Assembly: GCA_029250605.1 (NCBI GenBank)
Contig: JAQXEZ010000012.1
Coordinates: forward strand, 1 to 64,000
Source: Candidatus Thalassarchaeaceae archaeon
GTDB lineage: Archaea; Thermoplasmatota; Poseidoniia; Poseidoniales; Thalassarchaeaceae
Length of the DNA: 64,000 nt
Direction: 5' to 3'
In this document: positions 1 through 64,000 of the stretch, piece by piece
Numbering within the stretch: the first letter of the stretch is position 1
Layout of the letters: the number at the start of each line of letters is the position of its first letter
Notes under the pieces: model-generated
The model's input: only the letters and a program-made list of their open reading frames with translations
Told to the model about the DNA's origin: nothing
Databases searched by the model: none
Translations under genes and position numbers: made by a program

Positions 1-641
1 ATGACAGGATTTTACCCCTACCCTGAGCGTACCCCACACCTCTCCCGGTCCCAAGTCTGGCCGTGCTCGCAGAATTCAATCAGTTAAGCTGGTTGATTTA
101 CCCACGAATGTACCAAACAGGCTACGGACGTTTTAGGCCCAATAAAATCGACTACCACTTGAGGCGCCGGTATTACCGCGGCGGCTGGCACCGTCCTTAC
201 CCACCCCTTATTCCAAGACCTTTGAAGAGTCAAGAAAAGCGTAGGTCTTACCCTACGCACTTGGAGTTCCCTGGTCACGATTGCTCGCATTGCCAAGTTT
301 TCGCGCCTGCTGCACCCCGTAGGGTCTGGATTCGTGTCTCAGAATCCATCTCCGGGCAATGTCTCCCAACACCCGTACGCGTTGATGGCTAGAGGGTACT
401 TTACACCCCCTACAACCTGATACGGCGCAGGCCCATCCTATGCCGCCGGAGCTTTGACCCACTCACCGTTCCAGGCGTAGTGGGCTATGGGGCATTATTC
501 TCAGTTTCCCGAGGTTATTCCCCAGCATAGGGCAGGTTACCCACGTGTTACTGAGCGGTGCGCCGAGTCCCTAAGACTCTCGACTCGCATGGCTTAATCG
601 AACTCCAATAGCGGTAGCCTCCGGCAGGATCAACCGGATTT
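1..641 (-). rRNA. rrs: 16S ribosomal RNA, 5' part (cut by window start)
   Basis: The minus strand reads the archaeal 16S 5' signature (TCCGGTTGATCCTGCCGG, complement of about 620-638). The universal 519-530 loop (complement of CAGC-GCCGCGGTAA) appears at about 173-190. The gene runs off the left edge near E. coli position 690-700, so only the 5' domain and the start of the central domain are present. It is on the same strand as the ribosomal protein operon and 325 bases downstream of secY. The exact 5' nucleotide is uncertain by a few bases. Protein ORFs drawn across it are spurious. Confidence 0.97.
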
Positions 642-966
642 CGCGTGAGCGGAATCACTGATCCTATCAGAGTCTGTTCGTCACAAGTTTCACTTATTTT
701 GGTTATTGGCGCAGGTGCACTTCATTTCGTTTCATGAAATACCCTGCTCTTGCACCCCCTATCGGGGGCCAAGTCATAATTGTGGTTAACCTCCTAAACC
801 ACGAAAAGTCTCGTGGCCGCACTTCCTCGGCAGCGTCCAGCCTGATGGAAGACGTCATGGCACTAGGTGCTCGGTCTCCAACGCCAGCTTGACGCAGCGT
901 CTCGCCGACCTTCATGCCGTATAAGAACGTGACGAGGGGTCGGATGACTCGCATCTGCGCAGTGCA
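642..966 (-). promoter_or_regulatory. 16S rRNA leader / secY-rrs intergenic region
   Basis: These 325 bases hold no convincing gene. An 83-codon ORF on the minus strand at 703-954 has no protein-like composition. Reading the minus strand, a TATA-like element (CTTATAC) lies at about 918-926, which would place a transcript start near 890 and give a leader of about 250 nt. The region should also carry the upstream half of the pre-16S processing stem, which cannot be verified because the 3' half is outside the window. Promoter assignment is inference. Confidence 0.35.
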
Positions 967-2913
967 CTAGTCTGCGCCGAAGAACTCTCGCAGCACCGGA
1001 TGCATCTCCATGGCCTGCTCCTTCTGTATCTGCTCGTATGTCCTGAGTATGATTCCGACTGCCAATAGGAGTCCTGTTCCGGTTGCGTTACCCACCGTGC
1101 CGAGCAGGTCTGCTCCCGCGGCGAGGAGTCCTACGAAGGCACCGGAGAACAACGTGACTGGTGGTATGTAACGTTCCAGAATCCGTTCCAGGACCACTGG
1201 GTTCTTCCGGAATCCTGGGATCTGCATCCCAGTCCTCTCGATCTGCTTCGCGACGTCCTTAGCACCCATGTTTGTGGTCTCGATCCAGAACTTCGCGAAC
1301 ACTGTCGAGCCCGCTGTCATGAAGAAAACGTACACGAAGACGTGCATCATTATCTGGCCGAGGGAGTGACCATGGACGTCTCCCTGCTGCTCCAGAAGTG
1401 GGATCAGCCAATCGCCGACCCCGTTTACCATCGAGCTGTACCATGCGAACCCGTCGTGCGGGGTCGTAGAGCCCTCATAGTAGGAGCCGAACCACTCGGA
1501 CCTGCTCCACATGCCCTCTGAGCCCACGATGGGTACGGTCTGCAATGTGGGATGACTGTGGAAGAGGAGTGTGAACATGTTGACGTTCGCGAGCAGGGCT
1601 GCCATCAGGATCACTGGGATGTTGCTGGCGTACACTAGCCTGATCGGGTACTGACCCCTGTGCCCTCTGACCTTGCCGTGCGTCAGAGGCAGCTCGAGCT
1701 TGCTCGACTCGGCATAGGCGACGACCAGGAACACGATGATCGATGATATCAGGGCGACGATTGGGTTCGCGTGCTCAAGGAGCATCATCTCGAACCCGTT
1801 CTCGCTCACCAACTGGGAGTTGCTGGCGGTCCTTAGGGTGTAGAAGATCATAGGCAGTGTGCCTGAAGGGGGGTTTTCGAAGGACATTGGCTGCCCGTCG
1901 TAGGTGGGCAGTGGAGACAGAGTCCCCACGAATGTCGATTGGGCGACTCCAGCGGCGATGAAAAGCGAGATTCCGCTCCCTATCCCCCACTTGCTCACGA
2001 GCTCGTCCAGGAGGAACACGAGAAGCGAGCCCAGGAAGAGCTGGACTACGATTACCGCACCGGCCCAGCCCTCTCCGTAGTCGAGTATCAGTGATGGCGA
2101 TGGGTCGAGGAAACCGTACACCTGTGGTATCGACTCGATTGGGATCATGATGAGTACCAGAATCTTCTGCACCCCTTGGTACAGCTGCTTGTCTGCGGAA
2201 TCCTGTAGGTCTAGTTGGATTATCTTGGCCCCGGAGAACAGTTGCATTATGATAGACCCGGTGACTATGGGGCCTATCCCCAGGTGCATGATCGAACCCG
2301 ATGCTCCGGCCATGATTGCCCTGAATGAGGAGAAGACATCCAGAGTGGTGTCTGACAGACCGTAGATCATCACGTTGGTCATAATGAAGTAGATGATCAG
2401 GACGAGGGTTGTGGTCCAGAGTTTCTGGTTGAATCTGACGTGACCCTCTGGCTTGGAGATGCTGGGATAGACGTCTACTAGGCGCTTCAGCCCGTACAGC
2501 CTGCTGCCGCCATCGCCTGAGTACAATAGGCACGACAGTGCCAGGCCGACTGCTAGGCCGAACAGTGCGACTCCCACTAGAAGGAACCCCATTGCTGCCT
2601 TGTCGACCCATCCCCAGTAAGAAAATGCAAGGACTATGGCTAACCAGGAGTAAGCCTTTGCGTACTTGCCTACCACTGGAATCTGGCTCACCGACTCGGG
2701 TAGGTCGGTCATCGTACCCCACATAACGAAGGCGATGTAGGGGATCGATGTTGCAAGCAGTATCAGAGCCCAGCTCTGTTGATCGCCACCTGCAGAGAAT
2801 GGGTTTAGTGACCAAACTAGGTTCAGCTCATCCTTTACCCAGTAGTAGAGAGCTCCCCAGTACATCGCACACATGGCGATGACGCCGAACCAGTTCGGGC
2901 CTCTGTTTGCCAT
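967..2913 (-). CDS. secY: Protein translocase subunit SecY with a four-helix N-terminal extension
   Basis: SecY/Sec61-alpha forms the membrane channel for Sec-dependent export and insertion. The core begins near residue 141 with the family pattern LKRLVDVYP...KLWTTTL, followed by the plug region and the usual series of membrane helices, and ends in a short cytosolic tail. At 648 residues it is far longer than usual archaeal SecY (about 430-490). The excess is largely residues 1-140, which hold four extra hydrophobic segments at about 8-26, 47-65, 88-103 and 109-131. A large soluble loop lies in the second half. It is the last gene of the ribosomal operon, the normal place for secY, 24 bases after rpl15. 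Identity is secure; the role of the extension is unknown. Confidence 0.96.
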   Translation of the reverse strand: MANRGPNWFGVIAMCAMYWGALYYWVKDELNLVWSLNPFSAGGDQQSWALILLATSIPYIAFVMWGTMTDLPESVSQIPVVGKYAKAYSWLAIVLAFSYWGWVDKAAMGFLLVGVALFGLAVGLALSCLLYSGDGGSRLYGLKRLVDVYPSISKPEGHVRFNQKLWTTTLVLIIYFIMTNVMIYGLSDTTLDVFSSFRAIMAGASGSIMHLGIGPIVTGSIIMQLFSGAKIIQLDLQDSADKQLYQGVQKILVLIMIPIESIPQVYGFLDPSPSLILDYGEGWAGAVIVVQLFLGSLLVFLLDELVSKWGIGSGISLFIAAGVAQSTFVGTLSPLPTYDGQPMSFENPPSGTLPMIFYTLRTASNSQLVSENGFEMMLLEHANPIVALISSIIVFLVVAYAESSKLELPLTHGKVRGHRGQYPIRLVYASNIPVILMAALLANVNMFTLLFHSHPTLQTVPIVGSEGMWSRSEWFGSYYEGSTTPHDGFAWYSSMVNGVGDWLIPLLEQQGDVHGHSLGQIMMHVFVYVFFMTAGSTVFAKFWIETTNMGAKDVAKQIERTGMQIPGFRKNPVVLERILERYIPPVTLFSGAFVGLLAAGADLLGTVGNATGTGLLLAVGIILRTYEQIQKEQAMEMHPVLREFFGAD

Positions 2914-2937
2914 TCTCTAGCCTCCAATGGGGAGAAG

Positions 2938-3357
2938 CTACTCCTCTTCCCACTCACCCCAGTCTTCACCTTCGCCGATCTTGACAGATCCACCTGCGGC
3001 CTCTACTTTCTGGATTGCCTTGGCACTGGCCTCGTTGACCATGATCGTCAGGGGCCTGTCTATGCCACCCCTGCCCAGAAGCTTGTCGAATCCCATCTCT
3101 GTGAGGTTTATCGAGTCTCCCTCGGCTATCTCGACTACCTGGCCGAGGTTGATTGAGGAGTTCACCACTCGTAGACCTGGGTGGCGGTTGAACCCGTGCA
3201 TACCCCAGTGGCCTGGCATGTACTTCAGCCTGGTCATCACCTTGTGCTTGTTCAGGCCGGCGTTTCCTCTGCCGCCCCTCTTGCCGGCCCCTCTGCCAGC
3301 CTTCTTGCCACGGCCGTGGTATCTGCTCCCCCTGAATTTGTTAGTCCTTGAAACCAT
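2938..3357 (-). CDS. rpl15: 50S ribosomal protein L15 (uL15)
   Basis: A 139-residue large-subunit protein. The N-terminus is very basic and glycine-rich (RGSRYHGRGKKAGRGAGKRGG), the rRNA-penetrating tail typical of uL15, followed by the globular domain with the INLTEMGFDKLLGRG stretch near residue 100. Length matches archaeal L15. It lies between rpl30 (9 bases upstream) and secY, the conserved spc order, and is presumably cotranscribed with them. Confidence 0.97.
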   Translation of the reverse strand: MVSRTNKFRGSRYHGRGKKAGRGAGKRGGRGNAGLNKHKVMTRLKYMPGHWGMHGFNRHPGLRVVNSSINLGQVVEIAEGDSINLTEMGFDKLLGRGGIDRPLTIMVNEASAKAIQKVEAAGGSVKIGEGEDWGEWEEE

Positions 3358-3366
3358 GTTATCCCC

Positions 3367-3837
3367 TCAGAACATCCTCGCTGCTAGTTCGCCTATCCCG
3401 TCTCCACGGAAGCCCAGCGCCCCCCCTATGGAGTACGCCCTCTTGATTCCGCCCCATCCCTTGGACCCCCTTGGGGGATGTAGCCTGAAAACTGGCTTCA
3501 TTCCCTCGACGTCCTTTGTGGTGGCTTCACCGGAGGCGATGGCCTTCGAGAGTGATTTGATCGTGGAGTGCTCGCTGGCAGACTTGACCAGTGAGTCGGT
3601 GACTCGGTGGTTCCCGACCATCCTCCCCCTCTCCTTGATCAGGGTGCCAATCGTATCTGCATCTACCTCTCCCCACGTGACGTAGTCCTTTACCTTCTGC
3701 AGCATTCCATCATAGGAATCGGTCTTTGGGACGAGGACCGCGTGGTTGACGCGAGTCAGGTTGAGCATCGCCATCGTGTCGCGGATCTTCTTCGTGACTC
3801 CGCGGTCGCTGCGGACTCTGATTACCATGTATGTCAT
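3367..3837 (-). CDS. rpl30: 50S ribosomal protein L30 (uL30)
   Basis: A 156-residue archaeal-type L30, longer than bacterial L30 (about 60) as expected for archaea. It starts MTYMVIRVRSDRGV, continues with the ferredoxin-like L30 core, and ends with the archaeal extension RLHPPRGSKGWGGIKR. The ATG at 3835-3837 was preferred over much longer upstream readings because it overlaps the rps5 stop by 4 bases and begins exactly at the family start. It sits between rps5 and rpl15. Confidence 0.96.
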   Translation of the reverse strand: MTYMVIRVRSDRGVTKKIRDTMAMLNLTRVNHAVLVPKTDSYDGMLQKVKDYVTWGEVDADTIGTLIKERGRMVGNHRVTDSLVKSASEHSTIKSLSKAIASGEATTKDVEGMKPVFRLHPPRGSKGWGGIKRAYSIGGALGFRGDGIGELAARMF

Positions 3838-4598
3838 GCGTTTCTCCTCCCTATGGTGATGTGGAGCTTCTCCCTTACCTGGTCGTTGACCTTTGCTCGG
3901 CCGAGAACCTCCAATGCGTTGAATGTGGCCTTTGCGAAGTTGATTGTCGACCTGGTCTGTCCGGAGGAGCGTGACCACACGTCTTCCACGCCGGCTAGTT
4001 TCAGGACCCTCCTGCCGTAGTCGCCGATGACCAGCCCCTTCCCTGATGGGGCGGGTAGTAGGGTCACTCTGGTTGATCCGGAGCGTCCCGTCGCCTTGAA
4101 TGGGATGCTGTTTCCAGGTCCCTCGGCCGACTCCCAAGAACCGTTGCCCCTGAATACTGGGACGAGGTTGAGTTTTGCCTGCGTTATCGCCTTCTGGATT
4201 GTGCTAGCTACCTCCTTGCCCTTGCATATTGATAGTCCCACGTAGCCGTCCCCGTTTCCTACGGCGCAGAGCACGTTGAATCTCACGCGCCGACCCGAGT
4301 CGGTCATCCTCTGGATCATGTTGACGCTGAGGACGTCGTCGTCCATCTCGGGGAGTAGTGCGTCTACTATCTCCACCTCTCTGATTGGGAATCCTGTTGC
4401 TAGTGCCTCCTCGTAGGTGAGGATCTCGCCGTTCATGACCATGCGTCCAAGCCTGGTCCTCGGGGTCCAGTTCCTCAGTGCCGCTAGAGGGTCGGGGCCG
4501 CGTCTCCTAGGGGCGTCTTCATCGACCGGTGCGAGAGCCAATGCTATCCCCGGTGCTATTGGTGCGTCCTTCTCTTCGGTACTGGTTTCCTCTGTCAT
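3834..4598 (-). CDS. rps5: 30S ribosomal protein S5 (uS5)
   Basis: A 254-residue small-subunit protein. It has a variable acidic N-terminus, then the double-stranded-RNA-binding-like S5 domain (RRVRFNVLCAVGNGDGYVG) at about residues 104-122, and the C-terminal S5 domain with the LLPAPSGKGLVIGD stretch. The ATG at 4596-4598 overlaps the rpl18 stop by one base, indicating translational coupling. Upstream extension would run through rpl18 and is rejected. It acts in decoding accuracy and subunit assembly, as in the family generally. Confidence 0.97.
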   Translation of the reverse strand: MTEETSTEEKDAPIAPGIALALAPVDEDAPRRRGPDPLAALRNWTPRTRLGRMVMNGEILTYEEALATGFPIREVEIVDALLPEMDDDVLSVNMIQRMTDSGRRVRFNVLCAVGNGDGYVGLSICKGKEVASTIQKAITQAKLNLVPVFRGNGSWESAEGPGNSIPFKATGRSGSTRVTLLPAPSGKGLVIGDYGRRVLKLAGVEDVWSRSSGQTRSTINFAKATFNALEVLGRAKVNDQVREKLHITIGRRNA

Positions 4599-5110
4599 CA
4601 CTTTCCACCTCCTATCGACTTCTTTGTAGTGGCCACTGCCTTGGCGATTCCCTCTCCGATGTGCTCGCCGTTGATCCTTCCTTCCGAGGGAAGGACCTCG
4701 TCCGAGTGTGGGATCTCCATGCCGGCATCGACCATTCCCTTCAGGGCAGCATATGCCCTGTTTCCGGATGAAGATGCTGCTAGCCCGATGTCCAGGATGG
4801 CCTGAGAGTGGCCGTTCGATATTGCCGAGGTGGCCATTGCGAATCCGGCTAGGTAGCATGCAGGGACTGACTTCCTTGAAGCGTCTGAGGGCCACTTGTG
4901 CGAGTCAACGAGGGACTTGCCCGTGATTGACGCCAGCACTCTGTCACCTTCTGGCTCGTACGCCACTAGTTGGCAGGTTACTTGGGTGTTCGAGACACGT
5001 ACGACTGCCCGGGGTGCCCCTCCGCGGAGCATCCTCGACCTTCGGTGGTAGTCAGTCTCAGCGTTTCTCCTTCTCTTGAATCTAAGTCTCTGGTTTCTTC
5101 CCTTTGCCAT
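4598..5110 (-). CDS. rpl18: 50S ribosomal protein L18 (uL18)
   Basis: A 170-residue archaeal L18, the 5S rRNA-binding protein of the central protuberance. Family features are the basic N-terminus (RNQRLRFKRRRNAETDYHRR) and the conserved GLAASSSGNRAYAALKG region near residue 115. The ATG at 5108-5110 gives the start MAKGRNQ; a GTG one codon upstream is possible. It overlaps the end of rpl19e by one base and precedes rps5. Confidence 0.96.
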   Translation of the reverse strand: MAKGRNQRLRFKRRRNAETDYHRRSRMLRGGAPRAVVRVSNTQVTCQLVAYEPEGDRVLASITGKSLVDSHKWPSDASRKSVPACYLAGFAMATSAISNGHSQAILDIGLAASSSGNRAYAALKGMVDAGMEIPHSDEVLPSEGRINGEHIGEGIAKAVATTKKSIGGGK

Positions 5111-5586
5111 CACTCATCACCTCCCAGTGAAATCCCATCCAGTTCTATGTTGCTCCTCAGGTGAGATGTGGAACGGTAGGATCCGCCCTTCGCCTTGCGG
5201 TAGAAGTACCTGTATTGCGAGGGGGTGATCTTGCTCCCCTCCCTGAGTTCCTTGAGGACCCTCCTCTGGGCCCTTATCTTGGACATCCACCTCTGCTTTC
5301 GGGGGCTTCGGGAATTCGCGCTACCGCTTCTGGAGCCATGGCCCTTCCTCCTCCCCTTGGACTTCTGGAATGCGGACTTGCGAGCCCTGGAACGGCTCGT
5401 GCCCTTGATTGGCTTAGCCTTGATTATCCCATCTTCTATGAGGAGCCTCACGTCATTCCTCTGGACTGCATCAGCGACTTCGCTGAGGTAGTCGGGGTTG
5501 ACCCATATTCTGTGGATTCCCACGGTCTTGCCCTCCTTCCTCGAGAGGATCTCGGCTGCCATCCTCTTCTGGTTTGACAAGAACAT
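5110..5586 (-). CDS. rpl19e: 50S ribosomal protein L19e (eL19)
   Basis: A 158-residue archaeal/eukaryotic-type protein with no bacterial homologue in this position. It starts MFLSNQKRMAAEILSRK and contains the typical VGIHRIWVNPDYL stretch, then a long basic helix rich in R, K and S (residues 60-115). It contributes to the intersubunit face. It overlaps rpl32e and rpl18 by one base at each end, showing tight coupling in the archaeal L32e-L19e-L18 order. Confidence 0.97.
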   Translation of the reverse strand: MFLSNQKRMAAEILSRKEGKTVGIHRIWVNPDYLSEVADAVQRNDVRLLIEDGIIKAKPIKGTSRSRARKSAFQKSKGRRKGHGSRSGSANSRSPRKQRWMSKIRAQRRVLKELREGSKITPSQYRYFYRKAKGGSYRSTSHLRSNIELDGISLGGDE

Positions 5587-6281
5587 CAGAGATCACCCCT
5601 CTTGTCTATCTGGCGCCGATTCAGGACCCTCAGGCCCAACTCGTCTGCCCTGTCGTGGATTCGTGATCTCTTCCTGTTTCCTACGCTCGAGCCTATTCTC
5701 ACTGCTTGCTTCTCTGGGTCGAGCCCGTCTAGGTGGTCTGCCTTGTGGACGATGACCTCCTCGAATCCAGAGGGGTGCAGTCCTCTAGCGGCTGCGACCT
5801 TGCCGTACCCTACGCGGGCCATGGGGGTGCGGTACTTCCTGTTCTTCCTCATGCTCGAGTCATCCCCCTTCGGCTTCCTGTATCCGGTCTTGGATAGTCT
5901 CCTGTACCTGAACCACTCTTGCCTGCGGAACGTGGGCTGCTTCTTGCTCTGCTCTGAGCGCATCTTGAGTGCGGATTTGGTGGATTCGTCCAAGACTGGC
6001 TTCTGCCTTGCTGTGTGCAATACGTCCCATTCCTCGAAGTCGCCCTCTTCCTCGAAGTCGCCCTCTTCCTCGTCCGGGGATTCTTCCTTGGGGATCTCTT
6101 CCTTGGGGATCTCTTCCTTGGGTTCCTCTTGGAGAGTCTCATCGGGAGTCTCTGCCGTGGTGTCCTCTCCCTCGCTTAACCTTGCGATTAGATCTGCCTT
6201 CTTTCCAGAGACTGGTAGGCCCCTTTCCCTGAGTAGTTCCTTCAACTCAGCGACTGTCAGATTCTCGTATGCCATTCTCAT
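5586..6281 (-). CDS. rpl32e: 50S ribosomal protein L32e (eL32) with N-terminal SAP-like domain
   Basis: The eL32 core occupies about residues 110-231 (FRRQEWFRYRRLSKTGYRKP, then the ARGLHPSGFEEV stretch). Ahead of it is a roughly 35-residue SAP-like helix-extension-helix motif (LTVAELKELLRERGLPVSGK, residues 8-27, continuing KADLIARL). Next comes a highly acidic linker with short internal repeats (EEIPK twice and EEEGDF). Total length is 231 against about 130 for a bare L32e. SAP motifs usually bind nucleic acid; that role here is inference. ATG could be 6281 or two codons later (MAYENL). The gene overlaps rpl6 by 4 bases. Confidence 0.93.
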   Translation of the reverse strand: MRMAYENLTVAELKELLRERGLPVSGKKADLIARLSEGEDTTAETPDETLQEEPKEEIPKEEIPKEESPDEEEGDFEEEGDFEEWDVLHTARQKPVLDESTKSALKMRSEQSKKQPTFRRQEWFRYRRLSKTGYRKPKGDDSSMRKNRKYRTPMARVGYGKVAAARGLHPSGFEEVIVHKADHLDGLDPEKQAVRIGSSVGNRKRSRIHDRADELGLRVLNRRQIDKRGDL

Positions 6282-6829
6282 GCCCCCTTGGAAGTGATGT
6301 ATATTCCGTCCTGGAATACTCTAGGATCCCTCTTCTTTACCTTGCAGGCCTTCTCTATGTTTGCCGCTGACTGGCCAACCTTCTCTCGGTCGGCCCCTGT
6401 AACAATTACGTCGGATTTCCCCTCGATCTTCACTTGGACCTCCGAGGGAGTCCAAGGTAGCTTAGCCACCCTAGGGACCTTCTCACCGAGCATATTGGTG
6501 ATTGTGAACTTGTTTCCATCGACCTTGAGGGTCATCGGGAAGTGGCTGAAAACTGCCTTTAGGCGGTATTCGAATCCCTCGTCTAGGCCCTTGACCATGT
6601 TTCGGAGATGTGCCGCCCAGGTTCCGGCTATTGCCTTCTCGGACCTTCTTGGAAGTTTGCAGTACACCTCTATCCCGTCATCAATCTGCCTCAGGGAGAC
6701 GCTGTTGTGTGTGAATTCTCGAGAGAGGCTGTTGCCGTCCTTGTTGAGCGTCACGGAATTGCCATCCATGCTGGCGCCCATTCCTTCGGGCAGGATGATG
6801 CTGTGGGACACTATAGCTACTCTTGGCAT
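6278..6829 (-). CDS. rpl6: 50S ribosomal protein L6 (uL6)
   Basis: A 183-residue large-subunit protein with two tandem L6 folds. The start PRVAIVSHSIILPEGM and the TWAAHLRNMVKGLDEGFEY stretch near residue 90 are typical of archaeal L6, as is the second-domain NIEKACKVKKRDPRVFQDGI motif near the C-terminus. It binds 23S rRNA near the factor-binding site. The gene lies 11 bases after rps8 and overlaps rpl32e by 4 bases. Confidence 0.97.
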   Translation of the reverse strand: MPRVAIVSHSIILPEGMGASMDGNSVTLNKDGNSLSREFTHNSVSLRQIDDGIEVYCKLPRRSEKAIAGTWAAHLRNMVKGLDEGFEYRLKAVFSHFPMTLKVDGNKFTITNMLGEKVPRVAKLPWTPSEVQVKIEGKSDVIVTGADREKVGQSAANIEKACKVKKRDPRVFQDGIYITSKGA

Positions 6830-6840
6830 TCTTATTCCTC

Positions 6841-7230
6841 CTAGAAAACATATGCGAGCAGTCTTCCGCCCACCCTCTCCTTCTTCGCTTCTGAGTGATC
6901 CATTATCCCCTGGTTAGTTGTCAGGATTAGGAGGCCGAAGTCCCTTGCAGGCAGGTACCTTGACTCCCACTTGTCGAAGTCAGACCTCTTGACCGAGTGC
7001 CTGGGCTTGATAACCCCGCACTTGTTGATGGCCCCTATCAGGGAGACTCTGAATGCCCCTCCCCTGCCGTCATCTAGCTTCTCGAATTCTCCGAGATAGC
7101 CGGATGTCTGCATTATGGAGAGCATGCTGCCGAGGAGTTTGCTAGCGGGTCGCACGGTTACTTCGTACTTGCCTGCGCTCTCAGCGTTGTATATCGTCGT
7201 GAAGGCATCATTCAATGGGTCAAACTGCAT
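6841..7230 (-). CDS. rps8: 30S ribosomal protein S8 (uS8)
   Basis: A 129-residue primary 16S-binding protein. It starts MQFDPLNDAFTTIYNAE and ends with the conserved S8 C-terminal pattern LILTTNQGIMDHSEAK, the usual signature region. Length equals the family norm. It lies between rps14 and rpl6 as in other archaeal spc clusters. Confidence 0.97.
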   Translation of the reverse strand: MQFDPLNDAFTTIYNAESAGKYEVTVRPASKLLGSMLSIMQTSGYLGEFEKLDDGRGGAFRVSLIGAINKCGVIKPRHSVKRSDFDKWESRYLPARDFGLLILTTNQGIMDHSEAKKERVGGRLLAYVF

Positions 7231-7241
7231 CTTTCATCACC

Positions 7242-7394
7242 TCATGAGTATTTCTTGAATCCTATGTTCGGGGCCACATCTCGGAAGCACTGTCTGCAGA
7301 GCCTCAGGCCATGTCTTCGAATCATTCCTCTCTTTCGGCCGCAGCGTCTGCAGCCGATGCTTCTTCCAATCTTCTCCCCGTGATCGCGTGCCAT
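7242..7394 (-). CDS. rps14: 30S ribosomal protein S14, zinc-binding type (uS14)
   Basis: A 50-residue gene read directly from the sequence. The protein starts [20 protein letters not shown] and ends with NIGFKKYS. Two CxxC pairs, C15/C18 and C33/C36, form the zinc-binding site of the short archaeal S14. The ATG at 7392-7394 lies 4 bases after the rpl5 stop. The order L5-S14-S8 is the conserved spc order. Confidence 0.96.
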
Positions 7395-7398
7395 ACTA

Positions 7399-7926
7399 TT
7401 ACTCCTCCACAATTTTCAGACCGAACTTGCCTGCGAACCAGTCCTTGGACTCGTCACGGCCGACTCTATGAGGGAAGGAAACCCTCGACTTCCTCCGCCT
7501 TCTCCTGGATACTCGGTGGCCCGGCCTCTCAAGGACGACATTGATGTCCATGCCGAAGATGCCGATGTCGGGATCGTACTTCTGGTCGGGGAAGTCGGTG
7601 TAGTCTGAAATGCCGAATGAGAGGTTTCCTGAGATGTCGAAGTTGTATGCGGGCAGGGTGTGGTCTCTGACCCAGAATGCGTCCTTGAGGAACGACTCGA
7701 CCTTGTCATGGCCGCGTATGGTCACCTTGCATCCAATTGGTGCGCCCTTCCTTGTCCCCAGGTCCCTGTTTGTCTTGGTGGACAGGGTCCTTGACGGGGT
7801 CATTCCAGTCAGTACTTCCAAGACCCTCTCGGCCAGTTGGAGGCGCCTGCCTCCCTCTCCGACTCCGATGTTCACCGTCACCTTGGTGATCGAGGGGGAA
7901 AGCATTGGGTTGGATGATTCGCTCAT
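7399..7926 (-). CDS. rpl5: 50S ribosomal protein L5 (uL5)
   Basis: A 175-residue 5S rRNA-binding protein. Recognisable parts are [19 protein letters not shown] near the N-terminus, the [17 protein letters not shown] stretch, and the conserved [17 protein letters not shown] strand near residue 120. Length fits archaeal L5. The gene overlaps rps4e by 4 bases and precedes rps14. Confidence 0.97.
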
Positions 7927-8621
7927 GACTCATCCCCCAGTGGTATGTCAGTCTCCTTGCTGATGATGAAGACGTAGTCCGTGATAGTCCCGAACTCCTC
8001 GAAAATTGTCTCATTTGGCTTCGATGACCTCTTGATGTCTTGGTCCTTGATTACAGCGGTCTCTCCGATGTGGCTCCCACCCGTCAGGTATGCCTTGGCA
8101 CCCTTCTTCATCTCGATGTGGGAGGTTATCTTCTGATCTGGAAGGGATATCACTAGTGAGTCCCCGGTCTTGTAGTCTGGAGACTTGTCCAAGACGATGT
8201 TCCTTCCATCGTGCAGATGAACCTGGGTCTTGCCGCCCTTTACGGTGGTCTTGCCCTTGACTCTGCAGATCTTGCTTCCTGCTGCCTTCTTTGGGATCGA
8301 CCTGTATCGCAGCTTTCCATTGGTGTCGAGGATGCATCGGAAGTTCTCCTCACCAACGGTGAGGACGTCCATCAGACCAACTCCACGGGCTCTGTCTGTC
8401 TCGACCTTGCCATCCACCATCACGCTTCGTGCGTGAAGAATCCTCTTTGCCTCCCTCATGTTATGAGCGAGGCCGAGGACGTCTCTGAGTATGATTCCTA
8501 GTGGCATGCACATCTCTATCTGGTGACCGCTTGGGTTTGGCTTCTGTGCCCAGATGTTGGTCTTCCTAGTCAGTGGCCAGGTCCTCGGCATGACTAGCCT
8601 CTTGTGGTGACTTCTGCTCAT
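7923..8621 (-). CDS. rps4e: 30S ribosomal protein S4e (eS4)
   Basis: A 232-residue archaeal/eukaryotic S4 family protein. It begins MSRSHHKRLVMPRTWPLTRK, has an S4 RNA-binding domain (about residues 40-100, with LGLAHNMREAKRILHARSVM) and then the S4e central and KOW-like C-terminal domains. It overlaps both rpl24 and rpl5 by 4 bases. The L24-S4e-L5 order is typical of archaea and absent from bacteria. Confidence 0.97.
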   Translation of the reverse strand: MSRSHHKRLVMPRTWPLTRKTNIWAQKPNPSGHQIEMCMPLGIILRDVLGLAHNMREAKRILHARSVMVDGKVETDRARGVGLMDVLTVGEENFRCILDTNGKLRYRSIPKKAAGSKICRVKGKTTVKGGKTQVHLHDGRNIVLDKSPDYKTGDSLVISLPDQKITSHIEMKKGAKAYLTGGSHIGETAVIKDQDIKRSSKPNETIFEEFGTITDYVFIISKETDIPLGDES

Positions 8622-9055
8622 TCTGAGTCACCTCCTGTGGACCTATCGACGATCCTCTTGATTCGTACTGGATCTCCCTCGAACAGCTTCGTCACTATGA
8701 CGTTTGATGGGTTGACGGGGACGGCTTCTTCCTTCCCATCGGCAGTGGTCTGAGTCAGGCCGTCGACGAAAATGAGACCTCTCTTTGTATCTACTGATGC
8801 GACCTTGGCCTTCACTCCAGCCCTCCCCCTTGGCTGTCCGAGCCTCTTTCCTCTGGAGTCAGACTTGACACTGTTCGGGTGACTGAAGTCACCTCTGGTA
8901 ACCTCGACCTCGTCCCCGACCCTGATGGTCACCGAACGTACCTGTCTTAGGTCTGGATCGTCGGAGACGAGACGGGCTCGCATCCTCTTCCTCTTTACGT
9001 GAGTAGGGGCATCCCTCTGGGACATTCTCTGCTTTCCTGCTTTCTTGCTTACCAT
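8618..9055 (-). CDS. rpl24: 50S ribosomal protein L24 (uL24)
   Basis: A 145-residue protein with the KOW motif region (SVTIRVGDEVEVTRGDFSHP, around residues 41-60) and a basic N-terminal tail. The ATG at 9053-9055 (MVSKKAGKQR) was chosen over a GTG three codons upstream because it leaves a short spacer after rpl14. It is an early assembly initiator that binds domain I of 23S rRNA. Confidence 0.96.
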   Translation of the reverse strand: MVSKKAGKQRMSQRDAPTHVKRKRMRARLVSDDPDLRQVRSVTIRVGDEVEVTRGDFSHPNSVKSDSRGKRLGQPRGRAGVKAKVASVDTKRGLIFVDGLTQTTADGKEEAVPVNPSNVIVTKLFEGDPVRIKRIVDRSTGGDSE

Positions 9056-9064
9056 TCTAATCAC

Positions 9065-9463
9065 CTACACTATCTGTTTGGCCGTAGCCGCTATCCTTGG
9101 CCATCTCTCAGCAGCTTCCCTACTGACTGGACCCTTGATGTCGGAACCCTGGACGTCCCCTCTATCATTCGTGATAACGCAGGCGTTGTCCTCGAACTGG
9201 ACCCACGTCCCATCGACCCTTCTGAAAGGTCTGGATTGACGCACGATCACTGCAGTGTATATCTGTCGCCTTGTCTCAGGCGTACCTCTCCTGACAGTGA
9301 CCCTGATCATGTCGCCGACCCCTGCTGACGGGTACCTTCTGGCAACTCCACCCTTCTTCAGGACGGTGATCAGTTGCACAACCTTGGCACCGGTGTTGTC
9401 GACGCACTCAAGACGCGCCTGAGTCGGGAGGCCGGATGTCACTCTGCCGGCTATCCCCTTCAT
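9065..9463 (-). CDS. rpl14: 50S ribosomal protein L14 (uL14)
   Basis: A 132-residue protein with the L14 beta-barrel. Family landmarks are LECVDNTGAKVVQLITVLKK and the AVIVRQSRPFRRVDGTWVQF strand near residue 85. The ATG at 9461-9463 (MKGIAGRV) overlaps the rps17 stop by 4 bases; longer upstream readings run through rps17 and are rejected. It sits at the subunit interface near the sarcin-ricin loop. Confidence 0.97.
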   Translation of the reverse strand: MKGIAGRVTSGLPTQARLECVDNTGAKVVQLITVLKKGGVARRYPSAGVGDMIRVTVRRGTPETRRQIYTAVIVRQSRPFRRVDGTWVQFEDNACVITNDRGDVQGSDIKGPVSREAAERWPRIAATAKQIV

Positions 9464-9792
9464 TCGCTCCCCTCCTTCTCGATTACGCAGAACTTCACGG
9501 TCTTGGAGAGTGGTCTGCATTCCATGATGCGGACGTTGTCCCCGGGGCTTAGTTCCCCGATGCAGGTGGGCAGGTGGGCCGAATAGCGCCTGGTGCGCTT
9601 CTCGTACCTCTCGAACTTCTGCATGTAACGTGTAGTTTCCCTCTCGATAACAACTGTGTCCGTCATTCCCTGTGAGGAGACGACTCCGCTGATGATCTGT
9701 CCACGAAGCCTCAGAGTGCCATAGAACGGGCAGTTCTTGCTCCCATCCCACTCGCCTTCGGGCTTGTTGACGTCTACACCTATGTCTCTCAT
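9460..9792 (-). CDS. rps17: 30S ribosomal protein S17 (uS17)
   Basis: A 110-residue protein with an archaeal N-terminal extension (MRDIGVDVNKPEGEWDG), then the OB-fold with VVSSQGMTDTVVIERE and the CIGELSPGDNVRIMECRPLS signature near residue 85. The ATG at 9790-9792 directly follows the RNase P gene; an upstream reading into that gene is rejected. It binds the 5' domain of 16S rRNA. Confidence 0.97.
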   Translation of the reverse strand: MRDIGVDVNKPEGEWDGSKNCPFYGTLRLRGQIISGVVSSQGMTDTVVIERETTRYMQKFERYEKRTRRYSAHLPTCIGELSPGDNVRIMECRPLSKTVKFCVIEKEGSE

Positions 9793-9793
9793 T

Positions 9794-10048
9794 TCATGAC
9801 CTCCTGTATGCCTTGCCGATTCTTTCCTCGGGCCTCTGCCCGACGAGAGTCCCGTCGATCTCCTCGTCTTCGATTGTGAATCTGATGGTGTTCTTGGCAA
9901 GAGTGACTTCATTGCCCCCCGTGTTGACGAGTATGGTACGCCTGGTTTCGTCAACTACCGTGCCTGAAATACCCACTAGGGTCGGATCGGTGGAATCTGT
10001 GACCTCAAGGTTCCTGGAAAGCCAAGGGAGGTTGATGATATGACTCAT
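9794..10048 (-). CDS. rnp1: Ribonuclease P protein component 1 (Rpp29/Pop4 homologue)
   Basis: An 84-residue protein of the UPF0086/Rpp29 family, a subunit of the archaeal RNase P holoenzyme that trims tRNA 5' leaders. The Sm-like core is visible in LVGISGTVVDETRRTILVN and the following TLAKNTIRFTI strand. Its place between the SUI1 gene and rps17 is a well-known archaeal arrangement and supports the call. The neighbouring stops and starts nearly abut. Confidence 0.93.
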   Translation of the reverse strand: MSHIINLPWLSRNLEVTDSTDPTLVGISGTVVDETRRTILVNTGGNEVTLAKNTIRFTIEDEEIDGTLVGQRPEERIGKAYRRS

Positions 10049-10348
10049 TCAGCGCACCTCCACCTGGTAGCCATTCTGCTCGAGGACCTTGGCTGCCTTC
10101 TTTTTGTGGTTTCCTTGAAGCTCGATTGTCCTACCCTTGACCGTGCCACCGCTGGCGCATGCGCCCTTCAGTATCTTTGCCAGTTGGCCGATGTCGATTG
10201 CGGTATCCTCTATACCCTCCACCATTGTGACCATCTTACCGTACCTTCTCCTAACCACTGAAATCACCGCCTTCTGCTGTTCTTTGGCTATCTCCTGACA
10301 GATACATAGGTCATCTGGAAGCGCACACATGTTGCAAATTCCCGCCAA
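10049..10348 (-). CDS. Translation initiation factor SUI1 (aIF1)
   Basis: A 99-residue SUI1/eIF1 family protein that helps select the start codon on the small subunit. The beta-strand core and the KGRTIELQGNHKKKAAKVLE signature are near the C-terminus, and GACASGGTVKG is the typical glycine-rich turn. The N-terminus carries four cysteines in a CNMC...CIC arrangement, seen in some archaeal SUI1 proteins and possibly a small metal site. It is the neighbour of rpl29 and the RNase P gene, as in other archaea. Confidence 0.94.
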   Translation of the reverse strand: MAGICNMCALPDDLCICQEIAKEQQKAVISVVRRRYGKMVTMVEGIEDTAIDIGQLAKILKGACASGGTVKGRTIELQGNHKKKAAKVLEQNGYQVEVR

Positions 10349-10349
10349 A

Positions 10350-10559
10350 TCACTCCTCCTTTTCCTGTTTCATCTTGGTTAGGAGCCTTGCAATGCTCCT
10401 TCTAGTCTGCTTGTATGCCCCTGAGTTTGAAGAAGAGCCGCCTAGTGCCTGCTGGGCCCTTAGTTGCAGCATCTCGTCTCTGAGTTCACCGAGGGTGATC
10501 TCACGCTGCTCTTGGTTCATCTCGTCAATCTCCTTAGGGCTGATGTGTGACAATTTCAC
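10350..10559 (-). CDS. rpl29: 50S ribosomal protein L29 (uL29)
   Basis: A 69-residue helical hairpin protein. MNQEQREITLGELRDEMLQL matches the L29 N-terminal helix, and the C-terminal helix holds the RRSIARLLTKMKQEK pattern. It overlaps rps3 by 4 bases. It lies near the peptide exit tunnel. Confidence 0.95.
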   Translation of the reverse strand: MKLSHISPKEIDEMNQEQREITLGELRDEMLQLRAQQALGGSSSNSGAYKQTRRSIARLLTKMKQEKEE

Positions 10560-11251
10560 TCCTCCTCCCTTGCTGCCCTCTCGAGGGCTTCCTCTAGGTC
10601 AAGAGGGACGAATCCGGATGCCTCTACCAGTTCAGGTAGTCCGGATTCGCTTCTATCCTGGATTGTGATCTCGTGAGGGAGTTTTGACCCTGGCCTCATG
10701 ATTCTCACGGTGCAGCCAACTGTTCCCAGCTTCTTAACTGCGGTTGAGAATCCGACGTCCATAAGCTGGAGGGCAGTCTCTCCACAGTACTTGATATGCC
10801 CCTTCTGGAACTTCTCAACTCGGTGCCTAGCTCCGGTTATCTTCCCACTGAGTGTGACGATGCAGCCTCTGGCTCCCGCGTCCATTATGTTCTGCACGGT
10901 GCTGTGTCCTGCTCTTCGGAAGAACCATCCCCTCTCGAGTGAGCTTGCGAGTCTGCTAGCCATAACCTGGGCATTGGTTCGTGATTCCCCTATCTCCTCT
11001 ACCTCGAGCTGGGGGTTGGTCAGGTTGAAATCCTCTTGGAGGCGGCGCTGGAGTTCGTGGATGACCTTGCCCCTCCTGCCTATGACGCGCCCAACTTGCT
11101 CTGCTTGCAGGGTTACCTTGGTCCCCTCGGGAGTCCTGTTGAATATTAGTCCGCCGAAGCCTGCCCTCTCTGTTTCCTTGAGCAGGTACTCTCGGACTAG
11201 TTGTCTCTCGACGTTGCGATTGATCATCTTCTGGATTGTGTTCACCTTCAT
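10556..11251 (-). CDS. rps3: 30S ribosomal protein S3 (uS3)
   Basis: A 231-residue protein. The N-terminal KH type 2 domain includes the GRRGKVIHELQRRLQ loop (about residues 58-72), and the C-terminal S3 domain includes GARGCIVTLSGKITGARH near residue 128. It forms part of the mRNA entry site. The gene precedes rpl29 and follows rpl22 by 9 bases. Confidence 0.97.
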   Translation of the reverse strand: MKVNTIQKMINRNVERQLVREYLLKETERAGFGGLIFNRTPEGTKVTLQAEQVGRVIGRRGKVIHELQRRLQEDFNLTNPQLEVEEIGESRTNAQVMASRLASSLERGWFFRRAGHSTVQNIMDAGARGCIVTLSGKITGARHRVEKFQKGHIKYCGETALQLMDVGFSTAVKKLGTVGCTVRIMRPGSKLPHEITIQDRSESGLPELVEASGFVPLDLEEALERAAREEE

Positions 11252-11260
11252 GCAATCACC

Positions 11261-11794
11261 TCAGAACTCGTCTTCTCCCATTTCCTCATCATCCTCTCCG
11301 AAGTATTCTAGGAAAATCTCCAGATTGACTTGGTAGTGGTTGCTGGGGGTTGCCCTGCCTTGGGCTCGAGGCCTCATGTTTCTGGATACTTGGCCACGAT
11401 GAGCAGCAACGTGCGTAATCACCATGTCCTCGGCATCGATGTCATCGAATCGCTGCCTTGCGTTGTCCATGGCGCTGCTGATTAGCTTGATGAATTCGCG
11501 GGAAGCCTTGTTTGGGAACTTGCCCGGGCCCATCTTGCCCTTCCTGTGACCGGCCATCGTGTTGCCTCCTCGTCCCTTTCTGGATCTTCTTTGGTACGGT
11601 ATTGCCCTCTTCTTGGCAACTACGTCCTCAAGGTAATCTATCGCTACTTCCGCATTCATGCCCCTGATTGCCTTGGCGATGTGGTAGCAGTGCTTGTGAT
11701 GGCAGTCCAAGTTGACTGCCCGAGCAGTCACGAGGTTGGATCCCTCGAGGAGCTGGGTGTATCCGTTCTGCGACCTTCCTAATCTCCTACTCAT
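11261..11794 (-). CDS. rpl22: 50S ribosomal protein L22 (uL22)
   Basis: A 177-residue archaeal L22 (L17e type). It begins MSRRLGRSQNGYTQ, contains the alpha-beta core with KAIRGMNAEVAIDYLEDVVA, and has the exit-tunnel hairpin region RGQVSRNMRPRAQGRATP near residue 135. The C-terminus is strongly acidic (GEDDEEMGEDEF). It sits between rps19 and rps3. Confidence 0.96.
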   Translation of the reverse strand: MSRRLGRSQNGYTQLLEGSNLVTARAVNLDCHHKHCYHIAKAIRGMNAEVAIDYLEDVVAKKRAIPYQRRSRKGRGGNTMAGHRKGKMGPGKFPNKASREFIKLISSAMDNARQRFDDIDAEDMVITHVAAHRGQVSRNMRPRAQGRATPSNHYQVNLEIFLEYFGEDDEEMGEDEF

Positions 11795-11804
11795 TCATCT
11801 CACC

Positions 11805-12326
11805 TCACTTTAGTGCCACGTGCTGGGAAGATCTGGTTGCACCCACACCGGGGCCGGTGTGTGTTACAGACTTCCTTGTAATTGCGAATTCGCCCAATGC
11901 GTGCCCGATCATTGGGGGGATGATTTCTAAGTTTACGAATTTCTGACCATTGTGCACCCCGACTGTAGTGCCCACCATCTCAGGGAGGATGTACATCCCT
12001 CTGCAGTGTGTCCTCACAGTCTTACCATTGCTGTTCCTTATTCTCTCTAGGAGTTTCTCGCACTCGATATTGAGCCCCCTCTGTAATGATCTCTTGACTC
12101 TTGATGGCATCAGGGTTGCGATAGAAATCGCATCTGGATCGTAGTCGTCGTTCTCAGGCTCAGCACTGTTACCCCACGGGTACAGTGGAATATCCTTCAG
12201 CTCATCGATCGTGTAACCCCTCCAGAGGAACTCCTTCTTCCTCCTCTCGGAAATCTTCGATCTCCTCTTCCTGGCCTGGCGTCTGGCCATCTTTGCTGTC
12301 CTGAACTGCTTCCTCTTCCTAGCCAT
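11805..12326 (-). CDS. rps19: 30S ribosomal protein S19 (uS19)
   Basis: A 173-residue S19, longer than usual for archaea (about 130-150) because of a basic N-terminal tail (residues 1-30, dense in R and K). The conserved C-terminal block includes VHNGQKFVNLEIIPPMIGHA and GEFAITRKSVTHTGPG. It binds the head of the small subunit with S13. It is located between rpl2 and rpl22. Confidence 0.96.
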   Translation of the reverse strand: MARKRKQFRTAKMARRQARKRRSKISERRKKEFLWRGYTIDELKDIPLYPWGNSAEPENDDYDPDAISIATLMPSRVKRSLQRGLNIECEKLLERIRNSNGKTVRTHCRGMYILPEMVGTTVGVHNGQKFVNLEIIPPMIGHALGEFAITRKSVTHTGPGVGATRSSQHVALK

Positions 12327-12331
12327 ACTAT

Positions 12332-13048
12332 CTACTCCTTCTTCGACCTTCCACGGCCGGTTCGCCTAGGTGCGATGTTCCCGACCTTCTGGCCGGGGGG
12401 TGAATTTCTGCTGACTGAGCTTGGTCCGTGCACTGCTTGGTGGTTACCGCCGCCGTGTGGGTGGTCTACCGGGTTCATTGCGACGCCGCTGACTGTCGGG
12501 TACTGCTTACCTCGTGCTCTGGCCCTGTGGTGAGCGGCGCCGGCCGTCATCAGGGGCTTCTCGGTCCTACCATGGCCGCCAAGAACCCCGATGGTGGCCC
12601 TGCACTTGGCAGGGAGGTCCTTAGAGCGCCCACTGGGCAGGATAATTCTGACGTAGTCTCCCATCCTGGTGTCTATCATGCCCGAGTTACCGCCTGATCT
12701 GGCAATCTTGCCACCATCTCCCGGGCGCAATTCGATGTTGCAAATCTGAGTACCCTCTGGAATCTGGCTTAGGGTAGTGACGTTTCCTGGCCTCAGTGAA
12801 ACCTTGTCACCAAATGCGACTGTCTGTCCGACTGAGAGTCCCTCTGGAGCACCCAGATGTGCTATTTCTCCGTCCTCGAACTTCACCTTGGCTAGAGGTG
12901 CGGTATGAGCTGGGCTATGGATAAGGTCGATGACTTCCGCAATCTCTCCACTGACTCTGGGAAGTCTGTTGGCAGCAGGGAACCTATGGCTGGAAACCTT
13001 GTTTTTGGGGCTTGACCCCTGCCTCTGTGAACGTGTCCTCTTGCCCAT
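12332..13048 (-). CDS. rpl2: 50S ribosomal protein L2 (uL2)
   Basis: A 238-residue protein with the OB and SH3-like domains of L2. The catalytic-centre loop with the universally conserved histidine is in the AMNPVDHPHGGGNHQ stretch at about residues 190-204. L2 helps subunit joining and peptidyl transfer. It lies 11 bases after rpl23 and 5 bases before rps19, the S10-operon order. Confidence 0.97.
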   Translation of the reverse strand: MGKRTRSQRQGSSPKNKVSSHRFPAANRLPRVSGEIAEVIDLIHSPAHTAPLAKVKFEDGEIAHLGAPEGLSVGQTVAFGDKVSLRPGNVTTLSQIPEGTQICNIELRPGDGGKIARSGGNSGMIDTRMGDYVRIILPSGRSKDLPAKCRATIGVLGGHGRTEKPLMTAGAAHHRARARGKQYPTVSGVAMNPVDHPHGGGNHQAVHGPSSVSRNSPPGQKVGNIAPRRTGRGRSKKE

Positions 13049-13059
13049 GATATCACCTT

Positions 13060-13347
13060 CTAGAACGCTCCTAGTTTGAGCGCTGCCTCCTCTGCGTCAT
13101 ATCCATCTGCTAGACGAATGCTGGCATGTTTGCCAGTTCTGTTGATTCGAACGTTTACCTTAGCGACCTTGACCTCGAGAAGGGCCTCTATTGCCTCTTT
13201 GATGTCTTTCTTTGACGCCTCCCTTCTGACAATGAACTCGATTCTGTTGTTGTTCTCTCTGTGGCCGCCGTCTGGATCTGCGGTCCTCCTCGCTTCGAGG
13301 GTCTTCTCTGTAATCCAAGGCATAATAATCACGTCATATGGATCCAT
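13060..13347 (-). CDS. rpl23: 50S ribosomal protein L23 (uL23)
   Basis: A 95-residue tunnel-exit protein. It starts MDPYDVIIMPWITEKT and has the conserved IEFIVRREASKKDIKEAIE region, then VAKVNVRINRTGKHASIRL. The ATG at 13345-13347 lies 5 bases after the rpl4 stop; an upstream reading goes into rpl4 and is rejected. The family provides a docking site for the signal recognition particle. Confidence 0.96.
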   Translation of the reverse strand: MDPYDVIIMPWITEKTLEARRTADPDGGHRENNNRIEFIVRREASKKDIKEAIEALLEVKVAKVNVRINRTGKHASIRLADGYDAEEAALKLGAF

Positions 13348-13352
13348 CTTAA

Positions 13353-14231
13353 TCACTCCAGAGCCTCTATTGCTGACTTCGTCCAAACCGTGAGCCTGCC
13401 TACGTCCCCACCAGGTGCGAGGTCTTCGGCACACAAATCCTTAGCAGTGACTACGTCGACTCCCGGGAGGTTCCGAGCTGCCTTTTCCAAGCCTCCCTTC
13501 TGGGCCACGACCAAGAGGACGCTCTTTGGGGTCCTGTACTTCCTACCCCTCATTGTCCCCTTTCCAGCTCTTATCGATCGGCCATTCTTGGAGCGAGTGA
13601 GATCTGCTGAGACTCCCAGACCCTCCATCATCGCAACGAATTTTCTAGTAGAATACTGGTTAGGAATTGACTCTATGTCGTACTTCTCGTCCGAACCGCC
13701 CCTAGACTCAAGGTAGCCATCAATGATGATTGGGAATCTGAGGCCATCGTCGAACTTGTGACCTCTGGAGGATACTGTGCTCGAATCGCATGAAGCTGTT
13801 ATGGCAGAGTCGCGGGCTATCTTCTTCTCGCGGGAGTTTATCTTCTGGGACCATTCCTTATCCACCTTTGGCCCGTGAGCTCTCCTGCCCCCTCTGGTGT
13901 GAGGGTTCTGTGCTCCGGTCTTCTGCCCAGCCTTCCTCATTATTCTGGAGACTCCTCGGCCCTTGCCCCACCACTCTACGGAGTGCTTCATACCTGGCTG
14001 GGGAGCACGCTTTCCACTATGTTCCCTGTGCCCGTAGGACTGCCTCCTGTTTGCCCTTGATGCATGAACGGCGGAACGGACTAGGTCCTCCCTGATCTGC
14101 GAAGTGAATGGGGATGGGAGTTCGATGGCCTTGCCGTCCTTGGCCACTACGGCGAATGATTCGGCCAATAGACCTGCGTCCATCTCCTCTTGAGCTACAG
14201 AATTGACCAAATTGTATGCCTTAGTCTTCAT
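13353..14231 (-). CDS. rpl4: 50S ribosomal protein L4 (uL4, archaeal L4/L1e type)
   Basis: A 292-residue archaeal L4. The tunnel-extending loop is visible as the basic, glycine-rich segment around residues 50-120 (KRAPQPGMKHSVEWWGKGRG). The C-terminal part includes RKFVAMMEGLGVSADLTRSK. The ATG at 14229-14231 (MKTKAYNL) was preferred because a reading four codons longer would overlap the rpl3 stop. It lies between rpl3 and rpl23. Confidence 0.96.
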   Translation of the reverse strand: MKTKAYNLVNSVAQEEMDAGLLAESFAVVAKDGKAIELPSPFTSQIREDLVRSAVHASRANRRQSYGHREHSGKRAPQPGMKHSVEWWGKGRGVSRIMRKAGQKTGAQNPHTRGGRRAHGPKVDKEWSQKINSREKKIARDSAITASCDSSTVSSRGHKFDDGLRFPIIIDGYLESRGGSDEKYDIESIPNQYSTRKFVAMMEGLGVSADLTRSKNGRSIRAGKGTMRGRKYRTPKSVLLVVAQKGGLEKAARNLPGVDVVTAKDLCAEDLAPGGDVGRLTVWTKSAIEALE

Positions 14232-14235
14232 ATTA

Positions 14236-15315
14236 TCACACACCCTGCTTGCTTGAGGTACTGACGTATGTTAAGTCAACTTCTCCAACGACGTTCCTCG
14301 GACGAGTTGGGTCTCTGAATCTTAGAAGCCTCTTTGCTGGTCCCGGAAGGCTTCCTTGGATTATCATGTAGGGATTTCGAACTTCGCCGTAGTTCAGGAA
14401 ACCACCAGAAGGTGTTATTTCTGACTCATCGGGATTTGAAATCCTCAGGATCTTCTTGTTCAACTCAGTCCTCTTGTGGTAACCTACCTGCCCAGCCTGC
14501 CTGATTGTCTTTCTGACGTATCCAGTTCCGAAGTCTCCCATGTTACCTCCCTGGCGTCTCCTCTTGCTGTTCTTGTGGCTAAGTAGCTTAAGTCCGAACC
14601 TCTTAATCGAGCCTTGCCAACCCTTACCCTTGGTCACGCCTACGACGTCAATCTCCTGTCCGGCTTCGAAAACGTCTTCGAGACCGACTTGCCCCCCTAG
14701 GCGATCCACGGCCCAGTCGAGTTTTGCATCTATGTCCCCGCCTGTTAGTCCGATCTCCATTATCTCTGGAGTCTTCGAAGGGATGCCGCGAACTAGGTCT
14801 GGTTGAGTGCATACTATCAAACGGACCTCGGTTAGGTCCTGCTCCCTCAGAGAGTTCAATGCGTCCTCCGATGGCTGGGACAGCCTCTTTGGAATTCTTC
14901 CACCGCGAGTTGCTGGCTTCCTTCCTTCCTCAACGTCCCTTTCGCCTCGAGTCTGGTTAGCTAGTCGTGGGAATAGGTTGGCAGGGGATTCCGCGGAGAC
15001 GTCGGTCCAGACTTCACCCGCTGTCTGCTTACCGTACGAGGTCATCTTGTATCCCCTTACTGCTAGAACGTTCATTGGAGGGGTCTCAACCACGGTTACT
15101 GCCTTCCTGACTTCCTGTCCAGCAGAGGTCGATTTCGGATTGGTATCCCTCATCAGTATGTGAGTCATGCCTGCCTTCCAGCCAGCGAATCCCTGAACTC
15201 GGACCTCTGATGACTCTGTTTCTGGCCAGGAGGTTATTCTTGCGAATTGCCGGATAGCACGCTTTCTAGGGCCATAGCCCATGCTACCACGGCGGGGTTT
15301 GGATCGGTCTGCCAT
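14236..15315 (-). CDS. rpl3: 50S ribosomal protein L3 (uL3)
   Basis: A 359-residue archaeal L3 and the first gene of the large ribosomal operon. It starts MADRSKPRRGSMGYGPRKRA; the conserved loop VTKGKGWQGSIKRFGLKLLS is at about residues 225-244, and HKNSKRRRQGGNMGDFGTG follows. The ATG at 15313-15315 was chosen because it begins at the family N-terminus. All 25 genes from here to secY are on the same strand with tiny gaps or 1-4 base overlaps, so transcription most likely starts upstream of this gene. Confidence 0.97.
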   Translation of the reverse strand: MADRSKPRRGSMGYGPRKRAIRQFARITSWPETESSEVRVQGFAGWKAGMTHILMRDTNPKSTSAGQEVRKAVTVVETPPMNVLAVRGYKMTSYGKQTAGEVWTDVSAESPANLFPRLANQTRGERDVEEGRKPATRGGRIPKRLSQPSEDALNSLREQDLTEVRLIVCTQPDLVRGIPSKTPEIMEIGLTGGDIDAKLDWAVDRLGGQVGLEDVFEAGQEIDVVGVTKGKGWQGSIKRFGLKLLSHKNSKRRRQGGNMGDFGTGYVRKTIRQAGQVGYHKRTELNKKILRISNPDESEITPSGGFLNYGEVRNPYMIIQGSLPGPAKRLLRFRDPTRPRNVVGEVDLTYVSTSSKQGV

Positions 15316-15597
15316 TGCATTTCCTCCTGTATTCCGAAATCGGTCGCGGGCGACCAATGCCGGGCCTACTACGCCATGGAGACACCGTGACACCGAGCCA
15401 GATCCACGAATGCGGATGCGGTTTGTGGGATGCTAACAGAGCCCTTTGGTGTCTGGTACCTCACGTAGTGAGCGGCCTTGCGACTAACATACCCTATTTG
15501 AACGAATCGGGGTGCCAAAAACACACCCCTACGGGGTGGCGAAGGTGAAAATTGTCAATGCAACGATTTTGAACCCTGACTTCAGAGGCCCCTGTCC
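15316..15597. promoter_or_regulatory. Divergent intergenic region between rpl3 and the helicase gene
   Basis: These 282 bases must hold promoters for the ribosomal operon (minus) and the helicase (plus). No gene is evident. Two small inverted repeats are visible: CTCAC-GTA-GTGAG at 15470-15482 and CACCCC-TAC-GGGGTG at 15524-15538. A TATA-like GGGTATG on the minus strand lies near 15492, where ACATACCC is read on the plus strand. Functional assignment is uncertain. Confidence 0.3.
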
Positions 15598-17343
15598 GTG
15601 CCCTCATATGTTGCCCATCCGGGATTGGTCTCAGAAACGATTCAGGCTAGGGCATACCAACTCCAAGCAGTAGATGATGCCATGGCTGGGTCGATGCTGT
15701 TGATTCTACCTACTGCTGCTGGGAAGACTGCTGTCGCGTGGTTATCCATAATCGAGAGATTGGAAAGAACAGGGGGATGGGCATTGGTAATCGCCCCGAC
15801 CGTTGCCCTCTCGAATCAACATCTGGAAAATGCAATCCCCGTTCTTTCCAATATTTCCGAATTGAATCCAATTTCACTTAGTGGGCAGCAAACAGCATCC
15901 AAGAGACCCGAACTATGGAAGGATTCGAGATTGGTGTTCGCAACCCCACAGGTCGTTAGGAATGATGTGAGAAAGGGAGTTCTTTCTCTTGGCGATTGTA
16001 GTATACTTGTTGTCGATGAAGCACATCATTGCACGGGAGAACATGCCATGGCAGAGGTTGCTGAGATGTATATCTCCCAGTCCCAAAGTCCACTGATTCT
16101 AGCAACTACGGCAAGCCCCGGCTCTAGAAGGGAGCAAGTACAGGAGATATGCAGGAGGTTGGGAGTCCAAAAAATACACATGAGAACGAAGGAAGATCCC
16201 ATGGTTGCAGAATTTCTCTCAGAGCTTGATGTTGAGGAAGTTGGAGTGGAGGTTCCTAGCGAGATCAGAGAACTGGCAGAGCCGTTCAGGATTTGGCAAG
16301 AAGGGATAGTCGACAGAGAACGTAGGAGTGGAAGGTACGTGATGCCGGGAACGATTAATCAGGCTGGTTTATCGAATGCAATGGAACGTGCTCAGGCGGC
16401 CATCGGCAGGGGGGATAAGAGTGGTTTCAGATCATCTTCGCAGATAGCAACTGCAATGAGGCTCCATCATCTGATTAACCATCTCCTCTGTCAAGGGATA
16501 GCCGCATCTAGGCATTTCCTCTCGAGGATGGAGGGTGGGGAAGAGAAGAGTAAATCTTCGAGGGATTTCCTCAGAGACGGGAGAGTAAGGAGGCTGTCTG
16601 CCAGCCTCAAGGGCATGGCCGAGGTACATTCCAAGGTCGGAGCAGTGAGGAGGCTCGTCAGGGAAAGGATCCGGAGAGACAATGGGTCAAGAATCATTGT
16701 TTTCGCCAACTACAGGGACACGGTGGAAGCTCTCGAGGGTGCGCTGTCTGACCTCAATGGCATCAGGGCGATTCAGTTCATCGGACAGTCGCGTCGTTCC
16801 GGTTCGGGAGGACTAACTGCGAAGCAACAGATATCAAGACTTTCCGAGTTCAGGGAAGGAGGGGCAAATGTACTGGTTGCAACTTCAGTTGGCGAAGAGG
16901 GTTTGGACATCCCGAGTGCCGACCTTGTCATTTTCTATGAACCTGTATCGAGCGAAATCCGGACCATCCAGAGGAGGGGTAGGACTGGTAGAAGGAGGCA
17001 GGGAGAGGTGGTTGTCCTTGTTGCCGAGGGTACAAGGGACGAGGGGGCCAAAGACTCTGCTAAGAGGAAGGAGGAATTCATGCACAAGGCCGCTAGGAGG
17101 GTCGCTAGAGAGCTTCCCGGTAGCCCTCACAAGGATTTATCGAACTTGGAGAGGTTCTCCGTATCCTCTGATGGAGGGATCTGCTCAGCAGCCGAATTCG
17201 TACTCGAAACCAGAGAACGCCACAAGAGTGACCTTTCTGGGACCGACGCCACCACTGCCAAGGACCCAAAGAGGTCCCCCAATGCTGATCCCCCCCCTGG
17301 GAACTTCAGACCCGCGGGACAGACGGGGCTGGACCAGTTCTAG
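15598..17343 (+). CDS. Hef/FANCM/Mph1-type superfamily 2 helicase, no nuclease domain
   Basis: An SF2 DNA helicase of the Hef family, which processes stalled forks and branched DNA. Visible motifs are Walker A as LPTAAGKT (about residues 38-45), DEAH box VVDEAHH (about 137-143), motif III ATTASPGS, and motif VI IQRRGRTGRR (about 459-468). The insert between the two RecA-like domains (about 200-330) fits the Hef thumb-like helical domain. At 581 residues it lacks the C-terminal ERCC4 nuclease and HhH domains of full-length Hef and ends in a low-complexity tail. Start is the GTG at 15598. It converges on the next gene with a 4-base overlap. Confidence 0.85.
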   Translation: MPSYVAHPGLVSETIQARAYQLQAVDDAMAGSMLLILPTAAGKTAVAWLSIIERLERTGGWALVIAPTVALSNQHLENAIPVLSNISELNPISLSGQQTASKRPELWKDSRLVFATPQVVRNDVRKGVLSLGDCSILVVDEAHHCTGEHAMAEVAEMYISQSQSPLILATTASPGSRREQVQEICRRLGVQKIHMRTKEDPMVAEFLSELDVEEVGVEVPSEIRELAEPFRIWQEGIVDRERRSGRYVMPGTINQAGLSNAMERAQAAIGRGDKSGFRSSSQIATAMRLHHLINHLLCQGIAASRHFLSRMEGGEEKSKSSRDFLRDGRVRRLSASLKGMAEVHSKVGAVRRLVRERIRRDNGSRIIVFANYRDTVEALEGALSDLNGIRAIQFIGQSRRSGSGGLTAKQQISRLSEFREGGANVLVATSVGEEGLDIPSADLVIFYEPVSSEIRTIQRRGRTGRRRQGEVVVLVAEGTRDEGAKDSAKRKEEFMHKAARRVARELPGSPHKDLSNLERFSVSSDGGICSAAEFVLETRERHKSDLSGTDATTAKDPKRSPNADPPPGNFRPAGQTGLDQF

Positions 17344-18200
17344 TCACCGATTACGGCTATCCTAGTGCGGAGCTGGGCCAAGCGGTTGTTGTAGTGGCCC
17401 ATTGCGAATGCGAGCATCTCAGTCAAGTGGATCACTGGGATATTTGTGGATAAACCGGCTGCCCTGCCTGCCTTTCCTTGGTATACGTCGAGTGCGGTGT
17501 GGGAAAGAGTGCATGCGCTGACGATCATCGCCGCCCCCTCCGACTTTGCATCGTCGATAGTGGATGCAATCTGGCGCAGGACCGTAGCCTCCTCCGAGAA
17601 AAGACCCGGTACGCCAACGCTTTGCGTCCTGCTCTCCCAGAGAATCGGCTCCCCGCCCAGTGCTTTGATTAGCATCTCTAGGTACTGGGGATCGAAAACA
17701 TCGTCTTCGCCACAGGCCCCCGCCTGCTGCATATTTGGACCATAGAATCCGGCTATCGGGAAGTCGATCGGATTGCGTACATTCTGACTCACCTTGTCCA
17801 GGCCAATCTCATCGACGATGACATGCAGTAGGTGATGCACGCCTATATCGCCAGACATCGTGAGACCTGTGGTGCGCTGTAGTATCTCGTTGGTCTTTGC
17901 GAGAAGTAGGGAGTCCCGCTTCAACCTGGCAAGGTCCTCGTTGAGGTTCCCCGCTGTTGCTGCACACGGGGTGATGATGTCCATGCCCATGGATTCAGCG
18001 ATCGCGAAGTTGCGTGCGTTGAGAGTCACTTGAAGCAAGTCGTTTGCTTGCCTGATAATCCCTGCTCCGCAACTAGTTGCACCATGCATGGGAAATAGTT
18101 CGATGCCAAGGGAGCGGGCGGTGGGCTCCATGGTCTGGGAAACCTCGGTGGCGCTGCTGTGGGCAATGTTTCCAGGGTGATATGCGTACTTCAGTGCCAT
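17340..18200 (-). CDS. HdrB/SdhE-like CCG-domain protein lacking its Fe-S cysteines
   Basis: A 286-residue protein with two repeats of the cysteine-rich (CCG) domain found in heterodisulfide reductase HdrB and archaeal SdhE. The fold is recognisable from HPGNIAHSS, TPCAATAGNL, AGFYGPNM and VSACTLSHTALD. At the ligand positions most cysteines are replaced: N11 for C, S43-C44 for CC, T82 in C-x-x-C, P155/N156 for C, S194-V195 for CC, and S233 in the second C-x-x-C. C44, C79 and C230 remain, so the usual non-cubane clusters cannot be built as known. It follows the SdhB-like fusion with a one-base overlap, matching the SdhB-SdhE order. Function unknown; presumably a partner of that fusion. Confidence 0.75.
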   Translation of the reverse strand: MALKYAYHPGNIAHSSATEVSQTMEPTARSLGIELFPMHGATSCGAGIIRQANDLLQVTLNARNFAIAESMGMDIITPCAATAGNLNEDLARLKRDSLLLAKTNEILQRTTGLTMSGDIGVHHLLHVIVDEIGLDKVSQNVRNPIDFPIAGFYGPNMQQAGACGEDDVFDPQYLEMLIKALGGEPILWESRTQSVGVPGLFSEEATVLRQIASTIDDAKSEGAAMIVSACTLSHTALDVYQGKAGRAAGLSTNIPVIHLTEMLAFAMGHYNNRLAQLRTRIAVIGD

Positions 18201-20377
18201 CAGAACCTACCATCCATCTCGTTGAAAATCGCAACTACCTCGTGATGATTCTCTACAGAGGAGTTGAATTGCTTGGGCATCTTTCCTATTCCGGCTGGAG
18301 GGGCCACCATTCCCAGCATCCCGTTGAAAACGTTGCCACCGGTCCTTGTGAAGCCCAGGACCATTCGAGCGGTAACTCCCGAGAACAGGTTGCCGAGAAG
18401 CGCAAAGGGACCTAGGGCTTGCCTATAGATTACGGTGTCATTGACCATTCCGCTGCTCTTAACAGTCCAAGTGTACCACCAAACGTGCTTACCGTGCTTG
18501 CCGTTGAAGCCATCTCCGGTTAGTACTGAGTTCTTCGCGACTAGCAGTGAATCGGAGACGGCCCTCGGGACAGAAGGCTGACGATTTATCGAGGCAAGGT
18601 CGGTCTCGGCCTTAATCCCATTAGGGGAGGATAGCATTTTGTCGATTTCCTCTACCTTGTAGGGGGAGGTCCTAGGGTCGTTCCTCCTGGACCATGTGGA
18701 GGCAATGACTGCGGGTCCGAGGTACCCATTTGCATGAGGGACAGCGTCAGAACTGGAGTGGAGTATGTTCTGGCTGCCGAAGTCCTTCATCGAGTGTAAA
18801 CTGGAGGCGATCGGGGGGTCCATCGTCCCCATCACGCCTTGAGGCGTGTTGGCCCCCTCCCTAGTGGCGGCGACCATCCATGGATCGCTTGATTCCCTCT
18901 TCCTCTCTAACAACCATGGGTCTATGGCCAAGTCCCTGATTACCTCGAATCCCGGGAGGGGCTCAATCCTCAGGGAAACCGAGCCTTCCCTCATTGGTGC
19001 GGCAGAGTCGAGGCGGCAGAGTCCTGGTAAAACTAGGCGGCCGTTAATCGAAATCGCTGTATTGGAATCGTCTGGATAACCATCGCGGAATGTCAGAGTC
19101 CCATCTTGGGTTGCCTTGAGTGTCCTCAGGACCTCCAGTACCGACATGTGCCCCGGTAGAGAGCATAGCCAAGTATCGGTTCCTGTGCTGGAAGTCTCTG
19201 GATCATACCTGAAGACACTGACACTCGCCTGAACGGGTTCGGATTTGACCTCAGGCATGGAGAAGCCATCCTCCCCCTCTGCACCGGCTGAAGAACCGCT
19301 GGCGTACATCTTGATCGCATCCACCATTTCCTCGTGGAAGCGTCCGGTGCTATCCACAGCAGCTAGCTTTGGAAGGGCTTCCAATATCCACTCAGCCGCT
19401 GGTGCATCATAGTCAACATCGCAGTCTAGCCGGTCAATTATTCGGGTAGCACCGAGTTTCTCCAACTGGCCATCCCAGTCCTTGCCAGACTGGCAGAATA
19501 ACTCGTAGCTCGTGTCTCCCAGAGCGCAAATTGCGAAGTGGACCCCTTCTAGGCGAGACGCTGAGTCGGAGATTGCGAATTGCCAGAGATCCTCTGCATT
19601 GTCGGGCATCTCCCCCTCCCCCCAGGTGGAGCAAACAATTAGCACGCGCTTCTTCCCAGAGAGTGAGTTGAAGTCGAAGCCATCCATGTCGTGGACCTCT
19701 CCCTCAAGGCCGTATGACTTTGCATCCTTCGAGATCTTAGCGGCAAGTCCCTCTGAGTTTCCAGACTGGGACCCGAATAGCAGAATTAGCGACCTATCGC
19801 CCGAGGATACTAGGCCCTCCAGGTCACCGCTATCTGTTTCGACCTGAGATTCCGATTCCCCGTCCCCTGATGGTTCCTCAGATTGGTCAGAAGGTTCCTC
19901 TTCGGAAGGATTCTCCGCCCCGGTTCCTGAGGACGCAATCAGAGAAAGGGCATTGGTCGTGAATTCTGCAGCTGGATCGTCATATTCGACATCGCAATCG
20001 ACCCTGCCGAGGAGCCTGTTTGCACCTTGCTTCTCAAACCAGCCATCCCAGTCCTTGCCGGACTGGCAGAAGAACTCGTAGCTCGTGTCCCCCAGAGCAC
20101 ATACAGCGAAGTTGCACCCCGACATTGACGGTGGCGAGTCCCCGTTGGCCGCTTCCCAGAGGTCGACTGCATTGTCTGGCATCTCCCCCTCCCCCCAAGT
20201 GCTACAGAAAATCAGGATGTTCTGGTAATTGGGTAGGTCCTCGACTTCGACTTCGTCCATCCCCTTCACGGAGGGAGTCAAGCCGAGAGATTTGGCCTGC
20301 TTCTCGGCTATGGTTGCCAAGTCTTCAGAGTTTCCTGACTCGGATCCAAACAGTATCAACAGAGGGGGGACCGACAA
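18200..20377 (-). CDS. Tandem flavodoxin-flavodoxin-SdhB-like fusion without Fe-S cysteines
   Basis: A 725-residue fusion. Flavodoxin 1 (about 6-145) and flavodoxin 2 (about 196-338) each keep FMN-binding loops like those of sulfite reductase and P450 reductase: GSESGNSED/GSQSGNSEG, CSTWGEGEMPDNA and CALGDTSYE. An acidic linker (150-195) joins them. Residues about 385-590 follow the SdhB/FrdB iron-sulfur subunit: SVSVFRYDPE, LTFRDG, INGRLVLPGL, FEVIRDLAID and YLGPAVIAS. The [2Fe-2S] loop is replaced by GYPDDSNTAI, and no cysteine occurs after about residue 454, so no Fe-S cluster is expected. The last 130 residues are unassigned. Start is a TTG with a GGTGAT-like site just upstream. It likely forms a complex with the downstream HdrB-like protein. 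Confidence 0.78.
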   Translation of the reverse strand: MSVPPLLILFGSESGNSEDLATIAEKQAKSLGLTPSVKGMDEVEVEDLPNYQNILIFCSTWGEGEMPDNAVDLWEAANGDSPPSMSGCNFAVCALGDTSYEFFCQSGKDWDGWFEKQGANRLLGRVDCDVEYDDPAAEFTTNALSLIASSGTGAENPSEEEPSDQSEEPSGDGESESQVETDSGDLEGLVSSGDRSLILLFGSQSGNSEGLAAKISKDAKSYGLEGEVHDMDGFDFNSLSGKKRVLIVCSTWGEGEMPDNAEDLWQFAISDSASRLEGVHFAICALGDTSYELFCQSGKDWDGQLEKLGATRIIDRLDCDVDYDAPAAEWILEALPKLAAVDSTGRFHEEMVDAIKMYASGSSAGAEGEDGFSMPEVKSEPVQASVSVFRYDPETSSTGTDTWLCSLPGHMSVLEVLRTLKATQDGTLTFRDGYPDDSNTAISINGRLVLPGLCRLDSAAPMREGSVSLRIEPLPGFEVIRDLAIDPWLLERKRESSDPWMVAATREGANTPQGVMGTMDPPIASSLHSMKDFGSQNILHSSSDAVPHANGYLGPAVIASTWSRRNDPRTSPYKVEEIDKMLSSPNGIKAETDLASINRQPSVPRAVSDSLLVAKNSVLTGDGFNGKHGKHVWWYTWTVKSSGMVNDTVIYRQALGPFALLGNLFSGVTARMVLGFTRTGGNVFNGMLGMVAPPAGIGKMPKQFNSSVENHHEVVAIFNEMDGRF

Positions 20378-20386
20378 GACATCACC

Positions 20387-20407
20387 TACCCAGCCTTAGG
20401 CTGGGTA
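20387..20407. terminator. Perfect 9-bp inverted repeat between thermosome and flavodoxin fusion genes
   Basis: TACCCAGCC-TTA-GGCTGGGTA forms a perfect 9-bp stem with a 3-base loop. It lies 75 bases past the thermosome stop and 9 bases before the TTG start of the flavodoxin fusion, both on the minus strand. It could terminate the thermosome transcript or be a hairpin or operator in the leader of the fusion gene. No U-tract is obvious, so the type is uncertain. Confidence 0.4.
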
Positions 20408-20481
20408 TTCACCTCGACCATAATCCGATTATTGAATATGCTCATTGGGAAGTGTGTCGACAGTGACTAAAGTTAGGTCGC

Positions 20482-22089
20482 TCACATGTCCATTGCATCG
20501 AAGTCTTCTGGCATTGGCCCTGCTCCCTTGCTGGAGATCACATCGTCAATTCTCAGAATCATCACTGCTGTCTCGGATGCGCTCTGAATCGCCTGCTCTA
20601 CTACACGGCTGGGTTCGAATACCTTGGCCTTGGCCATGTCTACTACTCCACCCTTGTAGACATTCACCCCATGAGTTGACTTGCCCTCTGAATGCGCCTT
20701 CCTAAGGTCGATTATCGTATTCACGGGATCTAGTCCGGCATTCTCGGCGAGAGTCCTGGGGATCACCTCAAGAGCGCTGGAGAATGCCTCTATCGCCATC
20801 TGCTCCCTGCCACCGGTTGACTCCGCGAATAATCTGAGGTCCCTGCTAAGTGCGGCTATCACTGAGCCTCCCCCGGTTAGAACTGCCCCGTCCTCGTGGG
20901 CCACCGCGACCACTCCGATTGCATCCTCGAAGGCTCGCTTCACCTCGTCGACCACGTGCTCGGTACCGCCCCTAAGAAGAACTGAGACGCTCTTTGCTTG
21001 GGGGCACCCTTCAACGAACACCATGTCCGAGTCGCCTATCTTCCTCTCCTCGACCTTAGAGGCTGAACCGAGATCTCCCTCGGAGAGGTCATCCAGATTG
21101 TTTACTATCCTTCCACCGGTCGCCTTTGATAGGGCCTCCATATCGCTCTTCTTCGCCCTTCTGATTGCAAAGATCCCAGACTTTGCCATGCAGTGCTGGG
21201 CCAAGTCATCGATTCCCTTCTGGCAAATTACCGTGTTTGCTCCGCTTTCTACAATCTTGTCTACTAGGGACCTCAGGAATTGCTCCTCTTCGTCTAGGAA
21301 CTGAGAAAGCATGTTCGGGTCTGTGATCTGGATCTTTGCGTCCACCTCTGTCTTCTTCACCTCGATGGCAGAGTTCACAAGTGCAATCTTAGCATTGGCC
21401 ACGCTCCTGGGCATGCCGCTGTGAACCCTCTCTTTGTCGAGAATGATTCCGTCGACAAGGGTGCTATCCCTGATGGAACCTCCTTGCTTCTTCTGGACCT
21501 TGATGTCGTCCAAGTCAACAATTGCTCGATCGTCACCCTCCTGGGCAACGGACAGGACAGCCTTCACGCTAATGTCCGAGAGGAATTCCTTCACAGCACC
21601 AGTGCTCTTTCCCGTCAATGCTGTCTTGGCTACCTCTGTGAGCATCTTTTCGTCGACTCCGGCCCCGTGCGAGTCGATCAACTCAACGGCCTTGTCAGAA
21701 GCCAGCCTGAAACCCTCGCAGATGACTGTTGGATGTACATTCTGGTCGACCAACTCCTCGCTCCTCTTCAGGAGCTCCCCCGCAATCACAACCGCGCTAG
21801 TTGTTCCGTCGAAACAGTGCTGCTCCTGTGTCTTTGCGATTTCGATAATCATCTTGGCTGCGGGATGCTCGATTTCCATCTCCTTCAGTATTGTAGCCCC
21901 GTCATTGGTGATTACCACATCTCCCATTGAGTCTACGAGCATCTTGTCCATGCCCTTCGGGCCCAGAGTCGACCTAACTGCGTCGGCTACTGCCTTTGCT
22001 GCGGCGATGTTGTTGCTCTGGGCTCCCTTTCCGCTAGTCCTAGTTGTTCCCTCTTTCAGAATGAAGATTGGTTGTTGTCCGTTATACAT
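20482..22089 (-). CDS. Thermosome subunit (group II chaperonin)
   Basis: A 535-residue group II chaperonin that folds proteins in a double-ring ATP-driven chamber. Diagnostic stretches are [20 protein letters not shown] and [11 protein letters not shown] near residues 41-70, the GDGTTS-like nucleotide site ([16 protein letters not shown]), and the late [17 protein letters not shown]. The C-terminus is a short acidic tail ending DAMDM rather than a GGM repeat. Length is normal. A TATA-like CCTTATGA lies on the minus strand near 22135. Whether it is the alpha or beta paralogue cannot be decided here. Confidence 0.97.
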
Positions 22090-22176
22090 GCAATCACTCG
22101 CCTTGGTTCGACGGACGAGGCAACGGAGGGGGGGTCATAAGGCCTCCCAATCGACTTTGGAGCCTGCGTCTGGCAA

Positions 22177-25100
22177 CTATTCCTTCTGAGATTCAAGCCA
22201 CTGCTTTCCGTAGTACTGCCACTGCTCCATGGTCCATCCCTCTGGTAGCCCACCCTCTGGTACAGGTGGCCCGTTTGATTCCTGAGTCGTTGCAGTGTCC
22301 TGCTCCACAGGGCCTGGCAGAGGTGGTGGCTGCTGGAAAAGTTCCTTTGAGCCCCCATACATCGAATTGGCTATTTCGTCTGCGGATGGTAATTGGCTCG
22401 GGTCATTCTTTTCCCCACTCCATCCCTCAACAGTCATGCTGTAGTCGCCCAGCGAGGAATACTCTTCCAACGGAGCGCGAGCACTCCTCAGTACCCTGAA
22501 AGAAGAGAACAGAACGGCACCCATAATCACAAGTCCTACCGCGACAAGGGCAAAGTTGGCTGCGAGCCAACCGACCTCCTTGACATCGGTACCTTCGGGT
22601 ATGGGATCTGGCTTGTAGAGGGTGATCTCAGTTGTCTTGGTTGTCGTGTCCAAGTCGCTGATGACCACGAGAGAGACGTTGAAGTCGACGATGTTGGCTG
22701 CAAGATTCGCCAGTTGCTCCTCCTGGACTTCGATATGTATTGTGACGTTCCTACTCTCCCCCGCAGCGAGAACGAAGTTCCTATCGTCCTCGTCGACCCT
22801 CGCATTATAGAGTGTCCAGAGGTTGTCCAACTCGACATCGGCCCTGATCTGCTGCTCCAGTTCCGGATGAGCGCTTCGAATGGTGAAGACTAGGACGTAG
22901 TCATCTCCTGGTTCGTAAATCTCGGCTGCATTGGACTGGGAAGAGGGAGGGAGTACCAATAGGAATCCAACAGTCCCGACCTCGAACCTTGCCTCTCCCT
23001 CTGCACTGTTGCCAGATTCGGTGCTAGTGGCCTTGAGTTTGATTATTCTGGGACCCTCGACCCCTTCGGCGAAGGAGTAGCTGACACTCAGATTGTAATC
23101 CTCCCCAGGTGCTATGTACGGCGTCTTCCCATTGGAAAGTCCTGCCACAAAGGCGGAAACGTCAGATGGGAAATCCAGTTCTATTCTGTAGGAGTCGTCC
23201 TCGTTGCCCGTGTTGGAAATCTTCCACTTGAGGGTTCGAGGGTCGGTTCCGGCTGCGAAGACCTCTTGGGATAGGTCCCTGTCTTCGACTTCCACAAGGT
23301 ATGTCTTTGGAACGGTGAGGTAAAAGTTGGAAACAGACTGGTAGCTAGGATTCATCTGACTCGTCCCGATTATGGAAACGCGGTATGTTCCGTTATCCAC
23401 CCCTTTAGGCATTGGGAGGAGGAGCGATAGGGTGATCTGTCCACCGTTGGCCTCCAAGGTTACTTCATCCGAACTCATGTCGGCTTCTAGCCTCCAGTTA
23501 TCCGTTTCCACCCTGATGTCGAAGGTGTCCTCAGTGTTCCCATAGTTGAACAGGAAGACCTGGACTGTGCGCAATTGTCCATCCGCGGGAGCGAGCATCG
23601 CATTCTTCACTGGGGCGATAGCCAAGTCATGATACACAGGGACCTCGATGTAAATCTTCGATGAAGCTTGGAATGTGTTGGGGAGACGGGGATTTGCGAG
23701 AAGGGTCAACTCATATGTCCCAGGCTCCATCCCCTCCGGAATAATGACCTCGACGTGCAGTGAGACCTCTTCCACCGGAGTCATGTTGATTATCGAGACC
23801 TCGTCACCTCCGATCTCGTACCACTTCAGGTTGTCAGAGGATAGTTGTGAGTCCGAGAATAGACCTCCGAGGCTCCACGAAGAGTACTGGTTACCGGTGT
23901 TCTTCAGATCCATCGTGATGTTTGCTTTGCCCCCTGGCAATATCGTCGCTGCGGGATTGGCGGGAGTCTCCTGGATCAGAGTCATCCTGTAGGTTGACTC
24001 TACACTAACAGGGAGTTCGACGAAATACTTCGTGTCTTGGAAGCCCATGATCCCATCATTGATCCAAGTGTACCAGAACAGATCCTGGACGGGGGCGCCA
24101 TCTGGAATCGTTAGGTTAAACCATGCATGGGTGTATGTTCTCGCCTTGATGGTATTTGTCTTAACCTCATTATCGTGGTCATTGAAGTTGTTCGAATCAA
24201 TCCTAAGGGGGAATTGGGACATCCAAGAGCTGTTGGAGACCTCTGTGAAGAATCTGAGGGTGGTGTCGATGTAGCCCTTGTTGAATATTCGGCAGTGAAG
24301 TGAGGGAGGGTCTGGATCGGCTGCTTCGACAAGAATCGTATTGCCCCCCTCGGAATCGGGGTCGTATACAGTAGAACCACCGAAGTTGTCTGGGAAATCG
24401 CATTGGGCGTCCAATGTGTACTCATCCCCGCGTTCTATAGCGAAGATGATGAATGAGTCGATGTGTACACCCTCATCGGCAAAGGATGAGTTGGATCGGA
24501 ACAGGAAAGATAACGTGAAGCCCTCATTCTGGTGCATTCCCGTTGCATTCCAAACTAGTCTAGACCAGTCTCCCTCTGATGAGGAGAGGTTTCTGGCAGA
24601 GTAGTTCAGATACTCTACGCCACCCCCTGCCCCGGAGTTGGTCTCGAGCATGATAGTGTCACCTGCGCCCATTGTCCCCCAAGCGTCAGTTGCAATCTGT
24701 ATCGAGTATAGGAGTGGGCTATTCACCTTGACCAGACAGAGGTTTGCCCCGTGTATCGAGGACACAATCGGGTCATGCTCGCCATAGCCGAGGCCATGGC
24801 TTTCATCGAAGACCTGATCGGAGCAACCGTCGTTCGAATTGTATCGTTGCCATGCCCATCTCAGTCTGTCGTAACGGTTGGAAGCGTAGTTGTCATTGTC
24901 CCCAGAAACCTTCCAATGCCAATCTCCGGTGGCGCTGGAAAGGTTCTCCATTCTCCATGTGCCTGTTGGAAAGTTGTTTGTGTCGGGTTGGTAGCCATCG
25001 GTGTATCCTGCGGCGAACCATGTCGGTTCTCCGAAGGGAACTGCGTTGTTGGTGCAGTACTTTCCTTCATTGGCCTCGTCGTTGCAGAAACCATTCTCCA

Positions 25101-25650
25101 TTGGATCGTACCAGAAGGCGATGGGGACGTCCCTGTCTAGGATGTCATTTGAGTCGTCGCCGTCGATTCCGATTCCCGCATCGACAATACCTCTAATCGT
25201 AACCCCACCAGTTAGCCACCCATCGTCGCTGAGTGTGCTGTGGGCTAATGATGGCGTCCATACGAATGGCATCCGAATAGACTGGCCAGCTGCCAGTGTG
25301 ATATTGAATGTCCATTCTTGTAGAATTGTCCCAATGGGGTGCCAAATCTCTAGTTTGGCGTCTGCAGTTACCGGCGAGGGATCGACTCCCACTTGACGGA
25401 ATGTGACATTGACTTGGATCGATTCGCCCTTGGTCATGTACTCCAGGGTGCTGGAGTCGGGCTGGTCCCAGACCCTTGGCGAATAGCTTGAGTTACCAAG
25501 CTCAATTCCAGTTACTTCGAAGTCGACAGGGTTGTTCCTAGGGCCTACCTCTGATTGCCTAGAAGGAGTCTCGGGAGTCTGAATTGCGACATGGGAAAGG
25601 CTCACCGCGATTAGCAGAGAAGAAAGGAGGAGTGCACGAATCGAACTCAT
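22177..25650 (-). CDS. Giant secreted/surface-anchored protein with CARDB/NEW3-like repeats
   Basis: About 1157 residues. A signal peptide (IRALLLSSLLIAVSLSHVAI) is followed by an extracellular region. This has an N-terminal adhesin-like beta-sandwich (about 40-130), a jelly-roll-like central part around 190-400, and several repeats resembling NEW3/CARDB beta-sandwiches (phrases such as NTGNQYSSW, NYGNTEDTFDI and NTGNEDDSYRI, about 560-900). A single membrane helix near residue 1050 (NFALVAVGLVIMGAVLF) is followed by a cytosolic tail rich in P, Q and D that ends in a tryptophan-rich motif (GWTMEQWQYYGKQWLES). ATG at 25648-25650 was chosen over a TTG three codons earlier. Substrate and function are unknown; a role in adhesion or surface polymer binding is inference. 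Confidence 0.75.
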   Translation of the reverse strand: MSSIRALLLSSLLIAVSLSHVAIQTPETPSRQSEVGPRNNPVDFEVTGIELGNSSYSPRVWDQPDSSTLEYMTKGESIQVNVTFRQVGVDPSPVTADAKLEIWHPIGTILQEWTFNITLAAGQSIRMPFVWTPSLAHSTLSDDGWLTGGVTIRGIVDAGIGIDGDDSNDILDRDVPIAFWYDPMENGFCNDEANEGKYCTNNAVPFGEPTWFAAGYTDGYQPDTNNFPTGTWRMENLSSATGDWHWKVSGDNDNYASNRYDRLRWAWQRYNSNDGCSDQVFDESHGLGYGEHDPIVSSIHGANLCLVKVNSPLLYSIQIATDAWGTMGAGDTIMLETNSGAGGGVEYLNYSARNLSSSEGDWSRLVWNATGMHQNEGFTLSFLFRSNSSFADEGVHIDSFIIFAIERGDEYTLDAQCDFPDNFGGSTVYDPDSEGGNTILVEAADPDPPSLHCRIFNKGYIDTTLRFFTEVSNSSWMSQFPLRIDSNNFNDHDNEVKTNTIKARTYTHAWFNLTIPDGAPVQDLFWYTWINDGIMGFQDTKYFVELPVSVESTYRMTLIQETPANPAATILPGGKANITMDLKNTGNQYSSWSLGGLFSDSQLSSDNLKWYEIGGDEVSIINMTPVEEVSLHVEVIIPEGMEPGTYELTLLANPRLPNTFQASSKIYIEVPVYHDLAIAPVKNAMLAPADGQLRTVQVFLFNYGNTEDTFDIRVETDNWRLEADMSSDEVTLEANGGQITLSLLLPMPKGVDNGTYRVSIIGTSQMNPSYQSVSNFYLTVPKTYLVEVEDRDLSQEVFAAGTDPRTLKWKISNTGNEDDSYRIELDFPSDVSAFVAGLSNGKTPYIAPGEDYNLSVSYSFAEGVEGPRIIKLKATSTESGNSAEGEARFEVGTVGFLLVLPPSSQSNAAEIYEPGDDYVLVFTIRSAHPELEQQIRADVELDNLWTLYNARVDEDDRNFVLAAGESRNVTIHIEVQEEQLANLAANIVDFNVSLVVISDLDTTTKTTEITLYKPDPIPEGTDVKEVGWLAANFALVAVGLVIMGAVLFSSFRVLRSARAPLEEYSSLGDYSMTVEGWSGEKNDPSQLPSADEIANSMYGGSKELFQQPPPLPGPVEQDTATTQESNGPPVPEGGLPEGWTMEQWQYYGKQWLESQKE

Positions 25651-25753
25651 TGACACCAAATTGCGGAGTTAAATCGTGTAAGAAGGTTGGGGACTGTGGT
25701 TCGATTGAGATATTAGCCGGTGGAACGGATTCTGTACTCTAACGAGTCTCTTC

Positions 25754-26890
25754 ATGTCTACTTCGAATGAAGTGCTTATGGTGCGATGCAGGACCGTAGT
25801 AGATATGGTTGAGAGGGGAAAAGTTGCCAAACAGTTGTCCCTTGCTCTGTTAGTGGTTTTACAAATCACAATGGCCCCTATCATCCTCTTCTCCCTTACA
25901 TATCTGATTCATGTCGACTATGAAGCAGCGCAAGTAAGCGTTCGGACCGAGTTGATTCACTGGGTTGTGACTGCCGGACTTTCTTATGGCGGTATCTCCA
26001 TAGCATTGGCACTTGTTTTTGGTGGCTTCAGGCCCTTCTTCGTCGCCAATCAGGGAGGAGTCTTGCCCTTTCTCAGATTGAGTCCCAGAACAGGGGATCC
26101 CGAGTTGGTGGACAGGGCAAGACTGCATCTGCAAGGAACACCCTATGGGAAGATGGCCAAACTAGTCCACTCGAAGAATAAGGACGATGGTTTCGACCTC
26201 ATGGCAATACATGGCGGGCTTCAACTCCTTGCGGTCCCTATGCAGGTCATCCTAATAGCAGTCCCACTTGTCATCATGGAAGGGATACCTGATTCCGTTG
26301 TTAGGCCCAGTAGGGCTTTCGACCTAGGGATGGCAGGTTACCTGGTTGCCCTATGGATAGCAGTTAGAGTTCACCCTCTTGTGTCATGGCACCTAGTCGG
26401 AATAGCAGCGATGTTCAGGAATGTGGTTTGGAGAGTATCCAGACTATCCTGGATTCTGCCAATCTTTCTCTATTGGCTTGTCGCCAGACTAGTGCTTCTC
26501 TTCTCTCTCGATGTTCTCAACGTGAACTACGAACAATGGCATGAGATGCAACTAGAGAAGATTGTCCTCGAGATGATTGCTCCGGATGCGGAAATGCCTG
26601 AAACTGCGATCCTAGATTTCATAGTGGCGATTTCCGTCCTACCCATGGCCACCTTCACGACGATTTCAGTCCTAGGTGGCTCTCAGTCAATGCCTGATTG
26701 GATGTTCGGACAAGAGGAGAAACTTGAGTCCCTCAGGACGAAGGAGTTAGGCGAGGGAGGTGATGCCCACAATTCCGATGCGGAAGAAGAAATAATGAAC
26801 CCCGAAGAGGAGATTCATGAAGCAAACGACGGTGAAACTGAAGGTAGCGAGATGATTGACATGCCCTTCAATCTGTTCAAGGACGACTAG
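25754..26890 (+). CDS. Membrane protein of unknown function, about six helices
   Basis: A 378-residue protein I do not recognise. Hydrophobic segments occur at about residues 31-55, 73-93, 155-180, 190-215, 235-255 and 290-310, and the C-terminal 60 residues are acidic and soluble (EEEIMNPEEEIHEANDGE). The layout loosely resembles Yip1-type or other small multi-pass proteins, but no signature is convincing. It is divergent from the surface protein gene, with about 100 bases between them for promoters, and convergent with the aminotransferase gene. Confidence 0.6.
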   Translation: MSTSNEVLMVRCRTVVDMVERGKVAKQLSLALLVVLQITMAPIILFSLTYLIHVDYEAAQVSVRTELIHWVVTAGLSYGGISIALALVFGGFRPFFVANQGGVLPFLRLSPRTGDPELVDRARLHLQGTPYGKMAKLVHSKNKDDGFDLMAIHGGLQLLAVPMQVILIAVPLVIMEGIPDSVVRPSRAFDLGMAGYLVALWIAVRVHPLVSWHLVGIAAMFRNVVWRVSRLSWILPIFLYWLVARLVLLFSLDVLNVNYEQWHEMQLEKIVLEMIAPDAEMPETAILDFIVAISVLPMATFTTISVLGGSQSMPDWMFGQEEKLESLRTKELGEGGDAHNSDAEEEIMNPEEEIHEANDGETEGSEMIDMPFNLFKDD

Positions 26891-26909
26891 TCACCGAGTG
26901 AGGGCGCAA

Positions 26910-28055
26910 TCAGCTCCTTAGCTCTCTCAGGACTCTTTCCACTCTGTCCATACCCTTGGAAATGTCTTCCCTGCCAATTGTGTATGCGAATCTGAGATGG
27001 CCCTCACCCGCATCACCAAATGCAGTCCCTGGGGAGCAAAGTACCCCACCTTCAAGGAGCTTGAGGGCTATTTCCTCACTATTCATTCCAGGAATCTCTA
27101 CCTTAGGGAAGACGTAGAATGCGCCGGTTGGCGTGTGACACGAGACCCCGGGCATGGAATTCAACCTCTCGCAAATCAAGTCTCGACGAGTCTGGAACTC
27201 GGCGCACATCTCTTCGGGGTAATTTGGGTATTTCTCTAATGCCTCTAGTACTGCGTGCTGCATAGCATCGTTGGAACAGGCGGTTACGTAGTATTGCATC
27301 TTGGTCAACTCGACCATAAATTCGGGATCGGGAGAGAGTAGATACCCGATCCTCCACCCAGTCATGGCAAAGGTCTTGGAAAATGATTGGACCATGACCA
27401 GTTTGTCATAACCAGCCCCTAGGAAGGAAACATGGGGGGAGTCGTACACTATTCGGTCGTAAACCTCATCTGTAATCAGCCACAGGTCATTTTCCCTTGC
27501 GAATTCAACCAGTTCGTCCCTTTGCTCCTCATTCACATTTCCTCCGGTTGGGTTGCTTGGGAAGTTGTATAGTATTGCGACCGTTTTCTCATCCACGATA
27601 TCCTGAAGATCCGAGATGGACGGAACGAAGCCATTCTCGAATTTGCATGGATAGAAGGATGGCTCCCCTCCGCAGATAACCACATCAGGAGGATAGAGGG
27701 GGAAGTATGGCTCCGGGATCATCACCTTATCACCAGGATTTACAATTGCTAGGAATATGTCAAGCAAAGCATTAGTCCCACTCATTGTAATGCAGACATT
27801 GGATCCATCCAGAGTGGGGATTCGATGATGCCACATTTCTGCAATTTTTTCACGTAGTTCTGGAAGTCCCGCGGTAGTTGTGTACTTGTTCCTGCCATCC
27901 CTCATTGCATTGGTGAAAGCTTCGATAGCTATGTCGGGGGGTTGGAAGTCTGGTTCTCCCAGGCCGAATTGCACCGCATCGTCACCTGCCATGTCGAACA
28001 TACGCCTTACGCCCGTTGGACGAATGCTGTTCGAACGGTCGGAGAATCTCACCAT
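26910..28055 (-). CDS. PLP-dependent aminotransferase, class I (AspC/AlaT-like)
   Basis: A 381-residue fold type I aminotransferase. The pyridoxal-phosphate lysine lies in SFSKTFAMTGWRIGY (about residue 236). Other motifs are the N-terminal GLGEPDFQPPD, SGTNALLD, YNFPSNPTGG (substrate-binding asparagine region), DEVYDRIVY and the C-terminal LRFAYTIGRED with the carboxylate-binding arginine. These fit aspartate/alanine/aromatic transaminases of the archaeal I-gamma type. Substrate cannot be fixed from sequence. It would link amino-acid breakdown to 2-oxo acids. Length is normal and the start ATG is unambiguous. Confidence 0.92.
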   Translation of the reverse strand: MVRFSDRSNSIRPTGVRRMFDMAGDDAVQFGLGEPDFQPPDIAIEAFTNAMRDGRNKYTTTAGLPELREKIAEMWHHRIPTLDGSNVCITMSGTNALLDIFLAIVNPGDKVMIPEPYFPLYPPDVVICGGEPSFYPCKFENGFVPSISDLQDIVDEKTVAILYNFPSNPTGGNVNEEQRDELVEFARENDLWLITDEVYDRIVYDSPHVSFLGAGYDKLVMVQSFSKTFAMTGWRIGYLLSPDPEFMVELTKMQYYVTACSNDAMQHAVLEALEKYPNYPEEMCAEFQTRRDLICERLNSMPGVSCHTPTGAFYVFPKVEIPGMNSEEIALKLLEGGVLCSPGTAFGDAGEGHLRFAYTIGREDISKGMDRVERVLRELRS

Positions 28056-28127
28056 GACCCGCGGACTTCTGTTCTAGGATTTTAACAAGGCGGCTCGGGA
28101 TGCTCCGATTTCCAATTCAGAGTCTTA

Positions 28128-30251
28128 TTATTCGATTATCTCAGCGTCGATAACTTGTTTCTTACGACTCATGAAAGAAGTCATCATTCCCTCAATCTGT
28201 TCATCCGACCGGAATCTAATAAGGACCAGTGATCCGACCCAGGCTAGAGCGACTAGTGCGACAAGGCCAATCACCGAAGATGGTATGCCATTGGCTGATG
28301 AATCTGAGCCAGATCCTGCAACTTCGTAGAATACTGGCAGGGAGTGGAAGCCTCCAGAAACAGCATGGACTTCTATAGTGTGATTACCACTTGATAGTTT
28401 ATCCGGATCTAGAAGAACATGCCAAAGGAACGGTGTCAGCGCTCCGATTTCCCCTATTGTTTCCGAGTATGTTGCCTCTTGCCAGATTCCTTCACCAATT
28501 CTGAATTCGACGCTTTCGATTGACCCAGATTGTCCCCAAGCATGCCCTGTAATGTTGATTATCTCGTCCTGAGTGAAGTTAAGTCCGTGGTTCTGTAGTT
28601 CCGGATTAATTGACTGAGATTGCCCGGATCCATGGAGGAAGATTGCGAGTTCGACGGCTGCCAATGCATCTACCATCCCATATCCGAATTCTCGGTTCCA
28701 GTATGGGTCTACTTCAGGTGCACTTGGCTCGCCCCTAAGCTCTGAGGTATGCTTCAGAATCTCCTTGACCTGTAGTGGTGCCAGGTTAGAGTTGGCTTCC
28801 AAAACCAAAGCAATCACTCCGCTCACAGAAGGGGTGGCGTATGAGGTTCCGCTTCCCCTTCCAGTGTAGGTATTCTGGGATGCATCTCCCCCGATGAAAT
28901 TGTTGCAAGTACCACTGCTGACGCAACCCTCCGCCTGGATGATGTTGGACCCAGGCGCACTAATCTCAGGAATCAGTTCATTGACCGGGTTCCCGTCACC
29001 ATTGTCCTTCCTAGGGCCTCTGGAAGAGTAGCCGGCGATCTCGTCATCTGCCCGGTCGACTGTATTCTTGTCATCTGTCGCAGCAACGGTAATGGAGAGA
29101 GAAGAAGAGCTCATCCCGGAAAGGCCGTCATTTTCCTCGCCATCGTTACCAGCAGCGTTGGACACCACGATACCTGCCTCCATTGCCTCATCCAATATTC
29201 GGCTATGCATGTCTGATCCGTCAGAGCCCCCGCCTTCGTGACTGGTGATCCCCCATGAAAGAGAGATGATGTCGATCCCGTGGCTCTCCTCGTCGACACC
29301 AGGCCATGCGTCATCCTTGTGGTCAATGATCCACTGGAGGCCGTTCATAGCGGACTCATAGGCCTCCTGTTCAAGCAAGTAGTTCTCGAAGGGGCCCGCC
29401 CCAACATCAGTACCTATCCGAACATCCACTAGACCTGCATCTGGCGCGGAGCCATAGAAGGAAGATTGCGTCCCATCAGCCTCCAGCCCAGTTGCACTAG
29501 CCATACCCATGCACGCTGTGCCATGTTGATTCCCATCGTCCGGATCGAAGGAGCCGTCCTCCGCCCGTCCACCGGCAAGGACACATTGGGGATCGCTGTG
29601 CAAATAGCAGACAGCATCGTATCCAGACACAAACTTCCCTTCCAGACCGGGGTGCTCGTTATCCACGCCAGTATCGACCATTGCGATATTAATTCCCTTG
29701 CCCGATAGTCCGAGGTCCCATGCTCCAATGGGGTAATCGGAGGAGTTGCTGGCCTTCACGGCAGGGGTCTGCACATCCCCATAGAATGTAACCGAGCCGT
29801 ACCTCTCGACCATTGCCACCCCGTCTATTCCTGCGAGCACAGGGATCTGAGAAGAGTCAACATCGCCGAGGAGAACAGCATCAACTATGGGCAACTCAAG
29901 ATGGATGTCGAACCCCATTGATTCCAGCGTCTTCCTATCTTCGCCGGAGAATTCACGAGAAAATGAGAGCCCGATGTTTACCGGCCCGGAGGCGGTCTGA
30001 ATTGAGTCGTGGACGCCATCCCTGTCTTGGTCAAGGGTCGAAACATCCCACCATTTTACATTGGGATCCCACCATATTTCGCCCTGCTCCGGGACTTCAG
30101 TACTTTGTCCGTGGCCAATTAACTGTGGGCCTGTTAGGTAATTTGTTTCAACGGTGGCCCCCGAACTCGATGCAGCGATGCTTCCAGAAAGGGGAGATAT
30201 CAGCAAGGCAACCAGAGCCAAGGCAATCGGGGACCTGTTCATCGACTCCAT
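28128..30251 (-). CDS. Secreted subtilisin-like serine protease (S8) with C-terminal membrane anchor
   Basis: A 707-residue exported protease. A signal peptide covers about residues 1-27. A propeptide-like part follows, containing a calcium-loop-like DQDRDGVHD stretch near 74-82. The catalytic domain carries Asp193 (AMVDTGVD), His243 (NQHGTACMG), the oxyanion asparagine near 369 (NAAGND) and Ser470 (GSGTSYATPSVSG). After a beta-sandwich comes a single membrane helix near 660-680 (VIGLVALVALAWVGSLVLI) and a short basic tail. It probably degrades proteins at the cell surface, supplying peptides for the importer encoded further on. Confidence 0.95.
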   Translation of the reverse strand: MESMNRSPIALALVALLISPLSGSIAASSSGATVETNYLTGPQLIGHGQSTEVPEQGEIWWDPNVKWWDVSTLDQDRDGVHDSIQTASGPVNIGLSFSREFSGEDRKTLESMGFDIHLELPIVDAVLLGDVDSSQIPVLAGIDGVAMVERYGSVTFYGDVQTPAVKASNSSDYPIGAWDLGLSGKGINIAMVDTGVDNEHPGLEGKFVSGYDAVCYLHSDPQCVLAGGRAEDGSFDPDDGNQHGTACMGMASATGLEADGTQSSFYGSAPDAGLVDVRIGTDVGAGPFENYLLEQEAYESAMNGLQWIIDHKDDAWPGVDEESHGIDIISLSWGITSHEGGGSDGSDMHSRILDEAMEAGIVVSNAAGNDGEENDGLSGMSSSSLSITVAATDDKNTVDRADDEIAGYSSRGPRKDNGDGNPVNELIPEISAPGSNIIQAEGCVSSGTCNNFIGGDASQNTYTGRGSGTSYATPSVSGVIALVLEANSNLAPLQVKEILKHTSELRGEPSAPEVDPYWNREFGYGMVDALAAVELAIFLHGSGQSQSINPELQNHGLNFTQDEIINITGHAWGQSGSIESVEFRIGEGIWQEATYSETIGEIGALTPFLWHVLLDPDKLSSGNHTIEVHAVSGGFHSLPVFYEVAGSGSDSSANGIPSSVIGLVALVALAWVGSLVLIRFRSDEQIEGMMTSFMSRKKQVIDAEIIE

Positions 30252-30322
30252 GCGAACATGCGTATGTCTTCAATCCAACCGAAATTGGAGTGCCGGGGAT
30301 ACGCTTCGCAGGGACAGTAAAG

Positions 30323-30511
30323 TGGTGGGGGCACTGGGATTTGAACCCAGATCAGCGGGTTTCTTCCGCTTAGCGTGCACCCGGCTCGCGCACGCTCTCG
30401 GTTTGCGACGGGTCGGTGCTCCAGTTGGTCATCAAAGCCATCAGAATACCTCCTCGTCGTCATTCCCGTGCAACTGGAGCCCGCGGTACTACCAGGTTAT
30501 ACTATACCCCC
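30323..30511 (-). tRNA. tRNA-Trp (CCA anticodon) with a 113-nt intron
   Basis: Acceptor arms GGGGGTA and TGCCCCC pair, the T-arm is CTGGG-TTCAAAT-CCCAG, discriminator A and an encoded CCA end the gene. The anticodon stem is GCGGG/CCCGC, and the loop begins C-T-CCA-G, giving anticodon CCA (tryptophan). An intron interrupts after position 37 (30474) and exon 2 resumes at 30360. Intron presence at 37/38 is typical of euryarchaeal tRNA-Trp. The mature tRNA has a 4-nt variable loop (class I). Confidence 0.93.
30361..30473 (-). ncRNA. Box C/D guide RNA inside the tRNA-Trp intron
   Basis: Reading the minus strand in order: box C ATGACGA (457-463), box D' CTGA (441-444), box C' TGATGA (429-434), and box D-like CCGA (413-416); numbers are the last three digits after 30000. 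The guide just upstream of box D contains AACTGGAGC (30418-30426), exactly complementary to GCTCCAGTT around the anticodon. By the D+5 rule the fifth guide base pairs with C34, predicting 2'-O-methylation of C34. Intron-encoded C34 guides are established for Haloferax pre-tRNA-Trp. Exact intron borders are inferred from the tRNA fold. Confidence 0.82.
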
Positions 30512-30566
30512 AAGGGTGGTTCAGAGAACGGTTTCCCTCTTATGATGCTCTCGGTCGGAGGATATG

Positions 30567-32912
30567 TCAGAATGTAGACGCAAAGGGACCCATTGAGACG
30601 CTCATAAGCGTCCATAACCCCATTATTGCAATAGATACGCCCCAAGCTCTCGGACGTACGCCGACACTGAGCAAACCGATAATCGCAGCGTACTTCCCAA
30701 GCAATAGGGGTATTGATCTCAATATTGCGACCACCAAACCTGCCGAGACTCCAAAGCCTATCAGCATCAATGGGGAAAGAGATACTCCAATTAGGCCTGA
30801 TCGAGCCATCGAGCCCACTCCTTGTGCGATCATGGAGGGGTCGATGAGCCAAGAAATCCAAGCAAGCCATAGTCCGAGATAGACGTCTTCGGAGAATCTC
30901 TTGTACCCCCTCCAGTCCTTGTATTTCTGACTCATCCTAGAGTGAAGCAGACGAGACAGGTGCTCGATTTCGAAAACCCTGCCCTTAGTCAGCATCGAAA
31001 CACCATGGTAAACCAGAATGATTGACAATAATATCTCGAGGGTGATCCAATAGGCTCCCAAGCCCAATGATGAGAGGATTGCGATTGGAGCTGCCCACAC
31101 CAGGAATCCAAAGGATGAGGCCCACATGGTCATGAAAATCCCAACGCCGGGAATCAGTGCATCTTCAGGTGCCTCGTAATTCCTCTCACTAGGCATGGAT
31201 AGAACTAGCAGAGGCAGAAGGGAAAGGCCTGCGGCCATTGAGAGTAACCCCATAGGCGACTTGCCAGAGCCGAATGAAGCATCTTCGGAAGCAGATTGGA
31301 TATCTGAAGGAGACATCGAACCAGGAGACCATGAGGCGATGAATCCGGCTGAGTCAATGACAAAAACCGAATCAGTCGGTCCGCTTGGAAGAGATTGTCC
31401 AACTGTTCCATCATCAAGTAGCAAGGGCCAAGAGCCATTAATCTCCTCCGAGAAATCATCCAAATTGTATGCCTTAACATCCTCTCCAGTAGCTATCTGT
31501 GCGAAGGAGGCAGAAAGACCGTCAATAGCCAGAACCGTCTCGGCTGACTCAAAGTCAACCATCTGTCTCTTGGCGTTGGGCGAACCAGGAGTGAACAGCC
31601 CTATCACAGCCACGTCTGAGTCTTCCAATAGGTCCGAAAGGGATCCGGCTCCGGAATCTGGATTATGGGAAAGGAGGATGAAATTTGGCGCTGCCCCCCC
31701 TTCCCTATAGTTCTCTGAGTCGATATCTGGGAGGCTGAGTGCAGTAACGGATGATGCCAAGGCAAGGAGTAAAATCGCACCGTAGGCAGGCAATGGGAGT
31801 TGCCCCCCCCTCATTGAAGCACCCACCCAGGCAAACATCCCAATGAAGACGAATGCCGCTGCGGCTACAGAACCGAGAACGGGGGGTTCGTCGGCAGGAA
31901 CACTGAATCTCAAGAGCACCCACGAATGACAGGTCTCGCCCGGATCTTGATCGGAAAGCACCAAGCACGCGTCAAGCATATAATCGCCCGGAGCTAGGGG
32001 CTGGTCGGTTATCCAATTGAGAACTGTTCTGTTCCCCTCGCCCTTGGAAAATCCATCTGGAAGCTCGAAGTGGTCAACCCAAGTATCTTCGTAGTGCTTG
32101 CCATGCCTCATTTCCGACCATGGCATCGGACCAACGAGCTCAATTGACTGGGCAGAGAAATCGGTTGCACCCCATGGTGAGAAAGGTGTGAATTCAATTC
32201 TCGCCATACGATTCTGGTCAACAATTACATCCAACTCAGTCTCGACAATGTGCCCGTCGAAAACTACTCCTGTTCTGGCATCGTACGTACCCCACCATAG
32301 GGTGCCGGAGACTGCACATTCGTGCCTAACCTGGATGGATAATCGTATTTCCTCGCCTGAATTCATCGAGATGTTAACATTGTCTGCTCTGACCTCGAAG
32401 ATGTGTGGATCGGTCCGATCCTTATCCATTACGATAGGATCCGTATAGGCATTAGAAAGAGCTGATATTCCACCCATAGTTAGGGAGACGGAGAATTGAG
32501 TCTCAGAACCTAATGGGCCACCCACTGGAAGATCCGACATAGAGCAGATGTTGCTAGCCGACTCAAGGGAGGCGAACAGCCTGATGGAAATGTTACCTTC
32601 GAAGTTGAATGGCTCTTGGGTAGGGGACGAAAAGGCATCCACTATGGTGGGAAGTGTGAATGAGCTGGTCTTGGAAAATGTCGCGCTTCCTGATGGGAGG
32701 CCAGTGACTGTGGTCCAGTTTCTGTCCAGAAAGTGGTTTTCCTCTACGCCCTTGAGGAACAACATGTGGTGTTCGGGATATTCAAAGTCTAGTCCGGGTC
32801 CCTCGTAGGCTGTTTGGTTCTGGGCGATTCCGGGGGATGATGCCACAAGAGTTAGCACTAGAACTATGGAGGCTAGTAGTGGCACCTGTCCCGAATGCAT
32901 CCTTTCCATCAT
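30567..32912 (-). CDS. Exported membrane protein with cysteine-free thioredoxin-like and CcdA-like parts
   Basis: About 781 residues, function unknown. A signal peptide (LLASIVLVLTLVAS) leads into an extracellular beta-rich region of about 310 residues. Two membrane helices lie near 345-365 and 375-395. A domain at about 400-545 resembles AhpC/TlpA thioredoxin folds (APNFILLS...VAVIGLFTPGSPNAKRQM). Where the CxxC should be there is S-P-N-A, so the redox pair is lost. The last 240 residues hold about six helices reminiscent of CcdA/DsbD, again without cysteines. ATG at 32910-32912 was chosen over a TTG five codons upstream. It may be an inactive relative of the thioredoxin-CcdA fusion at 58829-60259; that link is inference. 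Confidence 0.6.
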   Translation of the reverse strand: MMERMHSGQVPLLASIVLVLTLVASSPGIAQNQTAYEGPGLDFEYPEHHMLFLKGVEENHFLDRNWTTVTGLPSGSATFSKTSSFTLPTIVDAFSSPTQEPFNFEGNISIRLFASLESASNICSMSDLPVGGPLGSETQFSVSLTMGGISALSNAYTDPIVMDKDRTDPHIFEVRADNVNISMNSGEEIRLSIQVRHECAVSGTLWWGTYDARTGVVFDGHIVETELDVIVDQNRMARIEFTPFSPWGATDFSAQSIELVGPMPWSEMRHGKHYEDTWVDHFELPDGFSKGEGNRTVLNWITDQPLAPGDYMLDACLVLSDQDPGETCHSWVLLRFSVPADEPPVLGSVAAAAFVFIGMFAWVGASMRGGQLPLPAYGAILLLALASSVTALSLPDIDSENYREGGAAPNFILLSHNPDSGAGSLSDLLEDSDVAVIGLFTPGSPNAKRQMVDFESAETVLAIDGLSASFAQIATGEDVKAYNLDDFSEEINGSWPLLLDDGTVGQSLPSGPTDSVFVIDSAGFIASWSPGSMSPSDIQSASEDASFGSGKSPMGLLSMAAGLSLLPLLVLSMPSERNYEAPEDALIPGVGIFMTMWASSFGFLVWAAPIAILSSLGLGAYWITLEILLSIILVYHGVSMLTKGRVFEIEHLSRLLHSRMSQKYKDWRGYKRFSEDVYLGLWLAWISWLIDPSMIAQGVGSMARSGLIGVSLSPLMLIGFGVSAGLVVAILRSIPLLLGKYAAIIGLLSVGVRPRAWGVSIAIMGLWTLMSVSMGPFASTF

Positions 32913-32955
32913 TATGTTCTGCCCCAAACTGAATGTTCAATCCTTCGTCTCCGTT

Positions 32956-33696
32956 TTACAAAAGCCTCGTTGCTACAAATAGTGCCATTATGGATCCAGA
33001 AAGTGTGGAAATGAAGTTAACACTATGCTTTCCCAGGAATCCTCGATTCTCAAGAAGGGCCCCCAGGATCGAGTCAACTTGACATCCTAGCCAGCCAAAC
33101 AATATCACTGCCGGGAAGAAAATTGCAAGGGGGATTCGATCTCCGTTAATCGCACCCAGAATAGAGGATACTACGGCGATAAGTAATGCTCCGTAAAATG
33201 CAGCAAGCGTACCAGTAGGGGACATTCCCCCGTTCGTTCCTGCTGGAACGGCCTCCAATGTTGTGATGATTCGCGTCCTAGGATCTAGGCTGCCAATTTC
33301 CGAGGCAAGAGTATCAGAAGCTGCAACAGAAACCGCTGCGCAGAGAAGGAAGTATGACCATTCGTGGCCGCCGACGAAGAAATGTCCAATGGCGACAATG
33401 CTGGCCATGCCACCGTTTGCCAAGACATTCTTCCACCCTCTGACTCCGTCGTTGGCTTCCTCGGCCGATATCCTTGCCTTCTCCTCAAATCTCCATTTGG
33501 TGGCTAGGGAGCCGACAATTAGGAATGTCATTAGGACCACGAGCCAGGTCCAATGCCCTAGAAGAGAGATTGTCAGGCCCACTACCAGTGCTGCCAATAG
33601 TCCGCCACTGTCTAGGAGATCTTTGGTCATGGAAATTAGCAATAGGCCCGAAACCAGTGCGAGCGAGATTATCAAATCGTCCCCAAGTTCCACCAT
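32956..33696 (-). CDS. DUF92/TMEM19-family integral membrane protein
   Basis: A 246-residue protein with six or seven hydrophobic segments. The family hallmark is SVAASDTLASEIGSLDPRTR at about residues 125-144, followed by the glycine-rich GTNGGMSPTGTLAA loop. DUF92 includes plant VTE6 (phytyl-phosphate kinase) and cyanobacterial homologues; in archaea a role in prenyl or isoprenoid phosphate salvage has been suggested but is unproven. It lies between the unknown membrane protein and PrsW. Confidence 0.88.
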   Translation of the reverse strand: MVELGDDLIISLALVSGLLLISMTKDLLDSGGLLAALVVGLTISLLGHWTWLVVLMTFLIVGSLATKWRFEEKARISAEEANDGVRGWKNVLANGGMASIVAIGHFFVGGHEWSYFLLCAAVSVAASDTLASEIGSLDPRTRIITTLEAVPAGTNGGMSPTGTLAAFYGALLIAVVSSILGAINGDRIPLAIFFPAVILFGWLGCQVDSILGALLENRGFLGKHSVNFISTLSGSIMALFVATRLL

Positions 33697-33776
33697 ATTG
33701 ACAAGTTGTCGTTATCAACTGCGGTCATGAAATATTCGGAATAGTTCGGAGTGAGAGTGAAATTTCAGTAGTAATC

Positions 33777-35333
33777 CTACTCGAGAGAGTTTACCCCTCT
33801 AATTACGCCCCTGGTGACTAACAGGACAGAGCAAATCAGGAAGATTATCCACGAGAAGGCTGCCAAAGTGGACCCCACCTCCCCCATCCCAAGTGACTCG
33901 GCTGCAGAGAAAGACAGGAAAGAACTGCCATTCCAGAATGAGTGCCCTGCTATCGATAGTGCCAGTGCTGGTGCGACCCCCCGGGGAGTATGAATGCCCG
34001 GATGATTTTGAGCAATGGTATTCTTCTCATAAGTTAGAGAGAAGGCTTCCACCCCTAGTTTCGAGTCGGGTACATTGGCCCCATCTTTTTCCTGGCCAAG
34101 GATCATCCATGGCTTGGTTTCGTCGATTTCTTTGGATGCTTGGTTCACTGCCTCCTCCAAAGTAGGCCGTGACCCATCGAAACCTGAGAGGTCGCCATCT
34201 CCGTCAGTATCGATACCGATTCCCTCTGCGATGTCAATTGCAGAAATTGCCATCGAACGGGCCTTCCACGAGAGTTTTGCCTTGAGTTTCTTGTCGGTGG
34301 CCATCCAACCAATGGCAGTTCCAGAAATTGCCGTCCATACTGCATGTCCGGGGATTGAGCCTATTCCTCTGACCAAGATTGTGAAGCTCAATCCGACAGG
34401 CCCTCCAAGCAGGGAGATGCCAATGTACTGAAAGTTCTCAATCAATGCGAATCCCAGACCTACTGTGAATCCAACTTGGAAACCGTGTTTAGGACCTTTG
34501 ATGTAAGGCAGGAAAAGGGCAACTGCCATCGCTTTGAAAATCTCCTCGCAGAACGGAGCCCCTACTGCCAGAAGTGAGAACTCGGTCCAGTAAACGGAAT
34601 CGAACGGAATAATCTCGGGCGCGATTAGTGAGTTGAAGATGAAGGCTGGAAATGCGGAAGCCATCCCCGCCATTAGCCATGCCTCTGCATCCCTCCTCCT
34701 AGTTGGGAGTCCTAGCAGCTTGTTCGAAGTCCCCCACCATGCTAGAACCGGTAGGGAGAACCCGATGAACCAAATTGGTATCCCTATCAGGATGAAAGCC
34801 AGCACGGCGATTACTTCCAAGGACTCAACTTCCGAAAATAGCATTGCGCTTAGCGAGGCCCCCACTAGAATTACAGCTGAGAAAATCCCCCACAGCTGCC
34901 TATTCGGGGGGACGTCCAATATTGAGTCGTCCTTGACTAGGAATCGTGAGAACTTTGTCCGCATCGGAGTCCTCAGAGAAACACCGGGAGATATGGCATG
35001 GGCTTCGGATCCCATTTCATCAGGAACGGCAAGTTGTACGTGGACGAGTCGTGGTTTATGCAGGCTCAGGATGAAGAAGATAAGGGGAGCGCTGCAGAGG
35101 CCGGAGATGAGTACAATTCCGGGTTCAAGGAGGGCCAAACCAATTACAAGGAATAGGAGTACGTACATCAGGAAGAAGGCTGGAATTACCGTACCAAGCA
35201 TTCTGCGATAAGTCGCCCATGGCTTGCTAGTTCTTGCAATTCTGAGGTTGTTTGGGGGTTCACTGAGGGGGACTGTTGCCTTGATTCGGTACATTCGCCC
35301 AATCTCGTCTATGTACACCCTCTGGTCTTCCAT
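33777..35333 (-). CDS. PrsW-family intramembrane metalloprotease with an EF-hand-like loop
   Basis: A 518-residue multi-pass protein. The PrsW signature is clear in APFCEEIFKAMAVALFLPYI (EE..K motif) followed by GFTVGLGFALIENFQYIG, then ARGIG-like VRGIGSIPGHAVWTAISG and a later AGHSFWNGSS helix. These supply the conserved glutamates and histidines of the CAAX-protease/PrsW superfamily. A soluble insert between the later helices holds DTDGDGDLSGFDGS, a calcium-loop-like motif. N-terminal 40 residues are cytosolic. ATG at 35331-35333 (MEDQRVYI) is preferred to a GTG six codons upstream. Likely cleaves membrane proteins; the target is unknown. Confidence 0.85.
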   Translation of the reverse strand: MEDQRVYIDEIGRMYRIKATVPLSEPPNNLRIARTSKPWATYRRMLGTVIPAFFLMYVLLFLVIGLALLEPGIVLISGLCSAPLIFFILSLHKPRLVHVQLAVPDEMGSEAHAISPGVSLRTPMRTKFSRFLVKDDSILDVPPNRQLWGIFSAVILVGASLSAMLFSEVESLEVIAVLAFILIGIPIWFIGFSLPVLAWWGTSNKLLGLPTRRRDAEAWLMAGMASAFPAFIFNSLIAPEIIPFDSVYWTEFSLLAVGAPFCEEIFKAMAVALFLPYIKGPKHGFQVGFTVGLGFALIENFQYIGISLLGGPVGLSFTILVRGIGSIPGHAVWTAISGTAIGWMATDKKLKAKLSWKARSMAISAIDIAEGIGIDTDGDGDLSGFDGSRPTLEEAVNQASKEIDETKPWMILGQEKDGANVPDSKLGVEAFSLTYEKNTIAQNHPGIHTPRGVAPALALSIAGHSFWNGSSFLSFSAAESLGMGEVGSTLAAFSWIIFLICSVLLVTRGVIRGVNSLE

Positions 35334-35448
35334 TGCCTCACCCGGTGCCACTCAGATCGCCCATCACTCGCGGTGCCCGGAGCACCCGGTGCGGTTCCTC
35401 ATCACTGTGGCGTTACATGGAAGGGGGTTTCGATATTGGGGTTTGCCA

Positions 35449-35634
35449 TTAACCTATTACTCCACATGAGGTACAGAAGGTCTCACTTCTGGATTCGTCC
35501 CTCTTCATGCTCCATTGCCCGCAGGACGGACACCTAGGAAGCCTCCTTTTCTTTGGGTCGCTGGACCTCCCTGGTCTTGGCCTACGAGTCTTCGGGGCGG
35601 CCCATCCCTTCTTCGGTCGCCTGACCTTGGGCAT
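35449..35634 (-). CDS. Small basic zinc-ribbon protein
   Basis: A 61-residue protein. The N-terminal half is strongly basic (MPKVRRPKKGWAAPKTRRPR). The C-terminal half has two CxxC pairs, CPSCGQW and CTSCGVIG, spaced as in a one-zinc ribbon. The design suggests nucleic-acid or ribosome association, but no family is recognised. It is divergent from the D-amino-acid oxidase gene. Confidence 0.6.
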   Translation of the reverse strand: MPKVRRPKKGWAAPKTRRPRPGRSSDPKKRRLPRCPSCGQWSMKRDESRSETFCTSCGVIG

Positions 35635-35727
35635 ACCATCGGAAGGGGGGTCTAACTCAAGAAATTGACGGACGAAAATTGGAGTCGTTTGCTAGAGTTT
35701 AATCATAAGCCAGACGTGTATCCGAAC

Positions 35728-36669
35728 ATGCGCTTTACAATAGTAGGGGCAGGGGTATCCGGACTGTCTTCAGGGATTAGACTCCTGGAGAGAGGTCATG
35801 ACGCACACATCGTTTCGGACAAGTTCAGCCCAGAGACAGTATCTGATGTCGCTGCAGCAATTTGGTACCCATTTCTAGTGAAGCCTGCAGAGAGGGCGGA
35901 CACCTGGGGCATCGTGACTTACGATGTTCTCGAGGCCCTTTGCGATAGTGCACCAGAAGCAGGAGTGAGGATGATAGACGGGCGAGAGTACCTTAGGAAC
36001 GTTGTTGACCTTCCCCCCTGGAATGATGAAATAGCCGCATTCAGAATTCTTGAGGATAGTGAGATTCCCGATGGTTATGTGTTCGGTTGGGAATTCAGGG
36101 CACCGGTAATCGACATGCAGTTGTATATGCCATGGCTCAAGGATAGGTTCGAAGAACTTGGAGGTACATTCGAGAAGAGGTTTGTAGAAAGACTGCAAGA
36201 CTTGGAGGGTGATATCGTCGTGAATTGCGTTGGCCTAGGAGCAATAGAGCTCTGTAAAGACGAAGAAGTCAAGCCAGCGAGGGGTCAAATCATCTTCATC
36301 GAGCAGGATCCCGGAGTTGGCCATTTTGATCAACAGCCGGAGACTCTGACATACACAATCCCTAGGACAAATGTCACAGTACTCGGAGGTACGGCCCAGG
36401 TCGGCGACTGGGGGCTAGAAATCAGGGATGAGGACAATGATCTGATTCTAAGCAAGGTCGAAGCGATCTGGCCCGACTTGGATAGAAGCAAGATCGTCGG
36501 AGGGACTGTAGGCCTGAGGCCCTCTAGGTCCGAAGTCCGCCTGGAAGAGGAGGAAATTGACGGCACCAGGGTGATTCACAACTATGGCCACGGTGGTGCA
36601 GGCGTGACTCTGTCATGGGGATGCGCGGATGAAGTGGTTTCAATTGCTGGGACCAGAAAGGAATCCTGA
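35728..36669 (+). CDS. D-amino-acid oxidase family FAD enzyme
   Basis: A 313-residue FAD-dependent oxidoreductase of the DAO family, which oxidises D-amino acids to 2-oxo acids, ammonia and peroxide. The dinucleotide fold opens the protein (FTIVGAGVSGLSSGIRLLER). The family substrate and FAD stretches are AAAIWYPF, ARGQIIFI, a GGTAQVGDW strand and the C-terminal HNYGHGGAGVTLSWGCA. The ATG at 35728 was chosen over a TTG 21 codons upstream because it starts directly at the nucleotide-binding strand. D-amino acids from bacterial cell walls are a plausible substrate for this lifestyle. Confidence 0.9.
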   Translation: MRFTIVGAGVSGLSSGIRLLERGHDAHIVSDKFSPETVSDVAAAIWYPFLVKPAERADTWGIVTYDVLEALCDSAPEAGVRMIDGREYLRNVVDLPPWNDEIAAFRILEDSEIPDGYVFGWEFRAPVIDMQLYMPWLKDRFEELGGTFEKRFVERLQDLEGDIVVNCVGLGAIELCKDEEVKPARGQIIFIEQDPGVGHFDQQPETLTYTIPRTNVTVLGGTAQVGDWGLEIRDEDNDLILSKVEAIWPDLDRSKIVGGTVGLRPSRSEVRLEEEEIDGTRVIHNYGHGGAGVTLSWGCADEVVSIAGTRKES

Positions 36670-36794
36670 TGGTGGAAGAAATCTCCGAGGTCAGATGGTT
36701 CTCTGGTGAAAGCGTGGACCAAATGCTATTGGAGGAAAGGGAGGCTTTTTCTCCGGCATTCGCACTGGTGTGGCAACTACTAAACCAGTCTTGA
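36669..36794 (+). CDS. Possible 41-residue ORF overlapping the D-amino-acid oxidase stop
   Basis: The ATG sits in a TGATG overlap with the preceding gene, suggesting translational coupling. The predicted peptide (MVEEISEVRWFSGESVDQML, then LLEEREAFSPAFALVW) looks protein-like and vaguely resembles the C-terminal end of a Nudix domain (WFS.E.vd.ml), so it may be a remnant or a genuine small protein. It ends 16 bases before the convergent glutamine synthetase stop. Support is only context and composition. Confidence 0.4.
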   Translation: MVEEISEVRWFSGESVDQMLLEEREAFSPAFALVWQLLNQS

Positions 36795-36810
36795 GATGGG
36801 ATAATGATTC

Positions 36811-37869
36811 TCAGGCAGTAGCCATACTCACTGATTCAGCATCAGCGCCTACTTCTGTTCCTAAGTAAGCAGACTTGGTTGTACTAATTACTACAGCCCC
36901 AATTTTGTATGGGTCGCCATTAGATGATGGCCTTCTGTCTTCGAGGCGCCCACACCACCCGTCTTCCACTGTTCCAATTGGAATTCTAATAGATGCCCCC
37001 CTATCGGAAACGCCATACGAGAATTCGTGGATTGATTGGGTCTCATGCAATCCAGTGAGTCTCTGATCGTTGTAAGCCCCGTAAACATCCATGTGCTTCT
37101 TGATATTCCTGCCGAACCCCTCACAAACCCGGGAGAAGACCTTCTCATCGCCACAAGTCCTTAGGGTGGTGTCTGAGAAGTTTACGTGCATTCCCGATCC
37201 ATTCCAATCAGTTGCCCCCAATGGTTTTGGATGCCATTCAATTGTGAGACCATACTTCTCTGCGTTCCTCTCTGCAAGGTACCTAGCGACCCAGACCTCG
37301 TCTCCGGCGTTTTTTGCACCCTTAGCAAAGATTTGGAACTCCCACTGGCCTACGGCTACTTCTGCATTTATTCCTTCGACATTTATTCCAGCCTCCAGGC
37401 ACATGTCTAGATGTGCTTCGACTACCTCTCTTCCGTATGCATTCTCTGCCCCGACGGAGCAGTAGAACTGACCCTGCCCCGTGGCATCATTGGGGAAACC
37501 CAATGGGAGATTAGTTTCAGGATCCCAAAGGAAGTATTCCTGTTCGTAGCCGAACCAGAAGTCATCGTCGTCCTCCTCAATCGTCGCACGCCCGTTTGTT
37601 GGATGGGGTGTGCTATCGGCATTATACACCTCACACATTACCAGATATCCGTTCAATCTGTCTGGATCTGGGTAAATTGCAACTGGCTTCAGGAGGCAGT
37701 CTGATGCCCCCCCCTCAGCTTGCTTTGTCGAACTTCCATCGAACGACCACATCTTGCAATCTTCTAGTTCCCCGGAGAAATCAGTTTCAATCATTGTCTT
37801 ACTTCTCATACTCTGGGTTGGTTCGAATCCATCTAGCCAGATGTATTCTAATTTCGACTTAGTTACCAT
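36811..37869 (-). CDS. Glutamine synthetase, type II (eukaryote-like)
   Basis: A 352-residue enzyme that makes glutamine from glutamate, ammonia and ATP. Features of the short type II class are KLEYIWLDG near the N-terminus, MWSFDGSSTKQAEG at about 40-53, YPDPDRLNGYLVMCEVYN, the GSGMHVNFSD catalytic stretch near 222, and GVSDRGASIRIP with the ATP-binding arginine. Type I bacterial/archaeal enzymes are about 440-470 residues, so length also supports type II. It lacks the adenylylation context of type I. A TATA-like element lies 22-31 bases upstream of ATG. The type II class is common in eukaryotes and some bacteria, so lateral transfer is plausible. Confidence 0.94.
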   Translation of the reverse strand: MVTKSKLEYIWLDGFEPTQSMRSKTMIETDFSGELEDCKMWSFDGSSTKQAEGGASDCLLKPVAIYPDPDRLNGYLVMCEVYNADSTPHPTNGRATIEEDDDDFWFGYEQEYFLWDPETNLPLGFPNDATGQGQFYCSVGAENAYGREVVEAHLDMCLEAGINVEGINAEVAVGQWEFQIFAKGAKNAGDEVWVARYLAERNAEKYGLTIEWHPKPLGATDWNGSGMHVNFSDTTLRTCGDEKVFSRVCEGFGRNIKKHMDVYGAYNDQRLTGLHETQSIHEFSYGVSDRGASIRIPIGTVEDGWCGRLEDRRPSSNGDPYKIGAVVISTTKSAYLGTEVGADAESVSMATA

Positions 37870-37890
37870 ACCCCTCCGCCGGGATAAGGC

Positions 37891-37900
37891 AGTATATAGT
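37891..37900 (-). promoter_or_regulatory. TATA-box-like element of the glutamine synthetase gene
   Basis: On the minus strand ACTATATACT lies 22-31 bases upstream of the glutamine synthetase ATG. That distance suggests a leaderless or near-leaderless transcript. Purines (GGAGGGG) abut the start codon too closely to be a normal ribosome binding site, in keeping with that. Confidence 0.55.
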
Positions 37901-37909
37901 CTGAACGAT

Positions 37910-38060
37910 TGAGCATTATTTTAGATGGAATATGAATATTATAATTAAAATATCTAATATTTGTATACATTTGACTTATTATTTAGATAAATAATCAATA
38001 TTTGTATATTTTTAGCCGTAAAAGTTGTTTCTTTTGGTTCAATTGAACAATCGCATTAAC
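37910..38060. repeat. AT-rich intergenic island with a 12-bp direct repeat
   Basis: About 150 bases between the divergent glutamine synthetase and MFS genes are strikingly AT-rich compared with the surrounding coding DNA. AATATTTGTATA occurs twice, at 37956-37967 and 37997-38008, 41 bases apart, near four helical turns. This could be a regulator binding site, a promoter region for the MFS gene, or a curved/unwinding segment. No Orc1/Cdc6 gene is nearby, so an origin is not supported. Confidence 0.5.
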
Positions 38061-38085
38061 GTCCGTTCTACCTCATCATGGACAA

Positions 38086-39354
38086 ATGCCATTGAAAAGG
38101 GAAAGGCGCGGATGCCAATCCATGAGCATGTCGGAGGCATGGGGGATACCTGAATTCAGGAGACTAGTCATTGGCAATGGTGTCAACATGGTTGGGTCTG
38201 CAATTTTCTTCATTGGAATGGGGTGGACGGTGGCACAAATCGGAGGCCCCAAGGAATACGGATTGATTTTCACGTCGTATTTTCTTGGCCACCTCCCTCT
38301 GCTCCTCTTTGGCGGGATGGTAGTTGATCGAATGCCAAGGAGAACGGTAGCTCTGATGGCGGACTTTGCCCAGGCATTAATGGTCACGATTGCTGTAATC
38401 GCTCTGGCAATGGGTTTTGGAGAAATCAAAACCCTACTTGTTGTTGCATTTTTCACTGGTGGAGCAGGGGCATTCTCAATTCCAGCTATTGGGGCCCTAG
38501 TCCCCGATCTGGTTGAGGAGGAACTGCTACCCCAAGCCAATGCGATCAGGGGCGTAGCCATGACAGGGGCATGGATGCTTGGGCCACTTATTGGGGGCTT
38601 CTCGGTCGGTACATGGGGGATTGAAGTATGCCTAATTCTGGATGTTCTGACTTTCGCCTTCAGTGGATTGGTCCTCTGGACAATCTCGGAGATACCAGTT
38701 GAGAGGGAAGAAAACGGAAATCTCCGAGAAGAGGTCGCTGAGGCGTGGTCCTTCGTTAAGACCCAACCGTGGCTTTTCGCGGGGATTGCGATGTTCATGA
38801 TTTGGCATATTGGAGACTCCGCTATCGAGATTGGGATCCCATTCATCATAGAGAACAATGGACTTGGCGCCAAGGAGTTCGGGGTCTTCGGAGCAGTTGG
38901 AGCAGCTGGTGCGATGGTGGGGTCCGTCATTGGTGGCATCAGACCAGTCTCAAAAGAAATCAGAGGGTTGGTTTTCTATGTCCTAATCGGGGGAATAGCA
39001 TGGTGCATGCTGATGTGGGCAATGCCGATCCCATTCATTTTGATACTTGTCTTCGTACTTCTGGAAGGAGTTCTCGGTGGTACTCTGGGAGTAATCTGGC
39101 GGACCACTATGTCAGATAGCGTCGACCGGCACCTAAGGGGGAGAGTGAACTCGCTTGACGCGATTGGTTCCTTGGTTTTCATCCCGCTTGCCCCTCTAAT
39201 GGGCGGTTGGATGATTGAGGAAACTAATGTCCTCACCACATTTGCAGTTGCAGTCTCCATCATGGTCCTCACCACTATGGCAGGTCTAATCGTGCCCTCG
39301 TTCAGGAGGTTCGAGAGGGTAGATTCGGAGTTGTTTCCCATCAAGGGCGATTAA
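38086..39354 (+). CDS. Major facilitator superfamily transporter
   Basis: A 422-residue protein with about twelve hydrophobic helices and a central cytosolic loop near residues 205-220. The loop after helix 2 has the MFS motif A-like GGMVVDRMPRRTVALMADF (about 75-93). The arrangement and the phrases GAFSIPAIGALVPDLVEEE and NAIRGVAMTGAWMLGPLIGG fit the MFS_3 (enterobactin exporter/EntS-like, TetR-type efflux) group. Substrate unknown. Start ATG at 38086; internal ATGs 12 and 14 codons later are also possible. It converges on the next gene with a 14-base overlap. Confidence 0.88.
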   Translation: MPLKRERRGCQSMSMSEAWGIPEFRRLVIGNGVNMVGSAIFFIGMGWTVAQIGGPKEYGLIFTSYFLGHLPLLLFGGMVVDRMPRRTVALMADFAQALMVTIAVIALAMGFGEIKTLLVVAFFTGGAGAFSIPAIGALVPDLVEEELLPQANAIRGVAMTGAWMLGPLIGGFSVGTWGIEVCLILDVLTFAFSGLVLWTISEIPVEREENGNLREEVAEAWSFVKTQPWLFAGIAMFMIWHIGDSAIEIGIPFIIENNGLGAKEFGVFGAVGAAGAMVGSVIGGIRPVSKEIRGLVFYVLIGGIAWCMLMWAMPIPFILILVFVLLEGVLGGTLGVIWRTTMSDSVDRHLRGRVNSLDAIGSLVFIPLAPLMGGWMIEETNVLTTFAVAVSIMVLTTMAGLIVPSFRRFERVDSELFPIKGD

Positions 39355-39709
39355 AGTCAATCTGGCTGATATCAACTGCGAACCATTCAGCATAGAGGCG
39401 GCGCTGTAACCTGATCGCCATTACGAGAATGAGGATGTAGACAAACCATGAGAATGATGTCCTCCCCATCCTTACTGGTATCTCAGAGAGTATCAATCCA
39501 TCGAAAAGAATGCATGTGGAAATATAGATGACCCTCCCCAGGGTGCTGGCCAGACCTTCTTCCTCCTGAGCCATCACTCTCTTCAGTCGGTTCTCTCGCC
39601 ATTCGTCCGAGGCCCTCTTGAGTCTCCAGAAAGATGATTCTGCCTCCTGTCTACTATCGAAGAATGGTGGCCTTTCTCTGTCATCGGAGTCGCCTATGCT
39701 CTCGGCCAT
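39341..39709 (-). CDS. Small two-helix membrane protein of unknown function
   Basis: A 122-residue protein. The N-terminal 55 residues are charged and soluble (ERPPFFDSRQEAESSFWRLK). Two hydrophobic segments follow at about 57-77 and 84-103, then a short tail. No family is recognised. It lies directly downstream of the dppF gene with no gap, so it may be cotranscribed with the peptide importer; its overlap with the convergent MFS gene is 14 bases. Confidence 0.6.
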   Translation of the reverse strand: MAESIGDSDDRERPPFFDSRQEAESSFWRLKRASDEWRENRLKRVMAQEEEGLASTLGRVIYISTCILFDGLILSEIPVRMGRTSFSWFVYILILVMAIRLQRRLYAEWFAVDISQIDFNRP

Positions 39710-40780
39710 TCATTCCCCTCGCGCCCATGATGGCGGTTTACTGTATTCTTCTGAGTCTCCCCTGGTCTGCTTCGGTTCGGGCTCATCATCGTCGGAATTT
39801 CCTAGGGAGTAATCTGTGCAACATGGGCATGGCTGCACCCAATGACCAGGAGAGACCTCCCTCATTGAGAGGTTCATCGTTATGCTCTTCTCCCATTCAG
39901 GATGATGCATGCGATGCCCGAAAGCACATCCCGGAGGGGGGTCCACGGGAGAAGGGACGTCCCCCTCAACTGGTGCCTTATCCCTCCTGGAACTGGGGTC
40001 TGGATTGGGTATTGCGGATATCAGGACCTTGGTGTAGGCATGCCTTGGATTTCTATAGATCTCATCAGCATCTGCCAACTCAACAATCTTGCCAAGATAC
40101 ATCACCGCGACCCTATCGGAAATGTGCCTAACTACAGCCAAGTCGTGAGAAATGAAGACGAAAGTGAGGTCTCTGCTCTTCTGGATGCCCTCGAGTAGGT
40201 TGAGCACCTGTGCCTGTACCGAGACGTCCAATGCGCTGGTCGGCTCGTCGAGCAAAATGAACTCGGGGTCAAGTGAAAGGGCGCGTGCCAGTGCTATCCT
40301 TTGTTTCTGCCCGCCTGAGAACTCGTGAGGATATCTGGTCATGTGCTCGCTCTTTAGGCCGACTGAATCCAGAAGTTCGACGACCCTCTGTGTCAATTCG
40401 ACACCATCCATGAGCCCATTCACCAGGAGGGGCTCACCAACGATCGAGCGAACTGCCATCCGAGGGTTCATCGAACCCCCGGGGTCTTGGAAAACGATCT
40501 GCATCTTCCTTCTGATTTCCTTGTTAGGTATCTTCCTGATATCCTCTCCGGAATAGCGAACCGAGCCATCTGTAATCGGTATTAGCCCCATGAGAACCCT
40601 GCCCAGTGTAGTCTTGCCGCATCCTGACTCCCCCACGATTCCCAGGGTCTCGCCTCGTTGTATCTGCAGGCTGACTCCGTCAACGGCCCTGACGAACTTC
40701 TTAGTTTGGGAGAGGAAGCCCCCTTTGATGGGAAACCACTTCCGCAGGTTTTCGATTTCTATTAGTGGTTCTTCGGCCAT
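39710..40780 (-). CDS. dppF: Dipeptide/oligopeptide ABC transporter ATP-binding protein (DppF/OppF type)
   Basis: A 356-residue ABC ATPase. Walker A GESGCGKTT (near residue 50), Q-loop VFQDPGGSMNPR, signature EFSGGQKQRIALARAL, Walker B FILLDEPTSALD and H-loop SHDLAVV are all present in order without insertions, unlike its partner DppD. A C-terminal oligopeptide-transporter region follows, with CPCC near the end. ATG at 40778-40780 (MAEEPLIEIENL) was chosen because earlier codons overlap dppD. It should pair with DppD to energise peptide uptake. Confidence 0.95.
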   Translation of the reverse strand: MAEEPLIEIENLRKWFPIKGGFLSQTKKFVRAVDGVSLQIQRGETLGIVGESGCGKTTLGRVLMGLIPITDGSVRYSGEDIRKIPNKEIRRKMQIVFQDPGGSMNPRMAVRSIVGEPLLVNGLMDGVELTQRVVELLDSVGLKSEHMTRYPHEFSGGQKQRIALARALSLDPEFILLDEPTSALDVSVQAQVLNLLEGIQKSRDLTFVFISHDLAVVRHISDRVAVMYLGKIVELADADEIYRNPRHAYTKVLISAIPNPDPSSRRDKAPVEGDVPSPVDPPPGCAFGHRMHHPEWEKSITMNLSMREVSPGHWVQPCPCCTDYSLGNSDDDEPEPKQTRGDSEEYSKPPSWARGE

Positions 40781-40784
40781 TTTC

Positions 40785-42557
40785 TCACTCCCACTTGTCC
40801 TCTGACTCATCCAAGCAAATCGGACATGCCTCAACCCAGTGGCCTGGGCTTGACTCGATCATCTGGGGACGGGTGATGAGTGTGTCCCCATACCTCTCCA
40901 TCCTCTGACAGAACCGGCACCCTCTGACGAAGTCGGAAGGGTTCGCGACTTGTCCAGGAATTGCTGGCAGAATCGATTTCCTGGTTGATGCGATGTTTGG
41001 GGTGCAAGCCATCAATCCCCTGGTGTATGCATGCAATGGATTGGCAAATAGCTCTTTCACCGGGGCTCTCTCGACAACCCTACCGGCGTACATCACCGTA
41101 ACGTCGTCGCACATCTCTGCGATTACCCCGAGATCATGGGTGATTAGTAGGATGGATGTGCCCTTATCATCTCGAAGGTCCATCATCAGTTTGAGTATCT
41201 GGGCCTGAATCGTTACATCGAGGGCCGTGGTAGGCTCGTCTGCTATCAGTAGCTTTGGCTCGCAGGACATCATCATCCCGATCATTACTCTCTGACGCAT
41301 CCCTCCCGAGAGCTCGTGAGGGTACATCTTCACTACCGCCTCCGGATTGGGTATCCTCACATCCTCCAGAATCTCTTGGACCTGTCTAGAATGGGCTGGA
41401 TCGAGCCTTAGGAAGTCGAGCCAGACAATTACAGGCAACGCCAGAAGGGATGAGATAACGACCATGCCCATCAAGGAAGAAAAAGGCATCCACAGCATTA
41501 GGAAGACCACTATGGTGACGGCTAGTGCGGCAGGGAGTCCTTGTAGGGAAACTCCGAATCGATGGAGGGAGAGCCAGACGTACGGATTCTGACTCCTCAG
41601 CCACATTTCATAACCAGTTATCTCAGCATCCAAATGCCTGTACTCTGAGAAAACCGTCCCTGTGCTTGGATCTATACTATCCATGGAGAAACCGGACCCT
41701 GAGAAGCCCGTCTCCATTGACACCCTCTCTTCAAGCGTCATTTCATCCGTAAATAGTGACTTTACCTTCCAGATGCTCGAGACGGAGTACAACAGTGGGA
41801 CTGCCAGCAGGAGGGCCCATGTCCAAGATTGGGCCTCGTCGGCGAATTCCCATCGGTGCGCAAGGGTCACGAAAGCCATGATGGAGAGGAAAGCAGCTGA
41901 GGACTGTGGCTTGGCCACCAATGTCCTGTAGATTAGTGAGAATGGGCTGATAATCGCCTCGCCGATTCGATTGATTGTAGGAGTCTCCGGGTCCACGAGT
42001 CTGTCGTGCTCACGCATCACCTCGGAAATCTGCTTTTCCACGGAATAGAGTGGGTTCAATGCAGTCATCGGCTCCTGGAAAATCATGCTAATCTCGTTGC
42101 CTCGGACCCAACGCATGAATTTCTCATGGGCACGTGATTCATGTGCGAAGAAGAAGCCGACCCCCCAAGAAACGGAAGAAACTAGTCCGAACCCGAGTAG
42201 AATGTTCCTGCCTTGTATCGGATCGATGAGGATAGTCCAGAATCCTCCGAATATGGAGAGCAAGACCGATGCCACGACTATGTAGCCAGAGATTTCCTTG
42301 ATCTTGTTGATTGATTCCGGGTCTCTGAACAGGAGTTCTTCGCCCTCGTACTTGACGCTCCCCTCGTCGACCTCGCAGGTGGCAAGACCTATCGTGACAA
42401 GAGAAGTGACTGATTTGCCGCATCCAGACTCCCCGACTAATCCCATTATCTGACCCTTATTCACCTCCAAGTCAACAGAGTTGAGTGCCTCCACTTGCCC
42501 GTCGAGTGTATCGAAATGAACTCTCAAGCCGCTAATCTCCAGCAATTTCTCAGACAT
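40785..42557 (-). CDS. dppD: Peptide ABC transporter ATP-binding protein (DppD type) with membrane helices inserted in the ATPase domain
   Basis: A 590-residue ABC ATPase against about 330 for the family. Conserved parts in order are Walker A GESGCGKS (42-49), Q-loop Q161 in MIFQEPMTALNP, signature LSGGM (416-420), Walker B LLIADEP (436-442, catalytic E441) and H474. Two inserts interrupt it. Insert 1 (about 84-150) lies between Walker A and the Q-loop with hydrophobic helices at about 90-111 and 118-138. Insert 2 (about 195-385) lies between the Q-loop and signature with helices at about 219-234, 246-266, 343-358 and 362-381. The C-terminal region has C547, C550, C578 and C581, positions that fit the cysteine cluster of DppD. 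Catalytic residues look intact. Confidence 0.92.
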   Translation of the reverse strand: MSEKLLEISGLRVHFDTLDGQVEALNSVDLEVNKGQIMGLVGESGCGKSVTSLVTIGLATCEVDEGSVKYEGEELLFRDPESINKIKEISGYIVVASVLLSIFGGFWTILIDPIQGRNILLGFGLVSSVSWGVGFFFAHESRAHEKFMRWVRGNEISMIFQEPMTALNPLYSVEKQISEVMREHDRLVDPETPTINRIGEAIISPFSLIYRTLVAKPQSSAAFLSIMAFVTLAHRWEFADEAQSWTWALLLAVPLLYSVSSIWKVKSLFTDEMTLEERVSMETGFSGSGFSMDSIDPSTGTVFSEYRHLDAEITGYEMWLRSQNPYVWLSLHRFGVSLQGLPAALAVTIVVFLMLWMPFSSLMGMVVISSLLALPVIVWLDFLRLDPAHSRQVQEILEDVRIPNPEAVVKMYPHELSGGMRQRVMIGMMMSCEPKLLIADEPTTALDVTIQAQILKLMMDLRDDKGTSILLITHDLGVIAEMCDDVTVMYAGRVVERAPVKELFANPLHAYTRGLMACTPNIASTRKSILPAIPGQVANPSDFVRGCRFCQRMERYGDTLITRPQMIESSPGHWVEACPICLDESEDKWE

Positions 42558-42561
42558 CCCA

Positions 42562-44412
42562 TCACCTCCTGTTCTTTGGGTCCACTACGTCCCTTATTCC
42601 ATCGCCGAGGAGATTGAATCCAAGGACGGTGACGGCGATAGCCAGCCCCGGATAGAGCATCAAGTGAGGGTCGTTGAGGAAGTAGCGGCGGCTCTCGGAT
42701 ACGAGGATGCCCCACTCGGCCGTCCCCGACTTTGCACCGAGTCCGATGAACGAGAGCCCTGATGCGGAAAGGATCGTCCCCCCGATATCGAGAGTGAATG
42801 CGACAAGGAGGGGTGCCCATGCGTTTGGCAGTATGTGTCGGAACATTATCCTCCCAGAGGGGGCTCCGACGCTCCTGGCGGCCTCAACGAAGTTCATCTC
42901 CTTCACGTAAAGTACCTGGCCCCGGATTAGCCTAGCATAGCCGGGCCATCCCGTGAAAATCAGCGCGGCCTGAATCTTCCAAAGTCTATCGAAATCCTTG
43001 ATCAGGGTGATTTCCCCCCCGTCTGCTCCCGAGAACCGGAATAGAAGGACGATTGCGGCAGAGACCACAATCGTCCTCATGGTCAGGTAACGCCATGGGT
43101 TTGTCCAATCAAAGGAATTAGAGATCCTGTTCGTGGCGCCATCGAGTTTGGAATCCTCGATGAACTTCCTATCTGCGAATGTAATCACCCCGACCACGAT
43201 AATGATTGAGAGAGAGGCGATTATCCTCCATGCCCTGCTATCGAATTGTTCGAAGAAAGACGACCATAATTGGAAGTAGAGGATGATCACGAGTATTGGG
43301 AGGGTAAGCCAATATCTGTATCCAATCGCTATGTTCATCGTTCGAGATTTGAGTTCCTGGACCCTGACGTCGTCGAAGACGGTGTTTGTGATATATGATC
43401 TGAAAAACGATGCTAGCAACAATATCGGAAGAATGACGCCCAACCAGACAGGAATCGTCAGGCTCGTGACAGAACCCATTGCGGCTACGAATGCCATGGC
43501 CAGAATAAGCCCTGGAACGGCGAAGAAGATGTCGCATATCCTCATTATCACCTCGTCTGTCCTGCCTCCATAGTATCCGCTAATACTCCCAACTATTGTC
43601 CCGATAGTAACGGTTAGGACTGCGACTGTGAAGCCGATCTTCAGTGAGACACGGGAACCGTAAAGCACCTTGCTGAACAGATCCTGGCCCGTGTCTGTCG
43701 TTCCGAAGATGCAGACATCATAGCCATCGGGAAGCCACCAGTGGTGCATATCACTATTGTCGAATTCGTAGGTAACCCAGACTCCTAGATTCAAGGAGGA
43801 GTTGTCGTAGAGTTCCTGGGTTAGGACTAGTATCGACGAGTTGTCTGGGTGAATGTAGAGGAGAGATGAGTTCAGATCATAGCCCTTGGAGTCTTCAATC
43901 TTGATTATCTTGATCGCTGAGAGTGTTTTCCGATAGTACCTATTGTCGTCCCCGACCTTATCATCTGACTCAGCGACAACCTCTTCCGAGAATAATGCTG
44001 ATCTGGTGTTCGTGATGATCTTCTGCTCGTGCCAATCGCATCCCTCATCGAATGGCGCCAGCCTCCTTGGCTCGTAGTCTATGGACCACAAATCCTCTGT
44101 GTCCTGGAGATTCCGGTATGGATGCTCGACCGCTATATGATCTGCGAATACGGAAATCAGAGTGACGGAGACTACCATGAATAGTCCCAACATGGCTAGG
44201 AGGGAGCGCCGGTAAATCTTCCAACTTCGCCTCAAGTCGCTACCGGACTGGATGATTGCGAGCAGAATCCTTCGCTGACTCTCCTTGCGATCCTCCCTCC
44301 CCCTCTCCCACGCACCTGTTTGGATGGTGGTTGATTCCTGTTGGTCATTTTCGCTGACCTTGATCCCCGTAATGGGGTCTATCCGGTCGGACTTTCCATC
44401 CCCTCGACTCAT
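42562..44412 (-). CDS. dppC: Peptide ABC transporter permease (DppC type) with extra membrane segment insert
   Basis: A 616-residue permease, twice the usual length (about 300). The DppC core is clear: RRSLLAMLGLFMVV helix, FGTTDTGQDLFSKVLYGSR, GSISGYYGGRTDEVIMRICD, the EAA loop NFVEAARSVGAPSGRIMFRHILPN (in two parts at about 507-530), and GLSFIGLGAKSGTAEWG. One insert (about 98-235) replaces the first extracellular loop. A second (about 315-480) separates the AAMGS helix end from LIFTGWPGYARLIRG and holds roughly four hydrophobic segments (319-337, 367-385, 396-413, 445-460). The gene starts 4 bases before the dppB stop, a translational overlap. Confidence 0.92.
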   Translation of the reverse strand: MSRGDGKSDRIDPITGIKVSENDQQESTTIQTGAWERGREDRKESQRRILLAIIQSGSDLRRSWKIYRRSLLAMLGLFMVVSVTLISVFADHIAVEHPYRNLQDTEDLWSIDYEPRRLAPFDEGCDWHEQKIITNTRSALFSEEVVAESDDKVGDDNRYYRKTLSAIKIIKIEDSKGYDLNSSLLYIHPDNSSILVLTQELYDNSSLNLGVWVTYEFDNSDMHHWWLPDGYDVCIFGTTDTGQDLFSKVLYGSRVSLKIGFTVAVLTVTIGTIVGSISGYYGGRTDEVIMRICDIFFAVPGLILAMAFVAAMGSVTSLTIPVWLGVILPILLLASFFRSYITNTVFDDVRVQELKSRTMNIAIGYRYWLTLPILVIILYFQLWSSFFEQFDSRAWRIIASLSIIIVVGVITFADRKFIEDSKLDGATNRISNSFDWTNPWRYLTMRTIVVSAAIVLLFRFSGADGGEITLIKDFDRLWKIQAALIFTGWPGYARLIRGQVLYVKEMNFVEAARSVGAPSGRIMFRHILPNAWAPLLVAFTLDIGGTILSASGLSFIGLGAKSGTAEWGILVSESRRYFLNDPHLMLYPGLAIAVTVLGFNLLGDGIRDVVDPKNRR

Positions 44413-45569
44413 TCCAACCTCACCCTCGGGTCAATAATGGCATACGTGATGTCGACGATCAGATTGGAAAGCAAGAAGATAATCGATGTGATTAGCGTCA
44501 CACCCATGATCACGGTGAAGTCCAGATAGTTGATCGACTCGACAGCCACCCTCCCCATCCCATTGAATGCGAAGATTGTCTCGGTCAACACTGCCCCTCC
44601 TATGGCCCCTCCAATGGAGAATCCCAGTATTGTTACGATGGGGACAAGAGCGTTCCTGCATGCGTGAACTAGCACCACCCGAGATTCAGAGAGGCCCTTC
44701 GCACGGGCGGTCCGTACGTAATCCTCATTCAGAACCTCGAGCAGGCTTGCCCTCATGTACCTCAGCAGCGAACCTGCTGAAGAAACGCCAAGTGCGATGC
44801 AAGGGAGTGCCAGATGCATCAGCGTGTCCTTGAAGAGGAGGCCTCTCGTACCGAATTCCTCTGGGAGAGTTGATAGTTTAGTGTCAGTCACAAACCAGCT
44901 ATCCACCAAGTGGAATCCGGTGCCTCCGACAGGATAGAACCAGGCAAATCCGTCTTCGGGATATGTGAAGCTCGGGTCGTGTCTGCCATAAATCGGGAAG
45001 CACCCGCCGTCAGTCCCCAGGATGGGATCGCATATGCCACCGTTCTCGGTGCCTGTTGCGAAGTATAGCTGTAGCATCATTGCAAACCAGAAAATCGGCA
45101 GGCTGACGAAAGCGATGCCGAAGAATCTCATAACGTGGTCGAACATCTGGTCCTGCCTGACGGCGCTGAGTATCCCCAGTGTTATCCCAACTGGATAGGC
45201 GATCATCAGTGCCATGAACGACATCTCCAGGGTTATCGGAGCAGCATCCTTGACGACGTCTAATACCGGCCTGTGGTATGTTATCGATTCACCCCAGTCT
45301 CCGTCCAATAGCCGAGTGATGTACTTCTCGAACTGAACGCTGACTGGCTGGTTCATCCCAAGTCTCTCTCGATTCGCCTCATATGCCGAGATTGGTTCTC
45401 CCTCATCCGTGTAGTCCACTACGATGCCGCACTTGTCTCCGCATTGCGCGGCCGCAGGGTCTGCAGGAATCAGATGGGCTATTGCGAATGTGAATACCAC
45501 CACCCCAATTATCACTGGGATTAGCAACAACAATCGGCGGACGACGAACTCGTGCAGCTTCATCTTCAC
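44409..45569 (-). CDS. dppB: Peptide ABC transporter permease (DppB type)
   Basis: A 386-residue permease. It has the N-terminal FVVRRLLLLIPVIIGVVVFT helix, a short extracellular part with CGDKCG, the typical RLLDGDWGESITYHRPVL stretch, and the EAA motif region VLNEDYVRTARAKGLSES then ACRNALVPIVTILGF. The loop at about 170-240 is enlarged compared with family members and contains C-x9-type pairs (GGICDPILGTDGGCFP), a possible disulfide. It is the first gene of the permease pair and lies 143 bases after the dppA stop. Confidence 0.93.
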   Translation of the reverse strand: MKMKLHEFVVRRLLLLIPVIIGVVVFTFAIAHLIPADPAAAQCGDKCGIVVDYTDEGEPISAYEANRERLGMNQPVSVQFEKYITRLLDGDWGESITYHRPVLDVVKDAAPITLEMSFMALMIAYPVGITLGILSAVRQDQMFDHVMRFFGIAFVSLPIFWFAMMLQLYFATGTENGGICDPILGTDGGCFPIYGRHDPSFTYPEDGFAWFYPVGGTGFHLVDSWFVTDTKLSTLPEEFGTRGLLFKDTLMHLALPCIALGVSSAGSLLRYMRASLLEVLNEDYVRTARAKGLSESRVVLVHACRNALVPIVTILGFSIGGAIGGAVLTETIFAFNGMGRVAVESINYLDFTVIMGVTLITSIIFLLSNLIVDITYAIIDPRVRLE

Positions 45570-45659
45570 TCCCTCTGTCCGGCCAGGACACAGACCTATG
45601 ACAGTTGCCGCAGGCCGGTTTCAAGTCTTTGTTCTGAAATTGATTTGTTTCGGCTCGAC

Positions 45660-45681
45660 GGCAGGCCCCTGAGGGCCCGCC
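45660..45681 (-). terminator. Hairpin after the peptide-binding protein gene
   Basis: On the minus strand, downstream of the dppA stop (45713), GGC-G-GGCCC pairs with GGGCC-T-GCC around a TCAG loop. The stem is about 8 bp with one mismatch and GC-rich. It may reduce readthrough into dppB and give higher dppA expression, as usual for binding proteins. Function inferred. Confidence 0.35.
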
Positions 45682-45712
45682 GCCGGCCTTACGTTTCTCT
45701 AACTAGGGTTGC

Positions 45713-47974
45713 CTAGCAGGAGCCGACAAGTGCGCCGTCGACCATTGGCAGCTTGTCGTAGTCGAACCAGTGGGCCGACCCGATAGCTGCGTATGGTGGG
45801 CTGCAGATGTCGTCGTGCTTGACGCCGATTCCGTTGTATTGGCCGATGATGATCATGTTTGGATCAGCGGTCCATGCAGCGAAGGCATCCACGTACGCCT
45901 GCTCACGCGTGGCGTCGTCCTGAGAGGTCCTTCCTATTACGAGAGCGTCATTGACTGCCGAGTTCTCGTATCCTGTCCCATATGCGTCTCCGCCGATGGA
46001 GTGGCCGCCCGCGAACGGTGACCAGTAGTTGTCAGGGTCTAGGTAGTCAGGAGCCCATCCGCTGAAGCGGATATCCCAAGTGCTGGTGTAGTACATGGTC
46101 AGGTACTCTGCCCATGGCTTTGCGTCACCAGCGGTGGCGACACCGATGGTTCCCAGCGCCTCTGCGATCTGTCCTGCCATGGCAATTCGGTAGTCGTTGC
46201 CCTCGTTGGCCATGATGCGCAGGATGTTCGGTAGGCGGCACTCGTCGCCGGTTCTGTCGGCTTCAGCGACCACGGTAGCTGCGCCGCTAACGGATAGCGA
46301 AGCGCAGTCGTACTGGCGGATGAATCCTGCATTCTCCAGGATTGCCTCTGCATTGGCCAGATCGTACGTGAATGTCTCAGTCTGAGTATCAGCGTACAGG
46401 AAACCGGTTGGGATAGGTCCGTACTGAGGAGCCAACGAGTTGTCGTAGGTCTCCCTTCGGTGAGTCTCGTAGTCGAAAGCGTACGAGACTGCCTCACGAA
46501 GTGCAGCCGTCTCCATGACGTTCATGTCCATGGTTCCGTCTCCGTCGGAGTCGTGGTTCAGCACGAGTGACGAGTTAGCGTCAGTGTTGGATGTATCCTC
46601 TCCAGCGTCTAGGGCCTGCGGGTGCAGGTTGAAGGCGGCTAGGGTCGTTGTGAAGGTCTCCCTGTAGGAGCAGATGTATCCATCCTTGCTGGCTACGTTT
46701 GGCTTGTCGTCTAGTGCAGCGTCCTCTCCGGAGTCTAGTGCGCCGTTTCCGTTTTCGTCGATATAGCAGAAGTTGATCAGGTCCTCGATGTTGACGCTGC
46801 CGAAGTCGACCTCGCCATCGGTGAAGGCCAGTAGCCTCGTCGATGCCTCAGTGACTATGGAGACTGTGTGGCGGTTGATGTTGTAGTCGCCACTCTCCCA
46901 GTAGATCCAGTTTGGAACTAGTACGAGCCTGTCCTCACGGACCCAGGACTGTACCATGTATGCGTTGGTTCCGGCTCCGTATGGGCCCTCGTCCATCCAT
47001 GCATGGCAGTAGTCGTCGGAGCTGACGTTTCCGTCGGCATCCAACTCGATTACTCGGTTAGCCTCGCAAAGATCTGCGTTGATCACAGCGCCCACGGTGT
47101 AGGCGATTGTGGAGATAAACGCAGACGATGGCGCGAACAGAGTAACGCTGAACGTGTTTGCAGCGTTATCGTACGTGAAGCTTGCTCCACCCATGTCGTG
47201 GTGGTTGCCGTCTGCGTCGTTGCAGTCGAAGCTCTGCTCCAGAATCCATCCAACGTGGCTGTCAGGGGAGCCGTATCCTAGAACGCGGCACCATGAGTAC
47301 ACGACGTCGGAGGCCTCCATCTTGTCACCATTGCTGAAGTAAACATCGTCACGTAGAGTGAAGGTGTAGGTTAGGCCATCAGTGCTGACGGAGTACCCCG
47401 TAGCGAGCCTCTCCTCGATGATAGCGTTTCCAGTACCATCGCCAGCGTACCTGTACAGAGTGTCGTAGACCTGCTCGATCACATCACCAGAGGCTGAGTC
47501 GTAGGCGTCATGAGGATCGATTGTAGAGGCGTCACCAATGGACATCTCGACTACCTCGCAAGGGTTGTTAGAACCCTGCTCACGGCACTTTCTGGACTTC
47601 TCTAGCTCGTATGTAGCGTTACCGAAGTCCATGGTTCCTGCAGCGTAGGCAGCCATGATGTCTGCCTGTGCCATCCCATAGTCGCAGGAGTTGTCGTTTT
47701 CCTCTGCGGCAGCATCGTAGTTGTTTGCTGCCATGTCGGTACATCCTGGGACCTTGTTCACAGTCTCCGTTACGGTCTCCGTTACCGTCTCAGTCACAGT
47801 TTCGGTTACGGTCAGGACGCATGCGTTGTTGCCGCTGTCTAGCGTGTAACCGTCTCCGATTGCGTCGCAGTCAGCTTGTGTCAGCGTCCTTTCCACATCC
47901 TCCCCAGCGCATCCCGCTAGGGCTGATGCAATCATCAGTGTGCATAATAGAAGAGCATTCGCTTTAGTCTTCAT
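45713..47974 (-). CDS. dppA: Peptide-binding lipoprotein of an ABC transporter (SBP family 5)
   Basis: A 753-residue extracellular solute-binding protein. A signal peptide ends in the lipobox LAGC with the lipidation cysteine at residue 22. A short cysteine-containing part (DCDAIGDGYTLDSGNNACV) is followed by a Thr-Val-Thr-Glu repeat linker at about residues 56-73. The SBP_bac_5 domain follows, with landmarks IDPHDAYDSASGDVIEQVYD, YTFTLRDDVYFSNGD and REAVSYAFDYETHR. It is longer than usual (about 530-600). The ATG at 47972-47974 (MKTKANALLLC) was chosen over an upstream start because it begins the signal peptide. It delivers peptides to DppBC. Confidence 0.94.
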   Translation of the reverse strand: MKTKANALLLCTLMIASALAGCAGEDVERTLTQADCDAIGDGYTLDSGNNACVLTVTETVTETVTETVTETVNKVPGCTDMAANNYDAAAEENDNSCDYGMAQADIMAAYAAGTMDFGNATYELEKSRKCREQGSNNPCEVVEMSIGDASTIDPHDAYDSASGDVIEQVYDTLYRYAGDGTGNAIIEERLATGYSVSTDGLTYTFTLRDDVYFSNGDKMEASDVVYSWCRVLGYGSPDSHVGWILEQSFDCNDADGNHHDMGGASFTYDNAANTFSVTLFAPSSAFISTIAYTVGAVINADLCEANRVIELDADGNVSSDDYCHAWMDEGPYGAGTNAYMVQSWVREDRLVLVPNWIYWESGDYNINRHTVSIVTEASTRLLAFTDGEVDFGSVNIEDLINFCYIDENGNGALDSGEDAALDDKPNVASKDGYICSYRETFTTTLAAFNLHPQALDAGEDTSNTDANSSLVLNHDSDGDGTMDMNVMETAALREAVSYAFDYETHRRETYDNSLAPQYGPIPTGFLYADTQTETFTYDLANAEAILENAGFIRQYDCASLSVSGAATVVAEADRTGDECRLPNILRIMANEGNDYRIAMAGQIAEALGTIGVATAGDAKPWAEYLTMYYTSTWDIRFSGWAPDYLDPDNYWSPFAGGHSIGGDAYGTGYENSAVNDALVIGRTSQDDATREQAYVDAFAAWTADPNMIIIGQYNGIGVKHDDICSPPYAAIGSAHWFDYDKLPMVDGALVGSC
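47761..47815 (-). repeat. Tandem TVTE-coding repeat in dppA
   Basis: A 12-base unit encoding Thr-Val-Thr-Glu is repeated four to five times with mainly synonymous changes. It forms the linker between the lipid-anchored N-terminal part and the binding domain of the DppA-type lipoprotein, and is likely a stalk. Repeat number may vary between strains. Confidence 0.7.
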
Positions 47975-48111
47975 CGAGTCATTGAGACTATGATGTGTAT
48001 TTAGTATCACCCGAAAAAACCCCGCTTTTGGCCATTCAGAAATGGAAATGGCGCAATAATGGCTGAGAAATGAAGAGTATGTGGTTGATTTTCACATCAT
48101 TGATGATTAGG

Positions 48112-48188
48112 TGGTGGACGTGCCGAGATTTGAACTCGGGGCCTCTTCCATGCCAAGGAAGCGCGCTTCCAAGCTGCGCCACACGCCC
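48112..48188 (-). tRNA. tRNA-Ala (GGC anticodon)
   Basis: Acceptor arms GGGCGTG and CACGTCC pair with one G-T. The D-arm is GCGC-AGCTTGGAA-GCGC, the anticodon arm CTTCC-TTGGCAT-GGAAG gives anticodon GGC, and the T-arm is CCGAG-TTCAAAT-CTCGG. Discriminator A and encoded CCA are present. No intron. Confidence 0.95.
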
Positions 48189-48242
48189 AGTGACCTGACG
48201 AACTACGACGCCCATTTAAGGGAGACGTGAGGAGGGGTTGAT

Positions 48243-48779
48243 GTGGCAACCGAGAGAAGTGAAGAGCGCGCGCCTACTATTCCAGATGGACTGATGGAAG
48301 AGCTGTCCATGGAGTTGGAGGGAGAGGATGCCCCGTTCGCCAGAAGTATGGAAAGGGACTTGGAACTGAAGTGGCTAGATGATGGTGAATCGAGGTTGGG
48401 ATTCACAAGATTCGAGTGCGACCACAACGAAATATATCGTAGGCGCAGGCTTGGCGTCCCCCCTGGCCCAGTGACAATTGCCCTGAACCCAATACTGTCA
48501 GATGACCCGGTACTTTTCCGGCACACCCTTGCGCATGAGCTCCTGCACGCTGCCGGTTTACTCGATCACGATGATTTGCATGCACGGATAGTTGGCAAGA
48601 TCGCACCGGCTCCCAAACTTAGGGACTCGCCAGTACTGATGAGGCTGCGTGAGCAGGTTCTGGAAGGCCTTCCCGAAGGGCAGTGGATCTGCGGAAAGTG
48701 CGGACACGCATGGGAGAGGCGAAGGGTGACTAGACCGACAAGGTGCCCTAAGTGTGCAAGCAGGTTCGAGGCGAAGTGA
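48243..48779 (+). CDS. SprT-like zinc metalloprotease
   Basis: A 178-residue protein. The zinc protease motif HELLH (about residues 98-102) is preceded by LFRHTLA, as in SprT/Spartan-type proteases. A C-terminal zinc ribbon (CGKCGHAW...CPKCASRF) matches the SprT-like architecture. Eukaryotic Spartan cleaves DNA-protein crosslinks; whether this one does is unknown. Start is a GTG at 48243, giving MATERSEERA. It is flanked by tRNA-Ala (minus) and tRNA-Arg (plus). Confidence 0.85.
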   Translation: MATERSEERAPTIPDGLMEELSMELEGEDAPFARSMERDLELKWLDDGESRLGFTRFECDHNEIYRRRRLGVPPGPVTIALNPILSDDPVLFRHTLAHELLHAAGLLDHDDLHARIVGKIAPAPKLRDSPVLMRLREQVLEGLPEGQWICGKCGHAWERRRVTRPTRCPKCASRFEAK

Positions 48780-48814
48780 GGGTTCATCTAAGTGAGGCTC
48801 CCGCAGGGGGTCAC

Positions 48815-48891
48815 GGGCGATTGGTGTAGTCTGGATATCATGCTGGCCTTCTAAGCCGGTGACACGGGTTCGAATCCTGTATTGCCCACCA
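48815..48891 (+). tRNA. tRNA-Arg (TCT anticodon)
   Basis: Acceptor arms GGGCGAT and ATTGCCC pair with one G-T. The anticodon arm CTGGC-CTTCTAA-GCCGG gives anticodon TCT (arginine, AGA). The T-arm is ACAGG-type (ACGGG-TTCGAAT-CCTGT with one mismatch). Discriminator A and encoded CCA follow. No intron. Confidence 0.93.
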
Positions 48892-48971
48892 CCTATTCTA
48901 GGTATGTATCACGAATCTCTCATATACGCGAGGCAGGTCGGATGGACTCGCAAACTGGAGGATGATTCACA

Positions 48972-49082
48972 GTGAAGAGAGGTTCCCGTGCTTGGAAAAA
49001 GCAGGGGAAGCAACGCTGGAAGTGGCGAAAGAAGAAACTCCGAAGGCGGAAGGCAGCAAGGAAGAGAGCCAAGCAGCGATGA
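48972..49082 (+). CDS. Very small basic protein, likely ribosomal protein L41e-like (eL41)
   Basis: A 36-residue reading frame made up mostly of K and R (MKRGSRAWKKQGKQRWKWRK, then KKLRRRKAARKRAKQR). The second half resembles eL41 (about 25 residues, W..KR.RRLKRKRRK pattern), a single basic helix at the ribosome subunit interface. It starts with GTG, preceded by GGAGG at 48958-48962 with good spacing, and a TATA-like CATATACG lies at 48920-48927, so it looks like a transcribed and translated gene. Homology is suggestive, not proven, because such short basic peptides align by composition. Confidence 0.55.
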   Translation: MKRGSRAWKKQGKQRWKWRKKKLRRRKAARKRAKQR

Positions 49083-49123
49083 CGTAGGGTCAGCGTGAAT
49101 AGGGGCTGCCTAGTCTCAGCATC

Positions 49124-50719
49124 ATGGAAGAGTCGTCTCCTGTCGATGCGGAGATAATCTTCGAATCTAGCGATAGTAGGGTTCTATTGGCCGGCACGGG
49201 AGCAGTTCTGGTCGTAATAATCCTCATTTTCGCTGCTACCCAATACTTCGTCTCTCCTGCTGGTTCCGATTCTAGTATCGACGGAGGCAGCAGAAGTGCC
49301 ACCATAGTTTGGGATCAGGGCATATACATGCCAAGGCACGAGGAGTGTGTTGACGATAGTAATGGCCAGAATCTGCCGGAATTCGGGATCGGGTACGAAC
49401 CTAGCATCTCCATAACCAGCAATGGGAACATGTTCATCACAGCACACAAGGATCTGAGATGGGGTGGCGAGGACTCCCCCATCCCGATAATTCTGGATCC
49501 AGATGACCCCGGTCCCTGGTGGGCCTGCACGGATGGCAGAGAGACGACCTGGGACTACTGGGCATCTTGGTTCTGGACCTCTTACGACAACGGCACCACT
49601 TGGGGGCACGGGGAGAACTTCGGGCCGACGCCCGGAAACATGCTCTTCGCAAACTACCTAGCAGGAGGTTCGGAGTGCCTGGGTGACGAGGGCGACATCT
49701 CCGTTGATGCGATGGACACAGTCTACTACCTGGACACGACGCTCGAGGACAACTGGTGGCACACCCTGGTCGACCACGGCACGGAATACTCCACGGGAGT
49801 GTGCCAGAGGATGAACACCATGGCGGCAGATGACCGTCCGTGGGTCGCAGCGCAGGGGGATGGCATCATTCACTACCTAGGAAATTCTGGCGCGTCCCCT
49901 CCGGAATGCACCGGCGATTCTGGGAGGTACTGGTACTATCACTCCGAGGATGGCGGGAACACATTCTCGCAGTGCTACTCGGTTCCAGGGGGCTGGAGCA
50001 CGATCTCTAGCCAGAGGCATGGCTCGTACGTCTACATCGCCCAGGAGAACGCTGACACACAATCGGGGACCGTGACTGTTAGGATCAGTGATGAGTATGG
50101 GAGGGGGACGGGATTCGGAGACGGGACCTGGGCCGCCCCTATCGACGTAGGCCCTAGGGAGGGGAATTGCCCCGAGGGTTACCCGGTGGTGAATAACAAC
50201 GAGGGCGGGACGGTAGCGGTGGTCTGGGCAGACTGCCCGAATGGCAGTACCGGAACATGGGACATCAGGTTCGCCATCTCGTACGACTACGGTACGAACT
50301 GGTCCACTTGGAACGTCTCGCACATCAACGGGATTCAGATGTACCCTTTCGTCAGCATCAGCGATGGCGACATGGTCTCACTGGCATTCTACGGACTGGA
50401 CTTCGAAGACGGGGGGCTGGATGGGGACTACGTGGAAGGAGAGGAGTGGTTCCTGTACGCAGGGGCGCTTCAATCTCCGATCGAGGGGGACAGTTGGGAT
50501 TTCACAATAGCAGACCCCGAGCCTTTGCATGTGGTGACCGCATACGAGGAGCAGTCTGGGGACGTCCATGCGCTGCACGACTTCTTCGAGACCGTGCTAA
50601 GTCCGGATGGCACGTGGTTTGGTATCGCCTACCAGCAGAACCTGGGGCAGCACCCGTTCGAGGAGAACGAGGAGCAGCGCTACATCAAGTTCGTCAGGGG
50701 CGACCTCTCAACCGCCTGA
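49124..50719 (+). CDS. Membrane-anchored extracellular protein with BNR/Asp-box repeats (sialidase-like propeller)
   Basis: A 531-residue protein. A single N-terminal signal anchor (VLLAGTGAVLVVIILIFAAT, about residues 23-42) precedes an extracellular domain. Asp-box motifs SYDNGTTWG (about 153-161), SEDGGNTFS and SYDYGTNWS recur, as in six-bladed sialidase/neuraminidase and Vps10 propellers. Sialidase catalytic residues could not be assigned, so enzymatic identity is uncertain. The protein converges with the SAMP-like gene, overlapping by 12 bases. Confidence 0.72.
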   Translation: MEESSPVDAEIIFESSDSRVLLAGTGAVLVVIILIFAATQYFVSPAGSDSSIDGGSRSATIVWDQGIYMPRHEECVDDSNGQNLPEFGIGYEPSISITSNGNMFITAHKDLRWGGEDSPIPIILDPDDPGPWWACTDGRETTWDYWASWFWTSYDNGTTWGHGENFGPTPGNMLFANYLAGGSECLGDEGDISVDAMDTVYYLDTTLEDNWWHTLVDHGTEYSTGVCQRMNTMAADDRPWVAAQGDGIIHYLGNSGASPPECTGDSGRYWYYHSEDGGNTFSQCYSVPGGWSTISSQRHGSYVYIAQENADTQSGTVTVRISDEYGRGTGFGDGTWAAPIDVGPREGNCPEGYPVVNNNEGGTVAVVWADCPNGSTGTWDIRFAISYDYGTNWSTWNVSHINGIQMYPFVSISDGDMVSLAFYGLDFEDGGLDGDYVEGEEWFLYAGALQSPIEGDSWDFTIADPEPLHVVTAYEEQSGDVHALHDFFETVLSPDGTWFGIAYQQNLGQHPFEENEEQRYIKFVRGDLSTA

Positions 50720-50908
50720 CGAGACCACCACTAGCTCGAGTTTCGTGTCACTCTTGATGATCGAAGTATGAGGGACGATTGTCTCTCCGTGAACGGCTAG
50801 GACGGTGGATGGGGGAACGCCCATCCTCTCAAGCACATCGCTGACAGAAATAGGCTCGCTTGATTCGACCTCGGTGCCCTCTCCAAGGTGCTCAACTCGG
50901 ATGATCAT
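50708..50908 (-). CDS. Ubiquitin-like sulfur carrier/modifier (MoaD/ThiS/SAMP family)
   Basis: A 66-residue beta-grasp protein. The pattern VLERMGVPPSTVLAVHGETI, then an acidic-basic KLELVV strand, and the exposed C-terminal VVVSSGG ending in Gly-Gly are the family's hallmarks. The di-glycine terminus is adenylated by an E1-like enzyme, then used for sulfur transfer (tRNA thiolation or molybdopterin) or conjugated to proteins as archaeal SAMP. The ATG at 50906-50908 (MIIRVEHLG) is chosen because upstream codons lie in the tRNA-Ser region. Which partner it uses cannot be said. Confidence 0.85.
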   Translation of the reverse strand: MIIRVEHLGEGTEVESSEPISVSDVLERMGVPPSTVLAVHGETIVPHTSIIKSDTKLELVVVSSGG

Positions 50909-50962
50909 GAACGGTTGGGGCCGGGTCAGCCTTATGTCTGATTCGCAGGTGGCCGTTCCGCT

Positions 50963-51048
50963 GCCGAGATCGCATAGCCCGGTATTGCGGTGGATTCGAA
51001 ATCCACTGTCCATTGGACGCGGGGGTTCAAATCCCTCTCTCGGCGCCA
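50963..51048 (+). tRNA. tRNA-Ser (CGA anticodon)
   Basis: Acceptor arms GCCGAGA and TCTCGGC pair fully. The anticodon arm GTGGA-TTCGAAA-TCCAC gives CGA (serine, TCG). A long variable arm (TGTCCATTGGACGC) marks class II, and the T-arm reads GGGGG-TTCAAAT-CCCTC. Discriminator G and encoded CCA end the gene. Its last 22 bases overlap, antisense, the 3' end of the DUF3592 gene. Confidence 0.95.
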
Positions 51049-51731
51049 TCATCCTCCTCCCACCAGCCTACTTCCTCGGATGGTTCCCCAGTGGTTTCTG
51101 AACTCTCGTCAGCATGCTCTCCCGAGTATTCCTCGGGTTGCTCTTCTGGTTCCTCTGAGTGCTCCAGCCAATCTGCCTGGGGGAATCCAAAGCCTATCTT
51201 CTCCAGCTTGGTCCTAATTCTGGCGTTTGCATTTCCCGCCGAACCTAGACCGAGGAATAGGAGGAAGAAGTTGCAGCAAGATAGGATGGCTATGTTTGTG
51301 ATAGCCCCGGATCCTATGGAGAACCCAGTAATTAGTACGCTTCTTTCGAGGTTATTTGGGTCAACGTATACATCGATGGTGGAGAAGCGTGGATGGGCTC
51401 TCTCGAAGTCCTCCTTCCATCCGAGGCTGCTGTCGGTTGAGTCTTCCCAATCTACCAATGAAATCTGGTCGCTTTCGTAGACTATTCCATCTACCTCGTA
51501 GCTATAATCGACTTTCAACCCATAGGTGCAACCATCCTCCCCACCACAGTCCTCCCAGATGTAGATGTCATCGACTGTACCCGGTGTCCTGTCCCAGTTT
51601 TTCGTTTGCCACTGCTCATAGTGCAACGGGACGGCAAAAATGTCGACGACAAGCACGATTGTCAGACAGACTACGGCAACTAACATACCCCTGGGATCAC
51701 CGGGTTTGAAAGTCAGTGAGAAGGTCGCCAT
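51027..51731 (-). CDS. DUF3592-like membrane protein
   Basis: A 234-residue protein. A membrane helix (about 16-34), an extracellular beta domain with a CGGEDGC loop and a hydrophobic helix near 138-167 fit DUF3592, a family of unknown function. The C-terminal 60 residues are acidic (rich in E, P and S). The stop codon (TGA, 51027-51029) is inside the antisense of tRNA-Ser, whose T-loop supplies it. The last eight residues are encoded by the complement of the tRNA. Confidence 0.72.
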   Translation of the reverse strand: MATFSLTFKPGDPRGMLVAVVCLTIVLVVDIFAVPLHYEQWQTKNWDRTPGTVDDIYIWEDCGGEDGCTYGLKVDYSYEVDGIVYESDQISLVDWEDSTDSSLGWKEDFERAHPRFSTIDVYVDPNNLERSVLITGFSIGSGAITNIAILSCCNFFLLFLGLGSAGNANARIRTKLEKIGFGFPQADWLEHSEEPEEQPEEYSGEHADESSETTGEPSEEVGWWEEDDGAERGI

Positions 51732-51840
51732 GGCAGTTCCGCCAACCGCCGACTTTTCGTTCTTTGTGGTTGTTAGTTCGACTATTATTGTTGAGGGCGC
51801 GAATACAAGTAATTAAATTCGTTTTTCTGGGCGAGTAACT

Positions 51841-52545
51841 ATGGAAATAGAAAAAGAATTCGATCCGGCCTTTACTATGATGACTGCAAACCTCTCACCA
51901 GGAGAACAGATTAAGGTCGAGCCGGGAGCCATGGTCGCTCAATCGAATGGAATGGAGATGAAGACAGGAATGGGCGGCGGAGGGGGCTTTGGAGGATTCA
52001 TGAAGAGCATGGTTAGGAGCCTAGCCGGTGGTGAGTCTTTCTTCGTCAATACATACACCGCAGGGCCTACGGGTGGCTGGATCTCATTGGCTCCATCTGC
52101 ACCGGGAGATATCAATACATTTGACCTCACTCCTGGCGAGTCTTTCTTCATGCAAGGAGGGGCATACATGGCCTCTGAAGTAAACGTCGAAGTATCGACG
52201 AAGTTCCAGGGCGCTAAGTCCCTCTTCTCTAGAGAGGGGGCTTTCTTCCTAAGGGCTGAGGCGATAGACGTCCCGGGCAAAGTCTTCTACACCTCATATG
52301 GGGCCATGAAGGAAATCGAGGTTACTCCTGACAAACCCATCAAGATCGATAACGGCCATGTAGTTGCATTCACAGAGGGACTGTCGTACAACATCAGCAA
52401 GGTCAAGGGACTAGGTTCCTTCATGTTCGGAGGCGAGGGCTTCACCCTTGACTTCCAAGGTTCTGGAAAGGTCTGGATACAAACGAGAAACATTAGTTCG
52501 CTTGCGACACAGTTGATGCCATTCCTGCCCAGCTCTAGCCAGTAA
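51841..52545 (+). CDS. AIM24-family protein (TIGR00266)
   Basis: A 234-residue soluble beta-rich protein. Family signs are the N-terminal pattern LSPGEQIKVEPGAMVAQS, the glycine-rich loop GMGGGGGFGGFMKSM, the GESFFVNTYTAG strand and SGKVWIQTRNI near the C-terminus. AIM24 homologues exist in all domains; mitochondrial Aim24 supports inner-membrane organisation, but the prokaryotic role is unknown. It is separated from the convergent PD-(D/E)XK gene by 2 bases. Confidence 0.9.
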   Translation: MEIEKEFDPAFTMMTANLSPGEQIKVEPGAMVAQSNGMEMKTGMGGGGGFGGFMKSMVRSLAGGESFFVNTYTAGPTGGWISLAPSAPGDINTFDLTPGESFFMQGGAYMASEVNVEVSTKFQGAKSLFSREGAFFLRAEAIDVPGKVFYTSYGAMKEIEVTPDKPIKIDNGHVVAFTEGLSYNISKVKGLGSFMFGGEGFTLDFQGSGKVWIQTRNISSLATQLMPFLPSSSQ

Positions 52546-52547
52546 TG

Positions 52548-54413
52548 TCAGAAGTCGATGGTATCCTCTGCGTGCTTGAGGATGACGACGCGTGCACCGG
52601 GTCCAATACGGACCTGGGGCCTACCGGCCCATTCGCCTACCTCGCCATTCAGTATTGCGATCTCATCCCCTCGGCAGATGGCAGCGGCCGATACTGGGAT
52701 GAACTGCTTGAAGGCAACGGAGGCGGCCGAACCAGTCTTGTCCATCAGGGTGATTGACCAACGGCGTACGTTGGCCCCATCTGGATAGGCGTCGATGGAC
52801 CACACGCGGCCCACTACGCTGACCCTGGTCTCCACCTCGACCACGGGGGCGATATCATCCTCCGTTGCAATGGATACCGACGATCTTTCGTCCAGATCGA
52901 ACTGTAGCTGGCCCCTCCAAATGGATGGCATCCCCCCATCAACTCGTACACGGGAGCCTTCGGAGATCCCCCTGGTGACGTTGCGTGGGTTGCCCTGCCT
53001 GGAGGGTCTGACGCGTGCCCTGTCATAGCCATCCTGGAGGGTAAACTGGAGGCTAATTGTCCCGTCATCCATGAGTTCTGGGCCTTGCAGGCCTACGACA
53101 TCCCCCACTATGCTGGCACGCGTGATTATCCCCCCTATGGGCGTCACTGGCCATGCGTGTCCAAACCTCTCTATCCGTTCCTCCAAGGGAAGTTCCAACT
53201 CGTAATCCGATCCCTCGCAAATCCCTCGGTAGTCGCATCTTGTGCATCGCGCCCTCTCATCAGGGTGGATGGGAGTTTCGGACGGGATGCCTCCCTTGTC
53301 GAAGAATCTCAGTGGTGATGGCTCTGGAGGGCACATCGAGATGTCGGGGTCTTGGGCATGGATCTGTTTGTAGAGCCCCTCTAGTTCATCGTTCATGATC
53401 CCCATCTCCTCCGTCGATGGGAGTTGGACTTGCTTCACTGTGCCCGTACCCAGATACCAAATCTCGAGGCCCTCGACCACCTCGTCCCTGTCGTGCGTCT
53501 CCCACCATAGCCAACCGTACATCCGAAGTTGGTCCAGATAGTCGCCGGACCTGTCCCCCTTGCCCACCGATGCCTTTAGGTCGACTATCGTGGTCTTACC
53601 CGACCATCGGTAAATGAGGTCGTACTCGCCTTGGAACCAGTCTTCGGGATGTGCGCTTGTCTGGGTGAAAGACTTGGCATCGGGATCGACGAACCATGGT
53701 CTGGTGACCTCCCACGCCTCTGCCCATGTGATATGTCCGCTTCCTGCTGCTGGGTGTGGCCCTTCCCACTCTCGGGGGAATCCGTCTGGGGCTGGCCAGT
53801 AGGGCCTAGCGCCTGACCTCCATTCGTCGAGGTCTGGCCCTCCGCTGGAGTCGATGCACGCCTGAACCTGGTCCAAGTGGAGTGATAACGCCGATTCGAC
53901 CATCTGCCACCCTTCCTCTTTGTCCACGTCTTCTGCCAATCCTACCCTGTTTGGACTAGCCTCCCAATCACTAATCGCCGAATCCCAGCATCGTTCGAAG
54001 TGCGCTTCCGCTCTTGCAGTGGCCCATTCTAGCATTGATTCCCTGTCATCGGGGATTGATTCCCTTGGAAGAGGGCTTAGCCCTGGCCCTACCCAGTAGT
54101 CCTGGCTGTCCCAGTCTGGGGAGCCATCTTCGGCAAGGGGCGTGGTCATCGAGGAGCGAGAGTCATGAACCAGCAGGGCAGGGGATTCACGGAGGACCCT
54201 GCACACGCACTCTTCAACGGCATTGCCCCTCAGTATCTGAGGTGGAAGAGGTGACTTGAGGCGCACCATCCAACCATAGTACCACAATCTCGGGCACTTC
54301 CTCCAGGCATTGACTTGCGAAGCTGATAGCCTCCGGTATGGATTGACCTTGGAGTTCTCTGCGTCTGGCTTCCTAACCGGCACGATTCCAATTGGAAGTC
54401 GGGGACATATCAA
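52548..54413 (-). CDS. Fe-S PD-(D/E)XK nuclease of the RecB/Cas4/Dna2-type superfamily with C-terminal OB-like domains
   Basis: A 621-residue protein. The nuclease core shows ASQVNAWRKCPRLWYYG at the N-terminus, GEYDLIYRW with D265, the D-x-K motif TTIVDLKAS (D278, K280) and Q295/Y299 in DQLRMYG. Cysteines C40, C390, C393 and C399 (RCTRCDYRGIC) match the four-cysteine iron-sulfur clip of Cas4, AddB and Dna2. The last 200 residues contain OB-fold-like strands (RVRVDGGMPSIWRGQLQFDL). A role in DNA repair or end processing is likely; no CRISPR array is present. Start is a TTG at 54413; a GTG ten codons later is possible. Confidence 0.85.
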   Translation of the reverse strand: MICPRLPIGIVPVRKPDAENSKVNPYRRLSASQVNAWRKCPRLWYYGWMVRLKSPLPPQILRGNAVEECVCRVLRESPALLVHDSRSSMTTPLAEDGSPDWDSQDYWVGPGLSPLPRESIPDDRESMLEWATARAEAHFERCWDSAISDWEASPNRVGLAEDVDKEEGWQMVESALSLHLDQVQACIDSSGGPDLDEWRSGARPYWPAPDGFPREWEGPHPAAGSGHITWAEAWEVTRPWFVDPDAKSFTQTSAHPEDWFQGEYDLIYRWSGKTTIVDLKASVGKGDRSGDYLDQLRMYGWLWWETHDRDEVVEGLEIWYLGTGTVKQVQLPSTEEMGIMNDELEGLYKQIHAQDPDISMCPPEPSPLRFFDKGGIPSETPIHPDERARCTRCDYRGICEGSDYELELPLEERIERFGHAWPVTPIGGIITRASIVGDVVGLQGPELMDDGTISLQFTLQDGYDRARVRPSRQGNPRNVTRGISEGSRVRVDGGMPSIWRGQLQFDLDERSSVSIATEDDIAPVVEVETRVSVVGRVWSIDAYPDGANVRRWSITLMDKTGSAASVAFKQFIPVSAAAICRGDEIAILNGEVGEWAGRPQVRIGPGARVVILKHAEDTIDF

Positions 54414-54425
54414 CTTGAGGAGTGT

Positions 54426-55001
54426 TCAGAGGCCGAAAAGCCACCTTGGTTGGGCGAAAAACCAACCCATCCTCGTCTTGCAGGAGCGGAAGAGGTTCAA
54501 CCTGTGGCGACCTACCCTGACTAGTTCGACTCCTTCCGATTCGAACCGGGAGCGCCACTCGTCACGGGTTTCCTCGGGGAAGCTCCTGGAGAACCTGATC
54601 GGAGTGGCCATCGCCTTCCATTTTCTCATCTTCGAAATAGTTTCCAGGACTTCTGAGCGTGCCTGATCAGTCTCCAAGTGCTTGATCTCCACCATTACTG
54701 ATTCTTCCCTATCTCGTAGATGCTCGCAGACCTCTGTGAATAGGGGGATTGAGATGCCTTGCTGGAGTCCTGCTTCATGGATTTGCGAGAATGCCATATC
54801 TGTTGTCTCGGAGAGTGACCCATCGACTGTTATTGCATCGTCATGGAATACGAATACCTTGCCATTGGAAGACTCCTGGATGTCGAATTCCCAGTACCTG
54901 AAGTCACTTCTCGATACGTTTTCCAAGGAGCTCTGTAGACCCTCTATGGTGTTCTCGGTTGACGTACCAGAGGTGCCCAGCCTGTGACCGGAGTTCTTCA
55001 T
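54426..55001 (-). CDS. Glycerophosphodiester phosphodiesterase (short GDPD)
   Basis: A 191-residue TIM-barrel phosphodiesterase that frees glycerol-3-phosphate or its archaeal counterpart from head groups. The catalytic pattern is visible: GHRLGTSGTSTENTIEG near the start (H6-R7, E15-N16), EFDIQES and FVFHDDAI, then MVEIKH. It is shorter than usual (about 230-250), lacking part of the last strands, and the C-terminal portion is atypical, so activity is uncertain. It overlaps the radical SAM stop by 4 bases. Confidence 0.82.
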   Translation of the reverse strand: MKNSGHRLGTSGTSTENTIEGLQSSLENVSRSDFRYWEFDIQESSNGKVFVFHDDAITVDGSLSETTDMAFSQIHEAGLQQGISIPLFTEVCEHLRDREESVMVEIKHLETDQARSEVLETISKMRKWKAMATPIRFSRSFPEETRDEWRSRFESEGVELVRVGRHRLNLFRSCKTRMGWFFAQPRWLFGL

Positions 55002-56152
55002 TCGGGATCAGCCTCATTGTCCTCGGCCCCGTTTAGGAGAACCATGGTGACCTCTAGCCTCTCGTGAGTAGGCAGGACCTCGACCATGAAGACGGGTTCG
55101 CCTATCTCCTCTGCTATGTCCTCTGCCACGACAAGGGGCATCTCGATGCGTCCATTCTCCTCGTCCCAGAGAAGGAATCTGCGTGGCAGACCGGTCTCAT
55201 CGACGAGTTCGTCCATCCAGTCTTCCTTGGAATCAGCATCCGCATCGATGGCCCCGAAGATTAGTGTCCCATCCTCAGTCAGTACCTCATGAGGAGCGAT
55301 GGTGGACTCGCCTCTCCTAAGGAAGCGCCTCCTAAGTTGGCCGGCGTCCTTGAATACAGCGGTGCAGAACTTCAGGTGGAAGCCGAATGGTTCACGGAAA
55401 GTTCCGTCCAATGGGTCAACATCGCCCTGCTCTGCTGCCATGACCCTGGACTTCATTTCATGGGCAAGCTCGTTCGAGCCGGAAGCCCCTGCGGTAATCT
55501 CGGTTGAGAGGTTGAAGCCCCTCAACTCCATGTTGTCGTGATTTCCTACTGTGATTTCGAGCTCGTTGAGATTCATGAATGAGATGTCGAAATCCCTCAA
55601 GACATCGAGAAGTGAGAGGAGTTCTTCTCTCTTGTCCGGTTCGCAGGGAATCTCCACGCCAGTTAGGATGCCTGCATCTGTGCATGCAGAAATCGACGAG
55701 CGGTATCGCTCTGCATCCAGGCCGAGCAAATGGAATCGTATCTCGTCCAGACCCGCTTCGGCGAAGTCACGGGCGACTTCCGGCTTGAAGGGAATGCTGG
55801 TGTACATGTGCAGGTGGAAGCCGGACCCGAACTCTTCCTTGAGTCGGGATATTCCATCTAGAGTGCGTTCCTTCGCCATCAAAGGGTCCCCTCCAGTAAT
55901 GCCAGCCCCTGTGGCCCTCATTGCGCGGGCCTCCTCAATCACCTCGTCGAAAGTCTCGCACCTCCTCTCGTTTGCATACATCCAGTCGATGTCTCGACGA
56001 GTCTCGGAAAGAGGGCAGTAGTCGCATTGCCAATGACAGTTTCCAGTGATGAACAGCACTAGCTTGCTACCCATCTGGCACTGGATGCAGCCCTCAGTGT
56101 CAGAAAGGTCTGGTGCTTCGGCGAGATTGGGGACCTGGGGAAGGGAGAGCAT
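54998..56152 (-). CDS. Radical SAM protein, archaeal COG2108-like
   Basis: A 384-residue enzyme. The [4Fe-4S] motif is C39-HWQ-C43-DY-C46, followed by the glycine motif TGAGITGGDP that binds S-adenosylmethionine. An extra CIQC pair (C22/C25) precedes the motif, as seen in COG2108 archaeal proteins, and may bind zinc or a second cluster. The substrate is unknown. It is between PdxT (adjacent) and GDPD (overlap), suggesting one transcript with them. Confidence 0.85.
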   Translation of the reverse strand: MLSLPQVPNLAEAPDLSDTEGCIQCQMGSKLVLFITGNCHWQCDYCPLSETRRDIDWMYANERRCETFDEVIEEARAMRATGAGITGGDPLMAKERTLDGISRLKEEFGSGFHLHMYTSIPFKPEVARDFAEAGLDEIRFHLLGLDAERYRSSISACTDAGILTGVEIPCEPDKREELLSLLDVLRDFDISFMNLNELEITVGNHDNMELRGFNLSTEITAGASGSNELAHEMKSRVMAAEQGDVDPLDGTFREPFGFHLKFCTAVFKDAGQLRRRFLRRGESTIAPHEVLTEDGTLIFGAIDADADSKEDWMDELVDETGLPRRFLLWDEENGRIEMPLVVAEDIAEEIGEPVFMVEVLPTHERLEVTMVLLNGAEDNEADPE

Positions 56153-56761
56153 CTACGACTCCACCCCTTGCTTGGCTGCCGTCTCCAGTAGCCATTCATG
56201 GAATCCTGAGTCATGTGACAATTCCGGATGGAATGTTAGTGCCATGCGGTTCTGAGTCATGACTCCCACGGCCTCATCCCCGAGTCTAGCCATGACATGG
56301 GCATCATCGCCTATCTCGACAAAGCGTGGCGCTCGAATGAAGACGCCGGGAAATTCCCTGTCGAGCGCTATGGCATCGATCTCTGCTTGGAATGAATCGG
56401 CTTGAGAGCCGAAGCCGTTCCTCTCTACTGAAGCGTTGACCAGGGGGACTCCCCCATCTCCGGGTTCTGCGAGGAGTATCGCCCCAGCACAGGTGCCCAG
56501 AACCGGTCGCATCTGATCCTCCCTTATCCACTCGAAAACAGCGGGCAGAAGTGAGGAGATTGCATCGTTCCCAGTTAACCTCATGGTGGTTGACTCCCCC
56601 CCTGGCATCACGATTGCGTGAGGTTCGGATGACTCTAGGTCGGAGGCCTTCCTGAGTTCGAGGACTTCTATGTCGATACCCGTCTCACTGGAAGCCATCT
56701 CGAGAGCCGAAATATGCGAGTTTCGAGCCCCTTGGAGCATAACGAGGCCGATGCGTAGCAC
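56153..56761 (-). CDS. pdxT: Pyridoxal 5'-phosphate synthase glutaminase subunit PdxT
   Basis: A 202-residue class I glutaminase that makes ammonia for PdxS in PLP synthesis. The nucleophile cysteine (C91) is in VLGTCAGAILLA and the catalytic His-Glu pair in LTFHPELSHD. The N-terminus MLRIGLVMLQGARNSHI matches PdxT. The GTG at 56759-56761 fits the family start better than a TTG six codons upstream. pdxS is not in the window. It adjoins the radical SAM gene and is divergent from serC. Confidence 0.93.
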   Translation of the reverse strand: MLRIGLVMLQGARNSHISALEMASSETGIDIEVLELRKASDLESSEPHAIVMPGGESTTMRLTGNDAISSLLPAVFEWIREDQMRPVLGTCAGAILLAEPGDGGVPLVNASVERNGFGSQADSFQAEIDAIALDREFPGVFIRAPRFVEIGDDAHVMARLGDEAVGVMTQNRMALTFHPELSHDSGFHEWLLETAAKQGVES

Positions 56762-56841
56762 AAACTCCCGACTTGACAACGAGAAATGAACCCTATTGCT
56801 GCTCCGATGGGCTGAAAGACCGTCTGCGGTCCCGTGTCTAT

Positions 56842-57933
56842 GTGGGGGCCTCGGGTCGCATTCACAACTTCGGGGCAGGCCCCGCTGTTCTCCCTCTCGA
56901 AGTAGTGGCCGAGGTTGCCGAAAATCTGCCTAATATGAATGGCAGCGGTTTTGGAGTGATGGAAATCTCACATCGCAGCCCTGCATTCCAGGAAGTGATT
57001 GACTCGGCCATGGACAGGATGAGGAGGATCCTCTCTATCCCCGATGACTACGAGATACTGTTCCTCCAAGGGGGTGCATCGACCCAGTTCTACATGACTG
57101 CACTGAACCTACTGAGCCAAGGCGACGCGGCGGACTTCCTGGTAACTGGCATTTGGGCGAAGAAAGCCCTGGCAGAGGCAAGCAGAGTCGGGGATGGCTG
57201 GGCTGCATGGGATGACTCCGACAATGGTTTCAAGTCCGTCCCCAATGACGACGAATACTCGGTTCGAGATGATGCCGAGTATCTCCACTACACCTCCAAC
57301 AACACCCTCTTCGGCACCCAGTTCCATCACCTTCCCGATAGCAACGGGAAGCCGCGAGTCGTCGATGCCAGCTCCGACATCTGCGGAGCCCCCCTTGACG
57401 TTTCCAAGCATGACCTGATCTACGCGGGGGCCCAGAAGAACCTGGGGCCGAGCGGGGTGACGGTCGTCATCCTCTCGCCTTGGGCTGCCAGCAGGGGCAA
57501 GGAGGGGCTTCCGACCATGCTGGACTACCAGACCCACATCTCCAAGGGATCGATGTTCAACACCCCCAACACATACGGCATCTTCGTCCTGGACAAGGTT
57601 CTCTCCTGGGTCGAGAGGAATGGCGGCTTGGAGGGAGCCATCCAGAGGAACCAGAAGAAGTCGGGACTCATCTACGACATGCTGGACGGGAGTGACTTCT
57701 GGAGACCGCATGCCGGAGTCGGTTCCAGATCGATGATGAACGTCACATGGAGGTTAGCCGACGAGAGCCTAGAAGATGTGTTCCTGGCTGAAGCGGCGGA
57801 CAACGGAATGGGTGGCCTGAAGGGCCACAGGAGCGTTGGCGGTATCAGGGCGAGCCTGTACAACGGATGCCCGGTGGAGAGCGTGGAGGCACTCGCTTCT
57901 TTCATGGCCGAATTCGAGAGTCGCCACGGATGA
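56842..57933 (+). CDS. serC: Phosphoserine aminotransferase SerC
   Basis: A 363-residue PLP enzyme that converts 3-phosphohydroxypyruvate to phosphoserine. Visible are RIHNFGAGPAVLPLEVVAEV, GVMEISHRSPAFQEVI, LQGGASTQFYMTALNLL and the PLP lysine site YAGAQKNLGPSG (lysine near residue 202). The GTG at 56842 is preferred to a TTG 23 codons upstream since those residues do not look like SerC. It overlaps deoC by 4 bases (ATGA). The family needs PLP, consistent with the divergent pdxT. Confidence 0.93.
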   Translation: MGASGRIHNFGAGPAVLPLEVVAEVAENLPNMNGSGFGVMEISHRSPAFQEVIDSAMDRMRRILSIPDDYEILFLQGGASTQFYMTALNLLSQGDAADFLVTGIWAKKALAEASRVGDGWAAWDDSDNGFKSVPNDDEYSVRDDAEYLHYTSNNTLFGTQFHHLPDSNGKPRVVDASSDICGAPLDVSKHDLIYAGAQKNLGPSGVTVVILSPWAASRGKEGLPTMLDYQTHISKGSMFNTPNTYGIFVLDKVLSWVERNGGLEGAIQRNQKKSGLIYDMLDGSDFWRPHAGVGSRSMMNVTWRLADESLEDVFLAEAADNGMGGLKGHRSVGGIRASLYNGCPVESVEALASFMAEFESRHG

Positions 57934-58661
57934 GTGACTCGATGGAGAAGAGGGGTATCCTCGATCTGCTGGACTTGACCCTGCTTGACTTGAGTGCCAG
58001 CGAAGAGGACCTTGCCGAGATCTGCGATCTTGCCAGCAGGCATCGGACGGCAGCAGTCTGCGTTTTCACCGAGCATGCCGGGTTCGTCAAGGGGCGGATC
58101 GACCCCGTTGTTTCGCTGGTCCTGGTTGCAGGCGGGTTCCCACGAGGCAGCGACTCCCCCGACGAGATATTCGATGCGGTCAGTGAGGCGGCATCGAAGG
58201 GTGCCGATGAGATAGACTGCGTTTTGGAGCCGAATGACGACCCCTCGTTCCCTGGGCATTCCGAACTAGCCAAGCTCATTGCAATGAGGGAGGCTTCACA
58301 GGGGCTAATCCTGAAGGTCATCTTAGAGGCTCCGTTACTAGATGAGAGGCGTTTGAGGGCAGTTACCAGGATGGCCCTGGCAACCGGGGCCGACTTCGTC
58401 AAGTCTTGCACGGGCAAGAGAGGAGGATGCAGTGACGAGGTCGCTGCCATAATGGCGGAGGAGGTCAGCAGGCACTGCCTTTCATTCGAAGGGAGACCGG
58501 GGGTCAAGGTATCGGGCGGGATCTCGAAGAGGGAGGATGCTGAGAGGCTGATTTCCATAGTAGAGGAGAAAGACGGCTCCATCGCCGGCAAGGGACGCTT
58601 GCGCATAGGAGCATCCTCCCTTATGCAAGAGTTGGTCGATGGTGGGCTCGGCAGGAATTGA
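57930..58661 (+). CDS. deoC: Deoxyribose-phosphate aldolase DeoC
   Basis: A 243-residue class I aldolase cleaving 2-deoxyribose-5-phosphate to glyceraldehyde-3-phosphate and acetaldehyde. The Schiff-base lysine is K158 in ADFVKSCTG, the second lysine is in GVKVSGGI (about 193) and the aspartate in GADEIDCVLEPN (about 96). CTG differs slightly from the usual STG. The ATG at 57930-57932 overlaps the serC stop; earlier starts run inside serC. The stop (58659-58661) lies in the antisense of tRNA-Val. Confidence 0.92.
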   Translation: MSDSMEKRGILDLLDLTLLDLSASEEDLAEICDLASRHRTAAVCVFTEHAGFVKGRIDPVVSLVLVAGGFPRGSDSPDEIFDAVSEAASKGADEIDCVLEPNDDPSFPGHSELAKLIAMREASQGLILKVILEAPLLDERRLRAVTRMALATGADFVKSCTGKRGGCSDEVAAIMAEEVSRHCLSFEGRPGVKVSGGISKREDAERLISIVEEKDGSIAGKGRLRIGASSLMQELVDGGLGRN

Positions 58662-58715
58662 ACCTGCGATCTTCGCCATGTGAAGGCGACGTCATAACCC
58701 CTAGACCACGAGCCC
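58640..58715 (-). tRNA. tRNA-Val (CAC anticodon)
   Basis: Acceptor arms GGGCTCG and CGAGCCC pair fully. The anticodon arm CGCC-TTCACAT-GGCG gives CAC (valine, GTG). The T-arm is GCAGG-TTCAATT-CCTGC, with discriminator A and encoded CCA. The first 22 plus-strand bases overlap the deoC 3' end. No intron. Confidence 0.95.
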
Positions 58716-58828
58716 GGCCAATTTGCCAGCAATCTCCTGCGGATAAGATTGGTGACAGGTCGGCATCATATCCCCGCCGGTGTCAAAAGAGGCAGAGGGC
58801 TCGGAAACCCGTGGCAGAGGGCATCGAT

Positions 58829-60259
58829 ATGGGGGTTTTGCGCGAGCAAGACACCTGGAAAGCATTCGGAATCGGCGTCGTCCTTTTCTGCATGATTGCC
58901 TATGCATCGCTATCGATTTTCGGAGTCTCGTCTTCGCTTTACGGAGTATCTGATGATGCTGAGCTTGTTCCTGACTTCGAGGTGATGACCATGAACAGGA
59001 CTGGAATTGACGATTCCATTGCTGACGATGGAGGGATGGTCAAGCTCTCCGAACTGAGGGGGAGTGTGGTCATCCTCGACTTCACCGCAGTTGACTGCGC
59101 CAACTGCCACTACGTACAGGGGCACATCGAGGATAGTCTCGACTCGTGGCAGGACTCTGGCCCCGGGTACCCAGTCGTGGTGTTATCAATCGGATCTTGG
59201 TACGGATACGAGTCATTCGAATGGATCAACGAGACGTTCGGAGATCCTGTCTCGGACAAACACATGCGTTGGCCACTGGCAAACGGTGCCACTGACTCGG
59301 TACTCCTGGATAACGGTGCCAGGGGAGACCTAGTGGAGCACTTTGCGGCTCAAAACCTCCCGATCGTGTACGTGATCGACCATGAGGGTTACGTGGTGGC
59401 AAAGGAGGGCACTGGGACGCCTCTGGATGGGTGGTCGTCATTCGACAGGGCCGTTGACAGGGCGATCGAGGGGGATGCGGAGAGCCTTCGATTCGGCATC
59501 GAGAAGGCAGACAGGTCATTCTCTGGGGTCTTCGTAATCGGACTCTTCCTTGGCGTCCTTGTCTACTTCTCGCCCTGCGCGTTCCCGGTTCTACCATCCT
59601 ACATCAGCTACTGCCTTAGCCTCGGGGTGAGGGAGGACGAGCTCCGAGAGGCGGGGAAGCTGGAGGGTGCTGCACCTAGTGCCCTTGAGGTGGGTGCATT
59701 CGCGGCTCTGGGCCAACTGACATTCTTTGGTTTAGTGGGAGTCGTGATCTTCGGTCTTGATGGTTTTCTGAACCTGTCCGGAGTCCTACATGACATTGCA
59801 GTGGGAATCGCCCTCCTCCTAGTTCTGCTAGGGGCATTGATGCTCATGGGGTGGACAACGCACGTGCTGTCACGGGTCCAAGGGATGCTGGACAGGCACA
59901 TGACCACGGAGGATGACGAGCGTTTCACCCCCCGGAAGAACATGTACCTGTGGGGGATCGGCTACAGCGCTGCTTCGGTGGACTGCACCGCGGCTGCGGT
60001 TTTCCCATTCGTGGCATGGCTGGCAGTGGTTGGCGAGGGCGCACTTGTGATGGGGATGGGTGGGCTGATGATATCCGTCTCACTACTGATGATTGGGGTG
60101 ACTGCCATGGTTGGGATGGGCAGGGGGGCTCTGATCGACTCCCTGAGGAGGCACTCGGCTATCGTGAAGGCTACGGGATCTTGGATGATGATGTTCGCCG
60201 GCATAGGTCTCTTCGCCTACCTTACCCAACCGGATGTTGTAGCCGGAATACTGGGCTAG
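58829..60259 (+). CDS. Thioredoxin-like/CcdA (DsbD-type) fusion membrane protein
   Basis: A 476-residue protein. An N-terminal signal anchor (about 12-33) precedes an extracellular TlpA/thioredoxin domain with an intact C90-x-x-C93 pair (FTAVDCANCHYV) and a cis-proline-like LPIVYVI. A membrane part of about six or seven helices begins near residue 235 and carries YFSPCAFPVLPSYI and SAASVDCTAAAVF, cysteines matching CcdA/DsbD. It likely passes electrons across the membrane to extracytoplasmic thiols, for cytochrome c maturation or disulfide repair. The ATG at 58829 was chosen because upstream codons overlap the tRNA-Val region. It ends 4 bases into the next convergent gene. Confidence 0.9.
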   Translation: MGVLREQDTWKAFGIGVVLFCMIAYASLSIFGVSSSLYGVSDDAELVPDFEVMTMNRTGIDDSIADDGGMVKLSELRGSVVILDFTAVDCANCHYVQGHIEDSLDSWQDSGPGYPVVVLSIGSWYGYESFEWINETFGDPVSDKHMRWPLANGATDSVLLDNGARGDLVEHFAAQNLPIVYVIDHEGYVVAKEGTGTPLDGWSSFDRAVDRAIEGDAESLRFGIEKADRSFSGVFVIGLFLGVLVYFSPCAFPVLPSYISYCLSLGVREDELREAGKLEGAAPSALEVGAFAALGQLTFFGLVGVVIFGLDGFLNLSGVLHDIAVGIALLLVLLGALMLMGWTTHVLSRVQGMLDRHMTTEDDERFTPRKNMYLWGIGYSAASVDCTAAAVFPFVAWLAVVGEGALVMGMGGLMISVSLLMIGVTAMVGMGRGALIDSLRRHSAIVKATGSWMMMFAGIGLFAYLTQPDVVAGILG

Positions 60260-60930
60260 TTGCCACCTATCGGCTGTAGCATATGCTCCACAACAGGTCT
60301 GACTGAATCCCATATCTTGTCATGGACCTCTTCGACAGTGTGCCTAGTGGGGATGAGCGTCGCACTGGCCTTCTTTCCGGCCTTCTGGAATTCCTGCCTC
60401 AGGATCTTCTGGTACTGGAGGAAGGAAGAAGTGATGGAGGTTGATAGCGCTAGGTCCATTCCGGACTCAAAGTGATTCAGTGCCTCCAATCGCTCTCCGA
60501 ACATGATTCGGTTCAGGAGTCTCCTAGGACCTGCATGTAGGACTATCATGGCATCTGGATCTGGAGTGTTCGCGTAGAGCGATTCGATCCAGTCCCCGTC
60601 GCCGCCCCTGACCTCCTCCCTGATTCTGGGGGTGAGCGTGTAGCGATCGGCGATGACCACGAATCCGGCACCTAGCAGAGGCTCGGCCTCATGCTTGATC
60701 TGATCATGCAAATCGGTGGCGTAGAGAAGGGACCGAGTACGCCAGTTTAGCTGATGGATGTCCGCGGTGCGAGACTTGACTAGGGGGCCCATCAAGTCGG
60801 AGCGAGCCAGCCCGATTGTGTGGGTGGCAATCCCATTAGCCTTCAGCCTGGCAGATAGAAGGCGGGCATGGAGGGTCCTACCTACGTGGTCGGGGCCCTC
60901 GATTACAATCAGCTTGCCCGCGTGACTCAC
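60256..60930 (-). CDS. Thymidylate-kinase-like protein with altered Walker A (K to R)
   Basis: A 224-residue P-loop protein related to dTMP kinase. The P-loop reads EGPDHVGRT where canonical TMK has EG.DG.GKS/T, so the phosphate-binding lysine is arginine. The DRY motif (IADRYTLTPRIRE) and later helices are retained. It follows the canonical tmk with a 4-base GTG-start overlap. It may be an inactive subunit, a heterodimer partner, or a kinase with altered nucleotide use. Start is a GTG at 60930. Confidence 0.85.
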   Translation of the reverse strand: MSHAGKLIVIEGPDHVGRTLHARLLSARLKANGIATHTIGLARSDLMGPLVKSRTADIHQLNWRTRSLLYATDLHDQIKHEAEPLLGAGFVVIADRYTLTPRIREEVRGGDGDWIESLYANTPDPDAMIVLHAGPRRLLNRIMFGERLEALNHFESGMDLALSTSITSSFLQYQKILRQEFQKAGKKASATLIPTRHTVEEVHDKIWDSVRPVVEHMLQPIGGN

Positions 60931-61664
60931 TTTCCACCCCCTCCCGAGTATGTGAGCCAGTCAATGTCTGATTCACTCAGGTTCTGAGCAAGCCTGTCGG
61001 ACTGATCAATTACCTGCGTAGATGAGAGGTCGATGTGCTTGTCGAATGCTTCCCTGACTCTGGACTGTACCTCTGCGACCGACCCCTGAGCGTCCAGGCG
61101 TACGATTCTACCTTCTTCGACTAGTGCTGAGTATATCTCAGAGACCTTTCCTTGAAAAATCCTGTATGACTCGAAGGGGTCGGTGGTCCATCCCATGTCC
61201 ATCCCTGCTTCGTAGAACTTCAGCTTGGGCCTACCCTTGGCTATACGATCGAAACTGACATCGACGGGGACGTCGAAGTACAGAGTTAGGTCTGGCTCCC
61301 TGGCGAATGAGTAAGTGTCCTCGATAATGCCCCTGGACACGTCTCGAGAGCCATCCCTAGCCATAGCTGTGTACTTGTAACGGTCACAAATTACGATGCC
61401 CCCTATCTCCAGGACCGGTTCAATCTGCTGGGCCCATCTGTCGGCGAAGTCGGCTGCGTGGATCATGTGGAATGTGATGGGCAGGAGGCGTCGGGTGTTC
61501 TTTCCTACCTTAGTGGCCTCCTTCACGATCTTGCTGGAGTTCCACTCGGTATGGAAAACGGGCAACCCCTTGGCTCGGAGCCAGTGGTAGAGTAGCTTGG
61601 CTTGGGTGCTCTTTCCCGAACCGTCCATCCCCTCAACTGCAATCAGGAATCCCTTTTTTGCCAA
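60927..61664 (-). CDS. tmk: Thymidylate kinase
   Basis: A 245-residue kinase phosphorylating dTMP to dTDP. Canonical Walker A VEGMDGSGKSTQAKLL (about 10-25), the DR motif ICDRYKYTAMARDGSRDVS near residue 94, and YFDVPVDVSFDRIAKGRPK (LID-like region) are present. It is somewhat longer than bacterial Tmk (about 210). Start is a TTG at 61664; no in-frame ATG is close. It is in tandem with a degenerate paralogue. Confidence 0.92.
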   Translation of the reverse strand: MAKKGFLIAVEGMDGSGKSTQAKLLYHWLRAKGLPVFHTEWNSSKIVKEATKVGKNTRRLLPITFHMIHAADFADRWAQQIEPVLEIGGIVICDRYKYTAMARDGSRDVSRGIIEDTYSFAREPDLTLYFDVPVDVSFDRIAKGRPKLKFYEAGMDMGWTTDPFESYRIFQGKVSEIYSALVEEGRIVRLDAQGSVAEVQSRVREAFDKHIDLSSTQVIDQSDRLAQNLSESDIDWLTYSGGGGK

Positions 61665-61747
61665 CCAATCACCATCCCTAAAATTACGCCTTGGCGCGGT
61701 TTTGGGAATAGGAAGAGACGTATTAGAGTGTGGTTGGGCGTGATTGC

Positions 61748-61972
61748 CTAATTATCCCCAGGACCACCAGCCATGTTATGCGCAACTAGGCCGTAGAGCG
61801 CTAGTCCCGATAGCAGAGCAAGGGGCTCCTTCATTGCGCCCATTTCTGAGCTAGATGGGAGTAACCCTGCCTCTTGTGCCCATGGTAGTACGACGAACAT
61901 TATGCCAAAGGCAGATAGGACAAGCCATAGCACGAAGAGTCGTTCTCTTGTCTCGGCATTGATTATTGTCAT
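61748..61972 (-). CDS. Small two-helix membrane protein
   Basis: A 74-residue protein starting MTIINAETRERLF. Hydrophobic segments lie near residues 12-31 and 50-66. No family is recognised. It lies between phoU-like and tmk genes with gaps of 51 and 83 bases. A longer upstream start (62014) is possible but would run close to the phoU stop and adds a poor N-terminus. Confidence 0.5.
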   Translation of the reverse strand: MTIINAETRERLFVLWLVLSAFGIMFVVLPWAQEAGLLPSSSEMGAMKEPLALLSGLALYGLVAHNMAGGPGDN

Positions 61973-62023
61973 CCTACAAATAACAGGGAAAAATAGAGCT
62001 GTAAGGTTTGTCAAAATAAATTC

Positions 62024-63061
62024 TCAGAATCTTCTGATGGAGTCGTATGCTAACATGTTTAGAAGAATCTCTCCGAAATCTCTTGCATATGCGCATAGTC
62101 TTCGAGTTGATTCGGATAACCTATCCTCGAAGAGAAGGGGTGCTGCCTTGCGCTTTCCTGACCAGAGGCCCTCCTCGTGCTTCTCTAGTTCTAGTTGGGC
62201 AGCTTTGAGTGAGTTTCGAGCAGCCTCTATCTGATGGGCATCCCTCCCCCTGAGGTTAATCATTAGAGATTTGATTGAATCGAGCCAAATAGGGAGAATC
62301 GATAGTGGCATTTCTTGAGACGATAGTTTTGGAATCGAATCTGCATCTAATGTTAATTTGGCCATCTGATTGGCATGATCCATCATCCTCTCCAATGATC
62401 GGGCTAGGTTTGCATGCTCGACCCCCTGCTTGCGACTAAGGCCAAGCGACTTTACAATCTGAGATGAAGAGAGCATTGACCCCACTTGCCTCTCGATGAG
62501 ATACTGTAGGCCGTCGACTTCTCTCTCACGCTCTTCGTGATCGGATATCATCTCCTCATCTCCACCTCTCAAAACTTCCAATATGTCCCTGACAAGAGAA
62601 GAAAGTAGGAGATACATCCTGTTTAGACTGGAGTGCAACGGAAGTTCCCCTGCATTCAGGAGGCTGATGAGCCGGGCGCTGGAGTCATCCTGCTCACCAA
62701 TCTCGAAACCGCGTGTTGAACGCAGGAAGCGCCTGATTACGCTACGAGTATGTCTGCCCAATAGACTATCGCTAGTGACAAGGATCCCTTGAACTCCCGA
62801 GATATATGCCCCCATTAGATGGTCATATAGTGCCCCCTCTGGAAGGTGATCAATTTGGATGATGATCTCAGTATTGCCCTCTCCTACATCATCCAAAGGA
62901 GAGAGCATCAATTCGCCACTTGTCCTCCAATCAACACGGATGCTATCGCGGGCGGAGAGATTGTTTGCATTCACCCACGGCTTAGGTAGGCTCAGGGTGA
63001 ATGTTGCCCCTCCTGTTAGCTGCAGTCTACGTACATCATTTTCCCCGGGTCCAATGGGCAT
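62024..63061 (-). CDS. PhoU-family phosphate regulator with N-terminal AbrB-like domain
   Basis: A 345-residue protein. The N-terminal swapped-hairpin domain (VRRLQLTGGATFTLSLPKPW, about 10-29) is the SpoVT/AbrB type seen in archaeal PhoU proteins. Two PhoU helical repeats follow (about 135-240 and 250-340). Such proteins regulate phosphate uptake; direct DNA binding by the AbrB domain is inference. It is divergent from the phosphate transporter and shares an AT-rich promoter with it. Confidence 0.85.
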   Translation of the reverse strand: MPIGPGENDVRRLQLTGGATFTLSLPKPWVNANNLSARDSIRVDWRTSGELMLSPLDDVGEGNTEIIIQIDHLPEGALYDHLMGAYISGVQGILVTSDSLLGRHTRSVIRRFLRSTRGFEIGEQDDSSARLISLLNAGELPLHSSLNRMYLLLSSLVRDILEVLRGGDEEMISDHEEREREVDGLQYLIERQVGSMLSSSQIVKSLGLSRKQGVEHANLARSLERMMDHANQMAKLTLDADSIPKLSSQEMPLSILPIWLDSIKSLMINLRGRDAHQIEAARNSLKAAQLELEKHEEGLWSGKRKAAPLLFEDRLSESTRRLCAYARDFGEILLNMLAYDSIRRF

Positions 63062-63080
63062 GATGTTGCGAATCTAATTA

Positions 63081-63090
63081 TTAATATATA
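63081..63090. promoter_or_regulatory. Shared TATA-like element between phoU-like and PiT genes
   Basis: TTAATATATA lies 20-29 bases from the phoU-like ATG and 31-40 bases from the transporter GTG. Because TATA-like sequence reads on both strands here, one or two overlapping promoters with short leaders are likely, fitting coordinated control of both genes. Confidence 0.45.
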
Positions 63091-63120
63091 GATTACCGGA
63101 GTTCTCTATCAAATACCCCA

Positions 63121-64000
63121 GTGGAATCGGAAGTTATTGTGGAACTGACCGGATTGATGTGGTTGGTACTGTTTGTCTCATTGGCTGTTTGTGCATACAT
63201 GGCATGGAACATCGGTGCCAACGACGTTGCAAATGCAATGGGGACTTCGGTCGGATCTCGTGCTTTGACTCTAAAGCAAGCGGTAATTATCGCAGCAATT
63301 TTCGAGTTTGCGGGAGCGATGATTGCAGGTGATGCAGTCACGGACACAGTTCGAAAGGGAATATTGGTTGTCGACTTCGATGATCGTGAGATGGTTGATG
63401 CGATGTCTGATGATCTAATGTACGGATTCATTGCTGCTATGATGGCAGCTGCCCTGTGGCTCACCACTGCGACAAGATACGGCCTTCCCGTATCCACTAC
63501 CCATAGCATAATTGGTGGGATTGTCGGAATTGGCCTAGTTCTAGAGGTTCAACATGATACGTCTCTAATTGACTGGGACGTGGTCGAAAAGGTTGCATTG
63601 TCTTGGGTGGCCAGCCCGGTGATGGGGGGTCTATTCGCTTTCTTCACTTTCTGGATTATTCGTGAGACTATTCTCGAAGCCCCCGAACCGGAGGCCAGAG
63701 CCCGTTGGATGGCGCCAATTCTGGCAATTCCTACGTTCTTTGTCCTTGGGCTAGCGCTCCAGTTCAAGGCCCTTAAGGGCCTGTTCAAGAGACTCGATAG
63801 ATCTGGTTTCCTCGAAAAGGAAGACTGGTTGCCGGCTCCCGAGGCGGGGGTCTGGAACCCAATGGAAGCCAATGCTTGGTTTCCGATAAACAGCCTCATC
63901 CTCGCAATGGTCGTTTCCATCATCGCTTCTGTGGCTCTAGCATATGTTCTGAGGAACTACGACTTCAAGGGCGAGAAGGACGGCTTCTATGGCGTCGAGA
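63121..64000 (+). CDS. Inorganic phosphate transporter, PiT family (cut by window end)
   Basis: The first 293 residues of a PiT permease that takes up phosphate with H+ or Na+ (or a metal phosphate). The family motif ANDVANAMGTSVGSRALT begins near residue 34, and the second signature RYGLPVSTTHSIIGGIVGIG is near residue 119. A charged loop region with several helices follows; the reading frame is open to the window end. Start is the GTG at 63121. It is divergent from the phoU-like regulator. Confidence 0.93.
   Translation, partial: MESEVIVELTGLMWLVLFVSLAVCAYMAWNIGANDVANAMGTSVGSRALTLKQAVIIAAIFEFAGAMIAGDAVTDTVRKGILVVDFDDREMVDAMSDDLMYGFIAAMMAAALWLTTATRYGLPVSTTHSIIGGIVGIGLVLEVQHDTSLIDWDVVEKVALSWVASPVMGGLFAFFTFWIIRETILEAPEPEARARWMAPILAIPTFFVLGLALQFKALKGLFKRLDRSGFLEKEDWLPAPEAGVWNPMEANAWFPINSLILAMVVSIIASVALAYVLRNYDFKGEKDGFYGVE

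What the first reader, a model, noticed from the sequence alone, without database searches (positions are those of the whole stretch)
42562..44412. DppC permease doubled in size by an insert of about four hydrophobic segments
The insert at about residues 315-480 splits the normally continuous stretch before the EAA loop, the site that contacts the ATPase. Its ATPase partner DppD also carries membrane inserts, so the two may have evolved together and pack against each other. DppF and DppB lack comparable cytoplasmic-side inserts.
Basis: partly seen in the sequence, partly recalled or inferred. Interest (0 to 1): 0.66.

Follow-up and report, generated by a model that had tools for sequence, protein, structure and literature searches.

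The report
Archaeal dipeptide permease with extra membrane helices
In marine Thalassarchaeaceae archaea one membrane subunit of an ordinary peptide importer carries four extra membrane helices on its outer side, and its ATP-burning subunit DppD has probably become membrane-embedded too; the additions are real, but relatives show they are not a tightly matched pair.

Summary
The insert is real. DppC (616 aa) has +161 residues at 315-481 relative to E. coli DppC: four predicted membrane helices, conserved in 32 readable Thalassarchaeaceae operons, with a single origin. The "doubling" is only about half due to it; a 114-residue extracellular TM1-TM2 domain and about 40 N-terminal residues make up the rest. 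The insert sits in the TM3-TM4 loop, which is extracytoplasmic, and TM4 lies intact between it and the EAA loop. In the solved E. coli complex DppC docks on DppF, and DppD docks on DppB.

DppD does carry membrane helices at two sites (D1, two helices; D2, about four). D1 and full D2 accompany the DppC insert in 32/32 operons, but that is one clade. A D2 hairpin occurs without the DppC insert in a paralogous operon and in MGIII. Other Thermoplasmatota have hydrophilic inserts at the same DppD sites with a normal DppC. AapQ of the same genome has a four-helix insert at the same permease site with a normal ATPase. Insert lengths do not correlate. Contact could not be tested.

Best reading: an ordinary Dpp importer core with accreted peripheral membrane helices. 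New variant of a known kind.

The parts
42562..44412 (-). dppC, peptide ABC importer permease, 616 aa
   Evidence: PF00528 and OppC_N; best PDB sequence match E. coli DppC
43738..44100 (-). DppC residues 105-225: extracellular TM1-TM2 domain absent from E. coli DppC (+114 aa, mostly beta strands)
   Evidence: no Pfam match
42970..43470 (-). DppC residues 315-481: insert in the TM3-TM4 extracytoplasmic loop, four hydrophobic segments
43378..43449 (-). insert helix a (322-345)
   Evidence: AlphaFold model
43279..43371 (-). insert helix b (348-378)
43156..43236 (-). insert helix c (393-419)
43030..43080 (-). insert helix d (445-461), preceded by the conserved NPxRxLxxRT stretch
42901..42987 (-). 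DppC TM4 (476-504), intact between insert and EAA loop
42820..42894 (-). DppC EAA / coupling-helix region (507-531), nearly invariant
40785..42557 (-). dppD, ATPase subunit, 590 aa, Walker A, Q-loop, LSGG and Walker B intact
42117..42326 (-). DppD insert D1 (about residues 78-147), two membrane helices between Walker A and Q-loop
   Evidence: pLDDT mostly above 90
41394..41990 (-). DppD insert D2 (about residues 190-388), about four membrane helices between Q-loop and signature
44409..45569 (-). dppB, permease without extra membrane helices; K291 = E. coli DppB K243
39710..40834 (-). dppF, ATPase of normal architecture (Q-loop to signature 53 aa)
45713..48010 (-). dppA, substrate-binding protein (SBP_bac_5)

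Best explanation
This is a Dpp/Opp-type peptide ABC importer (dppABCDF operon) of Candidatus Thalassarchaeaceae with an ordinary six-helix DppC core, to which a peripheral four-helix membrane domain was added once through the outside-facing TM3-TM4 loop. The even number of helices lets the chain leave and return on the outer side, so TM4, the EAA loop and coupling to the ATPase (DppF, by homology) are untouched. Separately, DppD, the ATPase under DppB, grew membrane hairpins at two insertion-prone sites and has probably become an integral membrane subunit. Shown by computation: position, conservation, single origin, preserved core, charge pattern of the loops. Inferred: that the extra helices lie at the edge of the transporter as a structural or anchoring collar, and that transport itself works as in E. 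coli. The additions look like accretion seen in several importers of this genome rather than a matched DppC-DppD device.
For: Operon content and families. Insert exactly between Ec 159 and 166. TM3-TM4 periplasmic, EAA is TM4-TM5, DppC-DppF and DppB-DppD pairs (PMC12136057). The K243-E114 bridge residues map to DppB K291 (RTARAKG in every readable system-1 DppB) and invariant DppD E179. AlphaFold DppC: four insert helices framed by strands 318-321 and 467-471; core on 8z1x_B TMt 0.90. DppD model closest to OppD/DppD chains, TMt 0.80-0.84. Insert clade monophyletic, 35/35 tips, support 0.83; joined with the insert-free paralogues, support 0.94. Inserts evolve several times faster at amino-acid level than the core but dN well below dS. 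K+R enriched in the second cytoplasmic loop of the DppC insert and flanking DppD D1. AapQ: bacterial homologues have two, the window genome's has four, hydrophobic segments at the same TM3-TM4 site, with a normal 270-aa ATPase.
Against: No complex was predicted, so a peripheral location is inferred. Insert pLDDT is only about 60-83. DppC insert, D1 and full D2 all appear on the same branch and never separate afterwards in 32 operons, which a purely accretive view does not predict. Conserved NPxRxLxxRT in the DppC insert suggests some specific contact. The first cytoplasmic loop of the insert is not enriched in positive charge.
Confidence: 0.75

Rival explanations
1. The DppC insert and the DppD membrane inserts are a co-evolved pair that pack against each other in the membrane, tethering DppD to the permease.
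For: 32/32 operons with the DppC insert have D1 and multi-helix D2; none of the ten insert-free Poseidoniia operons examined has D1. Both were gained on the stem of the same clade.
Against: Single clade, so one event. D2 hairpin without DppC insert in 8 operons. DppC pairs with DppF, not DppD, in the E. coli structure. Lengths uncorrelated. No sequence homology among the inserts. The AapQ parallel lacks any ATPase insert.
Confidence: 0.2
2. The inserts are near-neutral, tolerated insertions at exposed loops with no role of their own.
For: They evolve several times faster than the core, vary in length and helix number, and match no known domain above cut-off.
Against: dN well below dS, invariant motifs within the insert, and no loss in 32 operons across several genera.
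Confidence: 0.15
3. The insert is an internal duplication of DppC core helices or a captured stand-alone membrane protein.
For: The BPD_transp_1 profile matched from residue 453, inside the insert's last helix, as well as the core.
Against: Profile comparison of insert with core gives probability below 1%; no second copy in the genome; Pfam hits are below cut-off.
Confidence: 0.05

Closest known systems
E. coli DppBCDF (PDB 8z1v-8z1z, PMC12136057)
   Same: Gene order, six-helix DppC core with EAA loop, DppD/DppF ATPase heterodimer, conserved DppB-K / DppD-E pair residues.
   Different: No TM3-TM4 membrane insert in DppC, no membrane inserts in DppD, canonical [4Fe-4S] cysteines.
AapQ (general L-amino acid ABC importer permease; bacterial homologues L291, L292 and the window genome's own)
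   Same: Extra hydrophobic segments inserted at the same TM3-TM4 position before the EAA helix: two in bacteria, four in this genome.
   Different: Different permease subfamily; its ATPase (270 aa) has no insert.
MalF of the maltose importer (from general knowledge)
   Same: Large extracytoplasmic domain between the first core helices, analogous to DppC 105-225, and extra membrane helices.
   Different: Extra helices are N-terminal, not in the TM3-TM4 loop; ATPase is normal.
DppD of other Thermoplasmatota (L258, L262, L285 and others)
   Same: Long inserts at the same two ATPase sites, Walker A to Q-loop and Q-loop to signature.
   Different: Those inserts are hydrophilic, some with a zinc-ribbon-like CxxC pair, and DppC is of normal size.

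Membership tests
Dpp/Opp peptide ABC importer | SBP_bac_5 binding protein, two BPD_transp_1 permeases, two ABC_tran + oligo_HPY ATPases in one operon | tested here: met
   order dppA-B-C-D-F
Dpp/Opp peptide ABC importer | DppC with OppC_N helix, MetI-fold core and EAA loop | tested here: met
   OppC_N above cut-off; core TMt 0.90 to E. coli DppC; EAA region invariant
Dpp/Opp peptide ABC importer | ATPase motifs (Walker A, Q-loop, signature, Walker B, H-loop) intact in DppD despite inserts | tested here: met
   invariant columns in 39 sequences
Dpp/Opp peptide ABC importer | Transports di/oligopeptides | not testable with these tools
   no assay; substrate inferred from family only
Named NCBIfam equivalogs (Opp4C, DppC and others) | Score above curated cut-off | tested here: not met
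   best Opp4C 237.5 bits against cut-off 350, so no specific equivalog name is justified; 'DppC' here is a family-level label
[4Fe-4S] DppD/DppF ATPase subtype of E. coli | C-x5-C-x6-C-x17-C in the C-terminal domain | tested here: not met
   window DppD has C-x2-C-x27-C-x2-C, DppF C-x32-CPCC; related operons keep the canonical motif
AapQ-like permease with TM3-TM4 helix insert | HEQRo/GltK-type permease sequence | tested here: not met
   DppC matches Opp/Dpp-type models; the resemblance is in insert position, not membership

The most novel reading that the evidence does not exclude
A peptide importer whose ATPase subunit DppD is an integral membrane protein, anchored by about six helices inserted inside the nucleotide-binding fold and docking on a four-helix collar contributed by DppC, so that the ATPase is held to the transporter by a membrane interface in addition to the coupling helices.
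Probability: 0.2. Interest if true: 0.65.

Novelty: new variant of a known kind. Interest (0 to 1): 0.42.

Why it matters
Nucleotide-binding subunits of ABC importers are textbook peripheral proteins. A clade in which one of them carries conserved membrane helices inside the ATPase fold, together with a permease enlarged by four helices, shows that the importer architecture tolerates, and may use, a membrane-embedded ATPase. It also gives a natural series for testing how importer subunits grow: no insert, hydrophilic insert, one hairpin, full set.

Tried and rejected
Internal duplication or shared origin of the DppC, D1 and D2 inserts: hhalign found none; only flanking non-membrane sequence matched between D2 versions. 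A stand-alone source gene in the genome: none. Known domain in the inserts: only sub-threshold Pfam hits. Apparent DppC-DppD fusion in G016 (899-aa frame): a run of unknown bases bridging two genes, not a fusion. Length co-variation: none. Literature on this insert: nothing found in four topical searches. A residue-coupling analysis between inserts was not attempted because about 30 related pairs are too few. The L027 entry (Walker A to Q-loop 25) is a pattern-matching slip; the alignment shows D1 there.

Full report
Setting. The window lies in a 1.48 Mb incomplete archaeal genome. Its closest insert-bearing relatives in named records are mostly Marine Group II MAGs, several called Candidatus Thalassarchaeum or Thalassarchaeaceae. 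The minus strand carries dppA, dppB, dppC, dppD, dppF between 48010 and 39710.

The observation. DppC is 616 aa. E. coli DppC (300 aa) aligns in three blocks: 17-63 to 58-104, 71-159 to 226-314, and 166-298 to 482-614. So three things were added: about 41 N-terminal residues, 114 residues between TM1 and TM2, and 161 residues between TM3 and TM4. It has four hydrophobic segments in most relatives (six in L035) and appears in 32 readable operons including the window. The insert-bearing DppC proteins form one clade of 35 tips, next to an insert-free paralogue found in three genomes, two of which (G004, G333) carry both systems.

Location. In the solved E. coli complex the TM3-TM4 region is periplasmic, the EAA coupling helix links TM4 and TM5, and DppB pairs with DppD while DppC pairs with DppF (PMC12136057). 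The archaeal insert therefore starts and ends outside, with TM4 unbroken before EAA. The AlphaFold model agrees: insert helices 322-345, 348-378, 393-419 and 445-461 lie between short strands 318-321 and 467-471, then TM4 at 476-504. The core still matches E. coli DppC with a target-normalised TM-score of 0.90. The residues of the E. coli DppB K243 to DppD E114 bridge are kept as DppB K291 and DppD E179, which is consistent with the same pairing here. DppF also has a glutamate at about that position by eye (sequence), so this alone does not prove the pairing.

DppD. The ATPase has two inserts. D1 lengthens the Walker A to Q-loop stretch to 106-112 residues with two membrane helices; D2 lengthens the Q-loop to signature stretch to 188-287 with about four. 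Fifty-one peptide-type ATPases from 47 other loci have 40-46 and 53-56 residues there. AlphaFold gives confident helices for D1 and the closest solved chains are OppD and DppD. Positive charges flank D1 on the cytoplasmic side and are nearly absent outside. DppF is normal at both sites.

Do the inserts go together? Every readable operon with the DppC insert has D1 and full D2. But this is one clade. In the insert-free paralogues (L037, L207, L208) D1 is absent and D2 is a single hairpin; in MGIII five of seven operons have a hairpin-bearing D2 with neither D1 nor a DppC insert. Elsewhere in Thermoplasmatota, DppD often has long hydrophilic inserts at the same two sites and DppC has no TM3-TM4 insert. 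So the DppD sites were insertion-prone without any change in DppC. In the other direction, AapQ of the same genome has four hydrophobic segments at the same TM3-TM4 site, bacterial AapQ has two, and the matching ATPase is an ordinary 270 aa. Lengths of the DppC loop and D2 do not correlate (not corrected for phylogeny). The inserts share no detectable homology.

Reading. The core is a standard Dpp importer and should work as one. The DppC insert is most likely a peripheral four-helix addition; D1 and D2 most likely make DppD membrane-embedded. Whether the two touch is open. Selection has kept the inserts (dN well below dS) but loosely: 47-54% identity in the DppC insert against 88-94% in the core for the same pairs.

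Not shown: expression, topology, substrate, contact.

Noticed in passing
window DppD 40815-40919 and DppF 39818-39928; L027-L041, L182-L208: The C-terminal [4Fe-4S] cysteine motif of DppD and DppF exists in two states, canonical C-x5-C-x6-C-x17-C or an altered C-x2-C-x27-C-x2-C (DppD) with C-x32-CPCC (DppF). The two subunits agree in 35 of 35 operons, and the DppF tree splits cleanly by state while the DppC tree mixes them, suggesting that dppF plus the 3' end of dppD moves as a recombining cassette and perhaps swaps an iron-sulphur site for another metal site.
   Followed up: partly
L209:3447-5711, L210, L212, L214, L215 (MGIII): DppB and DppC are fused in one 755-781 aa reading frame with several hydrophobic segments in the linker.
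   Followed up: no
L207:3718-6819, L208:4908-7208: The insert-free paralogous DppC (767-1034 aa frame) carries extra N-terminal hydrophobic segments and a long extracellular Asp-rich repeat region (DxDxDG type) between TM1 and TM2.
   Followed up: no
L039:2343-5057 and 5054-6739 (G000:C7): AapQ (905 aa) and AapM (562 aa) permeases of the same genome are also greatly enlarged with extra hydrophobic segments.
   Followed up: partly
L040:6486-8900 (G000:C10): A glutamine-type permease of 805 aa carries a long N-terminal region with a sub-cut-off match to the Ycf48 family.
   Followed up: no
L258, L260, L262, L263 (other Thermoplasmatota): DppD of these archaea has a CxxC...CxxC zinc-ribbon-like element inside the Q-loop to signature insert.
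   Followed up: no
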